Positions 1 to 64,000 of a stretch of 64,000 bases of DNA are shown here, piece by piece; positions within the stretch are counted from its first letter, which is position 1, and each line of letters begins with the position of its first letter. The position numbers and the translations under genes are program-made. A model generated the notes under the pieces. The model had not been told where the DNA came from, made no database searches, and saw only the letters and a list, made by a program, of their open reading frames with translations. Source of the stretch: Teichococcus aerophilus (GTDB lineage: Bacteria; Pseudomonadota; Alphaproteobacteria; Acetobacterales; Acetobacteraceae); contig NZ_JACTVA010000003.1 in assembly GCF_014490485.1 (NCBI RefSeq), positions 62,001-126,000 of the forward strand, in the 5' to 3' direction.

Positions 1-468
1 AATTTCGGCCTGTCCTCGGCGCTGATGTCCGGGCAGGTGGACGCCATCCTGGGCGGCTTCCGCAACTTCGAGCTGCACCAGCTGGACATCGAGGGCCGCC
101 CCGGCCGCGCCTTCTTCCCCGAGCAGCACGGCATGCCGATCTATGACGAGCTGATCTACGTCGCCCACAAGGACCGTGGCCGTGACCCGGCGCTGCGCCG
201 CTTCATGGACGCGGTGGAGGCAGCAACCACCTTCCTGGTCAACAACCACGAGGAAAGCTGGAAGATGTTCATTGCCGGCCCGCGCCGGGAACTGGACAAC
301 GAGCTGAACCGCCGCGCCTTCGCGGACACCATCAACCGCTTCTCGCTCGCCCCCGCCGCACTGGACCGCAACCGCTACGAGCGGTTTGCCCGCTTCATGC
401 ACGAGAAGAAGATGATCAGCCGGGTGCCGGCGCTGGAGAGCTATGCGGTGGAATTGCCGGTGGCTTGA
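1..468 (+). CDS. ABC transporter substrate-binding protein, NMT1/THI5-like (C-terminal part)
   Basis: The open frame runs in from before the window, so only the last 155 residues are visible. The fragment resembles the C-terminal lobe of NMT1/THI5-like periplasmic binding proteins, the family that carries pyrimidine precursors, nitrate or sulfonates to ABC importers. Visible features are the DAILGG stretch, the YDELIYVAHK segment and a run of conserved Trp, Asn and Arg residues near NNHEESW. The true ligand cannot be read from this fragment. It ends at a TGA followed at once by a hairpin terminator, so it is the last gene of its transcript. Any permease or ATPase partners would lie upstream, outside the window. 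Confidence 0.7.
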   Translation, partial: NFGLSSALMSGQVDAILGGFRNFELHQLDIEGRPGRAFFPEQHGMPIYDELIYVAHKDRGRDPALRRFMDAVEAATTFLVNNHEESWKMFIAGPRRELDNELNRRAFADTINRFSLAPAALDRNRYERFARFMHEKKMISRVPALESYAVELPVA

Positions 469-497
469 AGGCTGGGGGGAATGAATTCCCCCAGCCT
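469..497 (+). terminator. Intrinsic terminator of the substrate-binding protein gene
   Basis: AGGCTGGGGGGAAT pairs with ATTCCCCCAGCCT across a two-base centre, with one bulged G. It begins right after the stop codon, and a pyrimidine-rich stretch (CCCCTTCTCTTCTT) follows. Confidence 0.75.
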
Positions 498-512
498 CCC
501 CTTCTCTTCTTA

Positions 513-630
513 GCGGTATTTTTGATGGATCTTTGGAGGGGTTGTCGCTTTGCGCGGCTGGGCCGCGCCGAGGATCCATAATCCCCGGCGACTGTGGGTT
601 TCGCCCATGAGGTCCATTTTATAATACCGC
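513..630. repeat. 118-bp structured element with inverted ends (MITE- or REP-like candidate)
   Basis: The ends are inverted copies: GCGGTATT at 513-520 against AATACCGC at 623-630. They extend inward as imperfect repeats that include ATGGATC against GGTCCAT. A perfect 7-bp hairpin (GCGCGGC, loop TGG, GCCGCGC) sits near the middle at 552-568. There is no open frame of note. It lies between two convergent genes, a typical place for small palindromic or non-autonomous repeats. Only one copy was seen in this window, so mobility is a guess. Confidence 0.4.
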
Positions 631-678
631 CGCCATCATAGGGGTCCGGGGGAGAACTCCTCCCACCCCCGCCTCGCC

Positions 679-1602
679 TCAACTCCGCTGCGGCATCGCC
701 TCCGGCACCACCGTCGCCACCAGGGTCTGGTCCAGGGCCTCGTAGGCGCTGTAGTCGATGGTCTTGTACAGCTCGGCGCGCGTCTGCATCCGGTCGATCA
801 TCTTGTGCGTGCCGCCGTCGCGGTTGATGGCGGCGTACAGGTCCTCCATCCCCTTGGCCGCGACGCGCAGGTGGCTGACGGGCCAGATCACCATGGCGTA
901 ACCCATCTCCTGGAATTCCTCCGCGGTGAAGAAGGGCGTGCGGCCGAACTCGGTCATGTTGGCCAGCAGCTTCACGCCCGGCATGCGGGCGGCGAATTCC
1001 TGGAACATCTCCCGCGTCGTCAGCGCCTCGGGGAAGATCGCATCGGCCCCGGCCTCCAGGTACAGCTTCGCGCGCGCCACGGCGCCGTCGATGCCCTCGC
1101 TCGCCGCCGCATCGGTGCGGGCGATCAGATAGAGGTGCCGCCGTGCCTTGCGGGCGGCTGCCACCTTGGCGGCCATGTCCCGCGCATCGGCCAGCTTCTT
1201 GTCGTTCAGGTGGCCGCACTTCTTCGGCAGCAGCTGGTCTTCCAGGTGCACCGCGCCGGCCCCGGCCTCCTCGAAGGCGCGGACCATGTGCATGACGTTC
1301 AGTGCCTCGCCATACCCGGTATCACCATCCACCAGGGCCGGCAGGCCGCCGGCGCGGGCCACCTGGCGCACATGCCAGGCGACGTCATCGACCGTGATCA
1401 TGCCGAGGTCGGGCAACCCCATGGTGGCGGACATGGCGGCGCCGGACATGTACAGCGCCTCGAACCCCGCCTTCTTCGCCAGCAGCGCCGCGATGCCGAG
1501 ATGCGCGCCGGGGATGCGCAGGATCTCCGGCCGTTCCAGCAGGGCGCGGAAGCGCTGCCCGGCAGGGGCATCTGGCAGATCGTCGGCAACCACATAGGGC
1601 AT
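679..1602 (-). CDS. prpB: Isocitrate lyase/PEP mutase family protein, probable methylisocitrate lyase
   Basis: At 307 residues this matches the usual length of 2-methylisocitrate lyase, which splits methylisocitrate into pyruvate and succinate in the methylcitrate route of propionate breakdown. Visible hallmarks are the DGDTGYG metal-binding segment (residues 92-98), the HLEDQ strand (119-123) and the catalytic-loop motif KKCGH with Cys129. The related oxaloacetate decarboxylase and PEP mutase branches usually lack this cysteine motif, which favours a lyase. No prpC or prpD is nearby. The gene is monocistronic and diverges from the cox-like operon. A true isocitrate lyase is less likely because those are far longer. 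Confidence 0.82.
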   Translation of the reverse strand: MPYVVADDLPDAPAGQRFRALLERPEILRIPGAHLGIAALLAKKAGFEALYMSGAAMSATMGLPDLGMITVDDVAWHVRQVARAGGLPALVDGDTGYGEALNVMHMVRAFEEAGAGAVHLEDQLLPKKCGHLNDKKLADARDMAAKVAAARKARRHLYLIARTDAAASEGIDGAVARAKLYLEAGADAIFPEALTTREMFQEFAARMPGVKLLANMTEFGRTPFFTAEEFQEMGYAMVIWPVSHLRVAAKGMEDLYAAINRDGGTHKMIDRMQTRAELYKTIDYSAYEALDQTLVATVVPEAMPQRS

Positions 1603-1752
1603 TGTGTTCTTCCCATCCTGGACGCGCCGAGCCTAGCACCCGCGTGGCCGATACGACCACCGGTGCGCCGCACCCTTCCCCATCCGGCGTTCCAGCCCTA
1701 GCTTTAGGAATACCTGCCAAGCCCACCCCTGAGCCTTCCTGGGAGATACGTG

Positions 1753-2535
1753 ATGGAAATGACCGGCGAACGGCGCATCGAGGCGCCGCGTGACATCGTG
1801 TGGCAGGGCCTGAACGACCCGGAGATCCTGCGCGAATCCATTCCCGGCTGCGAGTCAGTGGACCGCACCGGGCCCGATTCCTTCCAGGCCCGCGTCGCCG
1901 TGAAGCTCGGCCCGATGGGCGCCAAGTTCAGCGGCAAGGTGCAGCTGACGAACATCAACCCGCCCGCCTCCTACACCATTGGCGGTGAGGGCAATGGCGG
2001 CGCCATGGGCTTCGCCAAGGGCGGCGCCGACGTGGCATTGGAAGAGATCTCGCCCACCGAGACGCTGCTGAAATACGCGGTAAAGGCCCAGGTCGGCGGC
2101 AAGATGGCCCAGCTCGGCGCCCGGCTGATCGACAGCACTGCCAAGCAGATGGCCGACCAATTCTTCGACCGCTTCGCCGCCCGGGTGTCCGAGACGCGGC
2201 CGACGCATGAGGCGGAGCTGCCGCCGGGTGTCGAGCCGACCCCGGCCCCCGGCACCGAAGTGGGCGACGCCCCGGCCGAGTCCCGGCTGGCTGCCGCCAC
2301 CATGGTTGCGGCGCCGCGGCTGGCCGACCCGGTCGCCGGTGCCACCGGCCCGCTGCAGCCGGGCACGCCCACCTCGGACAAGCCGCAGGCGCCAGCGCGC
2401 CGCCCCGCCAGTGCCCCGGCCTCGATCTCGCTGCTGTCGTTGATCCCGGGCGAGATCATGGGTCTGCCGCTCACCTTCTGGGGCGGCTCCTTCCTCTGGC
2501 TGATCCTGCTGGTGGTGCTGTTCCTGTATGGCTGA
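1753..2535 (+). CDS. coxG: CoxG-like SRPBCC protein with C-terminal membrane anchor
   Basis: This 260-residue protein begins with a START/SRPBCC domain of the CO dehydrogenase subunit G type. The segment EAPRDIVWQGLNDPEILRES and the later KFSGKVQLTNINPP are typical. A Pro/Ala-rich linker follows, and a C-terminal hydrophobic helix (about residues 237-260) would tether it to the inner membrane. In Oligotropha, CoxG helps recruit CO dehydrogenase to the membrane. Here it opens an operon of maturation factors. A GTG lies directly before the chosen ATG; the ATG at 1753 has GGGAGA upstream. The 3' end overlaps the next gene by 8 bp, which suggests translational coupling. Confidence 0.88.
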   Translation: MEMTGERRIEAPRDIVWQGLNDPEILRESIPGCESVDRTGPDSFQARVAVKLGPMGAKFSGKVQLTNINPPASYTIGGEGNGGAMGFAKGGADVALEEISPTETLLKYAVKAQVGGKMAQLGARLIDSTAKQMADQFFDRFAARVSETRPTHEAELPPGVEPTPAPGTEVGDAPAESRLAAATMVAAPRLADPVAGATGPLQPGTPTSDKPQAPARRPASAPASISLLSLIPGEIMGLPLTFWGGSFLWLILLVVLFLYG

Positions 2536-3475
2536 CGCCAGCATCCAGGCGCCGGTCCCTGGCTTGGTCGAAGCCCCCGGCTCGGTCGAAGCCACCGAGC
2601 AATTGCTGGCCTCCGGCGGCTACGTCGCCGACCGGGCGCTGGCGACGACGGTGCACCTCGCCCTCACCATGGGCCGCCCGCTCTTCCTGGAAGGCGAGCC
2701 CGGCACCGGCAAGACCGAGATCGCCAAGGTCCTGGCGGCGGGGCTCGGCCGGCGGCTGGTGCGGCTGCAATGCTATGACGGCATGGACCTGGCCGGTGCC
2801 GCCTATGAGTGGAACCACGCCCGCCAGCTGATGGCCATCCGCCTGGCCGAGGCGTCCGGCGAGACCGACCGTGCGTCCCTGGAGGCCGGCATCTACGACC
2901 GCCGGTTCCTGCAGGAGCGGCCGTTGCTCTCCGCCCTCACCGGCACCCCCGCCGTCCTGCTGATCGACGAGCTGGACCGGGCAGACGAGCCGTTCGAGGC
3001 CTTCCTGCTGGAGATCCTGGCCGACTTCCAGCTCTCCATCCCCGAGCTCGGCACCATCAAGGCGGAGATTCCGCCGATCGTCGTACTGACCAGCAACCGG
3101 ACGCGGGAGGTGCACGACGCCATCCGCCGCCGCTGCCTGTACCACTGGGTGGATTACCCCGACGCCTTGCGGGAACGCGCCATCCTGGACCGGCGGGCCC
3201 CGGGCCTCCCGGCCAAGCTCTCCGCCCAGGTGGTCGATTTCGTCCAAAGGGTGCGGCAGGGCGACTTCTTCAAGTATCCCGGTGTGGCCGAGACCATCGA
3301 CTGGGCGGCGGCACTCTCTGCCCTCGACGCCAGGGAACTGGAGACGGGGCTGGTGGATGACACACTGGGCGTGCTGCTGAAGTATCAGGACGATATCGCC
3401 AAGCTGCGCGGTGCCGAGGCCGCCAGGTTGCTGGAGGCCGTGAAGGCACCGCCGATCGTGCCGGTGCCCTTCTGA
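2528..3475 (+). CDS. coxD: MoxR-family AAA+ ATPase (CoxD-like)
   Basis: A 315-residue AAA+ ATPase of the MoxR group. The Walker A motif GEPGTGKT is at residues 56-63. A Walker B segment, VLLIDELDRAD, is followed by the sensor-like TSNRTRE. MoxR ATPases act with von Willebrand A partner proteins to remodel or load cofactors into large enzymes. CoxD does this for the Cu-S-Mo centre of CO dehydrogenase. The next gene is exactly such a VWA protein, starting 2 bp after this stop. Its own start lies inside the preceding coxG. The family call is secure; the exact client enzyme is inferred from operon context only. Confidence 0.9.
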   Translation: MADASIQAPVPGLVEAPGSVEATEQLLASGGYVADRALATTVHLALTMGRPLFLEGEPGTGKTEIAKVLAAGLGRRLVRLQCYDGMDLAGAAYEWNHARQLMAIRLAEASGETDRASLEAGIYDRRFLQERPLLSALTGTPAVLLIDELDRADEPFEAFLLEILADFQLSIPELGTIKAEIPPIVVLTSNRTREVHDAIRRRCLYHWVDYPDALRERAILDRRAPGLPAKLSAQVVDFVQRVRQGDFFKYPGVAETIDWAAALSALDARELETGLVDDTLGVLLKYQDDIAKLRGAEAARLLEAVKAPPIVPVPF

Positions 3476-3477
3476 GC

Positions 3478-4644
3478 ATGGAGAACGGTGGCGCCTTCGC
3501 CGCCAATCTGCTCGGCTTCGGGCGGATGCTGCGGCGGGCCGGGCTCCCCCTCGGCCCCGGGGAGATGCTGGCCGGTGCCGAGGCGCTGACCCGCATCGAC
3601 CTGGGCGACCGCCGGCAGGCCGAGGCCGCCCTGCGCGCCACCCTGGTGCACAGGCGCGAGCATTTCGAGATCTTTGACCAAGCGTTCGCGCTGTTCTGGC
3701 GGGACCGTTCCGTTCCCACGGAGACTATGGAAGGCGACCTAGGGGATACCGCCGCTCCTGCCGCCCGGCGTGTCTCCGAAGCCGCCGGCGCCAATGCCAC
3801 CTCTGCCCCGCCGCAGACCGAACGTCGCGTCGACGCCGCCCTGACCGTCAGCACCGGCGAGCAACTGCGCAAGATGGATTTCGAGGCGATGGGGGCCGAG
3901 GAGATCGCCGCCGCCAAACGCGAGATCCGCCGGCTGACCCTGCCGCTGGACGCTCGCCCTACCCGCCGCTTCCGCCCGGATGCGTTGGGCCGCCGCACCG
4001 ACCTGCGCGCCACCTTGAAGCAGAGCCTGCGCCAGGGTGGCGAGGTGCTGGAAATCCGCCACGCGTCCCGCGTCAGCCGCCCGCCACCGCTGGTGGCAAT
4101 CTGCGACATCTCGGGAAGCATGGCCCGTTACGCACAGATTCTACTGCATTTCCTGCATGCCGTGACGAATGACCGGGACCGCGTCTCCACCTTCCTGTTC
4201 GGCACGCGGCTGACCAACATCACGCGGCAATTGCGCCACCGGGATGCCGAGGTGGCCTTCCAGATGGTCAGCCACATCGTGCCCGACTGGTCCGGCGGCA
4301 CCCGCATCGGCGAGGCGCTGGACCATTTCAACCGGGACTGGTCCCGCCGCGTGCTGGGCCAGGGCGCGGTGGTGCTGCTGATCACCGATGGGCTGGAACG
4401 GGGCGGCGCGGATGAGCTGGCACGGCTGGCGGCGGCCACGGACCGGCTGCGCCATTCCTGCCGGCGGCTGATCTGGCTGAACCCGCTCTTGCGCTACGCC
4501 GGCTTCCAACCGAAATCCCAAGGCATTCGGACGATGCTCCCCCTGGTTCATGAGCACCGCCCCGTCCACAACATCGAGAGCCTGCGGTCGCTGGTGGAGA
4601 CACTCTCGGCCCCCCAGGCGCGTGGGAGAGCGTCCCGTGAGTGA
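3478..4644 (+). CDS. coxE: VWA domain-containing protein, CoxE-like
   Basis: A 388-residue protein of the CoxE/VWA_CoxE family. The C-terminal half is a von Willebrand A domain whose metal-adhesion motif DISGS is at residues 210-214. Later conserved pieces are GGTRIGEALDHFN and LLITDGLERG. The N-terminal half carries an Ala-rich low-complexity stretch (about 90-120) and an R/K-rich region before the VWA domain. CoxE works with the MoxR ATPase CoxD in assembling the active site of molybdenum-containing CO dehydrogenases. The gene starts 2 bp after the ATPase and overlaps the next gene by 8 bp, so the pair is very likely made together. Confidence 0.9.
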   Translation: MENGGAFAANLLGFGRMLRRAGLPLGPGEMLAGAEALTRIDLGDRRQAEAALRATLVHRREHFEIFDQAFALFWRDRSVPTETMEGDLGDTAAPAARRVSEAAGANATSAPPQTERRVDAALTVSTGEQLRKMDFEAMGAEEIAAAKREIRRLTLPLDARPTRRFRPDALGRRTDLRATLKQSLRQGGEVLEIRHASRVSRPPPLVAICDISGSMARYAQILLHFLHAVTNDRDRVSTFLFGTRLTNITRQLRHRDAEVAFQMVSHIVPDWSGGTRIGEALDHFNRDWSRRVLGQGAVVLLITDGLERGGADELARLAAATDRLRHSCRRLIWLNPLLRYAGFQPKSQGIRTMLPLVHEHRPVHNIESLRSLVETLSAPQARGRASRE

Positions 4645-4957
4645 TCAGGAAGACATCCTGGCGACCGCCGCCGGCTGGCTGGCCGAAGGCGAGACCGTGG
4701 CCTTGGCGACCGTGGTGGAAACCTGGGGCAGTTCGCCCCGCCCTGCCGGCTCCCGCCTGGCGGTGACGGCTTCCGGCCGCATGGCTGGTAGCGTCTCTGG
4801 CGGCTGCATCGAAGGCGCGGTGGCCGACGTGGCGAAGCAGACCATGGCCAGCGGCACGCCCCAGCTGCTGGATTTCGGCGTCAGTGACGAGCGGGCCTGG
4901 GAAGTCGGCCTGGCCTGCGGCGGCAAGTTGAAAGTGTTCGTGGAGAAGGTGGCGTGA
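4637..4957 (+). CDS. XdhC/CoxI family protein, N-terminal domain only
   Basis: The likely start is the GTG at 4637, overlapping the end of coxE, giving 106 residues. The sequence carries the XdhC_CoxI signature: ATVVETWGSSPRPAGSRL near the start and SVSGGCIEGAV in the middle. XdhC-type proteins bind molybdenum cofactor and help insert or sulfurate it in xanthine-dehydrogenase-like enzymes. In single-chain XdhC this domain is followed by a Rossmann domain, which here is a separate gene overlapping by GTGA. An upstream in-frame ATG at 4550 would lengthen the protein with residues encoded antiphase inside coxE; that is unlikely. Confidence 0.85.
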   Translation: MSDQEDILATAAGWLAEGETVALATVVETWGSSPRPAGSRLAVTASGRMAGSVSGGCIEGAVADVAKQTMASGTPQLLDFGVSDERAWEVGLACGGKLKVFVEKVA

Positions 4958-5691
4958 AGGCCTCCTTCCTTACCCGCATCCAGGCGGCGCAGGCGGCGGC
5001 GAAGCCCGTTGCCATCCTGACCCGCATGACCGACGGTGCCCAGTTGCTCTACCCCGAGGACGACGCCCCCGCCGCGCTGGCCGACGCCGCCCGCACCGCG
5101 CTGGACGCCGACAAGGCGGCCAACGTGACGGCCGAGGGCGCCGAATGGTTCATCCAGCCGCAGAACCCGCCGTTGCGGCTGATCGTGGTCGGCGCCGTGC
5201 ATGTGGCACAGGCGCTGGTGCCCATGGCGGTGGGGCTGGGCTTCGCCGTGACCGTGGTGGACCCGCGCCGCGCCTTCGCCACCGAGGAACGCTTCAGCGG
5301 CGCCGTCACCTTGAACGGCGACTGGCCGGATGAGGCGATGGTGGCGCTGGCGCCGGATACCCGCACCGCAGTCGTTACCCTGACCCATGACCCCAAGCTG
5401 GACGACCCGGCGCTGGAAGAGGCGCTGAAAAGCCAGGCCTTCTATATCGGCGCCCTGGGCAGCCGCCGCACCCATGCCAAGCGGGTGGCGCGGTTGCAGG
5501 AAGCCGGATTTGGCGAGGATGCGCTGGCGCGCATCGCTGCGCCGGTCGGGCTGGATATCGGGGCAGTGACGGCGCCGGAGATCGCGCTCTCCATCATGGC
5601 GCAGATCGTCGCCCGCCGTCGTGGCGCGGCACTGGGCGGTGGGGTTGTGGCGCAAGCGGGCAGCCGCGCCCCGGCGGCAGCTGGCGCATGA
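4954..5691 (+). CDS. XdhC-like protein, Rossmann-fold domain
   Basis: A 245-residue protein corresponding to the C-terminal Rossmann domain of the XdhC/CoxF family. The LRLIVVGAVHVAQALVP segment matches the nucleotide-binding loop region. The IGALGSRRTHAKR block and IAAPVGLDIGAVTAPEIALSI are the classic XdhC C-terminal signature. It begins at a GTG whose last two bases open the previous stop (GTGA overlap). Together with the preceding 106-residue protein it makes up one split XdhC, used to deliver or sulfurate molybdenum cofactor for a xanthine-dehydrogenase-type enzyme. The C-terminal tail after about residue 230 is low complexity. Confidence 0.88.
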   Translation: MKASFLTRIQAAQAAAKPVAILTRMTDGAQLLYPEDDAPAALADAARTALDADKAANVTAEGAEWFIQPQNPPLRLIVVGAVHVAQALVPMAVGLGFAVTVVDPRRAFATEERFSGAVTLNGDWPDEAMVALAPDTRTAVVTLTHDPKLDDPALEEALKSQAFYIGALGSRRTHAKRVARLQEAGFGEDALARIAAPVGLDIGAVTAPEIALSIMAQIVARRRGAALGGGVVAQAGSRAPAAAGA

Positions 5692-7340
5692 TCTTCGGCC
5701 CGACCCCGATCGGCGAGGCGTCCGGCACCATTCTCGCCCATACCGTGCGGCTGGAAGGCCGCGTGCTGAAGAAGGGTACGCTGCTGGACGATGCCTCGGT
5801 CGCCGCGCTGCGCGAGGGCGGGCACCGGGAGGTCATCGCCGCCCGGTTGGAAGAAGGCGACGTCACCGAGAACGAGGCGGCCCACCGCATCGGCGAGGCT
5901 TTGCTCGGCCCGCACCTCCTCCGTACCCGCGCGGCCACCGGCCGGGTCAACCTGCAGGCCGAGACCGCCGGGCTGCTGATGGTGAATGCCGCCATGGTGG
6001 ACCGGCTGAATGAGCTGGACGAAAGCCTGACCCTCGCCACCCTGCCGAACTTCACTCCCGTCTCGGCGCGGGAGATGCTGGCGACGGTGAAGGTCATTCC
6101 CTTTGCTATGTCCGGTGAGATGCTGGGCGTGGCGGAATCAGTGGCGCGCAGCGGCCTGCTGGCGGTGCACCCGTTCCGCCCCTTGCAGGTCGGCCTGGTG
6201 CTGACGGAACTGCCCGGCCTGAAGGAAAGCATCATGGAGGGCGCGGTGGAGGCCACCGGCGCCCGCGTTGCCGGCCTGACCGGCACCCTGCTGCCGCCTG
6301 AGCGCTGTGCGCATGAGGAGGAAGCGATTGCCGCCGCCCTGGCGCGGCTGCGCCAGGCGGGAGCGCAGATCCTGCTGATCGCCGGCGCCTCGGCTGTGGT
6401 GGACCGGCGGGATGCCGGGCCGGCCGCCATCATCCGTGCCGGCGGGCGGATCGAGCATTTCGGCATGCCGGTGGACCCCGGCAACCTGATCTGCCTGGGC
6501 GAGATCGACGGTGTCCCGGCCCTGGTGCTGCCTGGATGCGCCCGCAGCCCCAAGCTGAATGGCTTCGACTGGGTGTTGCAGCGGCTGTTCGCCGGGCTGT
6601 CGGTCAAGGCGCGGGACGTGATGCGCATGGGCGTCGGCGGCCTGTTGAAGGAAATAGAAAGCCGGCCGCTGCCGCGGGAGAAGGCGGCCAGGGCGCATAC
6701 CGGCGCCGCCGCCCCGCGCCGTGCCCGGCCGTTGGCCGCCCTGGTCCTGGCCGCCGGGCAATCCAGCCGCATGGCGCCGCTGAACAAGCTGCTGGTGCAG
6801 GGGCAGGACGGACGGCCGATGGTGGCCCGGGTGGTGGATAACGTCATCGCCTCCGGCATCGGGCCGGTCATCGTCGTCACCGGCCATGCGCGGGCGGAGG
6901 TGGAGGCGGCCCTGGCGGGGCGGGATGTCCGCTTCGTCACCGCCGAGGATTATGCCGAGGGCCTCTCGGCGTCCCTCAAGGCCGGGCTGTCGGCGCTGCC
7001 GCCGCAGGTGGAAGGCGTGCTGATCTGCCTGGGCGACATGCCGCTGGTCACCCCCACCGCCATCGGCCGCCTGCTGGCGGCCTTCGACCCGGAGGAAGGC
7101 CGCGCCATCGTTATGCCGACCCATGGCGGCCAGCAGGGCAACCCGGTGCTGTGGGCCCGCGAGTTCATCCCGGAGATGATGGCGTTGACCGGCGATGCCG
7201 GCGCCCGCCGCCTGATCCGCCGGCATGCCGAGCGCGTGGCCGAGGTGGAGATGCCGGACGACGCCGTGCTGCGCGACTTCGATACGCCGGAGGCGCTGAA
7301 CGCCGCGCCGCTGCTGACCCAGCCCATTCCGGCCCGATGA
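5688..7340 (+). CDS. Molybdopterin-binding / MocA-like nucleotidyltransferase fusion
   Basis: A 550-residue two-domain protein. Residues 1 to about 340 form a MoeA/MoaB-like molybdopterin-binding region (for example GARVAGLTGTLLPPERCA and the VPALVLPGCARSPKLNGFD end). From about 348 a MobA/MocA-type NTP-transferase domain begins, with the nucleotide-binding signature LAAGQSSRM at 354-362 followed by NKLL. MocA makes the cytosine dinucleotide form of molybdenum cofactor, the form used by CO dehydrogenase and many xanthine-dehydrogenase relatives. The ATG overlaps the previous stop (ATGA). This fusion is recurrent in alphaproteobacterial cox-like clusters. The CTP preference is inferred, not visible. 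Confidence 0.87.
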   Translation: MIFGPTPIGEASGTILAHTVRLEGRVLKKGTLLDDASVAALREGGHREVIAARLEEGDVTENEAAHRIGEALLGPHLLRTRAATGRVNLQAETAGLLMVNAAMVDRLNELDESLTLATLPNFTPVSAREMLATVKVIPFAMSGEMLGVAESVARSGLLAVHPFRPLQVGLVLTELPGLKESIMEGAVEATGARVAGLTGTLLPPERCAHEEEAIAAALARLRQAGAQILLIAGASAVVDRRDAGPAAIIRAGGRIEHFGMPVDPGNLICLGEIDGVPALVLPGCARSPKLNGFDWVLQRLFAGLSVKARDVMRMGVGGLLKEIESRPLPREKAARAHTGAAAPRRARPLAALVLAAGQSSRMAPLNKLLVQGQDGRPMVARVVDNVIASGIGPVIVVTGHARAEVEAALAGRDVRFVTAEDYAEGLSASLKAGLSALPPQVEGVLICLGDMPLVTPTAIGRLLAAFDPEEGRAIVMPTHGGQQGNPVLWAREFIPEMMALTGDAGARRLIRRHAERVAEVEMPDDAVLRDFDTPEALNAAPLLTQPIPAR

Positions 7341-7828
7341 TCCTGATCGCCCTGGGCGCCAACCTGCCCGGCACTGACGGCAGCGCCCCCCGCGCGACCT
7401 GCGAGGAAGCGGCCGAGGCGCTGGGCCGGATACCCGGCCTGGCCCGCACCGCGCTCTCCCGCTGGTGGTCCACGGCGCCGGAGCCGCCGCTGCCGGGCTC
7501 GCCCTGGTACGTCAACGGCGTCGCCCGCTGCGAGGGCGATATCGGGCCGGAGGCGCTGCTGGCCGCGCTGCAACGGATCGAGGACGCGGCCGGCCGGGTG
7601 CGCCCCTACCCCAACGCGCCCCGAACCCTGGACCTGGACATCATCGCCATGGACGTGACGGTGCGGCAGGCGCCGGACCCAATCCTGCCCCACCCCCGCG
7701 CTCATCTGCGGCGATTCGTGTTGCAGCCGCTGGCGGAGGTAGCACCGGGCTGGCGGCATCCGGGACTCGGCAAAACTGTGGAAGAACTGCTGGCGGAACT
7801 GCCGGAAGCGGCCATGGAAGCGCTCTGA
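7337..7828 (+). CDS. folK: 2-amino-4-hydroxy-6-hydroxymethyldihydropteridine pyrophosphokinase
   Basis: HPPK transfers pyrophosphate from ATP to 6-hydroxymethyl-dihydropterin in folate synthesis. The 163-residue frame starts with MILIALGANLPG, the typical HPPK beginning. It contains the hallmark RTLDLDIIAMD with its Mg-binding aspartates, then LPHPRAHLRRFVLQPLAE. The ATG overlaps the stop of the molybdenum-cofactor fusion gene (ATGA), so folK is translationally coupled to the cox-like operon rather than sitting with folP or folB. A longer in-frame extension upstream is antiphase to the preceding gene and is not used here. Confidence 0.93.
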   Translation: MILIALGANLPGTDGSAPRATCEEAAEALGRIPGLARTALSRWWSTAPEPPLPGSPWYVNGVARCEGDIGPEALLAALQRIEDAAGRVRPYPNAPRTLDLDIIAMDVTVRQAPDPILPHPRAHLRRFVLQPLAEVAPGWRHPGLGKTVEELLAELPEAAMEAL

Positions 7829-7897
7829 GCTTGTGTTTCGGCCCCGCGATGGCTATCTGGGGGGTTCCGCTAAGATGATTGAGTTGGAGGCCTGCCC

Positions 7898-8290
7898 ATG
7901 GCCCGCGTAACCGTCGAAGATTGCATCCTGCAGGTTCCGAACCGCTTTGAGCTGGTTCTGCTGGCCGCTCAGCGCGCCCGCAACATCAGCCGTGGCGAGG
8001 AAATCACCCTCGACCGCGACAACGACAAGAACCCCGTCGTTGCCCTGCGCGAGATCGCCGACCAGACGGTGGAATTGCCCGCGTTGGAGCAGGACCTCAT
8101 CAAGTCCCTGCTGCGCGCGCCGGAGCCGGAGCCCGTCGAGGAAGAGGTGATCGACCTGATCGCCACCGACGAGAACATCTTCGGCGTGATGGACGTCAAC
8201 GACGAGCCGCTGCCGGATGTCGGCAGCGACGAAGGCGGTGACGACATCGAGGCGGCCATCGCCGCCGAGCTCGGCGGCGGGCGCCGCTGA
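7898..8290 (+). CDS. rpoZ: DNA-directed RNA polymerase omega subunit
   Basis: The 130-residue product starts [10 protein letters not shown] and continues with [17 protein letters not shown], the defining omega-subunit motif, then the ALREIADQ helix. Omega helps fold the beta-prime subunit and takes part in ppGpp response. The C-terminal tail is acidic, with many Glu and Asp, as in other alphaproteobacteria. A clear GGAGG lies 7 bases before the ATG. It sits directly upstream of the (p)ppGpp synthetase gene, the usual arrangement in this class. Confidence 0.96.
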
Positions 8291-8306
8291 CGAACCGGGG
8301 GCGCAA

Positions 8307-10583
8307 TTGAAACCGGGCGTCGGGACAGAGTATCACCCGGCGCCTCGCGCGCCCGAGGGGTTGGCTGAGCCTACCCTGCCACCGCATGTCGAGACGCCGG
8401 GCACCGAACTCGCCCGGCGCGTCGCGGCCTACGATCCCCGCGCCGATGTCGCGCTGATCGAGGCCGCCTACGACCTCGCCGCCACCGCCCACGCCAGCCA
8501 GGCGCGCGAGAATGGCGACCCCTACATCACGCATCCGCTGGCCGTCGCCGGCATCCTGGCCGGATACCGGTTGGATACCGCAACCATCTGCACCGCGCTG
8601 CTGCACGATGTGGTGGAGGATACCGGCGTTTCCCTGGCCGAGCTGGAAAAGAAGTTCGGCACCGACATCGCCAAGCTGGTGGATGGCGTCACCAAGCTGA
8701 CCCGGCTGGAACTGCAGTCCGAACGCACCAAGCAGGCGGAGAATTTCCGCAAGCTGGTGCTGGCGATGAGCGAGGATATCCGCGTCCTCATCGTCAAGCT
8801 GGCCGACCGCACCCATAACATGCGCACCCTGCACTACGTGCCGAAGCCCGAGAAGCGGGCGCGCGTGGCGCGGGAGACGATGGAGATCTACGCCCCGCTC
8901 GCCCAGCGCATCGGTATGGATGCGGTGAAGACCGAGTTGCAGTCGCTCTCCTTCCGTGAATTGCAGGGTGATGCGTACCAGACCATCACCGCCCGCCTCG
9001 CCTTCCTGCGCGGCCAGGGCGCCGACCTGATCGACGAGGTCGCGGCCGACCTGCGGGCCAAGATGTCCGAGGCCGGGGTGCCGTTGCTCGAGGTCACGGG
9101 GCGGGAGAAGTCGCCCTACTCCATCTGGATGAAGATGCACGAGAAGAAGGTGGAGTTCGAGCAGCTCTCGGACATCATGGCCTTCCGCGTGCTGACGACC
9201 GACAAGGCGAATTGCTACGTGGCGCTGGGCGCCATCCATTCCGCCTATCGTGTCGTGCCCGGGCGCTTCAAGGACTACATCAGCACCCCGAAATCCAACG
9301 GCTACCAAAGCCTGCATACCGGCGTGACGGTGCCCGAGCGCCGCAACGCCAAGATCGAGGTGCAGATCCGCACCCCGGCGATGCACGAGGTCGCCGAGTA
9401 CGGCGTAGCCGCGCACTGGATGTACAAGCAGGGCGCGCCGGACGAGAACGGCCAGCCCACCGTCAAGAAGCGCCGCTACCCCTGGGTCAAGGAACTGCTG
9501 GAGCTGCTGGAGACAGCGGACGAGCCGCAGGACTTCCTAGAGCACACCAAGCTCGCCCTGCACCAGGACCAGGTCTTCTGCTTCACGCCGAAGGGCGACC
9601 TGATCGCCCTGCCCCGTGGCGCCACGCCGATCGACTTCGCCTACCAGGTGCATAGCCAGGTCGGCGATGCCTGCGTCGGCGCCAAGATCAACGGCCGCAT
9701 CGTGCCGCTGCGCCACCAGCTGGAAAACGGCGACCAGGTGGAGATCATCACCGCCCGTGGGGGCACGCCGAACCCGGCCTGGGAACGCTTCGTCGTCACC
9801 GGAAAGGCCAAGGCGCGCATCAAGCGCTTCGTCCTGGCCCGGCAGCGTGGCGAGTTCCAGGAACAGGGCCGCAGCGCCATCGCCAAGGCCTTCCGCCAGG
9901 AAGGGCTAGATTTCAGCGAAAAGCAGGTCGAGCCGGCCATCAAGGCCTTCAAGCAGCCCAGCTTCGAGGATCTCTGCGTCGCCGTCGGCAACGGCAACAT
10001 CACGCCGCGCGAAGTGCTGCACGCCGCCTACCCCGAATTGCGCGGCCCGCCCCGGCTGCAGGAGAACCTGCTCACCCGCGCCCGCGGCAAGCCCGGTTCC
10101 ACCGTCATGCGGACGGAACGGCGGCGGGAAGCTTCCTCTGGCATCACCGGGCTGGTGGCCGGCATGGCCGTGCAGTTCGCCGGTTGCTGCCACCCCGTGC
10201 CGGGGGACCGCATCGTCGGCATCGTCACCACCGGCAAGGGCGTGACGGTCCACAAGAACGACTGCCACAGCCTGGAGGCCTTCGCGGCGACGCCCGAGCG
10301 CTTCATCGATATCGACTGGGATTACGAGGCCGGCTCCGGCGGCGGCCACCTGGCGCGGCTGGAGGTGGTGACCAGCAACGAGGACGCGGCCATCGCCGCC
10401 ATGACGGTGGCCATCGCCAAGCAGCAGGGCAAGCTGCACAATCTGCGCTTCACCCACCGCGCGGCCGATTTCGCCGAGGTGATGGTGGATCTGGAAGTGT
10501 CCGACCTGCGGCACCTCTCCCACGTCATCGCGGCGTTGCGAACCTGCCCGGGCATCACCCAGGTGGACCGCGCCAAGGCCTGA
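8307..10583 (+). CDS. rsh: Bifunctional (p)ppGpp synthetase/hydrolase (Rsh)
   Basis: This RelA/SpoT homolog makes and degrades the alarmone (p)ppGpp. Domains in order: an HD hydrolase domain (HASQAR...YITHPL, LLHDVVEDT), a synthetase domain with GRFKDYIS and KSNGYQSLHT, a TGS domain (FCFTPKGDLIALPRGATPIDFAYQVH) and a C-terminal ACT domain. The RFKD loop is the RxKD type found in bifunctional enzymes rather than the acidic ExDD type of synthetase-only RelA. The start is uncertain. I take the TTG at 8307, which gives 758 residues. A TTG at 8361 and an ATG at 8217 inside rpoZ are alternatives; conserved sequence begins near 8400. Confidence 0.93.
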   Translation: MKPGVGTEYHPAPRAPEGLAEPTLPPHVETPGTELARRVAAYDPRADVALIEAAYDLAATAHASQARENGDPYITHPLAVAGILAGYRLDTATICTALLHDVVEDTGVSLAELEKKFGTDIAKLVDGVTKLTRLELQSERTKQAENFRKLVLAMSEDIRVLIVKLADRTHNMRTLHYVPKPEKRARVARETMEIYAPLAQRIGMDAVKTELQSLSFRELQGDAYQTITARLAFLRGQGADLIDEVAADLRAKMSEAGVPLLEVTGREKSPYSIWMKMHEKKVEFEQLSDIMAFRVLTTDKANCYVALGAIHSAYRVVPGRFKDYISTPKSNGYQSLHTGVTVPERRNAKIEVQIRTPAMHEVAEYGVAAHWMYKQGAPDENGQPTVKKRRYPWVKELLELLETADEPQDFLEHTKLALHQDQVFCFTPKGDLIALPRGATPIDFAYQVHSQVGDACVGAKINGRIVPLRHQLENGDQVEIITARGGTPNPAWERFVVTGKAKARIKRFVLARQRGEFQEQGRSAIAKAFRQEGLDFSEKQVEPAIKAFKQPSFEDLCVAVGNGNITPREVLHAAYPELRGPPRLQENLLTRARGKPGSTVMRTERRREASSGITGLVAGMAVQFAGCCHPVPGDRIVGIVTTGKGVTVHKNDCHSLEAFAATPERFIDIDWDYEAGSGGGHLARLEVVTSNEDAAIAAMTVAIAKQQGKLHNLRFTHRAADFAEVMVDLEVSDLRHLSHVIAALRTCPGITQVDRAKA

Positions 10584-10598
10584 GGTTATGCCAACCCG

Positions 10599-11009
10599 AT
10601 GATCATTGGTCTCGGCAACGACATCGTCGATATCCGCCGTATCGAGCAGACCCTGGCCCGGCACGGCGACCGCTTCATCCAGCGCGTCTTCACCCAGCTG
10701 GAGCGCCGCAAGGCGGACAGCCGGACGGAGAAGCTCCGCGCCGCCACCTACGCCAAGCGCTTCGCGGCAAAGGAAGCGGCCTCCAAGGCTCTCGGCACCG
10801 GCTTCCGCCAGGGCGTGTTCTGGAAGGACCTCGGCGTGGTGAACCTTTCCACCGGCCAGCCTTCCCTGCGGCTGACCGGCGGCGCCGCCGCGCGGCTGGA
10901 CGCCATCACCCCCACTGGCTTCGGCGCGCAAATCAGCCTGACCATGACGGACGAGTATCCCTACGCCCAGGCCGTCGTCATCATCTCAGCCGTCAAGCTG
11001 TTCCCATAG
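10599..11009 (+). CDS. acpS: Holo-[acyl-carrier-protein] synthase
   Basis: AcpS moves the 4'-phosphopantetheine arm from CoA to apo-ACP. The 136-residue protein begins [16 protein letters not shown], in which the Asp of GNDIVD binds magnesium. It carries the second signature [18 protein letters not shown]. Length is normal. It lies 15 bp after rsh and in the same direction, so it is probably cotranscribed. In many alphaproteobacteria acpS is next to lepB-rnc-era; here those genes are about 7 kb downstream. Confidence 0.95.
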
Positions 11010-11074
11010 GGCGTAATCCTCGCCGGCTCGGCGGATAACGCCGCCCGTACCAGGATGCGGCAGGGCGGCCTGAC

Positions 11075-11470
11075 CTAGTCTCCCAGGCGGAATGCGTCGG
11101 CAATCCGGCGCATCCGCCCTTCCGCATCCAACAGCAAGACATCGAAGCGCATCCCGGCCTCGCCATGCCCGGGATGGCCGGCCAGCCAGATCTCGGCGGC
11201 CGCCATCAGCCGCTGGCGCTGCCGCCGGCCCAGCGAATAGGCCGCGTCGGACAGGCTGGCGCGTGCCTTGACCTCGATGAAGGCCAGCAGCCCCTCCCGC
11301 TCCGCGATCAGGTCGATCTCGCCGGCGACGGTGCGGACGCGCTGGTCCAGCACCTGCCAGCCATCCTCGGCCAGGCGGGCGGCCATCTTGGCTTCGGCGA
11401 AGCGGCCCCGTGCCTCGGCGGCGGTGCGCAGGGCGGTGGCGTCGGGGGGAAAGGCAGCGTGTCGGGGCAT
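11075..11470 (-). CDS. YraN/UPF0102 family nuclease-like protein
   Basis: A small UPF0102 (YraN) protein of 131 residues when started at the ATG that encodes MPRHAAF. Upstream in-frame codons up to 11533 are not conserved-looking. The family shares a restriction-endonuclease-like fold, and its hallmark is visible: AGEIDLIAEREGLLAFIEVKAR, where Glu, Asp and the EVK triad would form the active site. Cellular function is unsettled; the family is often near ribosomal RNA methyltransferase rsmI, which is not seen here. It is convergent with acpS. Confidence 0.85.
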   Translation of the reverse strand: MPRHAAFPPDATALRTAAEARGRFAEAKMAARLAEDGWQVLDQRVRTVAGEIDLIAEREGLLAFIEVKARASLSDAAYSLGRRQRQRLMAAAEIWLAGHPGHGEAGMRFDVLLLDAEGRMRRIADAFRLGD

Positions 11471-11544
11471 GGCGCATTGTTTCGTCACCGGCGCGCCACC
11501 GCAACCGGCTGGCACCCGGCCGCGACGCAGCATAAACCAGGGGC

Positions 11545-13953
11545 ATGCAGCGACACACCGGGCGGCTTCGTCGATTCCTCCTGCGCGGCCTGTACTGGGT
11601 CGTCGGCCTGCTGGTCGTCGCCGCGGGCGGCATCGCCGCGCTGTTGTGGTTCACCCTGCCGCCGCGCGATGGCCGGTTCGACCTGCCCGGCCTCGGTGCG
11701 CCGGTGGAGATCGTGCAGGACGCCTACGGCATCCCCCGCATCACCGCCGTCAACGAGCTGGATGCCGCCGCCGCGCTGGGCTGGCTGCATGCGCGGGACC
11801 GCATGTTCCAAATGGAGCTGATGCGCCGGAACGCTTCAGGCCGCTTGGCCGAGATCGCCGGGCCGGTGGCGCTGCGGCTGGACCGCTTCAACCGCACGCT
11901 CGGCCTCGCGCAGAGCGCCAAGGCCGACTACGCCGCCTTGCCCGAGGGCACACGCGCCATGCTGGACGCCTATGCCAAGGGGGTGAACGCCTGGCTGGAG
12001 GCGCGCGGGCGGCTGGCGGCACCGGAATTCCTCATCATGGGCGTGCCGGAAGCGTGGCAGCCCTCGGACAGCCTCCTCTGGGCCAAGACCATGGGCCTCT
12101 GGCTCTCCGGCAACTGGCGGCAGGAGCTGAACCGTGCCCGCCTTGCCACCCTGCTGCCGCCCGAGCGGCTGGAGGAGCTGTGGCCGGCGGATGAAAGCAT
12201 GGGCCGCGCCGACGTCGCCGCTCTGCCACCGTCCGCGCAACTGGCCCGGCTGGCGGCGGCGGTGCCGGAATTCCCGTTGGATGCGCCGCTGCCCTCCAGC
12301 GCCTCCAACGCCTGGGCGGTGTCCGCCGCCCGCTCGGCCACCGGGCAGCCGCTCCTGGCGTCCGACCCGCATCTGGGCTTCCAGGCGCCCATCCTGTGGT
12401 ACCTGGCGCGGATCGAGATCGCCGCCGCGCCCGGCCAGCCGGCGCGGCTGCTGGCCGGCGCCACCTCGCCGGGCATTCCGTTCATGGTCATCGGGCGCAA
12501 CGCCCAGCTCGCCTGGGGCTTCACCACCACCCATTCCGACACCCAGGACCTGTTCATCGAGCGCCCCGCCGGCCCAGATAGCTACGAAACGCCGGACGGC
12601 CCGCGCCCCTACACGATCCGTGAGGAGCGCATCGCCATCCGTGGCCAGGCGCCGGAAACCCTAAGGGTGCGAGAGACGCGGCACGGCCCGGTAGTCAGCG
12701 ACCTGGAAGGCAACCGGCCGGATGGCACCGTGCTGGCCCTCTCCATGGCCAGCCTGGCGCCGGGCGATACGGCCGCCGCCGGGCTGCATGCCATGAACCG
12801 CGCCGGCAGCCTGGCCGAGGCCAGGGCCGCCGCCGCGCTGATCACCGCCCCGGCGCAGAACCTGATGGTCGCCAGCAGCCAGGGCGGCATCGCCATGTAC
12901 CTGACCGGCCGCACCCCCGTCCGCCGTTCCGGGGATGGCACCCTGCCCGCCCCGGGCTGGGACGGCAGCCATGACTGGACCGGCTTCGTGCCGTTCGACA
13001 GCATGCCCCACAGCGAGAATCCGGCCAGCGGCGTGCTGGTCAACGCCAATAACCGCGTGCAGCCCGCCGGGGCGGAACCCTATCTGGGCCGCGACTGGTT
13101 CGGGGACTGGCGCTTCCAGCGCATCCACCAGTTGCTGGCCCAGCGCCAGCAGCACGCGCCGGAGGATTTCGCCGCCATCCAGCGCGATACGCTCAGCCTG
13201 TTCGCGCAGGAAATGCTGCCGGCCCTGCGCCGCATTCCCCGCCCCCAGGGCCCCGCCGGCGGCGTGCGGGACCTGCTGCTGGGCTGGAACGGAGAGATGG
13301 CGGCCGACATGCCGCAGCCGCTGATCTTCGCCGCCTGGTGGCCGATTGCCACCCGCATGGCGCTGGCGGCCGGCGGCGTGCCGGAAGGCGCCTGGCCGGT
13401 CACGCCGGAATTCCTCCGCTTCGTCCTGGCCGAGGATGGCCGCGGCGCCCACTGGTGCCGCCCGGTGGGCGAGGCGCCGGTGAGCGGAGCGGCGGCGGGC
13501 GATGCCTGCGGCGCCCTGGTGGCCAAGGCGCTGGAGGATGCGACGGCGCAGCTGGTCCAGGCCTATGGTCCGGACCCCTCTTCCTGGCGCTGGGGCACCG
13601 CGCACCAGGCGGTGTTCGACCATCCGCTGCTGCGCTTCGTGCCGCTGCTGGGGGACTGGACGCGTATTTCGGTCCCGCGCGGCGGCGATGGGCAGACGGT
13701 GGATCGCGGCTACACCGGCAGCCGGGATTTCACCAATACCCAGGGGCCCGGCCTGCGCTCGGTGTTCGACCTCGCCTCGCCCCAGGGGGCCTATGGCGTC
13801 ATCGGCACCGGGCAGTCGGGCAATCCGCTCTCCACCCAATGGTCGGACCAGGCGCCGGTCTGGGGTGGAAGGGCGCCGGATGGCAACCTGCTGCTGCCAC
13901 TGGGCGCGGTGCCGGACCGCAGCAGTGGAATCCTGCGGCTGGAACCGGGCTGA
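11545..13953 (+). CDS. Penicillin acylase family protein (Ntn hydrolase), membrane-anchored
   Basis: An 802-residue precursor of the penicillin/acyl-homoserine-lactone acylase superfamily. An N-terminal basic segment and one hydrophobic helix (about residues 14-36) should export or anchor it in the inner membrane facing the periplasm. The alpha region includes GIPRITAVNELDAAAALGWLHARDRMFQME. The self-cleavage site and catalytic Ser lie at SNAW, Ser254, giving an alpha part of roughly 250 residues and a beta part of about 550. GRNAQLAWGFTTTHSDTQDL is the conserved oxyanion-region block. The substrate could be a cyclic or acylated amide, or a quorum signal; sequence alone does not decide. Confidence 0.88.
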   Translation: MQRHTGRLRRFLLRGLYWVVGLLVVAAGGIAALLWFTLPPRDGRFDLPGLGAPVEIVQDAYGIPRITAVNELDAAAALGWLHARDRMFQMELMRRNASGRLAEIAGPVALRLDRFNRTLGLAQSAKADYAALPEGTRAMLDAYAKGVNAWLEARGRLAAPEFLIMGVPEAWQPSDSLLWAKTMGLWLSGNWRQELNRARLATLLPPERLEELWPADESMGRADVAALPPSAQLARLAAAVPEFPLDAPLPSSASNAWAVSAARSATGQPLLASDPHLGFQAPILWYLARIEIAAAPGQPARLLAGATSPGIPFMVIGRNAQLAWGFTTTHSDTQDLFIERPAGPDSYETPDGPRPYTIREERIAIRGQAPETLRVRETRHGPVVSDLEGNRPDGTVLALSMASLAPGDTAAAGLHAMNRAGSLAEARAAAALITAPAQNLMVASSQGGIAMYLTGRTPVRRSGDGTLPAPGWDGSHDWTGFVPFDSMPHSENPASGVLVNANNRVQPAGAEPYLGRDWFGDWRFQRIHQLLAQRQQHAPEDFAAIQRDTLSLFAQEMLPALRRIPRPQGPAGGVRDLLLGWNGEMAADMPQPLIFAAWWPIATRMALAAGGVPEGAWPVTPEFLRFVLAEDGRGAHWCRPVGEAPVSGAAAGDACGALVAKALEDATAQLVQAYGPDPSSWRWGTAHQAVFDHPLLRFVPLLGDWTRISVPRGGDGQTVDRGYTGSRDFTNTQGPGLRSVFDLASPQGAYGVIGTGQSGNPLSTQWSDQAPVWGGRAPDGNLLLPLGAVPDRSSGILRLEPG

Positions 13954-14012
13954 AACGCCACTCCCCTGTTGCGCCCAGCCGCGCGGGCGGGGAAAGTACG
14001 GTGAGGAACGTC

Positions 14013-14759
14013 ATGCTCCACCGCACCACCCGCCGCCCGCAATTCTTTTACACGACCGCCCCGATGCCCTGCCCTTACCTGGCCGGCCGCACCGAACGGA
14101 AGATCGTGACCGAGCTGACCGGCCCGGACTCGGAGAAGCTGCATGACCGGCTCTCCCGCGCCGGGTTCCGCCGCAGCCACAACATCGCCTACTCGCCGGT
14201 CTGCCCGGGTTGCCAGGCCTGCATCCCCATCCGCATCCAGTGCGAGCGCTTCCAGCCGGACCGGACGCAGCGCCGCGTCGCCCGCGCCAATACCGGGCTG
14301 CGGGTGCACGAGGCCACCAGCCGTGCCACGGCCGAACAGTTCGCGCTGTTCCAGCGCTACCAGCAGGCCCGCCACAATGACGGCGACATGGCCTCTATGG
14401 GTTTCTACGACTACCGCGCCATGGTGGAAGACACCCCCATCACCACCGGCATCGTCGAGTTCCGGGACGAGGAAGACCGCCTCGTCGCCGGGTGCCTGAC
14501 GGACTGGCTGAGCGACGGGCTCTCCGCCGTCTATTCCTTCTACGACCCGGCGCTGGAGCGGCAGTCCCTCGGCACCTTCATGGTGCTGTGGCTGGTGCGG
14601 CGGGCGCTGCAGCTGGGCCTGCCCTATGTGTACCTGGGCTACTGGGTGCCGCAGAGCCGGAAGATGGCCTACAAGGCCCGCTTCCAGCCCAGCGAGATCC
14701 TGACCGGCGGCCATTGGCGCCGGATGCAGGACAGCGACATCGTTCAGGTCACCGAATAG
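14013..14759 (+). CDS. bpt: Aspartate/glutamate leucyltransferase (Bpt)
   Basis: Bpt attaches leucine from Leu-tRNA to proteins with N-terminal Asp or Glu, marking them for ClpS/ClpAP degradation. The 248-residue protein shows the family blocks FYTTAPMPCPYLAGRTERKI, RRSHNIAYSPVCPGCQACIPIRI, SAVYSFYDPALERQSLGTF and YVYLGYWVPQSRKMAYKARF. The ATG at 14013 is chosen because GAGG lies six bases upstream; a GTG at 14001 is possible. The gene overlaps the 3' end of epmA by 16 bp in convergent orientation. Confidence 0.93.
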   Translation: MLHRTTRRPQFFYTTAPMPCPYLAGRTERKIVTELTGPDSEKLHDRLSRAGFRRSHNIAYSPVCPGCQACIPIRIQCERFQPDRTQRRVARANTGLRVHEATSRATAEQFALFQRYQQARHNDGDMASMGFYDYRAMVEDTPITTGIVEFRDEEDRLVAGCLTDWLSDGLSAVYSFYDPALERQSLGTFMVLWLVRRALQLGLPYVYLGYWVPQSRKMAYKARFQPSEILTGGHWRRMQDSDIVQVTE

Positions 14760-15805
14760 GGCCAGCGGCCGAGCCAGAGCACGTCCTCGATGCTCTCCAC
14801 CCCCGCCGCCAGCATGGCCAGCCGGTCGAAGCCCAGGGCGATGCCGGCGGTGGCGGGCATGCCGTGGCGCAGGGCGGCCAGGAAATCCTCGTCCACCGGC
14901 CAGCCCTCGCCATAGAGGCGCTGGCGTTCCGCCACGTCGCGGGCGAAGCGCGTGGCCTGTTCCTCGGCCTCCGTCAGCTCGTCGAACGCATTGGCCAGCT
15001 CGATGCCGGCGACGAACAGCTCGAACCGCAGGGCGACGCGCGGGTCGGTTGGGTCACGCCGCGCCAGGGCGGCCTGCGGGGCGGGCCAGTGGGTCAGGAA
15101 GGTGGCCCGGTCCCGGCCCAGGGCGGGCTCGATACGCTCCAGCAGCAGCCGGAAGAACAAATCCTCCCAGCCCTCGCCGTCCCTCGGCGCGAAGCCGGCG
15201 GCGCGGGCGGCGAGGCGCAGGGCCTCTGCGTCGCCCTCTCCCGCCGCGTCCAGCGTCGCCAGGATGTCCAGCCCGTTGCAGTGGCGGGCGAAGGCTTCCG
15301 CGAGCGTTAGCCGCTCGAAGGACTGGGTCAGGTCGGTGCGCACGCCGGCGAAGGAGACCTGCTGGGGCAGAACGGCCCGCACGAAGGCCTCGGTCTCCTC
15401 CATCAACGCCGCCAGGTCGGCGCCGGGGCGGTACCATTCCAGCATGGTGAATTCCGGCCCGTGGCGGGGCGAGACCTCGCCATTGCGCCAGACTCGCGCA
15501 ATCTCGAACACCGGCCCGGCCCCGGCCACCAGCAGGCGCTTGATGGCCAGCTCGGGCGAGGTCCGCAGCCACAGCGCCTGCTCCTCGCCCTCCAGCATCG
15601 GGCGGAACAGGGTGCGGAAGGCGGAAAGATGCACTTCCATCCCCGGCACCGGCACCAGGGCGGGCGTCTCCACCTCGGTGTAGCCGCGCGTGGTGAAGAA
15701 GGCGCGGGTCTCGCCCAGCAGGGCGGCGCGGCGGCGCAGGGCGGGCAGGCGGGCGGCGAAGCGGGCGGGCGACCATTCGGGGGTCAGGGTGGCGTCATCG
15801 GGCAT
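14744..15805 (-). CDS. epmA: EF-P (R)-beta-lysine ligase (EpmA/GenX/PoxA family)
   Basis: EpmA is a truncated class II lysyl-tRNA synthetase paralog that loads beta-lysine onto a conserved lysine of elongation factor P. The 353-residue frame has class II motifs: the TRGYTEVETPALVPVPGMEVH segment near the start, FEIARVWRNGEVSPRHGPEFTMLEWY (motif 2), and GIALGFDRLAMLAAG (motif 3). It lacks the tRNA anticodon-binding domain of true LysRS. The ATG at 15805 (MPDDATL) is chosen over an upstream in-frame ATG. It diverges from epmB with only 38 bp between, so the two modification genes probably share a promoter region. The efp gene is not in the window. Confidence 0.93.
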   Translation of the reverse strand: MPDDATLTPEWSPARFAARLPALRRRAALLGETRAFFTTRGYTEVETPALVPVPGMEVHLSAFRTLFRPMLEGEEQALWLRTSPELAIKRLLVAGAGPVFEIARVWRNGEVSPRHGPEFTMLEWYRPGADLAALMEETEAFVRAVLPQQVSFAGVRTDLTQSFERLTLAEAFARHCNGLDILATLDAAGEGDAEALRLAARAAGFAPRDGEGWEDLFFRLLLERIEPALGRDRATFLTHWPAPQAALARRDPTDPRVALRFELFVAGIELANAFDELTEAEEQATRFARDVAERQRLYGEGWPVDEDFLAALRHGMPATAGIALGFDRLAMLAAGVESIEDVLWLGRWPYSVT

Positions 15806-15843
15806 TGCGGCGGCGGTGCTTCCAGGCGTAAGGCCGCGCGACC

Positions 15844-16932
15844 ATGCCCGACGGTGCCCCCCTTTTGAAGCCACGCACGCTGCGTGACCCCGCCGCCCTG
15901 GTCGAAGCCGGCCTGGTGCCGCCCGGCGCCGAGCCCGCCCTGCGCCGCGTGGCCGAGCATTTCGCCATCGCGGTGACACCGGCCGTGCAGGCGCTAATTG
16001 ACCCCGCCGACCCCGCCGACCCCATCGCCCGGCAATACGTACCGGATGCGGCCGAGCTGGTGACCCTGCTGGCCGAGCGCAGCGACCCGACCAGTGACGC
16101 CCCCTTCACCCCGGTGAAGGGCGTGGTGCACCGCTACCCGGACCGCGCCTTGCTGAAGCCGCTGCTGGCCTGCCCGGTCTATTGCCGCTTCTGCTTCCGG
16201 CGGGAGGTCGTCGGCCCCGATGGCGGCCTGTTGACCGAGGCGGAGCTGGATGCCGCCCTCGACTGGTTCGCCGCCACGCCGCAGGTAAAGGAGGCAGTAC
16301 TGACCGGGGGCGACCCGCTGATGCTCTCGCCCCGCCGGCTGGCATATATCGTGCGCCGGCTCTCCGCCATTCCGCACCTGGACATCATCCGCCTGCATTC
16401 CCGCGTACCCGTCGCGGCGCCGGAGCGGGTGAACGAGGCGCTGGTGGGGGCGCTGGAGAGTGAGAAGGCGTTGTTCCTCTGCGTCCACGCCAACCACGCA
16501 CGGGAGTTCTCGCCTGCCGCCAAGGCCGGTATGCGGGCGCTGACGCGCGGCGGCGTCGCCCTGCTGGGGCAGAGCGTGCTGCTGCGTGGTGTGAACGACA
16601 GCGCACAAGAGCTTGAAAACCTGTTCCGTGCCATGCTGGCGTCCCAGGTGAAGCCCTACTACCTGCACCAGCTGGACCGCGCCCCCGGCACCGCCCGCTT
16701 CGAGGTGCCGATCGCCGAAGGTCGCCAGTTGTTGCGCCAGTTGCGTGGCCGGGTCTCCGGCCTTGCCTGGCCGACCTATGTGCTGGACCTGCCGAATGGC
16801 GCCGGCAAGGCACCGCTGGGGCCGGACTTCGCGCAGGAGGCCGCGCAGGCCTGGCTGATCGACGGGCCGCTGGATCACGCCCAGCACCACTATCCGGTCC
16901 GCAAGGACGACGCGCAAGAAGCTGAATTTTAA
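15844..16932 (+). CDS. epmB: EF-P beta-lysylation protein, lysine 2,3-aminomutase family (EpmB)
   Basis: A radical SAM, PLP-dependent aminomutase of 362 residues. The iron-sulfur signature CPVYCRFCFRR (CxxxCxxC) follows the YPDRALLKPLLA stretch. AVLTGGDPLMLSPRRLAYIV is the SAM-binding block. EpmB turns alpha-lysine into (R)-beta-lysine for EpmA. Free-standing lysine 2,3-aminomutases of catabolism are longer and share the fold. The divergent epmA partner makes the EF-P role the better reading. Residues near 54-60 contain a DPADPAD stretch encoded by a short in-frame DNA repeat. Confidence 0.93.
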   Translation: MPDGAPLLKPRTLRDPAALVEAGLVPPGAEPALRRVAEHFAIAVTPAVQALIDPADPADPIARQYVPDAAELVTLLAERSDPTSDAPFTPVKGVVHRYPDRALLKPLLACPVYCRFCFRREVVGPDGGLLTEAELDAALDWFAATPQVKEAVLTGGDPLMLSPRRLAYIVRRLSAIPHLDIIRLHSRVPVAAPERVNEALVGALESEKALFLCVHANHAREFSPAAKAGMRALTRGGVALLGQSVLLRGVNDSAQELENLFRAMLASQVKPYYLHQLDRAPGTARFEVPIAEGRQLLRQLRGRVSGLAWPTYVLDLPNGAGKAPLGPDFAQEAAQAWLIDGPLDHAQHHYPVRKDDAQEAEF

Positions 16933-17003
16933 GCAATTATACTCGCGAGACGCTGATCCGCGCGGGGCCTTCCGCTTCGCCGGGAATGCGTTAACCTGGG
17001 CCT

Positions 17004-18032
17004 ATGGCGCTTGCTCTCTCGATCCTCGACCAATCCACCATCGTCTCCGGTCGGGGTGCCGACGATGCCGTGCGGGAAACCCTCGCTCTGGCGAAGCTGG
17101 CCGACGAGCTGGGCTATGCCCGCTACTGGCTGGCCGAGCACCATAACAGCGCCAGCCATGCCGGCGCGGCGCCCGAGATCCTGATCTCCGCCATCGCCGC
17201 GACCACCCAGCGCATCCGCGTCGGCTCCGCCGGGGTGATGCTGCCGCACTACTCGGCGCTGAAGGTGGCCGAGCAGTTCCGCATGCTGGAGGCGATCGCG
17301 CCCGGCCGCATCGACCTTGGCGTCGGCCGTGCCCCGGGCAGCGATGGGCGCACCGCCTATGCGCTCAACCCGCAGGCGGCGCAGCAGACGGTGGACGACT
17401 TCCCGCAGCAGGTGCAGGACCTGCTGGGCTGGCTGGGCGAAGGCCTGCCGGTCGACCACCCCTTCCGCAGCATCCGCGCCCAGCCGGAAACGCCGACGGC
17501 GCCGCAGACCTGGATGCTCGGCAGTTCGGATTACGGCGCGCGTCTCGCCGCCGTATTGGGGCTGCCCTACTGCTTCGCCTATTTCATCACCGATGGCCGT
17601 GGCGCCGCCGAGGCACTGGCCCGCTACCGCCACGAATTCCAGCCCCGCCCCGGCCGTGCTACCGCGCCCTATGCCGCCATCGGCGTCTTCGCCCTCTGCG
17701 CCGAGACGGAGGCCGAGGCCCGACGCCTCTACCGCTCCCGCGAGTTGTGGCGGCTGTCGCGTGACCGCGGCATCTTCCCGCCGCTGCCCAGCGTGGCGGA
17801 AGCCGAGGCCTACCCCTATACGGAGGCCGAGCAGGCGCATCTGGACCGTATCCGCGCCCGCGCCATCATCGGCACGCCGGAACAGGTGCGGGACCGCGTC
17901 TCCGCCCTGGCCGAGGAATTGCATGTGCAGGAGGTGGCGGTGCTCTCCCCCCTGCATGATGCGGAGGCCCGGCGCCGTTCCGTGCGCCTGCTGGCGGAGG
18001 CCTTCGGCCTGCCGCGAGCGGCGCTTTCTTGA
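17004..18032 (+). CDS. LLM class flavin-dependent oxidoreductase
   Basis: A 342-residue luciferase-like monooxygenase family protein. The N-terminal part is typical of the YhbW/MsnO8-like group: ALSILDQSTIVSG, then YARYWLAEHHNSASHAGAAPEILI, IRVGSAGVMLPHYSALKVAEQFRMLEA and RIDLGVGRAPGSD. These proteins use reduced FMN; natural substrates are mostly unknown. It is a stand-alone gene between epmB and lepB. No flavin reductase gene is nearby. Confidence 0.88.
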   Translation: MALALSILDQSTIVSGRGADDAVRETLALAKLADELGYARYWLAEHHNSASHAGAAPEILISAIAATTQRIRVGSAGVMLPHYSALKVAEQFRMLEAIAPGRIDLGVGRAPGSDGRTAYALNPQAAQQTVDDFPQQVQDLLGWLGEGLPVDHPFRSIRAQPETPTAPQTWMLGSSDYGARLAAVLGLPYCFAYFITDGRGAAEALARYRHEFQPRPGRATAPYAAIGVFALCAETEAEARRLYRSRELWRLSRDRGIFPPLPSVAEAEAYPYTEAEQAHLDRIRARAIIGTPEQVRDRVSALAEELHVQEVAVLSPLHDAEARRRSVRLLAEAFGLPRAALS

Positions 18033-18122
18033 CATTCGTGCCCACCGCGCGCTCTACCCCGCACCATCGTGGTCGCGGCGGCTGGCGCGGCAGACCGAAG
18101 CGGGGCCTCGAGCTTTCCTGAT

Positions 18123-18881
18123 ATGACGACGAAAAAGAAACCGGGCGGCTGGCTCGAGAGCATCAAGACCGTTGTCTATGCCGGGCTGATCGCCATCGGC
18201 ATCCGCACCGTGGCGTTCGAGCCGTTCAACATCCCCTCCGGCAGCATGATCCCGACGCTGCTGGTGGGCGACTATCTGTTCGTCTCCAAATACGCCTACG
18301 GCTATTCCCGCCACTCCCTGCCCTTCAGCCCGGACCTCTTCCAGGGTCGCGTCTTCGGTTCCCTGCCGGCGCGCGGCGACGTGGCGGTGTTCAAGTTCCC
18401 GCGGGACAACACGACGGACTACATCAAGCGCATCGTCGGCCTGCCGGGGGACCGCATCCAGGTCCGCGCCGGCCGGCTGTACGTGAACCGGGTGGAGGTG
18501 CCGCGTGAGTCACTCGGCCTCTACACGGTCGAGGGCGATGGGCCGCGCATCACCGTGCGCCGCTACCGCGAGGCGCTGCCGGCTTCACCCAACGGCCAGC
18601 CGGCGCCGCACGAGATCCTGGAAGCCACGGATGACGGGCCCTACGATAACACCGTCGAGTTCCTGGTGCCGGAGGGTCATGTCTTCGCCATGGGCGATAA
18701 CCGCGACAACAGCCTGGACAGCCGCGACATGATCAGCGGCGTCGGCTTCGTGCCGCTGGAGAATCTGGTGGGCCGGGCGGAGATGATCTTCTTCTCCGTC
18801 GATGGCAGCGCGGCATGGTGGGAAGTCTGGGGTTGGCCCTTCGCCATCCGCTGGAACCGCCTGTTCTCGGCCGTCCGGTGA
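18123..18881 (+). CDS. lepB: Signal peptidase I
   Basis: LepB removes signal peptides from exported proteins at the periplasmic face of the inner membrane. With the ATG at 18123 (MTTKKK) it has 252 residues. One membrane helix (about 15-30) precedes the catalytic PSGSM motif with Ser41. Lys102 in DYIKRIVGLPGD is the general base. The C-terminal GDNRDNSLDSR block is the third conserved box. The stop overlaps the GTG start of rnc by GTGA, so the lepB-rnc-era series is translated in order. An in-frame start at 18069 would only add weak upstream residues. Confidence 0.95.
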   Translation: MTTKKKPGGWLESIKTVVYAGLIAIGIRTVAFEPFNIPSGSMIPTLLVGDYLFVSKYAYGYSRHSLPFSPDLFQGRVFGSLPARGDVAVFKFPRDNTTDYIKRIVGLPGDRIQVRAGRLYVNRVEVPRESLGLYTVEGDGPRITVRRYREALPASPNGQPAPHEILEATDDGPYDNTVEFLVPEGHVFAMGDNRDNSLDSRDMISGVGFVPLENLVGRAEMIFFSVDGSAAWWEVWGWPFAIRWNRLFSAVR

Positions 18882-19543
18882 GCAACGGCTTCAAGGCCCG
18901 CATTGGCCATAGCTTCGCCAATGCCGCACTGCTCGACCAGGCGATGACGCATCGTTCCGCCGCCGATCCGCGGCGGGACATGCTCGATTCCAACGAGCGG
19001 CTGGAATTCCTGGGCGACCGGGTGCTGGCGCTGGTGATGGCCGAGTGGCTGTCCGACCGCTTCCCGCAGGAGCGGGAGGGCGCGCTGGGCAAGCGGCTGG
19101 CCGTGCTGGTCGCCGCCGAGACGCTGGCCAAGGTGGGCGAGGCCATCGGCCTGCCCGCCGCGCTGCGCATCCCCCCCGCCGAGGGCCGCACCGGCCTGCG
19201 CGGCCGCATGACCGTGGTGGCGGACGCGACCGAGGCACTGATCGGCGCCCTCTACCTTGATGGTGGGCTGCAGGTCGCGCGCGACTTCATTCGGCGCGAA
19301 TGGACCGGCCACATGGACGCCGACCCGACGCCGCCGATGTCGGCGAAGAGCCGGCTGCAGGAATATACGCTCGGCCGCGGGGAAGGATTGCCGGAATACC
19401 GGCTGGTCTCGACCACCGGCCCATCCCATATGCCTGTCTTCGTGGTCGCCGTGCGCGCCGCTGGGCGGGAAGCCGAGGGCAGCGGCGAATCCAAGCGCGC
19501 CGCCGAGCAGGCCGCCGCCGAAGCCTGGCTGGCCGCAATCTGA
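18878..19543 (+). CDS. rnc: Ribonuclease III
   Basis: RNase III cuts double-stranded RNA in rRNA precursors and structured mRNAs. The 221-residue protein has the catalytic signature NERLEFLGD at residues 39-47, the second acidic block DATEALIGALYLDGG, and a C-terminal double-strand RNA binding domain (SAKSRLQEYTLGRGEGLPEYRL ... GESKRAAEQAAAEAWL). It starts at a GTG that overlaps the lepB stop and is followed 9 bp later by era. This order is widely conserved. Confidence 0.95.
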   Translation: MSNGFKARIGHSFANAALLDQAMTHRSAADPRRDMLDSNERLEFLGDRVLALVMAEWLSDRFPQEREGALGKRLAVLVAAETLAKVGEAIGLPAALRIPPAEGRTGLRGRMTVVADATEALIGALYLDGGLQVARDFIRREWTGHMDADPTPPMSAKSRLQEYTLGRGEGLPEYRLVSTTGPSHMPVFVVAVRAAGREAEGSGESKRAAEQAAAEAWLAAI

Positions 19544-19552
19544 AGAACTGAG

Positions 19553-20515
19553 ATGACCGACAACACCGCCGCGCCCACCGACCAGACGCCCGAGGACCCG
19601 ACCCCCCGGGAGCAGAACCCGGCCCAGACCCGTTGCGGCATCATCGCCGTGGTGGGTGCACCGAATGCCGGCAAGTCCACGCTGGTCAACCGGCTGGCGG
19701 GCAGCAAGGTCTCCATCGTCTCCCCCAAGCCGCAGACCACGCGTTTCCGCATTCGTGCGGTAGTGATGCATGGCGCGGCGCAGCTGGTGCTGGCGGATAC
19801 GCCGGGCATCTTCGCCCCGCGCCGGCGGCTGGACCGCGCCATGGTGGCCGCCGCCTGGGAAAGCACCCAGGATGCCGACCTGGCGCTGCTGGTGGTCGAT
19901 GCCCGCGCCGGGCTGACCGAGGCGCTGCAATCCATCCTCTCCGTGCTCAAGCGCTCCCGCGCCCCGGTCTGGCTGGTGCTGAACAAGACCGACCTGATCG
20001 ATACCAAGAAGCTGCTGCCGCTGACCGCCGCGCTGAACGAGCAGATCCAGTTCGCCGAGACGCTGATGGTCAGCGCCGAGAGCGGCGATGGCGTGGACCG
20101 CATGCTGGACATGATGGCCGCTCACGTCCCCTACGGCCCTTACCTGTTCCCGGAGGACGACCTCTCCGACCTGCCGGACCGCATGCTGGCGGCGGAGATC
20201 GTGCGCGAGCAGATCCTGCGCCAGACCCACCAGGAAGTGCCCCACCACACCACGGTGGAGACCGAGCAGTGGGAGGAACGGCGCGACGGCTCCGTCCGCA
20301 TCGACTGCACCATCTATGTCGGCCGGGCGACGCAGAAGGCCATCCTGATCGGCGATGGCGGCGCCAAGGTGAAGGATATCGGCCGCCGTGCCCGCACGGA
20401 GCTGGAGAAGCTGCTGGAGCGCCGCGTCCACCTGTTCCTGAACGTCAAGGAACGCCAGGGCTGGGATGAGGAACGCGCCCGCATCCGCGCCATCGGCCTG
20501 GAAGACATCGGCTAG
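19553..20515 (+). CDS. era: GTPase Era
   Basis: Era is a GTPase that binds 16S rRNA and helps assemble the 30S subunit. The 320-residue protein has G1 GAPNAGKS (residues 35-42), the DTPGIF G3 motif, the NKTD G4 motif, and a C-terminal KH domain with GDGGAKVKDIGRRAR. About 25 extra N-terminal residues rich in Thr, Pro and Asp precede the G domain; these may be real or an upstream start choice. recO follows after 69 bp. Confidence 0.95.
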   Translation: MTDNTAAPTDQTPEDPTPREQNPAQTRCGIIAVVGAPNAGKSTLVNRLAGSKVSIVSPKPQTTRFRIRAVVMHGAAQLVLADTPGIFAPRRRLDRAMVAAAWESTQDADLALLVVDARAGLTEALQSILSVLKRSRAPVWLVLNKTDLIDTKKLLPLTAALNEQIQFAETLMVSAESGDGVDRMLDMMAAHVPYGPYLFPEDDLSDLPDRMLAAEIVREQILRQTHQEVPHHTTVETEQWEERRDGSVRIDCTIYVGRATQKAILIGDGGAKVKDIGRRARTELEKLLERRVHLFLNVKERQGWDEERARIRAIGLEDIG

Positions 20516-20584
20516 AAGGTGCCGCCGAAGCCGATGCGCGCAGCCGGGCCTGACCGCCCCGCCGAGAGCTGACCCGGCACCGCG

Positions 20585-21340
20585 ATGGAATGGGAAGCTC
20601 CCGCCATCGTGCTGGAGGCCCGCCCTTACGGCGAGGGCGGTGCCATCGTCTCCGTCCTCACCGAGCAGTACGGGCGCTATGCAGGGCTGGTCCGCGGCGG
20701 CGCCTCTCGCGCGCAATCCGGGCTGTGGCAGTCGGGCAACCTGGTCGAGGTCCGCTGGGTCAGCCGGCTGGCCGACCAGCTGGGCCACATGACGGGCGAG
20801 ATGGTGCATCCCACCGCCGCCCTGGCGATGGATGAGCCGCTCTCCCTCGCCCTGCTGCAGTCCGCCTGCGCCCTGGCCGCCGATGCGTTGCCGGAGCGGG
20901 AGGCACAGCCCCGCGTCTTCTCCGCCATGCTGCCGTTGCTGGCGCATCTGCAACAGGGCGGCGCGGAGCTGATGGCGGATTACGTCCGCTGGGAACTCGT
21001 GCTGCTGGAGGCGCTGGGCTACGGCCTCGGCCTCAGCCGTTGCGCGGCCACCGGCACGACGGAGGCGCTGGACTGGGTGTCTCCACGCACCGGCCGCGCC
21101 GTCAGTGCCGAGGCCGCCCTGCCCTATGCCGGCCGGTTGCTGCCGCTGCCCAGCTTCCTGCACGGTGCCCAGGCGGAGCGCGACCCGGCGGCCTGGCTGC
21201 AGGGTCTGCGCCTGACCGGCCACTTTCTCACCCGCGATGCCTTCGGCGCCCGGCACCGCGCGGTTCCACCGGCGCGGGAACGGCTGGAACACCGCGTCGC
21301 GGACCTCGCCGCCGGTACGGACACGAACGTCGCGGGCTGA
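20585..21340 (+). CDS. recO: DNA repair protein RecO
   Basis: RecO loads RecA onto SSB-coated single-stranded DNA with RecR. The 251-residue protein begins with the OB-fold segment WEAPAIVLEARPYGEGGAIVSVLTEQYGRYAGLVRGG, and the alpha-helical C-terminal half includes RWELVLLEALGYGLGLSRCA. Several alphaproteobacterial RecO proteins lack a full zinc knuckle; only one Cys is seen in that spot here. The gene closes the lepB-rnc-era-recO series. Confidence 0.93.
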   Translation: MEWEAPAIVLEARPYGEGGAIVSVLTEQYGRYAGLVRGGASRAQSGLWQSGNLVEVRWVSRLADQLGHMTGEMVHPTAALAMDEPLSLALLQSACALAADALPEREAQPRVFSAMLPLLAHLQQGGAELMADYVRWELVLLEALGYGLGLSRCAATGTTEALDWVSPRTGRAVSAEAALPYAGRLLPLPSFLHGAQAERDPAAWLQGLRLTGHFLTRDAFGARHRAVPPARERLEHRVADLAAGTDTNVAG

Positions 21341-21379
21341 AGCGGCCGAACCTCTCGCACGGAATGACGTTGGATCGTG

Positions 21380-21940
21380 ATGCCCGATACCGCCCCCACG
21401 CTGCCCATGACACCGTTGGAGCCGGTCCTGCCGGATGTGTTGCGCCCTGGCCTGCGGCTGGTCTTCTGCGGCAGCGCGCCCGGCGCCGTCTCCGCCGCAC
21501 GGGGCGCCTATTACGCCCATCCCGGCAACCGCTTCTGGCGCGTGCTGCACGAGGCCGGGCTGACGCCGCGTCGCTTGGCCCCGGCCGAGTATAAGCTGCT
21601 GCTCGATTGGGGCATTGGGCTGACCGACATGGCGAAGCACGCCAGCGGCAATGACGACCAGTTGCCGCCGGATGCCTACGACCCTGCCGGCTTTGCCGCC
21701 CGCATCCTGGCGGTACGGCCGGATGCGGTGGCCTTCACGGCCAAGGCGCCTGCCGCCGCCTTCCTGGGGCGGCGGACCAGCGCCATCGGCTACGGCCGCG
21801 TGGAAGGAGCGCCGGACTTCCCGCCAGTCTGGGTGATGCCCTCCACCTCCGGCCAGGCCAGCCGCTTCTGGGACGACCGGCCGTGGCACGCACTCGGTGC
21901 GTGGTTCCGCGCGGAGCCGCCGGGCGGCGGCGGCACGTGA
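21380..21940 (+). CDS. mug: Mismatch-specific uracil/thymine-DNA glycosylase (Mug family)
   Basis: A 186-residue member of the uracil-DNA glycosylase superfamily, closest to Mug. The active-site block reads CGSAPGAVSAARGAYYAHPGNRFW, in which the motif SAPG replaces the usual GINPG. The second motif is MPSTSGQASRFW, a variant of NPSGLNR. The Asn expected at motif I is absent, which is usual within Mug relatives that remove uracil or ethenocytosine opposite G. A GTG directly before the ATG could also start translation. The gene is convergent with the transporter behind it. Confidence 0.85.
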   Translation: MPDTAPTLPMTPLEPVLPDVLRPGLRLVFCGSAPGAVSAARGAYYAHPGNRFWRVLHEAGLTPRRLAPAEYKLLLDWGIGLTDMAKHASGNDDQLPPDAYDPAGFAARILAVRPDAVAFTAKAPAAAFLGRRTSAIGYGRVEGAPDFPPVWVMPSTSGQASRFWDDRPWHALGAWFRAEPPGGGGT

Positions 21941-21945
21941 TACGG

Positions 21946-21979
21946 GCGCGGCCAGGGGTTGAGTGCCCCTGGGCCGCGC
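21946..21979. terminator. Hairpin between convergent mug and NRAMP-like genes
   Basis: GCGCGGCC-AGGGG pairs with CCCCTGGGCCGCGC across a seven-base loop, with one bulge. There is no clear T tract on either side; it probably serves both convergent genes. Confidence 0.5.
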
Positions 21980-21985
21980 GCCGCG

Positions 21986-23404
21986 TCAGATGAGCTTGAA
22001 GGCGCTCAGCCCGGTGTAGATGCCCAGCAGGATGATGGCGATGCTGCTGACCACCAGCAGGGCGTTGAAGGCCTTGCTGCCGTATAGGCGCGGGTCCGTC
22101 TCATGCTTCCGCAGGTGCCAGACGGCCACGACCACCGCCAGCAGGAAGATGCCGGTGGCCACGCCGCCGATCTGCACCATCACCACTGGCGAGCGGACGA
22201 ACATGTAGGCCAGCCCCCACACCACCGGCAGGCCGATCGTGAAGTAGCGAATCCAGCGCAGCCGGTCCGCCGTGTCGTGCCAGTTCAGCACGCCCATCTC
22301 GGCCAGCAGGTTGACATACATGCGGGACCAGCTGGGGATGGCCGCCCATAGGGTGGAGCCCAGCACCACCACGGCGCCCACCAGGAAGACCAGGCCGGCC
22401 CACTCGCCCAGCGTGTCCGTGTACATGCGGGACAGGGCGGTGATCATCTCATTGCCCTGCGGAACCACGCCCTGCGGGTGCAGTACCGCGGCGCCCATGA
22501 TGAAGAAGGCAATGGTGCCGAAGGTGTAGATGACCCAGGAGAGGAAGGCGTCCTTGTACATGACGCTGATCCAGCCCTTGGCGCGGCGCTGCCAGGCCTC
22601 GCTACCGTCATTCGGGCCGACATGGCGGGCGTAGCCCTTCTCGATGCACCAGTAGGTGTAGAAGGTCAGCTCGTCCGCGCCGACGCCGGTGATGCCGAAC
22701 ATCGCGATGGCGGCGCCGATGGCGCCTGCCGGAATGGCGAAGGCCAAGCCACCGGCGATGTCATCCATCGAATAGGCGAAGGGGGTGAAGGGCAGGCCCA
22801 GGGCGATGCCGATGGTGATGAAGGAGAAGACCACCACCAGGATGCCGGCGCCACGCTCGATCCGGCTGTAATTGTTGCTGTAGAGCAGCGCGATGCTGCC
22901 GCAGACGGTGATGGCGGTCCAGATGCCGAGCGAGATGCCGCTGAGCGGCGCGCCGCCGATGGGCAGCAGGATGCTCATGGCCAGGGCTACGCCGCCCACC
23001 ACGCCGCCCATCTGCAGCACTTTGGACAGTGCCATGAGGGCCCAGAGCAGGTTGATCCAGCTCAGCCGCCCGATATGCGGCCCGACCTTGTTGTACCCTG
23101 TCAGTGCCGGCTGGCCGGTAGAGATGCACCAGCGGGCCAGTTCCACCTGTACGGCGACCTTCACGAAGGTGCTGAAGATCACCATCCACAGCAGCGCGAA
23201 GCCCACCGTGGCGCCAAGCGTGGTGGTGACGATCAACTCACCCGAGCCGACGATGGACGCACTGAGAATCAGCCCCGGGCCGAGATGCTTGAGGGAATGC
23301 GCCCACCCGACGGGCGGTTCCATGATGCCGTCTTTGGTGAGGCGATAGGGGTCGTCCGTCTGCGCAGCATCGCGATGCGCGAGGACCTCGGCATTGGCAC
23401 TCAT
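21986..23404 (-). CDS. NRAMP-family-like membrane transporter lacking canonical metal motifs
   Basis: A 472-residue polytopic protein with about eleven hydrophobic segments and overall NRAMP similarity. In classic NRAMP proteins (Mn, Fe, proton symport) TM1 carries DPGN and TM6 carries MPH. Here the TM1 region is GPGLILSASIVGSGELI (residues 42-58) and the TM6 region is GITGVGADELTFYTYW (237-252), so the usual Asp, Asn and Met ligands are missing. This is typical of a poorly studied NRAMP-like branch whose substrate is not settled. It stands alone, transcribed away from the DUF3597 genes. Inner-membrane location is clear; metal transport is not. Confidence 0.8.
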   Translation of the reverse strand: MSANAEVLAHRDAAQTDDPYRLTKDGIMEPPVGWAHSLKHLGPGLILSASIVGSGELIVTTTLGATVGFALLWMVIFSTFVKVAVQVELARWCISTGQPALTGYNKVGPHIGRLSWINLLWALMALSKVLQMGGVVGGVALAMSILLPIGGAPLSGISLGIWTAITVCGSIALLYSNNYSRIERGAGILVVVFSFITIGIALGLPFTPFAYSMDDIAGGLAFAIPAGAIGAAIAMFGITGVGADELTFYTYWCIEKGYARHVGPNDGSEAWQRRAKGWISVMYKDAFLSWVIYTFGTIAFFIMGAAVLHPQGVVPQGNEMITALSRMYTDTLGEWAGLVFLVGAVVVLGSTLWAAIPSWSRMYVNLLAEMGVLNWHDTADRLRWIRYFTIGLPVVWGLAYMFVRSPVVMVQIGGVATGIFLLAVVVAVWHLRKHETDPRLYGSKAFNALLVVSSIAIILLGIYTGLSAFKLI

Positions 23405-23646
23405 TCTTGTTCACTCTCCCGGCTGCCGCTGTTTTTGTTGATCTTGGCGGCGGTTATCCGGGGACTATGCAGGCCGAGGCATGGAGCGTCACCCCGGCGG
23501 CGGCCGAACTTGCGGGTTTGTGAGCGGGTCGACGGCATCGGGCGCGGGCGAAGGCGCCGTGGAAAGCGGGCCTGTAACTCGCCTCACCCTGCCAGGGGTG
23601 TGTTCTCTCGATTCGGACGTGGGTTGTCCGCTGGCGACGCTACCGG
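23405..23646. other. Intergenic region without a recognised gene
   Basis: About 240 bp between the start of the NRAMP-like gene and the end of the first DUF3597 gene. I see no coding frame, RNA gene or strong hairpin. It should hold the minus-strand promoter of the transporter and the 3' end of the DUF3597 transcript. Confidence 0.4.
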
Positions 23647-23964
23647 TCAGTGGCGCGGGTCCAGCGGCGGCTGCACGCCGGCCCGTGCCAGCCGGGCCAT
23701 CACCTCCCGATGCAGCCAGGTGTTCATATGCAGCATGTCGTTGGGGTCGCCGCTGTAGCGAAGCTCCAGCGCCAAAGCGCGCCTGGTATCAGGACCGCTG
23801 TCGAGGTTCAGCAACTTCAGCAGATCCACGATGGACTGGCCCCAGTTCAGCTTCTCGATGATCGGCCGGTCCAACGCGGCGCGGTGGAGGATGGCGATGA
23901 CATCGGCACCCGGCGGCAGGGGCGGATGGAAAACCTTGGACACGATGGCGCCGAAGATGCTCAT
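23647..23964 (-). CDS. DUF3597 domain protein (short copy)
   Basis: A 105-residue protein starting MSIFGAIVSKVFHPP. The C-terminal 60 residues (LNWGQSIVDLLKLLNLDSGPDTRRA ... MNTWLHREVMARLARAG) match the DUF3597 domain and align with the larger copy just upstream at 24111. It lacks the Ala/Pro-rich linker of that copy. The start at 23964 is chosen because both copies then begin MSIFG; an upstream in-frame start adds dissimilar residues. Function is unknown. No signal peptide is visible, so it is probably cytoplasmic. Confidence 0.75.
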   Translation of the reverse strand: MSIFGAIVSKVFHPPLPPGADVIAILHRAALDRPIIEKLNWGQSIVDLLKLLNLDSGPDTRRALALELRYSGDPNDMLHMNTWLHREVMARLARAGVQPPLDPRH

Positions 23965-24075
23965 CGCGGCGTGCTCCCTTTCCAGAGGCGTGTTCGCTTC
24001 CTGGTGGAATAACAGAGCCGTCCGCTCAAGGTTCGCGCGCACCGCCAGGACTTCGCCGCTGTCGGGGCGGTGACG

Positions 24076-24104
24076 CAGGCCGGCCGGGGGTCCCGGCCGG
24101 CCTG
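24076..24104 (-). terminator. Strong hairpin after the long DUF3597 gene
   Basis: A perfect 13-bp stem, CAGGCCGGCCGGG with CCCGGCCGGCCTG, and a three-base loop. It lies 7 bp past the stop of the gene at 24111. No T tract follows. Confidence 0.55.
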
Positions 24105-24110
24105 GGTCGG

Positions 24111-24629
24111 TCAGCCGCGCAGTTCGGGCGGCACCTGGCCGCCGTTCTCGGCCAGCTTGGTCATGACCTGCTTGTGCAGCCAGATATTCATGCTGGCGGA
24201 GTCATTGGTGTCGCCGGAGTAGTTCAGCTCCCGCGCCAACTCCTTCCGGGCCTCCAGGCTGCTGTCCAGGCCCAGCAGCTTCATCAGGTCGACGATGGAC
24301 TGCTTCCAGTTCAGCGACTGTCCGTTGGCCGACGCCATCTGCGTCAGCACGGCGTTCACGTCCACCGGCTGCTGCGGCGTGGCGCTGGCCCCTGGCGTGC
24401 CGGCGGCGGCAGCGGGGGTGCCGTACCCCGCGCCGGCCGGTGCGCCGCCCAGCACAGGCGGCGGCGCCATCGGCGCCGGTGCGGTGGTACCGGCGACGCT
24501 GGCGCCTGGCGTGCTGCCCCCGGTGGCGCTGGGCGAGCCGGCCGCCGCTTCCGCAGCCGCCGGCGCTTCCTGCGCCTTGGCCGACGGGTGGCCGAAGATC
24601 TTGCTCATGATCGAACCGAAGATGCTCAT
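24111..24629 (-). CDS. DUF3597 domain protein (long copy)
   Basis: A 172-residue protein with three parts: an N-terminal MSIFGSIMSKIFGHP, a central stretch of about 80 residues almost wholly Ala, Gly, Pro and Thr, and the C-terminal DUF3597 domain (DVNAVLTQMASANGQ, LNWKQSIVDLMKLLGLDSSLEAR, MNIWLHKQVMTKLAENGG). It is paralogous to the 105-residue gene immediately downstream, and both share the N-terminal motif. Role unknown; the flexible linker suggests the two ends bind different partners. A strong hairpin separates the two genes, so they may be separately terminated. Confidence 0.78.
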   Translation of the reverse strand: MSIFGSIMSKIFGHPSAKAQEAPAAAEAAAGSPSATGGSTPGASVAGTTAPAPMAPPPVLGGAPAGAGYGTPAAAAGTPGASATPQQPVDVNAVLTQMASANGQSLNWKQSIVDLMKLLGLDSSLEARKELARELNYSGDTNDSASMNIWLHKQVMTKLAENGGQVPPELRG

Positions 24630-24946
24630 CGCTCTCGCTCCCTGACAGGGGCAGATCTGGCCTTGGGCGGCCACGGTCATGCCCGACGCCGTTTTCCGGC
24701 GTCATGAAGGACGCCCCGGGCGGACTGCCCGGGGCGCTCGTGCTCTGGGTCCCGATTGACCCGCGGGACTGTAACGTGGCCGGATGGTGGGAGTTGACGC
24801 CGCCGGGCATGACCCCGGCATGCGTTTCTGTTATGTTCTCCCGCTCTGGCGCAAAGGACGGCAATGCGCTAGCCCCGCCAGGACAAACGCCGCCTGCCGG
24901 CGAACCCGACCCGCCTGCCGCATAGCGACCTACCAGGGAGCCCACC
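24630..24946. other. Divergent intergenic region with two tandem hairpins
   Basis: 317 bp between the DUF3597 gene (minus) and parC (plus). No coding frame is supported. Two perfect hairpins lie side by side: GACGCCG-TTTTC-CGGCGTC (24685-24703) and CGCCCCGGGC-GGACT-GCCCGGGGCG (24712-24736). They would be in the 5' leader of the minus-strand transcript if it starts beyond 24736. They are not placed like terminators of a known gene. Confidence 0.5.
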
Positions 24947-27184
24947 ATGCCCGCCGATGACATGACAATCCTGCCGCAGGACGGCGAGGTCCCGACCCAT
25001 TTCTCCGCCGCCCTGTCGGAGCGGTACCTGGCCTACGCCATGTCCACCATCACCGCGCGCTCCCTGCCCGATGTGCGGGATGGGCTGAAGCCGGTGCATC
25101 GGCGGCTGCTCTGGGCCATGCACCAGCTGCGGCTGGACCCGAGCGGCGGCTTCAAGAAATGCGCCCGCATCGTCGGCGACGTGATGGGTAAGTACCACCC
25201 GCATGGCGATGCCTCGATCTACGAGGCCATGGTGCGCCTCGCCCAGGAATTCGCGGCGCGTTACACGCTGGTCGAGGGCCAGGGCAATTTCGGCAATATC
25301 GACGGCGATAACGCCGCGGCCATGCGCTACACCGAGGCCCGGCTGACCGCCATCGCCCAGGCGATGCTGGAGGGGATCGAGGAGAACTCCGTCGATTTCC
25401 GCGCCACCTATGATGGGGAGGAGCAGGAGCCGATCGTCCTGCCCGCCGCCTTCCCCAACCTGCTGGCCAACGGCGCCGCCGGCATCGCCGTCGGCATGGC
25501 CACCTCCATCCCGCCCCACAATGCGGGCGAGCTGTGCGCGGCGGCGCTGGAGCTGATACGCAACCCCAATGCCGGGCTGGACGACCTGCTGCTGCACGTG
25601 CCGGGCCCGGACTTTCCCACTGGCGGCATCCTGGTCGAGCCGCCGGATGCGGTGCGGGAGGCCTATGCCACCGGCCGCGGCGGCTTCCGCATCCGCGCGC
25701 GGTGGGAGAAGGAGCAGCTGAAGAACGGCACCTGGCAAGTCGTCGTCACCGAGATCCCGTACCAGGTGCAGAAATCCGGCCTGATCGAGAAGATCGCGGC
25801 GCTGCTGGAAGAAAAGAAGCTCCCCCTGCTGGCCGATGTGCGGGATGAGAGCACGGACGTCGTCCGCATCGTGCTGGAGCCGAAGAACCGCACCATCGAC
25901 CCGGCCATGCTGATGGAGACGCTGTTCCGCGCCACGCCGCTGGAAAACCGCTTCTCGCTCAACATGAACGTGCTGGACGCCAACCGCACGCCGCAGGTGA
26001 TGGGGCTGAAGCAGGTGCTGCGGTCCTGGCTGGACCACCGGCACGTGGTGCTGGTGCGCCGCAGCCAGCACCGGCTCGACGCCATCGCCCGGCGGCTGGA
26101 GATCCTCGAAGGCTACCTGATCGTCTACCTCAACCTCGATGAGGTCATCCGCATCGTGCGGGAGGAAGACCATCCGAAGCCGGCGCTGATCGCCGCCTTC
26201 GACCTGACGGAGACCCAGGCGGAAGCCATCCTCAACATGCGCCTGCGCGCCCTGCGCAAGCTGGAGGAGATGGAGATCCGCAAGGAGCACAAGAAGCTCT
26301 CGGCCGAGCAGAAATCGCTGCAGGGCCTGCTGGCCAGCGAGACGAAGCGCTGGAACAAGATCGCCGACGAGATCGAGCTCACCCGCCAGAAATTCGGCGA
26401 GGAGACGGAGATCGGCCGCCGTCGCACCACGCTGGATGCCGCGCCCGCCGCCGTCATCATCGACGAGCGTGCCTTCCTGGAGAAGGAGCCGATCACCGTC
26501 ATCCTCTCCGAGAAAGGCTGGATCAGGGCGCTGAAGGGCCACATCTCGCCGGAGAACGAGCAGAAGTTCAAGGAAGGCGACAAGCTGCGCTTCTTCCTGC
26601 ACGCGCAGACGACGGACCGGCTCTGCCTGTTCGCCACCAACGGCAAGTGCTTCACCCTGAAGGCCGATGCGCTGCCGCGTGGCCGTGGCGACGGCCAGCC
26701 GGTGCGCCTGCTGGTGGACATGACCAATGAGGACGACGTCGTCACCCTGTTCGTGTGGGCGGAGGGCGTGAAGCACCTCGTCGCCTCGACCGACGGGCGC
26801 GGCTTCGTGGTCAAGAGCGAGGACCTGGTGGCCGAGAAGCGCACCGGCAAGCAGGTGCTGGTGGTGGACAGCCCGAACGAGGCCGCCTGCTGCATTCCCG
26901 CCGCGGGAGACAGCGTCGCCATCATCGGCGAGAATCGCAAGTTGCTGGTGTTCCCACTGGAACAGCTGCCGGAGATGGCGCGCGGCCGCGGTGTTGCCCT
27001 GCAAGGCTACCGTGACGGCGGCATGGCCGATGTGAAGGTGTTCAAGGCCAGCGCCGGCCTGACCTGGAAGCTGGGTGAGCGCGTCCGCATGGAATCCGAC
27101 CTGACCACCTGGCGCGGCAACCGCGCCGGCGCCGGCCGCCAGCCGCCGAATGGCTTCCCGAAGAACAACCGCTTCGGGGATTGA
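24947..27184 (+). CDS. parC: DNA topoisomerase IV subunit A
   Basis: ParC cuts and reseals DNA to separate daughter chromosomes. The 745-residue protein has the [32 protein letters not shown] start, the active Tyr128 in [11 protein letters not shown], and a beta-pinwheel C-terminal domain with weak repeats. The GyrA box is absent, which supports ParC over GyrA. In the quinolone region [13 protein letters not shown], Ala89 occupies the position of E. coli ParC Ser80. The gene is monocistronic and ends with a hairpin. parE is not in the window. Confidence 0.95.
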
Positions 27185-27192
27185 GCCGGCAA

Positions 27193-27216
27193 GGCCGGGA
27201 GGTCAGCCTCCCGGCC
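27193..27216. terminator. Hairpin between convergent parC and MFS genes
   Basis: A perfect 10-bp stem, GGCCGGGAGG with CCTCCCGGCC, and a TCAG loop, 8 bp after the parC stop. No T tract. Confidence 0.55.
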
Positions 27217-27228
27217 CTGCCGCCAGCG

Positions 27229-28494
27229 TTACGCCACTTCCTCATCCAGCCGCTGCAGGTTCCGCAGCTTCGGGAACAGGCGCATCCACAACCCGGCGAC
27301 GATCACCGTGCCCACGCCGCCCAGCACCACGGCCGCGACCGGGCCGATGCCGGCCGCCAGGGTGCCGCTGCGGAATTCGCCCAGCTGGTTGGAGGTGCCG
27401 ATGAACAGCATGTTCACCGCCGCCACCCGCCCCCGCATCTCGTCCGGCGTCCGCAACTGCACCAGGGTGGAGCGGACGACGACGCTGACGACATCCGCCC
27501 CACCCAGCACCGCCAGCGCCAGCGCTGAGAGCGGCAGCCAGGTGGAGAGGCCGAAGACGATGGTGGCCAGTCCGAACACCGCCACCGAGGCGAACATCAG
27601 CAACCCCGCGTGCCGCTTGATCGGCCGCCGCGCCAGCCAGATGGAGACGCCCAGCGCCCCCACCGCCGGGGCGCCGCGCAGCAGGCCGAGGCCCCACGGC
27701 CCGGCATGCAGGATATCCCGCGCATAGAGCGGCATCATCGCCGTGGCGCCGCCCAGCAGCACCGCGAACATGTCCAACGAGATGGCACCCATGATCTCGG
27801 GGCGGGAGCGGATGAAGCGCAGGCCGCCGAACACCGCTTCCAGCGTCACCTTGTCCCGTGCGCGGGGCGGCTGGCGCAGCCGGATCAGCAGCGCGGAGCA
27901 GGAGGCCAGGGCGAAGATGGCGGCGACGATGGAATAGACTACCCCTGCCCCCAGCCCATACAGCAACCCACCGGCCGAGGGACCGATGATGGTGACCGTC
28001 TGGAACACCGAGGAGGACAGCGCCGCGGCTCGGGAAAACAGCGCCGCCGGCACCAGCCCGGGCAGCAGCGCCTGCAAGCTCGGCCCCTCGAACGCCTTGG
28101 CGGTGCCGAACAGGGCGATGAGCACATAGATCATCGCCGGCGTGATGGCGTGGGTGAAGGATGCCACGGCGAAGGCCAGGGCGCAGAGCGCGGACAGGCC
28201 CTGGCAGATGGCGGCGATCAGCCGGCGGTCGAACCGGTCGACCACCTGGCCGGAGACGAAGACCAGCAGCACCATCGGCAGGAACTGCGCCAGCCCGACT
28301 AGGCCCAGCGCCAGCGGGCTGCTGGTCAGGTCGTAGATCTGCCAGCCGACGGCGACCGTCTGCATCTGGTAGGCCAGGGCCGAGAGGCTGCGGCTGCCAA
28401 GGAAGGCCGGAAGGTTGGGATGGCGGAGGAGGCGCTGCTGCTCCCCGGGGATCAGGGCCGCCGTGGTCGGGGCGGCGCCGGTACTCTGTTGCAT
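27229..28494 (-). CDS. MFS transporter, EntS-like (MFS_3)
   Basis: A 421-residue major facilitator protein with 10 to 12 hydrophobic segments. The N-terminal piece SRSLSALAYQMQTVAVGWQIYDLTSSPLALGLVGLAQFLP and the following GQVVDRFDRR loop are typical of the MFS_3/EntS group, which includes siderophore exporters and many uncharacterised efflux proteins. TPDEMRGRVAAVNMLFIGTSNQLGEF is the matching motif in the second half. No siderophore genes are near, so the substrate is open. The start at 28494 (MQQSTGA) is chosen; the longer frame begins with Arg/Pro-rich residues. Confidence 0.85.
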   Translation of the reverse strand: MQQSTGAAPTTAALIPGEQQRLLRHPNLPAFLGSRSLSALAYQMQTVAVGWQIYDLTSSPLALGLVGLAQFLPMVLLVFVSGQVVDRFDRRLIAAICQGLSALCALAFAVASFTHAITPAMIYVLIALFGTAKAFEGPSLQALLPGLVPAALFSRAAALSSSVFQTVTIIGPSAGGLLYGLGAGVVYSIVAAIFALASCSALLIRLRQPPRARDKVTLEAVFGGLRFIRSRPEIMGAISLDMFAVLLGGATAMMPLYARDILHAGPWGLGLLRGAPAVGALGVSIWLARRPIKRHAGLLMFASVAVFGLATIVFGLSTWLPLSALALAVLGGADVVSVVVRSTLVQLRTPDEMRGRVAAVNMLFIGTSNQLGEFRSGTLAAGIGPVAAVVLGGVGTVIVAGLWMRLFPKLRNLQRLDEEVA

Positions 28495-28583
28495 CGGTGG
28501 TGGAAGCCCATTGTCGCCGGGCCCGGGACGGCCCGCTGGCTTCCACCATAAGCACGGGGCGCGCCGATTCACGCCATTACGAA

Positions 28584-28615
28584 ACTTCCATCAGGCCAGA
28601 CTTCCATCAGGCCAG
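28584..28615. repeat. Perfect 16-bp tandem duplication at the glutathione peroxidase stop
   Basis: ACTTCCATCAGGCCAG occurs twice without a gap (28584-28599 and 28600-28615). The second copy contains the stop codon of the minus-strand gene at 28607. It looks like a recent slippage or duplication event and does not change the protein. Confidence 0.85.
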
Positions 28616-29146
28616 GGCGGCCTCGACCGGCTGGAGCAGCGCCGGGGCGTTGGGCTCCACTTGGCTGGGGAAGGTATTCAGCAGCCGGCCATCGGCGCCG
28701 ACCAGATACTTGAAGAAGTTCCAGCGTGGCGCCCCCGCCCAGGCAAAGAACGGGTGCGCCTGCGGCCCCCGCACATGGCTGATGGCGGCCATGGGGAAGT
28801 CCACGCCGAACTCGGCCTCGCAGAACTCCTTCACGGCGGCGTTGTCGGCGGCTTCCTGGTTGAAGTCGTTGGACGGTACGCCGACCACCAGCAGGCCGCG
28901 CGGCGCGTAGGTCTCGTGCAGCTTCTGCAGGGCGGCGAATTGCGGCGCGAAGCCGCAGAAGCTGGCGGTGTTCACCACCAGGATTGGCTTGCCGCGATGC
29001 TGGGCGAGGTCGATCTCCCCGCCCTCGATGGCAGGGAAGCGGAAATCATACGCGGTCCCGGCAGGGGTCGCGGCGCGCGGCCTGGCGGCCGGAAGCAGCA
29101 ACAGGGGCGCGGCAGCCAGCAGAAGGCGGCGGGGCAGCTCAACCAT
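28607..29146 (-). CDS. Exported glutathione peroxidase-like protein
   Basis: A 179-residue thiol peroxidase. The peroxidatic Cys64 is in NTASFCGFAPQF. The second motif is GVPSNDFNQE with its Gln, and the third is RWNFFKYLV with Trp and Asn. An N-terminal leader (about residues 1-27) has two arginines and a long Leu/Ala core, so the protein should act outside the cytoplasm; most bacterial relatives are cytosolic. The ATG is eight bases inside the preceding sulfite-oxidase-like gene, implying coupled translation. Such enzymes usually take electrons from thioredoxin rather than glutathione. Confidence 0.88.
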   Translation of the reverse strand: MVELPRRLLLAAAPLLLLPAARPRAATPAGTAYDFRFPAIEGGEIDLAQHRGKPILVVNTASFCGFAPQFAALQKLHETYAPRGLLVVGVPSNDFNQEAADNAAVKEFCEAEFGVDFPMAAISHVRGPQAHPFFAWAGAPRWNFFKYLVGADGRLLNTFPSQVEPNAPALLQPVEAALA

Positions 29147-29795
29147 AGCGTTCCTCCAACCATGGGTCGCCACGGTCATGATAGCCCCTCACCTCCCAGA
29201 AGCCGGGTTGATTCTTGGCCATGAAGGTGATGCGGCGCACCCATTTGGTGCTCTTCCACAGATACAGGTGCGGCACCACCACGCGCAGCGGGCCGCCGTG
29301 CTGGCGGGTCAGCGGCTGGCCTTCCCAGGAATGCGCCAGCAGGTTCTCCGGCCGGGCGAAATCCTCCAGCGTCAGGTTGGTGGTGTAGCCGTCATGCGCC
29401 TCGAAGCTGACGAAGCGGGCACCGGGCTTCAGCCGCGCCAGGTCCAGCAGCGCCGTGACCGGCACGCCGCCCCACTGGTTGTCGTAGCGCGACCACTGGG
29501 TCACGCAGTGGATGTCGTTGACGCGCTGTTCCTGCGGCAGTTCGCTCAGCCAGGCCCAGTCCAGCGTCACCGGGTTCTCGACCAGCCCGTCCACGGTCAG
29601 GCGGAAGGCCGCGGTGCCGATCTCGGGCTGGATGCCGAGGTCCAGCACAGGGAAATCCTTCACCAGGCGCTGCCCGGGCGGCAGCCGCTGTTCGTGGCCA
29701 GCGGTCTGGCCGGTCAGCAGCCGCCCTTCCCGCGCCCAGGCCTGCTTCGTCTCCACCAGCTTCCGCCGAATGCCTTCCGGCTCGCCCTCTGCCAT
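29139..29795 (-). CDS. Sulfite oxidase-like molybdopterin oxidoreductase
   Basis: A 218-residue protein of the sulfite-oxidase/YedY fold, molybdopterin-binding domain only. The Mo-ligand cysteine lies in VNDIHCVTQWSRYDNQWGGVP, and the cofactor pocket continues in AHDGYTTNL and HGGPLRVVVPHLYLWKSTKWV. There is no heme domain, no dimerisation domain and no signal peptide, which matches the short cytoplasmic sulfite-oxidase-like group of unknown substrate. It overlaps the downstream glutathione peroxidase by 8 bp. The two may share a redox task, though they appear to sit in different compartments. Confidence 0.88.
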   Translation of the reverse strand: MAEGEPEGIRRKLVETKQAWAREGRLLTGQTAGHEQRLPPGQRLVKDFPVLDLGIQPEIGTAAFRLTVDGLVENPVTLDWAWLSELPQEQRVNDIHCVTQWSRYDNQWGGVPVTALLDLARLKPGARFVSFEAHDGYTTNLTLEDFARPENLLAHSWEGQPLTRQHGGPLRVVVPHLYLWKSTKWVRRITFMAKNQPGFWEVRGYHDRGDPWLEERYG

Positions 29796-29884
29796 CGCAC
29801 GCGATCTCCTGATCCCGCGCAGTAGGTGACATCGCGCGGCGCGGATGCAAGCTTGCTGGCGATCCAAGGGAGACTGCCACCCCC

Positions 29885-31666
29885 ATGCGCCACCTTTCGC
29901 GCCACCCCGGCCCGCGCTACCCCACGCCGCGACGGGCCACCCTGGCCGGGCTGCTGATGCTGGGCGCCGCCATCCTGCCCGCGCCCCTGCTGGCGCAGCA
30001 GCCTGCGCCGGTTGCAACCACCGCTGAGCAACGGGCACCGGCGCGTACCACGCGGCAGATGGTGGCCGCTGCCCACCCCCTGGCCGCCGAGGCCGGGCTG
30101 GCCATGCTGCGCCAGGGCGGCACCGCCGTGGACGCCGCCATCGCCGCCCAGGCAGTGCTGACGCTGGTGGAGCCGCAATCCTCCGGCATCGGCGGCGGCG
30201 CGCTGCTGATGCATTGGAATGCCGCCCGCCGGAACGTCTCCGCCTGGGATGGGCGGGAGACGGCACCGGCCGCCGCCACGCCCAGCCTGTTCCTGAAGCC
30301 CGACGGCTCTCCCCTCTCGTTCTACGAGGCCGTGCTGTCCGGCCGCAGCGTCGGCGTGCCTGGGGTTATGCCCATGCTGGCGGCCGCCCATGCCGCCGAG
30401 GGCCGCCTGCCATGGTCGGACCTGTTCGCCCCAGCGATCAAGCTGGCCGAGGAAGGCTTCCCCATCTCCGCCCGGCTGGCCATGCAGGTGGCGGCGGATG
30501 CCGAACGGCTGAAGCGCAACCCGGCCGCCACCGCCTATTTCTTCGACGCCGATGGCAAGCCCTGGCCGGCCGGCCACGTGCTGAAGAACCCGGCCCTGGC
30601 CGCCACGCTGCGCGCCCTGGCCGAGCGCGGCGCCGCCGCCCTGCAGACCGGGCCGATCGCCGCGCAAATCGTCGCCGCCGTCGGCAGCCATGGGGACCAG
30701 GGCAACGGCATGACGGCGGGGGATCTCGCCGGCTACTCGCCGAAGCAGCGGGAGCCACTCTGCGGCCCCTATCGCGCCTTCGTCGTCTGCGGCTTCCCGC
30801 CGCCTAGTTCCGGCGGCGTCGCCGTGGCCGAGATCCTGGGCGTGCTGGAGCACTTCCCGCTGGCGCTGCTGGACCCGCGCGGGCTGGATGCCGCGCACCT
30901 GATCGGCGAGGCCGGGCGCCTGGCCTTCGCCGACCGCAACCTTTACCTGGCGGATGCCGATTTCGTGCCGGTGCCGCTGCGCGGGCTGGTGGACCCCGCC
31001 TACCTGACCGGCCGGGCCCAACTGGTGGAAATGGACCGCGCCATTGCCACGCCCCGTGCCGGCAACCCCCGCTGGCGGGATACCGCGCTGGCGCCACAGC
31101 CCTTGCAGCCGGAATACGGCACCAGCCACCTCTCCATCGTCGATGCCGCCGGCAACGCCGTCTCGATGACCACGACGGTGGAGGATGCCTTCGGCGCCCG
31201 GCTGATGGTGGGCGGCTTCTTCCTGAACAACGAGCTGACCGACTTCTCCTTCCGGCCGGAGGTGGATGGTCGCCCGGTGGCCAACCGCGTTCAGGGGGGC
31301 AAGCGGCCGCGTTCCTCCATGTCCCCCACCCTGGTGTTCAACCGGGACGGCACCTTGTTCGCGGCGGTCGGATCGCCGGGCGGGGCGCGCATCATCGGCT
31401 ACGTGACGCAGGCGCTGGTCGGGCTGCTGGATTGGCGGCTGGACCCGCAGGCGGCGGTTTCCCTGCCGCATATCGGCACCGTCGGCGCCGGGCTGGAGCT
31501 GGAGGCCGGGACGGCCGCCGCCGCGTTGGTGCCGGGCCTGCAGGCGCGCGGACACCGGGCCGAGGCACGGGAGATGAATTCCGGCCTGCAAGCCATCGTC
31601 ATTACCCCGACCGGCCTGCTGGGCGGTGCCGACCCGCGGCGGGAAGGCGTGGCGGTCGGGGACTGA
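29885..31666 (+). CDS. ggt: Gamma-glutamyltransferase
   Basis: GGT cleaves or transfers the gamma-glutamyl group of glutathione in the periplasm. The 593-residue precursor has a signal peptide (about residues 1-38, ending in LLAQQ). It has the alpha-chain motif [26 protein letters not shown]. The autocleavage site is at [10 protein letters not shown], where Thr413 becomes the N-terminal nucleophile of the small subunit. NNELTDFS and [10 protein letters not shown] are further signatures. It stands alone and is divergent from the sulfite-oxidase-like gene. Confidence 0.93.
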
Positions 31667-31674
31667 CAAAAGGT

Positions 31675-31700
31675 TGGTGGGGGAGTGCTTCCCCCCACCA
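31675..31700 (-). terminator. Terminator between convergent ggt and small secreted protein genes
   Basis: TGGTGGGGGA pairs with TCCCCCCACCA with one bulge. On the minus strand a TTTT run (ACCTTTTG) follows, so it suits the gene at 31707; it can also serve ggt. Confidence 0.65.
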
Positions 31701-31706
31701 GCGCTC

Positions 31707-32090
31707 TCACTCCACTTCGGCGCGGCTGACCTGGCGTGTCGCGTCCCAGAACAGGGAGACGCGGGAGATCTTGCACAGGTCCAGGTTGCCCCACTCGGCC
31801 GTGTCGTCGTCGCTGTAGACGACCTTGATGTCGTAGGCGCAGTCCCTGGTACCGGAGGAGAAGCGGATGTCGCGGCGCTGGTTCGCCGGCAACACGCCCT
31901 CGCCCAGGATGTCCCGGCCCCAGTTGCTGCTGCGCGAGGGGCCGACATACAGCTCCCGAATCTCGTAGCCGGTGCGGTTGACCAAGGTGAAATCCTGCTG
32001 GCCCTGGGCCATGGCAGGCGTAACCGCGGCGGCGCAGAGCGGAAGGAGCAGCATCATGCGGCGCGCCAGGGCGGCGGAGAGACCATTCAT
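31707..32090 (-). CDS. Small secreted protein of unknown function
   Basis: A 127-residue protein with an N-terminal signal peptide (MLLLPLCAAAVTPAMAQ, cleavage near residue 29). The mature part reads as a small beta-rich domain, with FTLVNRTGYEIRELYVGPS, NWGRDILG, RRDIRFSS and CAYDIKVVY ... DLCKISRVSLFWD; two cysteines could form a disulfide. Similar short exported proteins occur in other alphaproteobacteria, but I know of no assigned function. It is convergent with ggt. Confidence 0.7.
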   Translation of the reverse strand: MNGLSAALARRMMLLLPLCAAAVTPAMAQGQQDFTLVNRTGYEIRELYVGPSRSSNWGRDILGEGVLPANQRRDIRFSSGTRDCAYDIKVVYSDDDTAEWGNLDLCKISRVSLFWDATRQVSRAEVE

Positions 32091-32278
32091 TGTGGAAGCG
32101 TCCTCGTGACGGCCGCCTGCATGGCCGGCCCGGGCGCAATCTGGACGCGCAGGCCTTAAGGAACCGCTTCGGACTCGGGGGAATCACGGTGCCGCCCCTG
32201 GCCCCGCCCGGCGGATCGGGCGATGGTGGCGCGCCCCCGACAGTTCCGGGGCGAATGTCAGCCAAGGGCAGAGATGCG

Positions 32279-32533
32279 ATGCGTGCGATTTTCGTGATGA
32301 TCAAGTGCGACATGGGCCGCGCCTACGAAGTGGCGCGCGAAATGGCGGATACCATCGAGGAATTGTCCGAGATGCATTCGGTGTCCGGCCAGTACGACCT
32401 TCTGGGCAAGTTCTACCTGGGTACGGAGCAGGATATCGGCCTGTTCGTGGTGGAGCGGGTGCAGAGCATTCCTGGCGTGAAGGACACCTATACTTTGCAG
32501 ACCTTCAACGCCTTCTCACCCAATCGCGATTGA
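32279..32533 (+). CDS. Stand-alone Lrp/AsnC ligand-binding (RAM) domain protein
   Basis: With the ATG at 32279 this is 84 residues: MRAIFVMIKCDMGRAYEVA, DTIEELSEMHSVSGQYDLLGKFYL, then FVVERVQSIPGVKDTYTLQTF. This is the RAM effector domain of Lrp/AsnC regulators without the DNA-binding helix-turn-helix. Such proteins bind amino acids and can modulate full-length Lrp relatives. An in-frame ATG at 32255 is also possible; longer versions reach into weak upstream sequence. Monocistronic. Confidence 0.82.
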   Translation: MRAIFVMIKCDMGRAYEVAREMADTIEELSEMHSVSGQYDLLGKFYLGTEQDIGLFVVERVQSIPGVKDTYTLQTFNAFSPNRD

Positions 32534-32636
32534 CCTGCCCGCCATCTTTGCCGCAATTCACCACCGAATCGCCCTGATTACGTCCATGCAACGCCTTGCG
32601 GGGCCGTCATGTTCTTCCTCATAGGAGGAATGAACC

Positions 32637-32906
32637 ATGATCCGCCGTCACGCTCTTCCGATCCTCGCCCTGGCCGGCAGCCTCTTCCTGGGCGCCTGCC
32701 AGAACCCCGATGGCTCGACCGATTGGGGTAGCACCCTGGCGCTTGGCGCCGGTGCGGGTCTCGCCACCGCGCTGGTGGTCGGTGCCGCTAGCGACAACGG
32801 CCCGCGTTACAGCCGTGGCCATCACTACGACCGTGGCTATTACGGCCCGCCTCCGCGCCGCCATCACAGCGGCTACTACGCCCCTCGCCGCGGCTATTAT
32901 CGCTGA
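32637..32906 (+). CDS. Small lipoprotein with Tyr/Arg/His/Gly-rich tail
   Basis: An 89-residue exported protein. The signal peptide ends at a lipobox LGAC (Cys at residue 21), so it should be lipidated. A short Gly/Ala-rich hydrophobic segment (about 34-51) follows, then a 35-residue tail made nearly wholly of Tyr, Arg, His, Gly and Pro. A strong AGGAGGA ribosome-binding site precedes the ATG. The tail resembles those of other small outer-membrane lipoproteins of unknown role. Confidence 0.75.
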   Translation: MIRRHALPILALAGSLFLGACQNPDGSTDWGSTLALGAGAGLATALVVGAASDNGPRYSRGHHYDRGYYGPPPRRHHSGYYAPRRGYYR

Positions 32907-33042
32907 CAGCGGGGCCAGGCCCCCGGCGACCGATGGCGCGGCAGGACGATCCCGGGCCAGCCGCGAGACATGAATGTGCCCAAGGGTTCGGAACGCAACG
33001 ATGAAGGTCGGTTTACCTTTGGCAGATTATTAGGAGAAGCGC

Positions 33043-33426
33043 ATGCGGCTTGCACGGATTGCCATGGTGTCCACATCCCTTGTGCTCCTGCCGACCATGG
33101 CGGGCACCGCGCAGGCGCGCATGCCGGTTCCGTCCATGACCTCGGCAGAGCCGGGCCACCACGCCCCGGATGATCGCTACCTACAGCAGGAACAGCCGCC
33201 CCGCGTGCACGAGGTGCAGCAGCGCCAGGGTGGCGATGCCGCCTCGCCACTGGACGAAGCGGCCAAGGCCCGCGTCCGGGAACGCGTTAGGGGCCTGACG
33301 CCGGAATATCACCGCCGTGCCGCCCGGGACGGGCAGGCCGCCGCCGATGCCTGGATCCGCCAGCGTGGCTACGAGATCGGCCAGGATGAAGGCCGCAGGG
33401 CCCGCCAGCGTCAGTCCGGCCGCTAG
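33043..33426 (+). CDS. Secreted hypothetical protein, Arg/Gln-rich
   Basis: A 127-residue protein with a signal peptide ending at GTAQA (about residue 25). The mature part is polar, with many Arg, Gln, Glu and Ala and probably helical (DEAAKARVRERVRGLTPEYH). No family is recognised. AGGAG lies 7 bases before the ATG. Its TAG stop overlaps the TAG of the convergent ABC transporter gene in a shared CTAG. Confidence 0.65.
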   Translation: MRLARIAMVSTSLVLLPTMAGTAQARMPVPSMTSAEPGHHAPDDRYLQQEQPPRVHEVQQRQGGDAASPLDEAAKARVRERVRGLTPEYHRRAARDGQAAADAWIRQRGYEIGQDEGRRARQRQSGR

Positions 33427-35150
33427 GAGGCCTGCTGGATGCCCGCCTGCGCCTCGTGCAGGCGGCGATAGATGCCACCCGCCGCCACCAGGTCCTGGTG
33501 CCGGCCTTGCTCGGCAATGCCGGTGGTGTCGACGACGACGATCCGGTCCGCATTGCGGATGGTGGCCAGCCGGTGCGCGATGGTCAGCGTCGTCCGCCCG
33601 ACCGAGAGTTCGGCCAGCGATTGCTGGATGGCGCGCTCTGTCTCGGTATCCAGGGCGCTGGTGGCTTCGTCCAGGATCAGGATGGGCGGGTTCTTCAGGA
33701 AAATCCGCGCGATGGCCAGGCGCTGCTTTTGCCCGCCGGAGAGCTTCACGCCACGCTCCCCCACCACCGTATCCAGCCCCGCCGGCAGCCCGGCGATCAC
33801 CGCATCCAGCTTGGCGCGGCGGGCGGCTTCCAGGATGTCGGCCTCGCTGGCACCCAGGCGGCCATAGGCGATGTTCTCCCGCAACGTGCCGGCGAACAGG
33901 AACACGTCCTGCTGCACGATGCCGATCTGCCCGCGCAGCGAGGCCAGCGTCATCTGCCGGATATCGATGCCGTCGATGGTGATGCGCCCGCCATCAGCCT
34001 CGTAGAAGCGGGGTAGCAGGGAGCAGATGGTGGTCTTGCCGGCGCCCGAGGGGCCGACGAAGGCCACCGTCTCCCCCGCCTTGATCTCCAGCGAAATGTC
34101 GCTGAGCACGGTCCTGCCACCGCCATAGCCGAAGCTGACATGCTCGTAGCGGATGTCGCCCTTCAGGCTGGTGACGGCGATGGCGTCCGGCGCATCGGTG
34201 ATGTCCGGCTCGGTATCCAGCAGCTCGGTATAGCGGCGGAAGCCGGCGATGCCCTTGGGGTAGGTTTCCAGCACCGCGTTGATCTTCTCGACCGGGCGGA
34301 AGAACACGCCGACCAGCAGCAGGAAGCCGACGAAGCCGCCCGCGCTCAGCTCGCCCCGGATGACGAAGTAGCTGCCGGCGATCATCACCACCATCTGCGT
34401 CAGCCGCATGCCGAGGTAGCTGATGGTCGTGCTGGCGGCCATAATCTTGTAGGCCTCCAGCTTCGTGGTGCGGTACTTGGCGTTGTCCTCGGCGAACAGC
34501 GCCTTCTCATGCGCTTCGTTGGCGAAGGCCTGGACGACGCGCATGCCGCCCACATTCTCCTCGATCCGCGCGTTGAAGGCGCCGACGCGGCCGTAGATGG
34601 CGCGCCAGGTGGCCGTCATCCGGCTGCCGTAGTGGCTGGAGAGCCAGCCGGTCAGCGGCACGATGATGGCGGTCATGAAGGCCAGTTGCGGGTGCACCAT
34701 GAACATCAGCGCGAAGGCGCCGATGAAGGTCATGATGGCGATGAAGAGGTCTTCCGGCCCGTGGTGGGCGACCTCCCCCACCTCCTCCAGGTCCTTGGTG
34801 ACGCGGGCGACGAGGTGGCCGGTCTTCTGGTTGTCGTAGAAGCGGAAGGAGAGCTTCTGCAGGTGGTCGAACGCCTTGCGGCGCATCTCCGTCTCGATGT
34901 TGATGCCCAGCGCGTGGCCCCAGTAGGTCACGATCATCATCAGGCCGGTATTCGTGACATACACCGCCAGCAGCGCCGCCGAGGCCAGCAGGATCAACGT
35001 CCAGTCCTGGCCGGGCAACAGGTGGTCGATGAAGCCGCGCACCGCCAGGGGGAAGCCCAGTTCCAGCAGGCCGGAGAGCACCGCGCAGCCGAAATCGAGC
35101 AGGAACAGGCCCCGGTGCGGCCGGTAGTAGGCGAAGAAGCGCTTCAGCAT
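33423..35150 (-). CDS. ABC transporter, fused permease and ATPase (MsbA-like)
   Basis: A 575-residue half-transporter. Six membrane segments span about residues 15-300. The ATPase has Walker A GPSGAGKT, the signature LSGGQKQR, Walker [13 protein letters not shown] and the H-loop AHRLATI. Best described as lipid- or drug-exporter like, of the MsbA/MDR type. The start [14 protein letters not shown] at 35150 is typical of this group; longer upstream residues are Arg/Ser-rich noise. It is a single gene divergent from icd, so it would act as a homodimer. Confidence 0.9.
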
Positions 35151-35344
35151 GTCAGGGGCACCCAGCGGCGAGCATTCCGCCGCTGATAGAACCTTTTTGC
35201 GTGCGCGAGAACCGCTGGTGTCACCCCCCACCCTTGCCGTTCCCGCGCCCCGGTGCGATGTTCCGCGCCATTCAGACCATCGGGGGCTGGCCTCGGCCAC
35301 CCGCCGGCGGGGCGGATACGAAAACTGTCCAGACGAGGATCAGC

Positions 35345-36559
35345 ATGGCCAAGATCAAGGTAAAGACCCCGGTCGTCGAGCTCGACGGCGATGAGATGAC
35401 CCGCATCATCTGGGGGTTCATCAAGGACAAGCTGATCACCCCCTACCTCGACGTCGATCTGAAGTATTACGATCTCGGCATCGAGTATCGTGACCAGACG
35501 GACGACCAGGTCACGGTCGATGCCGCCAACGCCATCAAGCAGTACGGCGTGGGCGTGAAGTGCGCCACCATCACCCCGGACGAGGCGCGGGTGAAGGAAT
35601 TCGGCCTCAAGAAGATGTGGCGCTCCCCGAACGGGACGATCCGCAACATCCTCGACGGCACCATCTTCCGCGAGCCGATCATCTGCCAGAACGTGCCCCG
35701 GCTGGTGCCGCACTGGTCCAAGCCGATCGTCGTCGGCCGCCATGCCTATGGCGACATCTACCGCGCGGTCGAGATGAAGATCCCCGGAGCCGGCAAGGTC
35801 ACGATGACCTACACGCCCGAGGGCGGCGGCGCCCCGGTCGAGATCGGCGACTTCCCGTTCAAGGCCCCCGGCGTGTTCATGGGCCAGCACAACCTGAACG
35901 CCTCGATCGAGGGTTTTGCGCGCGCTAGCTTCAATTACGGCCTGGCCCGCAATTACTCCGTCTACTTCAGCCACAAGAACACGATCCTCAAGGCCTATGA
36001 CGGCCAGTTCAAGGACATCTTCCGCGCCATCTTCGACGCGGAGTTCAAGGCCGAGTTCGACAAGCGCGGGATCGTCTACGAGGACCGCCTGATCGACGAC
36101 ATGGTCGCCTCCGCCCTGAAATGGGAAGGCGGCTACATCTGGGCCTGCAAGAACTACGATGGCGACGTGCAGTCCGACATCGTGGCGCAGGGCTTCGGCT
36201 CCCTTGGCCTGATGACCTCGGTGCTGCTGGCGCCGGATGGCAACACGGTCGAGTCCGAGGCCGCCCACGGCACGGTGACGCGCCACTACCGCGAGCACCA
36301 GAAGGGCCGTGAGACCAGCACGAACCCGATCGCCTCGATCTTCGCCTGGACCCGTGGCCTGGCCTATCGCGGCAAGTTCGACGGCACCCAGGACGTGGTG
36401 GATTTCGCCACCGCGCTGGAGCAGGTCTGCATCGAGACGGTCGAGTCCGGCTACATGACCAAGGATCTGGCCGTGCTGATCGGCAAGGACCAGCCCTGGC
36501 TGAACACCCAGAACTTCCTGGCGAAGCTGGACGAGAACCTGCAGAAGAAGATGGGCTGA
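35345..36559 (+). CDS. icd: NADP-dependent isocitrate dehydrogenase
   Basis: This 404-residue enzyme converts isocitrate to 2-oxoglutarate in the TCA cycle. The sequence [30 protein letters not shown] is the eukaryote-like homodimeric type II form, common in alphaproteobacteria. [24 protein letters not shown] and the [20 protein letters not shown] metal-binding block are conserved. The ATG at 35345 follows GAGGA by five bases, which decides the start. A strong intrinsic terminator follows. Confidence 0.96.
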
Positions 36560-36586
36560 AACGAGGCTTCGGCCGCGTTTCGTTCC

Positions 36587-36617
36587 GGGCGGGGGCCGCG
36601 AGGCCCCCGCCCTTTTT
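36587..36617 (+). terminator. Intrinsic terminator of icd
   Basis: A perfect 11-bp stem, GGGCGGGGGCC with GGCCCCCGCCC, a GCGA tetraloop, then TTTTT. Confidence 0.92.
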
Positions 36618-36660
36618 CGTGCCGCCCGCAAGCTGGCATCCCCCTTGCTTCCGGTTTCCC

Positions 36661-37356
36661 ATGGACATTCCGCTGACGACTCTGGACTGGCTCGCCCTGG
36701 CCGTCTTCGTACTCTGCTGGGCCGGCTATGCGAGTGTGGTGGACCGGGTGCCGGCCATCCGCGCCCGCAGCGTCATCGCCGCCATGGACGAGCATCGCGG
36801 CCGCTGGATGCGCATGCTGCTCTCCCGCGAGAACCGCATCGCCGACATCAGCATCATCGGCAATCTGATGACCAGCACCTCCTTCCTGGCCAATACCAGC
36901 ATCTTCATTCTGGGTGGCCTGGTGGCGCTGCTGGGTGCGCCGGAGATTGGGCGGCGGGTATTCGGCGCGGTGCCCTTCGCGGCGGTGCCGGAGAACCCGG
37001 CGGCATGGGAACTGCGCCTGTTCCTGCTGATCTTCATCTTCGTCCGCGCCTTCTTCGAGCTGACCTGGGCGCTGCGCCAGTTCAACTACTGCAGCACCTG
37101 CATCGGCGGGCTGGGCCGCGGGCCGGACTGGACGCCGCAGGCGGACGTGGCCGCCCAGGTGGCCAACCGGGGCGCCCGCCATTTCAACACCGGCCTGCGC
37201 GCCTATTACTTCGGGCTGGCTGCGCTGGCCTGGATTGTTCACCCGGTGGCGCTGATCCTCAGCAGCATCCTGGTGCTCTCCGAGCTGCACAGGCGGGAGT
37301 TCCGCTCCGTGGTGCGGGATGCCCTGCTGATCCGCCCGCCGGCCGAGACGCCCTAA
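36661..37356 (+). CDS. DUF599 family membrane protein
   Basis: A 231-residue protein with about four hydrophobic segments: LDWLALAVFVLCWAGYASVV, SFLANTSIFILGGLVALLG, LFLLIFIFVRAFFELTWALRQFNYC and GLAALAWIVHPVALILSSILVLSELHRREF. This pattern and the RQFNYCS segment are typical of DUF599. Function unknown; inner membrane. It is separated from icd by a terminator, so it needs its own promoter in a short gap. Confidence 0.85.
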   Translation: MDIPLTTLDWLALAVFVLCWAGYASVVDRVPAIRARSVIAAMDEHRGRWMRMLLSRENRIADISIIGNLMTSTSFLANTSIFILGGLVALLGAPEIGRRVFGAVPFAAVPENPAAWELRLFLLIFIFVRAFFELTWALRQFNYCSTCIGGLGRGPDWTPQADVAAQVANRGARHFNTGLRAYYFGLAALAWIVHPVALILSSILVLSELHRREFRSVVRDALLIRPPAETP

Positions 37357-37568
37357 ACCCTGGGTCACGCGGCCGGATGAAGACCGGGGGCATGGGACGT
37401 GAACGAATGTGAACGGGCCCTACCCTCATGGTCTGCTGGGCGAAACCGAGGCAGGCTTTGCACAAAGTAGTGGCAAACACTGCCTAAGTGGCTGATTTTG
37501 GCCGCCTACTCCGGTTGACTGCCCTGGCTTCGTTCCGGTTTCCTGCAGGGAAACGGGAGCACCACCTC

Positions 37569-38588
37569 ATGCAGCGTCGCCACTTCCTCACCGCCGCCGC
37601 CGGCGCGGCCCTCGCCATGCCGGCGATCCGCCCGGCCTCGGCCCAGGCCACGCCGATCCGCTTCACGCTGGACTGGGCGCTGCAGGGCAACCACGGCATG
37701 TGGGCGCTGGCGGAGGACAAGGGCATCTTCCGCGAGAACGGCCTCTCCGTCCGCATGGATCGCGGCTTCGGCTCGGGCGATACGGCCGTGAAGGTGGCGG
37801 CCGGTGCCTACGACATCGGCTTCACCGACATCAGCACCGCCGTGAAGCTGAATGCCGAGAACCCGGACAAGCGCCTGGTCTCCATCTACCAGGTGTTCGA
37901 CCGGACGGCGGCGGCGGTGATCACCACCAAGCGCAGCGGCATCACTTCCCTGCAGGGGCTGGCGGGCAAGAAGCTCGGCGCGCCGGAAGGCGAGGCCAGC
38001 CGCATGATCTTCCCGGCCTTCGCCCGTGCCGCCAACATCCCCATCGGCAACATCCAGTGGACCAGCATGGCCTCCAACCTGCGGGACACGATGCTGGCCC
38101 AGGGGCAGGTGGATGCGGTGACGGGCTTCCTGTTCACCACCTATTTCAACCTCGTCGGCGTCGGCATCAAGGAGGAGGACATCGTCGCCTGGCCGTATGC
38201 CGAGAATGGGCTGGACCTGTATGGCAGCGCCGTGGTCGCCCGCGCAGATTGGCTCGAGAAGAACCCGCAGGCCGCCGCCGCCTTCGTGAAATCCTCCATC
38301 CTGGGCCTGCGCGCGCTGCTGGCGGACGTGCCCGCCGGCATGGCCGCGCTGAAGAAGCGGGAGCCGCTGTTTGACGACAAGCTGGAAGCCCGCCGCTTCG
38401 CCATGACGCGGGACCGCTGCATCCTGACGCCCAACGTCAAGCAGAACGGCTTCGGCTACCTGGACATGGCGCGGGCGGAGACGCTGGTGAAGGTGAATGC
38501 CGAGGCCTACGGCATCCAGAACCCGCCCGCCGCCGCCAGCATGTTCACCGACAAGTTCCTGCCGCCGGCCACCGAACGGCAGGTCTGA
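37569..38588 (+). CDS. ABC transporter substrate-binding protein, NMT1/THI5-like, Tat-exported
   Basis: A 339-residue periplasmic binding protein. The leader begins MQRRHFLTAAAGAALAMPAI, a twin-arginine signal, and the mature part starts near residue 27. FTLDWALQGNHGMWALAEDKGIFRENGL and GSGDTAVKVAAGAYDIGFTD are the NMT1-like signature. Relatives bind pyrimidine precursors, sulfonates or nitrate. No permease or ATPase lies next to it and no thiamine riboswitch is present upstream. It is similar in type to the protein that ends at 468. The start is chosen at the twin-arginine leader. Confidence 0.85.
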   Translation: MQRRHFLTAAAGAALAMPAIRPASAQATPIRFTLDWALQGNHGMWALAEDKGIFRENGLSVRMDRGFGSGDTAVKVAAGAYDIGFTDISTAVKLNAENPDKRLVSIYQVFDRTAAAVITTKRSGITSLQGLAGKKLGAPEGEASRMIFPAFARAANIPIGNIQWTSMASNLRDTMLAQGQVDAVTGFLFTTYFNLVGVGIKEEDIVAWPYAENGLDLYGSAVVARADWLEKNPQAAAAFVKSSILGLRALLADVPAGMAALKKREPLFDDKLEARRFAMTRDRCILTPNVKQNGFGYLDMARAETLVKVNAEAYGIQNPPAAASMFTDKFLPPATERQV

Positions 38589-38650
38589 CGCGCAATCTCC
38601 GCCAGGGCGGCCTGTCGGCGGGGGACGGGCTGCCCTATCTCATCCGGTGG

Positions 38651-39226
38651 ATGACGGAGATGATGCCGATGCTGCGCCCCGCGAGCTTCCTGGCCTTCAG
38701 CCTGCTGGCCGGCAGCGCCCTGCTGGCCCCTGCCACGGCCGCCCCGCTGCGGGATGCGGCCAGCGGCCTGGCCGTGAATCCGCCGCCCGGCTACGCCGCG
38801 AAGGCCGAGGACCCCGGCCAGCGCAGTGCGGCCCGCTTCTCCATCCAACGCCCGGGTGAGCAGGAGACCGGCTGCCAGGTGGCCTTCACCCCCGCCGCCC
38901 AGAACGCCAACCTGACCCAGGCGCAGATCAACGGCGCGATCAGCCAGCCGCCCTGGCAGGAAGCCGCCCGGGCCGCCCTGGGCCCGATCTACGACATTAC
39001 CTCGGCCGGCACGGCGGATTATGGCCCCCTGCGCGCCCTGGTGATGGTGGGGGACATCAAGCCCCGCCCGCAATTGCCGCCACGCGCTGCGCAGATCCGC
39101 ACCTACTTCACCATCATGGAAACGCCGCGCGGCCGCACCTCCATGGTCTGCGTGGCGGACAAGGCGGAGTTCGAGGCGCGGCTGCCGGAATTCGAGATGA
39201 CGGCGCGGGGCATCACCGCCCCCTGA
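38651..39226 (+). CDS. Secreted hypothetical protein
   Basis: A 191-residue protein. A signal peptide covers about residues 7-31 (SFLAFSLLAGSALLAPATA-AP). The mature part has NPPPGYAAKAEDPGQRSAARFSIQRPG, a Cys at ETGCQVAF and another at SMVCVADK that may form a disulfide, and a mixed alpha/beta look. No family is recognised. It follows the orphan binding-protein gene by 62 bp and may be cotranscribed. Confidence 0.65.
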   Translation: MTEMMPMLRPASFLAFSLLAGSALLAPATAAPLRDAASGLAVNPPPGYAAKAEDPGQRSAARFSIQRPGEQETGCQVAFTPAAQNANLTQAQINGAISQPPWQEAARAALGPIYDITSAGTADYGPLRALVMVGDIKPRPQLPPRAAQIRTYFTIMETPRGRTSMVCVADKAEFEARLPEFEMTARGITAP

Positions 39227-39229
39227 CGC

Positions 39230-39254
39230 GAAACTGAACGCACCATTCGGTTTC
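39230..39254. terminator. Possible shared terminator of convergent genes
   Basis: GAAACTGAA pairs with TTCGGTTTC (one T-G wobble) across a seven-base loop. The right arm overlaps the stop of the minus-strand gene. No T run follows. Confidence 0.35.
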
Positions 39255-40734
39255 AGACGAGGTTGGGATCGCCCGGCGCGGTTTCCCAGCCCAGTTCCAC
39301 CAGGGCGACGATGCGGCGCCCGGCGGCATCCGGCCGGCAGACGATGGCGCCCTGCTCCTCCATGTAGGAGAGCAGCCGACGCGCCCGCCCGGCGGAGCGG
39401 GTGCCATAGGCCTGGGCGATCACCGCATCCGACGGGCACGGCGCCTTTTCCAGCGCGGCACGGGCCAGCAGCAGGAACACGCCCTGCACATCCTCCGGCA
39501 GCAGGGCGGCGCGGGCCTGGACCCGCTGCCATTCCTCGCCCTCCGCTGCCTCGGCCGAGACGCCGGCACGGGCCACCGCCAGCATGCGGCGGAAAGCGGG
39601 AATTTCCGGCGGCTTGCCTGGCACGGCGTGAATGCGCAGCCGCACCAGGAAATCCTGGTACAGGACGGAGACGTTGCGGAACGCCGCCTCCGGCTCCGCC
39701 AGGATCTGTCGCAGGATCTCCTCCAGCCGGCGCTTGCGGGCGGCGGCCTCCTCAGGCGTCGGCGCCGGCTCTGCACGCGGCTGGGCGATGGTGGGGCGGG
39801 CCTGCGCCAGCTGCGCCAGGATATCCGGCGGCGGCGCGGCCGGCGGGCGGCGGGGCGGCAGCCGCACCGGGTCCGGCTGCGCCGCGGCGCTCATCACCAG
39901 TTCCCGCGCATCTTCCGGCGCGGTCTGCGGCAGCGGGATCAGTGACGGGTTGGTGCCGCGCGACTCCGTCTCCACAGCGCCGATCTTCACTGGCAACGGG
40001 CGGCGGGAGAGCGCGGGGCCGAGGGCGACGAAGCTGCCGCGCGGCAGGTCCCGGAACATCTCCGCCTGCCGCCGCTCCATGCCGAGCAGGTCGGCGGCGC
40101 GGGCCATGTCGATATCGAGGAAGGTGCGGCCCATCAGGAAGTTGGACGCCTCGGCCGCCACGTTCTTCGCCAGCTTGGCTAGGCGCTGGGTGGCGATGAT
40201 TCCGGCCAGGCCACGCTTGCGGCCACGCGACATCAGGTTGGCCATGGCACCGAGGGACGCACGCCGGGCTTCATCGGACACCTCGCCGGCGGCGGCGGGG
40301 GCAAACAGCTGCGCCTCGTCCACCACCACCAGCATGGGCGCCCAGTAGTCGCGGTCGGCATCGAACAGGCCGCCCAGGAAGGCGGCGGCGTGGCGCATCT
40401 GCCCATCCGCATCCAGCCCCTCAAGGTTCAGCACGACGGAGACGCGGTGGGTCCGCACCCGGTCCGCCGCGCGCTGCAAGGCGGCCTCGGTATGCTCGGC
40501 CGCGTCGATCACCAGGTGGCCGAAGCGATCGGCCAGGGTGACGAAATCGCCCTCCGGGTCGATGATGGCCTGCTGCACCCAGGGCGCCGACTGCTCCAGC
40601 AGCCGCCGCAGCAGGTGTGACTTGCCGGAACCGGAATTGCCCTGCACCAGCAAGCGCGTCGCCAGCAATTCCTCCAGGTCGAGGATGGCTGGCGCCCCGG
40701 TGTTGGTGCTGCCCATATCGATGCCGACTGTCAT
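39253..40734 (-). CDS. HerA-like ATP-binding protein (DUF87-type)
   Basis: A 493-residue protein. An FtsK/HerA-type ATPase core lies in the first 290 residues: Walker A GNSGSGKS (32-39), Walker B MLVVVDEAQLF, and a sensor-like IIATQRLAKLAKN. A Pro/Ala-rich linker follows (about 300-360). The C-terminal part, with RRLLSYMEEQGAIVCRPDAAGRRIVAL, looks like a winged helix. HerA pumps DNA with the nuclease NurA; no nurA, RM or other defence gene is adjacent. The start MTVGIDMGSTN is chosen because strong conservation begins there. The role may be in DNA transactions but is not known. Confidence 0.8.
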   Translation of the reverse strand: MTVGIDMGSTNTGAPAILDLEELLATRLLVQGNSGSGKSHLLRRLLEQSAPWVQQAIIDPEGDFVTLADRFGHLVIDAAEHTEAALQRAADRVRTHRVSVVLNLEGLDADGQMRHAAAFLGGLFDADRDYWAPMLVVVDEAQLFAPAAAGEVSDEARRASLGAMANLMSRGRKRGLAGIIATQRLAKLAKNVAAEASNFLMGRTFLDIDMARAADLLGMERRQAEMFRDLPRGSFVALGPALSRRPLPVKIGAVETESRGTNPSLIPLPQTAPEDARELVMSAAAQPDPVRLPPRRPPAAPPPDILAQLAQARPTIAQPRAEPAPTPEEAAARKRRLEEILRQILAEPEAAFRNVSVLYQDFLVRLRIHAVPGKPPEIPAFRRMLAVARAGVSAEAAEGEEWQRVQARAALLPEDVQGVFLLLARAALEKAPCPSDAVIAQAYGTRSAGRARRLLSYMEEQGAIVCRPDAAGRRIVALVELGWETAPGDPNLV

Positions 40735-40816
40735 TCTGGTCTCCGCTGCGCAGCGGCGCATATAGCCGGGCATCGCGGGGCTTGCCATTCGCCCCGGGCT
40801 CTGGACCGATGGCAGC

Positions 40817-42304
40817 ATGACACGCATGCTCATCACCGGTGCCCGGGTTCTGACCCCGGAGGCCGACTCCGCCCCCCTCGCCTCCCTGTTGATCGAAGGC
40901 GACCGCATCGCCGCCATCCTGCCGCCCGACGCGGTGGTGGACGATGCGCAGCAGCACGACGCCGCCGGCCGGCTGATCATCCCCGGGCTGGTCAATGCGC
41001 ACAGCCATGGGCATGGCGCGCTGGCCAAGGGCGTTGGCGACAAATGGGACCTGGCGTTGCTGCTGGCGCACGCCCCCTGGGTCGGCGGTGGCCGCGGGCT
41101 GGCGGAGAAGCGGCTTTCCACCACGCTGAACGCCGTTGAGATGCTGAAGAAGGGCTGCACCGCCGCCTTCGACCTGCATGCCGAGTTCCCTGGCCCGACC
41201 GCCGACGGCCTGGACGCGATTGCCGAGGCCTACAGCGCCGCCGGGCTGCGCGCGGTGCTGGCACCGATGATCGCCGACCGCACCTTCTTCCAGGCGACGC
41301 CCGGGCTGGTCGAGGCCCTGCCGGAAGAGCACCGGGAACGCGCCGCCGGCATGCGCATGATGGAGACCGACACCATCCTGGCGACGCTGGACGGCGTGGC
41401 CCGCCAGTGGCGCCACGGCGCCGCCGGCATTGCCCTGGGCATCGCCCCCACCATCCCGCTGCATTGCTCCGACGCTTTCATGCAGGGCTGCCAGCGCCTG
41501 GCCGACGAGTACGGCCTGCGGATGCAGAGCCATGTCTCCGAGGCCCGCTACCAAGCCGCCGGTGGCGAAGTCACCTACGGCTCCACCCTGCTGGCGCACA
41601 TGGACAGGCTGGGCCTGGTGACGGAGCGCTTCAGCGTTGCCCACGGCGTGTGGTTGACGCCGGAGGATCTCGCCCTGCTCGCCCAGCGCGGCGCCGGGCT
41701 GGCGCATAACCCCGGTGCCAACATGCGGCTGGCTTCCGGCGTCGCGCCGGTGCGGGCAGCGTTGCAGGCGGGGGTGACGGTGGGGATCGGGACGGATGGC
41801 TCTTCCTCCTCCGACAACCAGAACATGTTTGAATCCATGCGGTTGGCGGCCTTCGCTTCCCGCCTGTGGGAGGGCGCGGAGGAGGCTGAGTGGCTAGGCA
41901 CGCCGGAGACGGTGAAGCTGGCCACGAGTGGCTCCGCCGCCATCCTGGGGCTGGATGCCGGCGTCATCGCCGCCGGAAAGCTGGCAGACCTGACCTTCCT
42001 GGACCTGGACCACATCAACTGGCTGCCGCTGAACAACGCCGCCAACCAGCTGGTCTGGACCGAGGATGGCAGCGCGGTGCGGGACGTGATGGTCGGCGGC
42101 GCCTGGAAGTTGCGGGACGGCAAGGTGCTGGGCGTCGATGAGGCCCGGCTGGCCAGCGAGGCGCGGGAGACCGCAGCCCGCCTGACCGCCGGCAATGCCG
42201 CGACGCGGGTGTGGTGCGAGCAGATCGCACCGCATGTGGCCTGCCATTGCCGGGCCTTGGCGGGCCGCTTCACCCGGGTGCAGCGGATGCTGCGCGCCGA
42301 GTAG
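40817..42304 (+). CDS. Amidohydrolase family protein (cytosine deaminase/ATZ-TRZ-like)
   Basis: A 495-residue metal-dependent hydrolase. The metal-binding HSH is at GLVNAHSHGHG (His62, His64). Later ligands are in QSHVSEA, AHGVWLTPEDL and GTDGSSSSDNQNMFESMRL. This arrangement matches the ATZ/TRZ and S-adenosylhomocysteine deaminase-like group, which deaminates or dechlorinates heterocycles such as guanine, adenosine derivatives and triazines. The substrate cannot be fixed by eye. No transporter or catabolic partner is adjacent. Confidence 0.85.
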   Translation: MTRMLITGARVLTPEADSAPLASLLIEGDRIAAILPPDAVVDDAQQHDAAGRLIIPGLVNAHSHGHGALAKGVGDKWDLALLLAHAPWVGGGRGLAEKRLSTTLNAVEMLKKGCTAAFDLHAEFPGPTADGLDAIAEAYSAAGLRAVLAPMIADRTFFQATPGLVEALPEEHRERAAGMRMMETDTILATLDGVARQWRHGAAGIALGIAPTIPLHCSDAFMQGCQRLADEYGLRMQSHVSEARYQAAGGEVTYGSTLLAHMDRLGLVTERFSVAHGVWLTPEDLALLAQRGAGLAHNPGANMRLASGVAPVRAALQAGVTVGIGTDGSSSSDNQNMFESMRLAAFASRLWEGAEEAEWLGTPETVKLATSGSAAILGLDAGVIAAGKLADLTFLDLDHINWLPLNNAANQLVWTEDGSAVRDVMVGGAWKLRDGKVLGVDEARLASEARETAARLTAGNAATRVWCEQIAPHVACHCRALAGRFTRVQRMLRAE

Positions 42305-42362
42305 CACCGCCTCGCAGATGGCGTGGAACAGACCTTCCGCGCCACCCGTGGAGCCTGGCCCC

Positions 42363-42402
42363 AAAATGCAAACGACGCGGGCGATGACTCGCCCGCGTCG
42401 TT
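42363..42402 (-). terminator. Intrinsic terminator of fusA
   Basis: A perfect 13-bp stem, AACGACGCGGGCG with CGCCCGCGTCGTT, and a six-base loop (42371-42402). Reading the minus strand, the stem is followed by GCATTTT, ending at 42363. It lies 97 bp past the fusA stop. Confidence 0.85.
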
Positions 42403-42498
42403 GCCGAAGCATGATCCCGGCAACGGGGAACGGAAGACCGTCCCCGGTACCGGGTTGCGGCACGGCCCGCCTTTGCCGGCGGGGCCGCGCCTGCGCCC

Positions 42499-44580
42499 TC
42501 AGGCGCTCTTCTTCGCGATCTCTTCGGCGACGTTGCGCGGCACCGGATCGTAGTGGTGGAAGGACATGGAGAAGGACGCACGGCCCTTCGTCATGCCACG
42601 CAGGTTGGAGATGTAGCCGAACATCTCCTTCAGCGGCACATGGGCACGGACGATGACCGAGGTGCCGGCCATATCCTGGCTCTGGATGACGCCGCGGCGA
42701 CGGTTGAGATCGCCCACCACGTCACCGACGTGATCCTGCGGGGTGGTGACTTCCACGTCCATGATCGGCTCGAGGATGACCGGGCCGGCCTTCTTCATGC
42801 CTTCGCGGAAGCAGGCCTTGGCGGCGATTTCGAACGCCAGGGCGCTGGAGTCGACGTCGTGGTACTTGCCGTCCACCAGGGAGTACTTGAAGTCCACCGT
42901 GGGGAAGCCGGCGAGCACGCCCGTCTCGGCCTGCACCTTGATGCCCTTGTCGACGGCCGGGATGTATTCCTTCGGCACCGAGCCACCGACGACGGCGTTG
43001 ACGAACTCGACGCCCTCGTTCCGCTCCTTCGGCTCGAAGGTGATCTTCACCTCGGCGTACTGGCCCGAGCCACCCGACTGCTTCTTGTGGGTGTAGATCT
43101 CGGTGTGGGACTTCGTGATCGTCTCACGATAGGCCACCTGCGGCGCACCGATATTCGCGTCCACGCCATATTCGCGCTTCAGGCGGTCGATGATGATCTC
43201 GAGGTGCAGCTCGCCCATGCCGGACAGGATGGTCTGGCCGGTTTCCTGGTCGGTCTTCAGGCGGAGCGAGGGGTCCTCGCTGGCCAGCTTCTGCAGGCCG
43301 AGCGTCATCTTCTCGACGCCGTCCTTCGATTTCGGCTCGACCGAGATGTCGATGACGGGCACCGGGAAGGCCATGCGCTCCAGCACGACGGGGTCCGCGG
43401 GGTCGGCCAGGGTGTCACCCGTCAGGGTATCCTTCAGGCCCACGATGGCGACGATGTCGCCCGCGAACACTTCCTTCACTTCCTCACGCTTGTCGGCGTG
43501 CATCTGGAACATGCGGCCGATGCGTTCCTTGTTGCCCTTGGCCGTGTTCAGGACGGTATCGCCCTGGCGCACGACGCCGGCATAAACGCGGATGAAGGTC
43601 AGGTTGCCGTACTTGTCGTTGATCATCTTGAAAGCGAGCGCGGAGAACGGCGCGGTCTCGCTCACTTCGATGACGCGGCGGTCGAGGTTCTCTTCCTCGC
43701 CCTCCTCGGGGGCCACCATGATGCCGGCGACTTCAACCGGGCTCGGCAGGTAGTCGCACACGGCGTCCAGCAACGGCTGCACGCCCTTGTTCTTGAAGGA
43801 AGAACCGCAGACAACCGGGCGGAAGGCGCCGGAGATCGTGCCCTTCTTGATGCACTTCTTCAGGGTCTCGACGGAGACGTCGCCCTTGTCGAAGTACTCT
43901 TCCATCGCCGCGTCGTCGACCGACAGGGCGGTGTCGAGCAAGGTCTGGCGGTACTCGGCCGCCTTCTCCTTCAGGTCGTCGGGGATCGGGGCGTCGTGGT
44001 ACTTGGCGCCGAGCTCGTCGCCTTCCCAGATCAGCGCCTTCATCTCGACCAGGTCGACGACGCCCTTCAGGGTGTCCTCGATGCCGATCGGCAGCTGCAG
44101 GGCCACCCAGGTGATGCCCAGCTTCTCGGTCAGCGTATCAGCCGCGCGATAGAAATCGGCGCCGGTGCGGTCGAGCTTGTTGATGTAGATGATGCGCGGG
44201 ACGCTGTAGCGGTCGGCCAGGCGCCAGTTGGTCTCGGACTGCGGCTGCACGCCGGCGACGCCCTCGATCACGAACACCGCGCCATCAAGCACGCGCAGCG
44301 AGCGGTTGACTTCAATGTTGAAGTCGATGTGGCCCGGGGTGTCGATGACGTTGATCCGGTGGCCCTTCCACTCCGCCGTCACGGCCGCGGAGGTGATCGT
44401 GATGCCACGCTCACGCTCCTGGTCCATGTAGTCGGTCGTGGTGTTGCCCTCGTGGACCTCACCAATCTTGTGGGACTTGCCGGTGTAGTAGAGAATCCGC
44501 TCGGTGGTCGTCGTCTTACCGGCGTCGATATGCGCCGTGATACCAATATTGCGGATCATGTTGAGCGGGGTGCGCGCCAC
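42499..44580 (-). CDS. fusA: Elongation factor G, divergent
   Basis: A five-domain translocase GTPase of 693 residues. G1 is AHIDAGKT (residues 16-23), G3 is DTPGH and G4 is NKLD. The start is a GTG at 44580, chosen because GGAGG sits five bases upstream and because it gives the usual MARTPL beginning; the ATG at 44592 lies further up. Switch I reads [16 protein letters not shown] where canonical EF-G has ATMDWMEQEQERGIT, and several otherwise fixed positions differ (for example [14 protein letters not shown]). There is no rpsL, rpsG or tuf beside it. It may be the only EF-G or a paralog specialised for recycling or stress. Confidence 0.9.
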
Positions 44581-44979
44581 GTGGGCCTCCATACGCGTCG
44601 CGGCGCGAGCCGCGCGGGAATCATGATGCAAGCCGGTCGCAGCTTCCCGTGGCTGCGTCCTCGCTTATAACCTTCTTAAGCCCGGTTGCTCCGACCACCG
44701 ATACCAGCCCCACCATCGGCAGGGCTGTCACTGGACCAGGGAACCCTGGTCACCTTCATACCGGAACCGTCGCAGCTTCCCGTCGTTCCGTCACCCGCAA
44801 GCGAGTCATCCGGAAGCCGGCCATGGGGGCGGCACATGCCCTGGATCGGGCCTTATTGCAAGCAGTAAGGCCTTCTTCAGGCAAAGCCGGGCGCCCCGAG
44901 GCGCCCATTTGCCCGTATCGCGGCGCATCGGGCGTCGCCCATGGCCTTGACCGTAACATGGTGGCCGAGGCCACCGGCT
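44581..44979. other. 399-bp intergenic region between dksA and fusA
   Basis: No coding frame or tRNA is seen. Contents: a hairpin after dksA (44889-44906), an 8-bp inverted repeat GACCAGGG-AA-CCCTGGTC (44734-44751), and a 15-bp direct repeat GTCGCAGCTTCCCGT at 44636-44650 and 44769-44783. A TATAAG-like sequence on the minus strand near 44665 may be the fusA -10 box, but no convincing -35 was found. Confidence 0.45.
44889..44906 (-). terminator. Probable dksA terminator hairpin
   Basis: GGGCGCC pairs with GGCGCCC across CCGA; on the minus strand GGCTTTGCC follows. It lies 74 bp past the dksA stop. Confidence 0.5.
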
Positions 44980-45396
44980 TCAATCGTCGCGGTGCACGCG
45001 CTCCATACGCTCGTGGCGCTCCTGCGCCTCGATCGACATGGTGGCGATCGGCCGTGCCTCGAGCCGGCGGAGGCCGATGGGCTCGCCCGTCTCGTCGCAA
45101 TAGCCGTAGCTGCCATTGGCAATCCGCTCCAGCGCCTGGTCGATCTTGGAGATGAGCTTGCGGGCACGGTCGCGTGTCCGCAATTCCAGGGCGCGGTCGG
45201 TCTCCACGCTGGCACGATCGGTCAGATCGGCCTCGGAGATACCACCCTTGCTCAAGCTCGCCAGGGTGTCGCCAGCCTCACGCAACAGGTCCTGCCGCCA
45301 GCGCAACAGCTTCTGGCGGAAATACTCCTGTTGCAGGGGGCTCATGAATTCCTCGGATTCCGAGGGCCTGTAATCAGGCGGCAATGTGATCAGCAT
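44980..45396 (-). CDS. dksA: RNA polymerase-binding transcription factor DksA
   Basis: DksA enters the RNA polymerase secondary channel and potentiates ppGpp. The 138-residue product has a long coiled coil with the tip motif DLTDRAS and a C-terminal domain GSYGYCDETGEPIGLRRLEARPIATMSIEAQERHE. Only one of the four zinc cysteines is kept, a form common in alphaproteobacteria. The MLITLPPDYRPSESEEFMSP start is typical of this class. It lies behind fabH on the same strand, with its own promoter in the gap. Confidence 0.95.
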   Translation of the reverse strand: MLITLPPDYRPSESEEFMSPLQQEYFRQKLLRWRQDLLREAGDTLASLSKGGISEADLTDRASVETDRALELRTRDRARKLISKIDQALERIANGSYGYCDETGEPIGLRRLEARPIATMSIEAQERHERMERVHRDD

Positions 45397-45460
45397 TGAA
45401 CTTGATCCCCCGGCCTCAGAGGGAGCAGCCTGATCGGCTGGCCCCCCGCTGGGCGGGCGG

Positions 45461-45489
45461 AACATACAGTCGGCCCTCTTACAAAGCAA
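45461..45489 (-). promoter_or_regulatory. Candidate sigma-70 promoter of dksA
   Basis: On the minus strand TTGCTT (-35), 17 bases, then TATGTT (-10). It lies about 65 bp before the dksA ATG. A perfect TGGAAT-GAAA-ATTCCA inverted repeat (45510-45525) lies just upstream and could bind a regulator. Confidence 0.45.
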
Positions 45490-45596
45490 AGGGGTCCGTG
45501 CGATTGAAATGGAATGAAAATTCCACGACAAGCGGCTGATATGCTTAGATAATTAGCAAATTGCTGCAGCGCGGTGCAAATAATGAACCGCAGGAA

Positions 45597-46562
45597 TCAG
45601 AAACGGGCCAGCGCCGCGCCCCAGGTCAAGCCGCCGCCAATGGCTTCCATCAGCACCAAGTCGCCCTGCTGGATGCGCCCGTCCCGCGTAGCTTCCGCCA
45701 GCGCGAGCGGGATGGAGGCGGCGGAGGTGTTGGCGTGGCGGTCCACCGTCATCACCACCTGCTCGGCCGGCAGGCCAAGTTTCTTGCCCATCGCCTCGAT
45801 GATGCGGCGGTTCGCCTGGTGCGGTACCAGCCACTTCACGTCGGACTTTTGCAGCCCATTGGCGGCCAGGGCCTCGTCCACCACAGATGCCAGCTTGGAT
45901 ACGGCATGGCGGAACACTTCCCGCCCCGTCATCCGCACCACGCCGGCCACTTCGTCGACCAGCAGGATATCAGCGTGGTTGCCGTCGGCATGCAGGTGGG
46001 TGGAAAGCACGCCGCGCTCCCCGCCCTCGGTGGCACGCACCACCACGGCGCCGGCGCCATCGCCGAACAGCACGCAGGTGCCACGGTCGGTCCAGTCGAC
46101 GATGCGGCTGAACACCTCGGCCCCGATGACCAGCGCGCAGCGCGCCTGCCGGGCCCGCAGCATCGCATCGGCGACGGAGAGCGCGTAGACGAAGCCGGTG
46201 CAGGCGGCGGAAATGTCGAAGGCGAAGCCCTGCGTCACGCCCAGCTTGGCCTGGACGCGAGCGGCGGTGGAGGGAAACGCCGAATCGGGCGTGGCGGTGG
46301 CCACGATGATCGCATCGACCTCCGACACATCCACCCCGGCCTGGGCCAGCGCGGCGCGTGCGGCCTCGGCCGCCATGTCGCTTGCCATTTGGCCGGCGGC
46401 GGCGATGTGGCGGCGGCGGATGCCGGTGCGCTCGACGATCCAGGCGTCGGAGGTGTCCAGCTGGTAGCGTGCGGCGACCGCATCGTTATCCAGCGCTTCC
46501 TCCGGCAGATAGCCGCCAGTGCCGATGATGACGGCGCGAATGTCCTGGGAAGAGGAGATCAT
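45597..46562 (-). CDS. fabH: 3-oxoacyl-[ACP] synthase III (FabH)
   Basis: FabH starts fatty acid synthesis by joining acetyl-CoA to malonyl-ACP. The 321-residue protein has the catalytic triad: Cys121 in DISAACTGF, His in VPHQANRRI and Asn in DRHANTSAAS. ERTGIRRRH and GDGAGAVVV are further signatures. The ATG at 46562 is chosen over one six codons upstream. It is the third gene of rpmF-plsX-fabH. In many alphaproteobacteria ihfA follows; here dksA does. Confidence 0.96.
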   Translation of the reverse strand: MISSSQDIRAVIIGTGGYLPEEALDNDAVAARYQLDTSDAWIVERTGIRRRHIAAAGQMASDMAAEAARAALAQAGVDVSEVDAIIVATATPDSAFPSTAARVQAKLGVTQGFAFDISAACTGFVYALSVADAMLRARQARCALVIGAEVFSRIVDWTDRGTCVLFGDGAGAVVVRATEGGERGVLSTHLHADGNHADILLVDEVAGVVRMTGREVFRHAVSKLASVVDEALAANGLQKSDVKWLVPHQANRRIIEAMGKKLGLPAEQVVMTVDRHANTSAASIPLALAEATRDGRIQQGDLVLMEAIGGGLTWGAALARF

Positions 46563-46616
46563 GGGGGCAGATATCCGCAAGGCGGGCCCGGCGGCAAGCG
46601 CCTGTCGCCCATGGAA

Positions 46617-47708
46617 TCAGTCTGTTGTCAGGCTCGCCGTCGCCCGGTTGCGGGAGGGCATGGCGGCCAGCCCTTCCCGGATCCGGTCGTTGACCCGGTT
46701 GGTCACCATGTCCATCGCCACGTCGACGGCATGGGCGAAGCCCAGCGCATCGGTGCCGCCATGGCTCTTCACGACCAGGCCGTTCAGGCCGATCAACACG
46801 GCGCCATTATAACGCCTCGGGTCCATCCACTCGCGCAACCGCTCCAGCGCCGGGCGGGCGAGCAGGTAACCAAGCTTGGAGAGCCAGGAGGAGGTGAAAC
46901 TCTGCTTCAGCAGGCCGCCGAACAGCTTCAGGGCGCCCTCGCCCGTCTTCAGCGCGACATTGCCGGTGAAGCCGTCCATGACGATCACGTCCACCGTGCC
47001 GGCGGTAATGTCGTGCCCCTCCACGAAGCCGTGGAAGTTGGCGGCCAGCGGGGAGGCCTTCAGCATCTCGGACGCCAGGCGCACGCGCTCGTCGCCCTTC
47101 AGCTCCTCGCTGCCGACATTCATCAGGCCGATGCTAGGATTGGGCAGGCCGAGAACGGCGCGGGCGAAGGCATCGCCCATCACCGCGAACTCGACCAGGT
47201 TGCGCGCATCGCAGACAATGTTGGCACCGAGATCCAGCAGCACCACGTCGCCGCGGGCGGAGGGGCCGATAGCGGCCAGCGCCGGCCGGTCGATCTCCGG
47301 CAGCGACTTCACGACGATCTTGCCGAGGGCCATTAGCGCGCCGGTATTGCCGGCGGAGACGACGCCGGCGGCCTCCTGCCCCGCCACGGCATCGATGGCG
47401 ATGCGCATGGAGGACTGGCGGACCCGCAACGCGGCCGTCGGCTTCATGTCACCGGGGATGGCTTCCCGGGCATGGCGAATGGTGCAGGCCTTGGCCGCGC
47501 GCGGACGCTTGGCCAACAGCGGCTGCAGGGTGGCTTCGTCACCCACCAGCAGGAAATGCGCGTTGGGGTGGCGTTCCGCGGCGATTTCCAGCCCGTCCAG
47601 CACCGAAACCGGCGCGTGATCCCCGCCCATCGCATCGATGGCCAGATCATACGCACCGATCTTCGGATTCTGAGCGATCACGCCCGGGGAAGAAGATACC
47701 TGAGACAA
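46617..47708 (-). CDS. plsX: Phosphate acyltransferase PlsX
   Basis: PlsX makes acyl-phosphate from acyl-ACP for phospholipid synthesis. The 363-residue protein has IDAMGGDHAP near residue 24, GATAVVSAGNTGA-type block seen as AGVVSAGNTGALMAL, and LVEFAVMGDAFARAVLG with GLMNVGSEE. It is 32 bp downstream of rpmF and 54 bp upstream of fabH, all in one direction. Confidence 0.96.
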   Translation of the reverse strand: MSQVSSSPGVIAQNPKIGAYDLAIDAMGGDHAPVSVLDGLEIAAERHPNAHFLLVGDEATLQPLLAKRPRAAKACTIRHAREAIPGDMKPTAALRVRQSSMRIAIDAVAGQEAAGVVSAGNTGALMALGKIVVKSLPEIDRPALAAIGPSARGDVVLLDLGANIVCDARNLVEFAVMGDAFARAVLGLPNPSIGLMNVGSEELKGDERVRLASEMLKASPLAANFHGFVEGHDITAGTVDVIVMDGFTGNVALKTGEGALKLFGGLLKQSFTSSWLSKLGYLLARPALERLREWMDPRRYNGAVLIGLNGLVVKSHGGTDALGFAHAVDVAMDMVTNRVNDRIREGLAAMPSRNRATASLTTD

Positions 47709-47740
47709 GGTACGGAAAATCCCTGGGCGCGGTCAGCCGA

Positions 47741-47944
47741 TCAGACGCGAACCGCGGCCTTCAAGGCCTTACCAGCCGAGACGACCTCGCGGCCGTCATA
47801 GTGGCCGCAAGAAGCGCAGATGTGGTGCGGGCGCTTCAGCTCACCGCAATTCGCGCACTCATGGTACGCCTCGGTGCCGAGGGCCTCATGGCTGCGACGC
47901 ATGCCACGGCGGGACGGCGAAACTTTTCTCTTCGGAACGGCCAT
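47741..47944 (-). CDS. rpmF: 50S ribosomal protein L32
   Basis: A 67-residue basic protein beginning [22 protein letters not shown], the standard L32 start. Four cysteines (CANC and CASC) form a zinc ribbon. It leads the rpmF-plsX-fabH operon. A promoter should lie in the 114 bp after the GntR gene. Confidence 0.97.
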
Positions 47945-48058
47945 GGCGCCGGGCCTCTCTCTCTGGTCGTGCTGTAGTCGTCAGCGGTCAATAAGGAAGG
48001 CGGGGCCAATACCACCGCCCCCCGGGGGGTGCAAGCATTGCTGCTGGAGTCGTAACCG

Positions 48059-48805
48059 TCAGTCGAGCCGGACGGCGTAACGATAGCGCTTGGTGTCGAT
48101 CAACGAGACGCGGTGCTCGACCACGCGGCGGGCGATGTCATAGGCGATCCGCTCCACCATCAGCAAGGGCGTTCCCTGCTCCAAGCCCAGCAGCGTGGCC
48201 TCTTCCGGCCCGGCAGCCTGGGCGGAGAGCTCTTCCTCCGCATGCTCCACGGTCACGCCATGGGCGCGCTGGAAGTGGACATAGAGCTCCGTGGAGAATT
48301 CGCCCTCCGGCAGGTGGAAGCCGGGCAGCCGCTCGGCCACCAGGGTGCAGCGCTCGAAGATTCGCGGCGCGCCTTCGACCAGGCGAATCCGCCGCAGGCG
48401 GTACACGGGCGTGCCCTCGGGCAGCTTCAGCGCCGCCGCCTCCGCCGCATCGGCCTCGGCCGGTTCGCAGGAGAGGACGACGATGCGGGAGATGACCTCC
48501 GCCCCGTCCAGGTCGCGCAGACGGTAGAAGTGGAAGCGGGCCGTATCGCCGGTGTGGCGCAGCACCGTGGTGCCCCGCCCCTGCCGACGTTCGATCAGGT
48601 TGCGGCGTTCCAGCTCCGCCAGCGCCTTGCGGACCGTGCCCTGGGAGACGCCGAGCTCGGACGCCAGTTCCGGCTCCGCCGGCAGGGAATGGCCAGGGGG
48701 CCAGGCACCGCTGGCAATCCTGCCAATCAGCACCGACTCGACCTGTTGATAGAGCGGGCGGGCATCGAGCCGCTCCGGCGGGGGTGTGGGCGTGCTCGTC
48801 GACAT
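48059..48805 (-). CDS. GntR family regulator with UTRA domain
   Basis: A 248-residue HutC-subfamily regulator. The N-terminal winged helix (DARPLYQQVESVLIGRIASGAWPPGHSLPAEPELASELGVSQGTVRKALAELERRNLIERRQGRGT) occupies residues 14-81. The UTRA effector domain fills the rest and ends with IDTKRYRYAVRLD. A perfect 14-bp palindrome GTCTTATATAAGAC lies about 100 bp upstream, which fits autoregulation. A near copy of the same site overlaps the pdhA promoter in this window, so pyruvate dehydrogenase is a likely target. The effector is unknown. Confidence 0.9.
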   Translation of the reverse strand: MSTSTPTPPPERLDARPLYQQVESVLIGRIASGAWPPGHSLPAEPELASELGVSQGTVRKALAELERRNLIERRQGRGTTVLRHTGDTARFHFYRLRDLDGAEVISRIVVLSCEPAEADAAEAAALKLPEGTPVYRLRRIRLVEGAPRIFERCTLVAERLPGFHLPEGEFSTELYVHFQRAHGVTVEHAEEELSAQAAGPEEATLLGLEQGTPLLMVERIAYDIARRVVEHRVSLIDTKRYRYAVRLD

Positions 48806-48906
48806 GGCGGTGATGGGTTTCCAGCAGCAGTGCCCGCCATCGCAGGCGTCACCCAGTGTTTTCCCGATCCTTGCGGCTTGATCAAGGCAGCAGCTGAATC
48901 AGACTT

Positions 48907-48923
48907 GTGTCTTATATAAGACC
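48907..48923. promoter_or_regulatory. Candidate GntR operator (site 1)
   Basis: GTGTCTTATATAAGACC contains the perfect 14-bp palindrome GTCTTATATAAGAC at 48909-48922. It is 102-118 bp upstream of the GntR start. It matches the site at 61288-61304 in 15 of 17 bases. Confidence 0.65.
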
Positions 48924-49000
48924 TGCTAAGAAGGGGCCTCTCGGGACTGCTTCCGCAAGCCGAGTTTGGGGAGGAAGATCCCGTAATGGGACGCGCGTTT

Positions 49001-49033
49001 GACGGCGCCGGGCTGTAGAGCCCAGGCGCCGTC
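49001..49033 (-). terminator. Hairpin terminator of msrA
   Basis: GACGGCGCCGGGCT pairs with AGCCC-A-GGCGCCGTC (one bulged A) across GTAG. It lies 28 bp past the msrA stop. No T run. Confidence 0.6.
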
Positions 49034-49060
49034 CGCGTATTCAGCCCCCGGATAACCCCA

Positions 49061-49618
49061 TCACGCTGCGTGCGACTTCAGCCGACTCGCGAAGCTCTTG
49101 CGGAACTTGGCCACCTTCGGCGCCACCACGGCACGGCAGTAGCCGGACCACGGGTTGCGGGTGAAGTAGTCCTGGTGCTCGGGCTCGGCCGGCCAGAACG
49201 TCCCGGCGGGCTCGATGGTGGTGACGATCGGCGCCGGCCACAGCTGGGCGGCTTCCAGTTCGGCCATCACGGCACGGGCGGTCTGCTCCTGCGTCTCGTC
49301 CAGCGGCATGACGGTGCTGCGGTACTGCGGGCCGACATCGGCGCCCTGGCGGTCCTTAGTGGTCGGGTCATGCAGGGTGAAGAACATCCGCAGCAGGTCG
49401 GCGTAGCTGACCGTGGCGGGGTCGAACACCACCTTCACCACCTCGGCGTGGCCGGTCTGCTTGCCGCAGACCTGCTCGTAGGTCGGGTGATCCACATGGC
49501 CGCCGGCATAGCCGGAGACCACCTCGGTCACCCCTTGCAGGTCCCGGAACGCGGCGTCGATGCACCAGAAGCAGCCGCCGCCCAGGATGGCGGTCTGCGG
49601 GGTGGAGTCGTTGGTCAT
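49061..49618 (-). CDS. msrA: Peptide-methionine (S)-S-oxide reductase MsrA
   Basis: MsrA repairs oxidised methionine. The 185-residue protein carries the catalytic GCFWC motif (Cys16, Cys19), [26 protein letters not shown], and [10 protein letters not shown]. The start at 49618 places GCFWC at the normal distance. No export signal, so cytoplasmic. Divergent from the serine hydrolase gene. Confidence 0.95.
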
Positions 49619-49727
49619 GGGCGGTCTCCGTCCGAAATGTGGAGTGATGGATGAAATGGTGCGCCTTGGCCGTGCGCGCATCCCCCCCCTCTTGTCGGCG
49701 CGCCACCCTGGCGGCACCGTGGCCTGC

Positions 49728-50813
49728 ATGAACGTCCAAACCTTCCCTGCCCTCGCCCCCGCCGATGCCGGCTTCGATGCCGCCGCGCTGGCGGACGCCA
49801 TCGCGTTCGTCGAGGCGAATGACTCGCCCTTCCCGCGCGATATCCGCACCCATCTCGATGCCGGGTATTTCGAGCCGGCGCCGGATAACGAGGTGCTCGG
49901 CCCGGTCTTCCCGCGCGGTGGGCCGAACGGCGTGCTGCTGCGGCGCGGCCAGCGCGTGGCACAGTGGGGCAACCCGCTGCAATCCGACATGACCTTCAGC
50001 GTGGCCAAGAGCTACATCGCGCTGCTGGCCGGCCTGGCGCTGAGCGACGGGCTGATCCGGGACCTGGACGAGAAGGTCTCCGCCAGCGTCAGCGACCCGG
50101 CCTTCAGCGGCCCGCATAACGGCGCCATCACCTGGCGCATGCTGCTGAACCAGACCAGCGAGTGGGAAGGCACCCTGTTCGGCAAGGCCGACCGCATCGA
50201 CCGTGGGCGCGACCTGAAGCGGGAGGGCACCGGGCCGAAGGGCAGCGACCGGCCGATGCAGACCCCCGGCACCTACTGGGAATACAACGACGTCCGCGTC
50301 AACGCGCTGGCCCTGGCGCTGCTGCACCGCTTCCGGCGCCCGCTGCCGCAGGTCTTCGCCGAACGGATCATGGACCCGATTGGCGGCAGCCAGGATTGGC
50401 AGTGGAACGGCTACTCCACCAGCTTCGTCGAGATCGATGGGCAGAGCATGCCGTCGGTCTCCGGCGGCGGCCATTGGGGCGGCGGCGTGGTGACGCATGC
50501 GGAGGACCAACTGCGCATCGGCCAGCTGATGCTGCAGAACGGCCTGTGGAACGGCCGCCAGGTGCTGCCGGAAGGCTGGGTCGCCGCCTGCACCACCCCC
50601 AGCGCGCTGAACAAGGATTACGGGCTGCTGTGGTGGCTGAACGGCCAGGGGCGCTTCCCCGGCGTCAGCCGCGAGAGCTTCTTCGCGCAGGGCGCCGGCG
50701 GCAATATCATCTGGATCGACCCGAAGCACGAAGTGGCGGCGGTGTTCCGCTGGCTGAACCCTGCGGTGCATGCCCAGGCCCTGGCCAAGGTGACAGCCGC
50801 CATCAAGGCCTGA
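49728..50813 (+). CDS. Serine hydrolase, beta-lactamase/esterase family
   Basis: A 361-residue class C beta-lactamase-like enzyme. The catalytic SxxK is SVAK (Ser91, Lys94). The YxN-type motif is in YWEYNDVRVNA. The third block is GGGHWGGGVV. There is no signal peptide, so unlike secreted AmpC this one is probably a cytoplasmic esterase or amidase. The ATG at 49728 is chosen; upstream in-frame codons overlap the msrA leader. Confidence 0.85.
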   Translation: MNVQTFPALAPADAGFDAAALADAIAFVEANDSPFPRDIRTHLDAGYFEPAPDNEVLGPVFPRGGPNGVLLRRGQRVAQWGNPLQSDMTFSVAKSYIALLAGLALSDGLIRDLDEKVSASVSDPAFSGPHNGAITWRMLLNQTSEWEGTLFGKADRIDRGRDLKREGTGPKGSDRPMQTPGTYWEYNDVRVNALALALLHRFRRPLPQVFAERIMDPIGGSQDWQWNGYSTSFVEIDGQSMPSVSGGGHWGGGVVTHAEDQLRIGQLMLQNGLWNGRQVLPEGWVAACTTPSALNKDYGLLWWLNGQGRFPGVSRESFFAQGAGGNIIWIDPKHEVAAVFRWLNPAVHAQALAKVTAAIKA

Positions 50814-50875
50814 CGCGCGGTCGCCTGGCGCCGGTTGGCCGAACGCCGGGCAACCCGCACGCGTGGAATGCAGAA

Positions 50876-50909
50876 GCACGGTCACCCCGTACATCGTTGG
50901 TGACCGTGC
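50876..50909 (+). terminator. Hairpin after the serine hydrolase gene
   Basis: A perfect 11-bp stem, GCACGGTCACC with GGTGACCGTGC, and a 12-base loop, 62 bp past the stop. No T tract, so its terminator role is tentative. Confidence 0.45.
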
Positions 50910-50980
50910 CCGGACGAAGCGGCTTGTAGACGCCGGGGAGAGTGCTGCACGCTGGCTTGGCCATATCCGGAAGGTCGGCC

Positions 50981-52558
50981 ATGCCTGGTTCCGCGAATGC
51001 CTTTCCCCGCCGCGCCCTGCTGGGCGGTGCCGCCCTGGCCTCCGCCGGGTTGCTGCACCGGCCCGCTTTGGCCCAGTCGGCGGCCAGCACGCTGCGGCTG
51101 GTGCCGCATGCCAACCTGCACACGCTAGACTCGCTGCAGTCCAGCGCGCTGATCGCCCTGACGGCGGCGATGGCGATCTGGGACCAGTTGTTCGCGCTGG
51201 ACAGCAAGCTGGTGCCGCAGCCGCAGATGGTGGAATCCTACGAGCTCTCGGACGACAAGCTGCATTGGCGCTTCCGCTTGCGCGAGGGCCTGCTGTTCCA
51301 TGATGGGGAGAAGGTGCGCGCGGCCGACTGCGTCGCCTCCATCAACCGCTGGGCGCAGCGGGACCTGTTCGGCCGCCGCCTCGCCGCGCAGTTGCAGGAG
51401 ATGCGCGCGGTGGACGACCGCGCGTTCGAGATCCGGCTGAAGGCACCCTACAACCAGCTACTCTACGGCTTCGGCGCCACCTCCTGCTTCATCATGCCGG
51501 AACGTGTGGCCGCCACCCCGGCCAGCGCCGCCGTCACCGACTTCACCGGCAGCGGCCCGTTCATCTTCAAGCAGGATGAATGGGTGGCCGGGGCGTCCGC
51601 CGTGTTCGCCCGCAACCCGCGCTATGTGCCCCGGCAGGAGAAGCCGGACATGTGGGCCGGCGGCAAGGTGGCGAAGCTGGAACGCATCGAGTGGAAGATC
51701 ATGCCGGACCCGGCGACCGCCATCGCGGCGCTGCAGACCGGCGAGGTCGACTGGCTGGAACGACCGCTGGCCGATTTGCTGCCCACCATCCGCGGGCGGC
51801 GGGATTTGCAGGTGCAGGCGCTGGACCCCTTCGGCTTCTGGTCCGAGCTACGGCTGAATGTCAGCGCGCCGCCCTTCGACAACCCGGCGCTGCGCCGTGC
51901 CCTGCTGCCCGCGACGGTGCAGGGCGACTACATGCAATCCATCGTCGGCGGCGAGCCCAGCCTGTATCGCGACGATGTCGGCTTCTTCCTGCCCGGCTCC
52001 CCTGCCGCCAGCCCGGCCGGGATGGAGGCTATTACCGGCCCGCGCAGCGTGGAGCGCGCCAGGCAGCTGGTGAAGCAGTCCGGCTACAAGGGCGAGACCA
52101 TCATCCAGATGGCGGCGACCGACCTGGCCTCCGCCGCCGCCATGTCGCCCGTGGCGCGGCAGATGATGCAGGAGATCGGCCTGACGGTGGATTACCAGAG
52201 CCTGGACTGGGGCAGCGTCTCCAGCCGCGCGCTGGCCGCCGGCGCCGCCGAGCGCGGGACGTGGCACGCCTACTGCGTCGCCTGGGGCGGGCTGTGGATC
52301 ACCAATCCGGTCAGCCACCTGCATCTCTACGGCACCTCCCCCAACCCGCGGATGGAAGCGCTGCGAGATAGCTGGTTCTCCGCCCCCTCGGTGGAGGAGC
52401 AGCGCGGCGTGGCGGGGCAGATGCAGGCGCTGGCGTTCCAGGAACCGCCGGTCATCCCGCTCGGCCAGTACTTCATTCCCAACGCCTTCAACCGGAAGGT
52501 GACGGGCATGGTGCCTAGCCCCGTCTCGCTGTTCTGGAACATCGAGAAATCGGCGTGA
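50981..52558 (+). CDS. Dipeptide-type ABC substrate-binding protein (SBP_bac_5), Tat-exported
   Basis: A 525-residue periplasmic binding protein. The leader MPGSANAFPRRALLGGAALASAG has a twin-arginine signal, cleaved near LAQS. TLRLVPHANLHTLDSLQSS and the WRFRLREGLLFHDGEKVRAADCVASINRW block are typical of DppA/OppA-like proteins. No permease or ATPase genes are adjacent. A dipeptidase follows 180 bp later, so a role in peptide or amino-acid-derived compound uptake is a fair inference. Glutathione or nickel carriers are alternatives within the family. Confidence 0.88.
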   Translation: MPGSANAFPRRALLGGAALASAGLLHRPALAQSAASTLRLVPHANLHTLDSLQSSALIALTAAMAIWDQLFALDSKLVPQPQMVESYELSDDKLHWRFRLREGLLFHDGEKVRAADCVASINRWAQRDLFGRRLAAQLQEMRAVDDRAFEIRLKAPYNQLLYGFGATSCFIMPERVAATPASAAVTDFTGSGPFIFKQDEWVAGASAVFARNPRYVPRQEKPDMWAGGKVAKLERIEWKIMPDPATAIAALQTGEVDWLERPLADLLPTIRGRRDLQVQALDPFGFWSELRLNVSAPPFDNPALRRALLPATVQGDYMQSIVGGEPSLYRDDVGFFLPGSPAASPAGMEAITGPRSVERARQLVKQSGYKGETIIQMAATDLASAAAMSPVARQMMQEIGLTVDYQSLDWGSVSSRALAAGAAERGTWHAYCVAWGGLWITNPVSHLHLYGTSPNPRMEALRDSWFSAPSVEEQRGVAGQMQALAFQEPPVIPLGQYFIPNAFNRKVTGMVPSPVSLFWNIEKSA

Positions 52559-52738
52559 GCCCCATGGAGCCACGTTCCACCCACAGTGTGGCCTCGGTGG
52601 CCGGCTCAGGACCAACCTTCCTGCTTTGTCAGGGCCACGCTGCCTGTAAAGTCTGGCTGACAACCGAAGCGAGGGTGTTGACGGCCCGGCACGCCGGGGC
52701 GAAGCCTTTCACCTGACATAACGTCCCGGACCGCACCG

Positions 52739-53764
52739 ATGCCCGACACCCTGAAGCCGGCCGAACTTCACGCGGCGACGCTGACGCTCGATACACATGT
52801 CGACATCCCCTGGCCGGAGACCCCGGACCCGCGCAGCGAGACCAACCGCTGCGTGGACTACCCCAAGATGACGGCGGGCGGGCTGAAGGCGGTGGTCTTC
52901 GCCGCCTACCTGCCACAGGGCCTACGTACGCCAGAGGGCTTCGCCGCCGCCGCCCAGCGGGCCGAGGCGATGCTGCGCGCCATCCGTGCCACCGCATCAG
53001 GCGGCGACCGGCGCATCGCCAGCCGCTCCACCGACGTCGAGTTCGCCCGGGCCGAAGGCGGCACCTCCGTGCTGATGGCGGTGGAGAACGGCTACGCGAT
53101 GGGTGACGATCTCTCCCGCCTGGCGCTGTGGCGCGGGCTGGGCGCCTGCTACGTCACGCTGACGCATAACGGGCACAACCAGCTCTCCGATTCCGCTATC
53201 CCGATGGCCTCGCTGGGCGATGGGCCGACGCTGCATGGCGGGCTCTCCGACCTCGGCCGCGCCGCGATCGCCGAGATGAATGCGCTGGGCCTGCTGGTCG
53301 ATATCTCCCATGTCGCGAAGAGCGCGATGATGCAGGCGGTGAGCCTCTCCCGCTCCCCGGTGGTGGCGACGCATACATGCTGCCGGGCGCTGCGCGACCA
53401 CCCCCGTAACCTGGATGACGAGCAGCTGGACGCGGTCGCCTCCGTCAACGGCGTGGTGCAGATCACCGCCGTGCCGGCTTTCCTGCGCAACCCGGATGCC
53501 GATGGCCGCTACCGCGCCAGCGTGGCCGACATGGCCGACCACATCGACTACGCGGTGAAGCGGATCGGGCTGGAGCATGTGGGCCTGTCTTCCGACTTCG
53601 ATGGCGGCGGCGGCGTCGAGGGCTGGCGCAGCGCGGCGGACAGCGCCAACCTGACGGCCGAGCTGATGCGCCGTGGCTATGACGCGCCGAAGATCGCGCA
53701 TCTCTGGGCCGGCAACTTCCTGCGCTGCATGCGCATGGCGGAAGGCGTGGCGGCGGGCAGCTGA
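52739..53764 (+). CDS. Membrane dipeptidase family (renal dipeptidase-like)
   Basis: A 341-residue zinc dipeptidase of the M19 family. The HxD zinc ligands are in TLDTHVDIP (His20, Asp22). A bridging Glu lies in LMAVENGYAMG, and further His ligands are in VDISHVAK and VVATHTCCRALRDHPRN. HVGLSSDFDGGGGVEGW is the C-terminal signature. No signal peptide is present. It may act on dipeptides brought in with the help of the preceding binding protein. Confidence 0.9.
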   Translation: MPDTLKPAELHAATLTLDTHVDIPWPETPDPRSETNRCVDYPKMTAGGLKAVVFAAYLPQGLRTPEGFAAAAQRAEAMLRAIRATASGGDRRIASRSTDVEFARAEGGTSVLMAVENGYAMGDDLSRLALWRGLGACYVTLTHNGHNQLSDSAIPMASLGDGPTLHGGLSDLGRAAIAEMNALGLLVDISHVAKSAMMQAVSLSRSPVVATHTCCRALRDHPRNLDDEQLDAVASVNGVVQITAVPAFLRNPDADGRYRASVADMADHIDYAVKRIGLEHVGLSSDFDGGGGVEGWRSAADSANLTAELMRRGYDAPKIAHLWAGNFLRCMRMAEGVAAGS

Positions 53765-53774
53765 GCCCGGCCGC

Positions 53775-53806
53775 CTGAAGGCGGTGGCCGTCTCCGCCGC
53801 CTTCAG
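53775..53806. terminator. Hairpin between convergent dipeptidase and GNAT genes
   Basis: A perfect 10-bp stem, CTGAAGGCGG with CCGCCTTCAG, and a 12-base loop. The right arm overlaps the GNAT stop codon. Confidence 0.5.
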
Positions 53807-54648
53807 CCCAGTTCGAAGCTGGCGACGCCGAAGATGCGGTGGCGCATCACCGCCGGCGCCGGGCCGGCATACATCCGCGCCGTCTCGAATACCGGCTGCA
53901 TCCTCGCCGCTTCGGCCAGGGCGACGGCTTCCGCGTTCGGCTCCGGCAAGTCGAGGCTAATGGGCCCGTCGATGCCTACCACCAGTGCATCGAACAGGCT
54001 GCGCGCGGCGGCGGCGTCCATGGCCGTCAGCGGGCCGATCTTGGCGCCGTCTCGGCAGGGGCGCAGCACGCCGAAGCCCACGGCCGCGCCATCCCGCATC
54101 ACGGCCAGCGCCCGATGGCCAGGGGCGGCGATCCAGGCGCGCAGGAAGGCGTCGCGCGGCGTGGGAAAGACGCTGGCATCCAGCGCCGCCAACGCGGCGA
54201 AGGGCAGCGTTGCCGCCGGCACTACCTGCCCTGCCCCGCCGCCGTCACCGACCAGGCGCGGTGATAGCGCGGTGTAGCGGACATTCCGCCACGCCAGCTG
54301 GAAGCCGGATTTGCGGTAGTTGGCCTGCTGCGCCACCACACCATCCAGCCCGACCACCCGGCCCGACAGGTGTTCCATCGCCCGCCGCCACAGCGCGAGG
54401 CCAACCCCCTGGCCGCGCCGTTCCGGCCGGGCGATGTAGAAGCCAATGAAGCCGAAGCCAGTGCCGTAGCGGGTGGCGGAAATGCAGGCGGCCATGCCCC
54501 CGGCATCCTCGGCCAGCAGGAAGCCGCCGGGGTCGGCGGCCCAGAAGGCATCGGCGTCGTTCAGGCCCGGGTTCCAGCCCTCCGCTGCCGCCCAGTTCAT
54601 CATCTGGTCCAGTTCAGTGCGCGTGGCGGCGCGGATGTCGACGCTCAT
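53803..54648 (-). CDS. GNAT N-acetyltransferase
   Basis: A 281-residue protein with an N-terminal GNAT domain. The acetyl-CoA loop is RRGQGVGLALW (about residues 77-87) following FIGFYIARPE. The second half (FLRAWIAAPGHRALAVMRDGAAVGFGVLRPC) has the look of the Acetyltransf_18 type C-terminal domain. Substrate unknown. The ATG overlaps the hutF stop (ATGA), so it is coupled to histidine breakdown; it may act on an amine or amino-acid intermediate, but this is only context. Confidence 0.85.
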   Translation of the reverse strand: MSVDIRAATRTELDQMMNWAAAEGWNPGLNDADAFWAADPGGFLLAEDAGGMAACISATRYGTGFGFIGFYIARPERRGQGVGLALWRRAMEHLSGRVVGLDGVVAQQANYRKSGFQLAWRNVRYTALSPRLVGDGGGAGQVVPAATLPFAALAALDASVFPTPRDAFLRAWIAAPGHRALAVMRDGAAVGFGVLRPCRDGAKIGPLTAMDAAAARSLFDALVVGIDGPISLDLPEPNAEAVALAEAARMQPVFETARMYAGPAPAVMRHRIFGVASFELG

Positions 54649-56024
54649 GCCGTCAGGCGCTGCATCGCGGCGCGGAAGCGTGTGGCGATGCGCTCCCGGT
54701 CGACATGGCGGCCATCGGCCACCACGACGCGACCACCGGCGACGACGCTGCGGATCGGGTTGGCCTGGCCGCTGAACACCCAGGCATCCAGCAGGCTATC
54801 CTCGCTTAGGCCCACCAGGGCGGGGTGCGCCGGATCCAACTCTATTAGGTCGCAGCGCATTCCAGGGGCGATGGCGCCGATGGGGCGGGCGCTGACCTGG
54901 GTGCCGCCCCGCAGCGCCGCATCCAGCAGGTTGCGGCCGGGATGTGGGTGGACGGGATCGGTCGCCACGGAGCGGGCGTTGTGGGCGAGGCGCTGGCTGG
55001 TCTCCAACTGGCGCATCTCGTCCCGCGGCGAGGTGCCGACATGGCTGTCAGTGCCGAAACCAAACCGGCCATTCGCTTTCGCGTAGGCGGCGTAGCCGAA
55101 GATGCCATCGCCCAGCGAGGCTTCCGTGGTCGGGCACAGCCCGGCGACGGCGCCGCTGCGGGCCAGGCCTTCGGCCTCCGCCTCCGTCATGTGGGTGGAG
55201 TGGATCAGGCACCAGCGCGCATCGAGCGGCATGTTGGCCAGCAGCCATTCCACCGGGCGGGCACCGGTGACGGCCAGGCATTCGGCCACTTCCCGCCGCT
55301 GCTCGGCGGCGTGGATGTGGATGGGGCCGTCGAAGCGCGCCACCTCGGCCAGCATTCCCGGCGTCACCGCCCGCAGCGAATGCGGCGCGAGGCCGAGCCC
55401 GGCCTGGGCATCGCCGGCGATGGAGGCGCGGATGTCCTCGACAATGCGCCAGTAGCCATCAAGGTCGTTCAGGAACCGCCGCTGGCCGGGGACCGGGTCT
55501 TTGCCGAAGATGCCGCCGTGGCGGTACAGGCTGGGAAGCAGCGTGATGCCAATGCCTGCCTGCCGCGCGGCTTCAAGGTGCCGCAGTGCCATCTCGGCGG
55601 GTGCGGCATAGGCCGTGCCATCCGGCTGATGATGCAGGTAGTGGAACTCGGCGATACTGGTGAAGCCCCATTCCAGGCACTCGGCGTAGAGCTGGGCGGC
55701 GACGGCCTCGGCATCCTCCGGCGTGAAGCGGTGGACGAAGCGGTACATCGTCTGCCGCCAGGTCCAGAAGGAATCCTCGCCACCCTCGGCATCCCGCGCC
55801 TCGGGCGGGGAGCGGCGCTCGCCCAGCCCGGCCATGGCGCGCTGGAAGGCATGGGAATGCAGGTTGGGCACGCCGGGGATGACCGCGCCTGCCAGGCGCT
55901 GCGCCTCGCCAGCCAGCGCATCGGGGGTGACCGCGAGGATGGTGCCGGCGGTATCGGCCTCGACCAGCACGTCATGCGCCCAGCCTTGGGGCAGCAGGGC
56001 GGAAGCAGCGTGGAATCGCGGCAT
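54645..56024 (-). CDS. hutF: Formimidoylglutamate deiminase
   Basis: HutF turns N-formimino-L-glutamate into N-formyl-L-glutamate and ammonia. The 459-residue amidohydrolase has the metal site GVPNLHSHAFQRAMAGL, the LEWGFTSIAEFHYLHHQPDG segment, and the GFGTDSHVGTSPRDEMRQLE end. It is divergent from hutC across 65 bp that hold a palindrome. Its presence indicates the five-step route with formylglutamate, needing HutG, which is not in the window. Confidence 0.94.
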   Translation of the reverse strand: MPRFHAASALLPQGWAHDVLVEADTAGTILAVTPDALAGEAQRLAGAVIPGVPNLHSHAFQRAMAGLGERRSPPEARDAEGGEDSFWTWRQTMYRFVHRFTPEDAEAVAAQLYAECLEWGFTSIAEFHYLHHQPDGTAYAAPAEMALRHLEAARQAGIGITLLPSLYRHGGIFGKDPVPGQRRFLNDLDGYWRIVEDIRASIAGDAQAGLGLAPHSLRAVTPGMLAEVARFDGPIHIHAAEQRREVAECLAVTGARPVEWLLANMPLDARWCLIHSTHMTEAEAEGLARSGAVAGLCPTTEASLGDGIFGYAAYAKANGRFGFGTDSHVGTSPRDEMRQLETSQRLAHNARSVATDPVHPHPGRNLLDAALRGGTQVSARPIGAIAPGMRCDLIELDPAHPALVGLSEDSLLDAWVFSGQANPIRSVVAGGRVVVADGRHVDRERIATRFRAAMQRLTA

Positions 56025-56073
56025 GGCCGGGGCATCCTGTCCGGTGGAGTGGCATGGTTTCCCTGTTGACGAG

Positions 56074-56089
56074 GGTTGTCAATACAACC
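56074..56089. promoter_or_regulatory. Candidate HutC operator
   Basis: GGTTGTCAATACAACC is a near-palindrome (arms GGTTGT and ACAACC) in the hutF/hutC gap, directly before the first possible hutC ATG. It resembles the known TTGTATA-TACAA type HutC site. It would control both divergent transcripts. Confidence 0.55.
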
Positions 56090-56821
56090 ATGCTTCGCCC
56101 CATGATGCAGCCGGACAGCGACCCCACCGCCCCCCGCTACCAGCAGATCAAGAGCTTCATCCTGGATCGGGTGCGGAGCGGCGAATGGTCCCCCGACGAT
56201 CGCGTGCCATCCGAGAACGAGCTGGTGAAGCTGACCGGCCATTCCCGCGTCACCGTTGGCCGCGCATTGCGGGAACTCGCGGATGCCGGGCTGCTGAAGC
56301 GCGTGCAGGGCGTCGGCACCTTCGTCGCCGGCGGCCCGCCGCAATCGGCGCTGCTGGAATTGCGTGACATCGCCGAGGAAATCACCGAACGCGGCCATCG
56401 CCACACGGCGCGGGTGGAGGTGCTGGAACGCCGGGTGGCGGATGTGGCGCTGGCCGTGGCCTTCGGCCTGCCGGAGGGCAGCCCGCTGTTCCACAGCCGC
56501 ATGGTGCACCTGGAAGACGACGTGCCCGTGCAGCTGGAAGACCGCTTTGTGAATCCAGTGATCGCGCCTGACTACCTGGTGCAGGATTTCACCCGCACGA
56601 CCCCCTACGCCCACCTGATGGCCGCCGCCCCCGCGGAGCGCGTGGAGCATGTGGTGGAGTCCATCCGCCCGGATGCCGCCACCATCGCCGCGCTGGCCAT
56701 CACGCCCGACGAGCCTTGCCTGCTGATCCACCGCCGCACCTGGTCCCGCCGCATGGTGGCGACGCGGGCGTGGCTGACCCATCCCGGAAGCCGCTACCGC
56801 CTCGGCGGTGCCTTGCGTTGA
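56090..56821 (+). CDS. hutC: Histidine utilisation repressor (GntR/UTRA)
   Basis: A HutC-type repressor that releases DNA on binding urocanate. The 243-residue version has the winged-helix domain [65 protein letters not shown] followed by a UTRA domain ending in [26 protein letters not shown], a typical HutC tail. The start is unsure: ATGs at 56090, 56102 and 56105 are all in frame and none has a clear ribosome-binding site. It leads hutC-hutU-hutH-hutI. Confidence 0.93.
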
Positions 56822-56835
56822 AAGAAGCCAGACCC

Positions 56836-58508
<1,673 letters not shown>

Positions 58509-58512
<4 letters not shown>

Positions 58513-60014
58513 TCATCGCCCCCGGTTCCGCCACGCTGGCGCAACTGCGCGCCATCATGCAGGGCGAGGCGCTGGAGCTGCCGCAAGGCTGGCAGGCGCC
58601 GCTGGAACAATCCGTCGCCGCACTGGCCGCGCGCATCGCCTCGGGCGAGGCGCTGTACGGCGTCAATACCGGCTTCGGCAAGCTGGCCAGCCAGAGAATC
58701 GGCAGTGCCGACCTGGCAAAGCTGCAACTCAACCTGTTGCGCAGCCATGCCGCCGGCATCGGCAGCTTCATGCCGGAACCGGTGGTGCGGCTGATCCTGG
58801 CGCTGAAGGCGATGTCGCTGGCCCGCGGTGCCTCCGCCGTGCGCCCGGTGGTGGTGCAGACACTGCTGGGCCTGCTCAATGCCGGGGTGCTGCCGGCCAT
58901 TCCGGCCAAGGGCTCCGTCGGTGCCTCGGGGGATCTGGCACCGCTGGCGCATCTGTCGCTGGTACTGATCGGTGAGGGCCAGGCGCGGGTGGAAGGCACG
59001 ACCGTCTCGGGCGCCGAGGCGCTGCGGCTTGCTGGCCTGCCACCCGTCGCGCTGGGGCCGAAGGAAGGGCTGGCGCTGCTGAACGGCACCCAGGTCTCGA
59101 CAGCGCTGGCCCTGGTGGGGCTGTTCCAGGCGCAGGACCTGCTGCACACCGGCCTGACCGCCGGGGCGATGAGCGTCGACGCCGCGCGCGGCTCCGACAC
59201 GCCGTTCGACCCGCGCATCCATGCCCTGCGTGGCCAGCCCGGGCAGATCGAGGCCGCCGCCACGCTGCGCCGCCTGCTGGACGGCAGCGCCATCCGCGAG
59301 AGCCACCGCACCGGCGACACCCGTGTGCAGGACCCGTATTGCCTGCGCTGCCAGCCCCAGGTCATGGGCGCCTGCGCCGACCAGCTGGCGCACGCCGCCA
59401 CGGTGCTGCAGCGGGAAGCCAATGCCGTGACCGACAACCCGCTGGTGACGGCGGAGGGCGAGGTGCTCTCCGGCGGCAATTTCCATGCGGAACCTGTGGC
59501 TTTCGCTGCGGACAACATCGCCCTGGCGGTGGCCGAGATCGGCGCACTGGCCGAGCGCCGCATCGCCCTGCTGACGGACCCGGTGCTCTCCGGCCTGCCG
59601 GCCTTCCTGGTGCGGGAAGGTGGGCTGAACTCCGGCTTCATGATCGCGCAGGTGACGGCGGCGGCGCTGGCCAGCGAGAACAAGTCGCTCGCGCATCCGC
59701 GCAGCGTCGACAGCATGCCGACCAGCGCCAACCAGGAGGACCATGTCAGCATGGCCACCGGCGCGGCCCTGCGGCTGGCGGAGATGGCGGACAACACCGC
59801 CGGCATCCTGGCGATCGAGCTGCTGGCGGCGGCGCAGGGCATCGGCTTCCACCGTCCCCTCACCTCCTCCCCGCCCGTCGAGCAGGCGGTGGCAATGGTA
59901 CGGTCGCAGGCGGCGCCGTGGGACGAGGACCGCCACATGGCGCCGGACATCGCCGCGGTGAAGGCCCTGGTGGAGGCCGGCGACTTCGCCGCCCTGGCGG
60001 AAGGGCGCGGCTGA
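58509..60014 (+). CDS. hutH: Histidine ammonia-lyase
   Basis: HutH removes ammonia from histidine to give urocanate. The 501-residue protein has the self-made MIO cofactor triad Ala139-Ser140-Gly141 in [22 protein letters not shown], and the HDPYCLRCQ-like segment seen as [15 protein letters not shown]. The ATG overlaps the hutU stop, and its own stop shares one base with the hutI ATG (TGATG). Confidence 0.97.
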
Positions 60015-61198
60015 TGTTCGACCGCGTCTGGCTGAACGCCCACCTCGCCACCATGGATGGCCCCGGCCTGGGCATCATCGAGGACGGCGCCGTCGCGGCA
60101 AAGGATGGCCGCATAGCCTGGGTCGGCCCACGGACCGAACTGCCGGGCCCGGCGGCGGAGACGGTGGATTGCAACGGCGCCTGGGTGCTGCCGGGGTTGA
60201 TCGACTGCCATACCCACCTCGTCTTCGGCGGCAACCGCGCCGCCGAGTTCGAGCAGCGGCTGGCCGGCGCCACCTACGAGCAGATCGCCCGCGCCGGCGG
60301 CGGCATTTTTTCGAGTGTCCGCGCCACGCGGGCAGCCAGCGAGGACGAGTTGTACGAGGCCGGGCTGCCGCGCCTGCAGGGGCTGCTGGCCGAGGGCGTC
60401 ACCACCGTCGAGATCAAGTCCGGCTACGGGCTGGACCTGGAGAGCGAGTTGAAGATGCTGCGCGTCGCCCGCCGCCTGGGCGAGACCCAGCCGGTGACGG
60501 TGGCCACCACCCTACTAGCCGCCCATGCGGTGCCGCCCGGCTATGAAGGCGGCACGGCGGCCTTCGCCCGGCATGTGGCGCAGGACATCGTGCCGGCCGC
60601 CATTGGCCTGGCCGACGCGGTGGATGCGTTCTGCGAGGGCATCGCCTTCTCGCCCGAGGAAACCGGCTGGGTGTTCGGTGCCGCACGCGCGCGCGGCCTG
60701 CCGGTTAAGCTGCACGCGGACCAGCTCTCCGACCTCGGCGGCGCGGCGCTGGCCGCGCGGTACGGCGCCCTGTCCGCCGACCACCTGGAATATGCCAGCG
60801 CGGAGGGCCTGCGGGCGATGGCGGCGGCCGGCAGCGTGGCGGTGCTGCTGCCCGGCGCCACCTACTTCCTGCGGGAAGCCCGCCACCCCGACATCGCCGC
60901 CATGCGCGCGGCGGGGGTACGGATGGCGCTCTCCACCGACATGAATCCCGGCTCCTCCCCCGCCCGATCCCTGCTGCTGATGTTGAACCTGGGCTGCACG
61001 CTGTTCCGCCTGACGGTGGAAGAAGCCCTGCTGGGCGTGACGCGGCACGCCGCCGCGGCGCTGGGGATGGAGGATCGGGGCGTGCTGCGTGCCGGCGCAC
61101 GGTGCGACCTGGCGCTGTTCGGAATCGGCCGTCCGGCGGAGCTCTGCTACTGGCTCGGCGGCAACCCTTGCCTTGGCCGTGTCGTCGGCGGCGCATGA
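60014..61198 (+). CDS. hutI: Imidazolonepropionase
   Basis: HutI opens the imidazolone ring to formiminoglutamate. The 394-residue amidohydrolase has the metal site [40 protein letters not shown], and [23 protein letters not shown]. The ATG shares its A with the last base of the hutH stop. It closes the plus-strand hut series. hutG is not found downstream; the next gene is pdhA. Confidence 0.96.
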
Positions 61199-61207
61199 GC
61201 AATGTCG

Positions 61208-61233
61208 GCGGGCATTACAGTTCGCCCGCATTT
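61208..61233 (+). terminator. Weak terminator candidate after hutI
   Basis: GCGGGC pairs with GCCCGC across a ten-base loop and ATTT follows, 10 bp past the hutI stop. Confidence 0.4.
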
Positions 61234-61270
61234 AAGCTTCTAGAACAACGCGACAGGTAACTTGCGGGCA

Positions 61271-61299
61271 TTGGCGAATGCAAAGAAGTATCTTATACA
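61271..61299 (+). promoter_or_regulatory. Candidate pdhA promoter
   Basis: TTGGCG (-35, 61271-61276), exactly 17 bases, then TATACA (-10, 61294-61299). The -10 box lies inside the GntR-like operator at 61288-61304. Confidence 0.6.
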
Positions 61300-61304
61300 A
61301 GACC
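61288..61304. promoter_or_regulatory. Candidate GntR operator (site 2) at the pdh promoter
   Basis: GTATCTTATACAAGACC matches the site before the GntR gene (48907-48923) at 15 of 17 positions and covers the -10 box of the pdhA promoter. Binding here would block transcription of pdhA-pdhB-pdhC. Confidence 0.6.
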
Positions 61305-61314
61305 CGCGAAAACT

Positions 61315-61333
61315 TTAACCGAGATTCGGTTAA
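61315..61333. promoter_or_regulatory. Second inverted repeat in the pdhA leader
   Basis: TTAACCGA-GAT-TCGGTTAA: a perfect 8-bp inverted repeat with a three-base centre, 16 bp after the proposed -10 box. It may be an operator for another regulator. A further GCCACG-TATTTG-CGTGGC hairpin lies at 61398-61415. Confidence 0.5.
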
Positions 61334-61468
61334 TCGCCATATTGCAGCGCAGCATCAATAAGTTAGCGTATTCGAGATGCTTGCAGTTCGGCCTGACGCC
61401 ACGTATTTGCGTGGCAGCGGCGCCGCCAATTCCGCGCGGCACCCGCCATGAAAGTCAGGAGCAGCCGT

Positions 61469-62527
61469 ATGGTCCAAGGCGCCAAAGCAGGCACCACCAA
61501 GCGTAGCGGCAGGCCGGGGCCGGCGCCTTCTTCCTTGAAGACCCCTCCCCTGAAAAACGAGGGTCTGACGCAGGAGCAGCTGCTCCAGGCTTACAACGAC
61601 ATGCTCCTCATCCGGCGGTTTGAGGAGAAGGCCGGCCAGCTTTACGGCATGGGCCTCATTGGCGGCTTCTGTCACCTGTATATCGGCCAGGAAGCCGTCG
61701 TCGTCGGCATGCAGATGTGCCTGAAGCCGGGCGACCAGGTCATCACCTCCTACCGCGACCATGGCCACATGCTGGCCACCGGCATGGAGTCCCGCGGCGT
61801 GATGGCCGAGCTGACCGGGCGCGAGGGTGGCTACTCCCGCGGCAAGGGCGGCTCGATGCACATGTTCTCGCGCGAGAAGGGCTTCTACGGCGGCCACGGC
61901 ATCGTTGGCGCGCAGGTCTCCATCGGCACCGGCCTGGCCTTCTCCAACATGTACCGCAACGACGGCTCCGTCTGCCTGACCTATTACGGCGACGGCGCGG
62001 CCAACCAGGGCCAGGTGTTCGAGAGCTACAACCTCGCCGCCCTGATGAAGCTGCCGGTCATCTTCATCATCGAGAACAACAAGTACGGCATGGGCACCAG
62101 CGCCGAGCGCGCCTCCGCCTCCAAGGACCGCTCCAAGGACGGCACGCCCTGGGGCATCCCGGGCGAGCAGGTGGACGGCATGGACGTGCAGGCGGTGAAG
62201 GCGGCCGGCGAGCGCGCCGTGGCCTACTGCCGCGAGGGCAACGGCCCCTACATCCTCGAGATGAAGACCTACCGCTACCGCGGCCACTCGATGTCCGACC
62301 CCGCGAAGTACCGTACGCGCGAGGAAGTGCAGAAGATGCGCGAGCAGCACGACCCGATCGAGACCATCCGCAAGATCCTGCTGGAAGGCGGGATGGACGA
62401 GACGAAGATCAAGACGGTGGACGACAAGGTGAAGACCATCGTCGCCGACGCCGCCGAGTTTGCGCAGACGTCCCCGGAGCCCGACGAGAAAGAGCTCTGG
62501 ACCGATATCCTGGTGGAGGCCCGCTGA
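61469..62527 (+). CDS. pdhA: Pyruvate dehydrogenase E1 component, alpha subunit
   Basis: With PdhB it decarboxylates pyruvate and passes acetyl to lipoyl-E2. The 352-residue protein contains the thiamine diphosphate motif [31 protein letters not shown] and the phosphorylation-loop-like [13 protein letters not shown]. An ATG at 61448 is in frame, but AGGAG at 61457-61461 lies seven bases before the ATG at 61469, so that start is preferred. About 30 disordered residues precede the core. The upstream region carries a promoter, an operator and an inverted repeat. Confidence 0.96.
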
Positions 62528-62528
62528 G

Positions 62529-63944
<1,416 letters not shown>

Positions 63945-63958
63945 GAGGAAGCGGGACG

Positions 63959-64000
63959 ATGGCCACCAACATCCTGATGCCCGCCCTCTCCCCCACCATG
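63959..64000 (+). CDS. pdhC: Dihydrolipoamide acetyltransferase (E2), first 14 codons
   Basis: The window ends inside this gene. The visible residues [14 protein letters not shown] are the start of an E2 lipoyl domain and repeat the [10 protein letters not shown] motif at the start of PdhB. GAGGAAGCGGG before the ATG is a ribosome-binding site. It continues the pdhA-pdhB operon, 14 bp after pdhB. Confidence 0.9.
   Translation, partial: MATNILMPALSPTM

What the first reader, a model, noticed from the sequence alone, without database searches (positions are those of the whole stretch)
21986..23404. NRAMP-like transporter without metal-ligand motifs
The TM1 DPGN and TM6 MPH motifs of classic NRAMP proteins are replaced by SASIVGSGE and GVGADELT. 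The fold appears kept, so the substrate or coupling may be different (another cation, or none).
Basis: partly seen in the sequence, partly recalled or inferred. Interest (0 to 1): 0.52.

Follow-up and report, generated by a model that had tools for sequence, protein, structure and literature searches.

The report
Nramp-related transporter without metal site
This is a membrane transporter with the body plan of bacterial manganese importers but without their metal-holding residues, and the genes beside its relatives suggest that it may carry small organic acids such as sugar acids instead of metal, which has not been tested.

Summary
The 472-residue ORF is on the minus strand at 21986-23404. Pfam Nramp scores 55.8 bits, and the predicted fold matches Deinococcus Nramp (Z 31.7). 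The TM1 ligand motif DPGN aligns to GSGE without gaps; the TM6 Met is lost in either possible register. Proteins of this sort are already in print as "Nramp-related" or "orphan outgroup", most groups uncharacterised. This one belongs to a well-supported clade (GSGE in TM1, GADE in TM6) found in Roseomonas, Geminicoccus, Skermanella, Rubrobacter, Pseudonocardia, Streptomyces and Microscilla.

In Roseomonas it is a lone gene. Elsewhere in the clade it often sits with organic-acid catabolism: in 5 of 12 genomes the only galactarate/altronate dehydratase gene lies next to it, and 2 Streptomyces plasmids place it in an acid-sugar kinase cluster. Two Rubrobacter copies sit in a purine operon, and several loci show no link.

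Best reading: an importer of small hydroxy-carboxylates built on the Nramp fold (about 0.45). The main rival is a divalent-cation carrier using the invariant acidic residues E56, D244 and E245. Function is untested.

The parts
21986..23404 (-). Nramp-related transporter gene, 472 aa (P0001)
   Evidence: conserved in 12 of 17 genomes of the genus
23237..23263 (-). TM1 break, residues 48-56 SASIVGSGE; GSGE takes the place of canonical DPGN
   Evidence: gapless alignments; G53, S54, G55 and E56 in 29 of 29 clade members
22664..22687 (-). TM6 break, residues 240-247 GVGADELT, in place of canonical ATVMPH
   Evidence: model breaks the helix at 242-243; register uncertain by two residues
22991..23008 (-). 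TM3 GGVVGG (residues 133-138), where canonical proteins carry the Asp and Glu of the proton path
23159..23161 (-). Lys82 in TM2, invariant in the clade, Ala in most canonical proteins; candidate site for an anionic substrate (speculative)
   Evidence: 29 of 29 clade; K in 16 and Q in 27 of 50 other orphans; A in 17 of 19 canonical

Best explanation
The gene encodes a non-canonical, Nramp-related secondary transporter of the LeuT fold. It most likely imports small hydroxy-carboxylates (sugar acids of about 3-6 carbons, or related organic anions) by alternating access, and not Mn2+ or Fe2+. Shown: family, fold, loss of the metal ligands and of the TM3 proton-path residues, a distinct clade, and recurrent organic-acid gene neighbours in relatives. 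Inferred: the substrate class, that the substrate sits at the TM1/TM6 breaks, and that E56, D244 or E245 serve proton or Na+ coupling or shape the site. In Roseomonas the gene stands alone, so the partner enzymes would act from elsewhere in the genome.
For: Motifs and fold. Tree: GADE/GAGE clade 30 of 30 rows together (support 0.996), outside the Asp-bearing group of canonical and NRMT-like rows, 23 of 23 together (0.914). Neighbours: galactarate/altronate dehydratase within 4 kb in 5 of 17 non-Roseomonas clade loci, representing two lineages (Rubrobacter, Pseudonocardia). In those 5 of 12 genomes it is the only such gene in the genome. Also acid-sugar kinase, PdxA and LarC genes, a LarA-like gene and an IlvD/EDD dehydratase near the Pseudonocardia copies; acid-sugar kinase, PdxA, HpcH/HpaI aldolase and dehydrogenase beside 2 Streptomyces copies; mannonate dehydratase beside a 30% relative. 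A carboxylate transporter lies beside 3 of 17 (TctA/TctC; CitMHS/SLC13). Canonical MntH neighbours in Actinomycetota instead include DtxR-type repressor 3, cation efflux 2, FeoA 2 of 103 scanned. 11 of the 12 Roseomonas genomes that carry it also hold a canonical MntH, so it is not their sole Mn importer. Precedent: PxpT of C. glutamicum, an Nramp-related protein, is needed for growth on 5-oxoproline (PMC13274462, passages).
Against: No transport data. In the window's own genus there is no supporting neighbour: 11 of 12 loci sit in housekeeping synteny and 1 beside siderophore genes. Of the 17 non-Roseomonas loci, 2 sit in a purine operon, 2 beside arginine genes, 2 (Geminicoccus) beside nothing related and 1 beside GH43/SusD genes. 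The theme was chosen after looking at neighbours. Sugar-acid dehydratases are themselves metal-dependent (recalled), and one canonical MntH (G421:C1100:3500-4567) lies about 3.5 kb from such a gene. Two Nramp-related relatives are reported to raise cell Mn: MumT (PMC5050338) and YcsG/MntG (PMC10448178). E56/D244/E245 could bind a cation. The model is weakest exactly at the site (residues 52-55 under pLDDT 50).
Confidence: 0.45

Rival explanations
1. A divalent-cation transporter with a changed, hard-ligand site: E56 on TM1 with D244/E245 on TM6 bind Mg2+, Mn2+ or Ca2+, as an oxygen-rich site does in NRMT. The linked enzymes need the metal.
For: E56, D244, E245 in 29 of 29 clade members; EleNRMT carries Mg2+ with a changed site (PMC8806188, passages); MumT and YcsG reported as Mn importers (PMC5050338, PMC10448178, passages); a canonical MntH also lies near a GD_AH gene.
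Against: The TM1 Asp called universal in SLC11, including NRMT (PMC8806188), is Gly here. TM3 proton-path acids are lost. No Mg or Mn riboswitch: no Rfam match at E<=1 in window 18000-28000 or at gathering score in 7 relatives' loci. DtxR, FeoA and cation-efflux families, seen beside canonical MntH, are not among the 25 commonest families beside the clade (lower-ranked families not shown). Canonical MntH is present in 11 of the 12 genus members that carry the gene.
Confidence: 0.28
2. A symporter of metal-carboxylate complexes: the organic acid enters chelated to a divalent metal held by the acidic residues. This would reconcile the Mn phenotypes of MumT and YcsG with the organic-acid operons.
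For: Both kinds of evidence exist for relatives (PMC5050338, PMC10448178, PMC13274462, passages); an acidic site next to organic-acid genes; metal-citrate carriers exist in another family (recalled).
Against: No direct evidence; no assay of a clade member appeared in the papers found.
Confidence: 0.12
3. An importer of another organic solute, such as urate or another purine-related anion, with the sugar-acid link holding only for some members.
For: Two Rubrobacter copies lie between xanthine-dehydrogenase-type subunits, OHCU decarboxylase and uricase genes; the LeuT-fold cytosine carrier CodB appears at Z 21.7.
Against: Only 2 of 17 loci; sequences from Roseomonas to Pseudonocardia are 69-90% identical to the window's across contexts, so one substrate class is more likely.
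Confidence: 0.1

Closest known systems
Canonical Nramp/MntH (SLC11), e.g. Deinococcus radiodurans Nramp
   Same: Pfam family and LeuT fold; Z 31.7 over 383 residues
   Different: 15% identity; DPGN is GSGE, TM6 Met and MPH gone, TM3 acids gone; outside the Asp-bearing group of the tree
NRMT, Nramp-related magnesium transporter (EleNRMT)
   Same: Fold (Z 28.0); non-canonical site
   Different: NRMT keeps the TM1 Asp (DxxG-TxxA/T, PMC8806188); this clade does not, and the NRMT-like rows group with the canonical ones
YcsG/MntG (B. subtilis) and PxpT (C. glutamicum); Ray's 'G-motif 3' group holds MntG
   Same: Nramp-related, organic-acid operon (PMC13274462, PMC10448178); YcsG model matches at Z 27.0
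   Different: Probably a separate branch: rows with GAGD-type TM1 and GGVGGT TM6, which I take from recall to be YcsG-like, form their own clade of 11 (support 1.0)
MumT of Acinetobacter baumannii
   Same: Nramp-related, in a catabolic operon (urea), low identity to canonical Nramps (PMC5050338)
   Different: Sequence not fetched here; reported to raise cell Mn

Membership tests
Canonical SLC11/Nramp | TM1 Asp and Asn (DPGN) | tested here: not met
   GSGE in 29 of 29 clade members against DPGN in 19 of 19 canonical rows
Canonical SLC11/Nramp | TM6 A/CxxM, MPH | tested here: not met
   Met absent in either register
Canonical SLC11/Nramp | TM3 acidic proton-path residues | tested here: not met
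   canonical TDxAE aligns to QMGGV
Canonical SLC11/Nramp | LeuT fold closest to Nramp structures | tested here: met
Canonical SLC11/Nramp | Mn2+/Fe2+ transport | not testable with these tools
   needs an assay
NRMT (Mg2+) | DxxG on TM1 and TxxA/T on TM6 | tested here: not met
   G in place of D
NRMT (Mg2+) | groups with NRMT in a tree | tested here: not met
   the 4 NRMT-like rows were assigned by motif, EleNRMT itself was not in the tree
Nramp-related / orphan outgroup of PF01566 | over the PF01566 cut-off but without DPGN, MPH and proton-path residues | tested here: met
   (TM9 not examined); definition from PMC12873925 and PMC10606218 (passages)
Nramp-related / orphan outgroup of PF01566 | four invariant Gly in helix 3 of the orphan outgroup (PMC10606218, legend) | tested here: inconclusive
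   G133, G134, G137 and G138 in 29 of 29 clade members, not in all other orphan rows; the paper's figure was not seen, so the same columns cannot be claimed
Nramp-related / orphan outgroup of PF01566 | branches outside canonical Nramps | tested here: met
YcsG/PxpT group | clusters with YcsG/PxpT; pxpABC neighbours | not tested
   YcsG and PxpT sequences were not fetched; no oxoprolinase family is among the 25 commonest beside the clade

The most novel reading that the evidence does not exclude
A branch of the Nramp superfamily carries an organic acid in place of the metal: the GSGE/GADE clade imports sugar acids (or their metal chelates) through the Nramp fold. Metal specificity in SLC11 would then be a derived state within a family that includes organic-solute carriers.
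Probability: 0.4. Interest if true: 0.68.

Novelty: new member of a known kind. Interest (0 to 1): 0.42.

Why it matters
Such proteins are annotated "divalent metal transporter" (14 of 14 annotated relatives). If this clade moves organic acids, those annotations are wrong, and a missing uptake step of sugar-acid catabolism is supplied. Ray et al. 2026 state that the Nramp-related groups other than the NRMT-like and MntG-containing ones are uncharacterised, so a clear substrate prediction for one of them is directly testable and bears on how metal specificity arose.

Tried and rejected
Rejected: ligands shifted to adjacent positions (no Asp in TM1, no Met in the TM6 break). Rejected: membership in NRMT (Asp absent). 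Rejected: degenerate pseudogene (dN/dS 0.12-0.30). Rejected: a functional link to the window's neighbours (RNase III, Era, RecO, a uracil-DNA glycosylase family protein, two DUF3597 genes, topoisomerase IV A).

Led nowhere: viral contigs hold no relative; no RNA family in the window stretch or in 7 loci; paper searches for an Nramp linked to acid-sugar terms found none whose listing tests it (listings only). A coordinate-level comparison of the ligand site was not possible: the model's coordinates were not in the Python box, and the TM1 part of the site is under pLDDT 50.

Limits of counts: neighbours were called by my own GC3-bias script, which makes some spurious or overlong ORFs. Pfam tallies used 122 of 125 neighbours of the clade set (17 loci, Roseomonas left out), 127 of 152 of the other-orphan set (20 loci) and 103 of 117 of the canonical set (14 loci). 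Those dropped were mostly very short or very long ORFs. That tool shows only the 25 commonest families, so rarer ones are unseen. The 102-row tree left out two of 104 rows that aligned badly. In one search only 1 of 385 Alphaproteobacteria genomes (the window's own) matched, and 9 of 396 Actinomycetota, so the clade set is small and its loci are not independent.

Papers: passages by word search for PMC8806188, PMC4072509, PMC10606218, PMC10448178, PMC13274462 and PMC5050338; for PMC12873925 the abstract, sections 5 and 11 and passages. Others were seen as search listings only. Recalled, from no call: metal dependence of sugar-acid dehydratases, metal-citrate carriers, TerC as a Mn exporter, which rows are YcsG-like.

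Full report
What is there. The finding's ORF is real and lies on the minus strand, 23404 down to 21986, 472 residues. It scores 55.8 bits against Pfam Nramp (cut-off 29.8) and 92.4 bits against NCBIfam NF037982 (cut-off 50), but only 31.6 and 27.7 bits against the two canonical MntH/Nramp models, far under their cut-offs. The same genome holds a canonical MntH elsewhere (436 bits). The window's gene has no functional neighbours: RNase III, Era, RecO and a uracil-DNA glycosylase family protein on one side, two DUF3597 genes and topoisomerase IV subunit A on the other.

The site. Alignment with canonical proteins is gapless across TM1: DPGN becomes G53 S54 G55 E56. At that first position G is found in 29 of 29 clade members and 46 of 50 other orphan rows, and D in 19 of 19 canonical and 4 of 4 NRMT-like rows. 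At the Asn position E is found in 29 of 29, E or D in 43 of 50 other orphans, and N in 19 of 19 canonical. So the orphan signature is Gly for Asp and an acid for Asn. In TM6 the canonical Met falls on D244 or on G242 depending on register; the model breaks TM6 at 242-243. TM3 carries GGVVGG where canonical proteins carry the Asp and Glu of the proton path. TM9 was not examined separately.

Fold. An AlphaFold2 model from a shallow alignment of 13 rows reached pLDDT 67.5 and pTM 0.73, with TM1 broken at about 50-55 and TM6 at 242-243. Foldseek's best match is Deinococcus Nramp (E 2.3e-10). VIA-align gives Z 31.7 to Deinococcus Nramp, 28.0 to EleNRMT, 27.0 to the YcsG model, and 24.3 to the first carrier of an organic solute from another family, SLC7A10. 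Residues 52-55 are under pLDDT 50, so no geometry is claimed.

Clade and spread. In a 102-row FastTree tree the GADE/GAGE rows form one clade (30 of 30, 0.996), and the Asp-bearing canonical and NRMT-like rows another (23 of 23, 0.914). In an IQ-TREE tree of the clade, Roseomonas (12 rows), Geminicoccus and Skermanella group at 90/94 beside several Rubrobacter and Pseudonocardia branches, with the Streptomyces pair (99/99) outside them. The gene is in 12 of 17 genomes of the window's genus but in none of the other 41 relatives searched, in 1 of 385 Alphaproteobacteria sampled (the window's own), and in 9 of 396 Actinomycetota (8 at 72-75% identity and one at 28%). This patchiness points to horizontal transfer (inference). 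In 11 of 12 genus members it sits next to the topoisomerase IV A gene; in R. marmotae it is on a plasmid beside siderophore genes.

Neighbourhoods of relatives. Among 17 non-Roseomonas clade loci, 5 have a galactarate/altronate dehydratase (GD_AH) within 4 kb: three Rubrobacter (fused type of about 900 aa, with a GntR regulator, and with enolase-superfamily and dehydrogenase genes) and two Pseudonocardia (517-aa type in L028; IlvD/EDD dehydratase; LarC, a LarA-like gene, acid-sugar kinase and PdxA further upstream). The two dehydratase types differ, so the arrangements probably arose separately. In those five genomes it is the only GD_AH gene, while the other 7 of 12 genomes searched have 1-2 copies elsewhere. 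By simple proportion, about 10 kb in 3.1-9.4 Mb, chance adjacency is roughly 0.1-0.35% per genome; this is my arithmetic, on a family chosen after the fact. Two Streptomyces plasmids place the gene in a cluster of acid-sugar kinase, PdxA, aldo/keto reductase, HpcH/HpaI aldolase and dehydrogenase. A 30% relative in Halocatena is transcribed divergently from mannonate dehydratase. More distant orphans lie beside UxaA-type genes, lactate permease and a FAD/Fe-S dehydrogenase, and CoA-transferase and thiolase.

Against this, 2 of 17 are in a purine operon, 2 beside arginine genes, 2 Geminicoccus beside nothing related, 1 beside GH43/SusD genes, and 3 beside a tricarboxylate-type or CitMHS transporter. 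Deinococcus, Azospirillum, Haematobacter and a second Skermanella orphan show no clear link.

Control. Neighbours of 14 canonical MntH loci in Actinomycetota include DtxR-type repressors (3), cation efflux (2) and FeoA (2) of 103 scanned. Neighbours of 20 other-orphan loci include LUD (5), CCG (4), malate synthase (3), lactate racemase-like (2) and LutB (2) of 127, but also TerC (6). The TerC genes sit by one subfamily, the GLGE/AGPSGMQQ type: in all 5 places that I classified as that type (G418, G432, G519, G530, G540) a TerC gene lies within about 2.5 kb. TerC is recalled as a Mn exporter, so that subfamily may well be about metal.

Literature. Ray et al. 2026 (PMC12873925) define Nramp-related proteins as lacking the TM1 and TM6 motifs and the proton path, name a 'G-motif 3' group, and call all but the NRMT-like and MntG-containing groups uncharacterised. 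Shin et al. 2014 (PMC4072509) describe the outgroup as a possible link to carriers of non-metal substrates; one A. capsulatum member rescued Mn transport. MumT (PMC5050338) and YcsG (PMC10448178) are reported to raise cell Mn. PxpT (PMC13274462) is needed for growth on 5-oxoproline. The literature is therefore split between metal and organic acid for other groups, and I found nothing on this clade in the searches made.

Conclusion. The added result is a specific, testable prediction for an uncharacterised clade: an organic-acid, probably sugar-acid, importer. Confidence is moderate because the evidence is guilt by association from relatives, with several non-matching contexts, and because an acidic, possibly cation-binding site remains.

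Noticed in passing
L122, L125, L126, L127, L128: Another orphan Nramp subfamily (TM1 GLGE or GMGE, TM6 AGPSGMQQ) has one or two TerC genes within about 2.5 kb in 5 of 5 places classified; TerC is recalled as a Mn exporter, so this pair may form a metal system.
   Followed up: partly
L065, L066 (Rubrobacter): A 75%-identical copy of the window's protein sits inside a purine-degradation operon between xanthine-dehydrogenase-type subunits and OHCU decarboxylase plus uricase.
   Followed up: partly
L129:6554-8245: An orphan Nramp with TM1 GSGEWLLGP lies beside malate synthase (3 of 127 neighbours scanned are malate synthase), suggesting glyoxylate or glycolate metabolism.
   Followed up: no
window 23650-24042 and 24114-24680, minus strand: Two tandem DUF3597 genes of unknown function upstream of the transporter gene.
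   Followed up: no
window 21952-21972: Inverted repeat of 7 bases with a 7-base loop just downstream of the stop codon, without a T run; possible terminator, read from the printed sequence.
   Followed up: no
G014 (same genus): The only genus member of 16 searched that carries the Nramp-related gene but no canonical MntH match.
   Followed up: no
L027:5092-6060: Truncated second Nramp-like frame about 2 kb from the intact copy in Geminicoccus flavidas.
   Followed up: no
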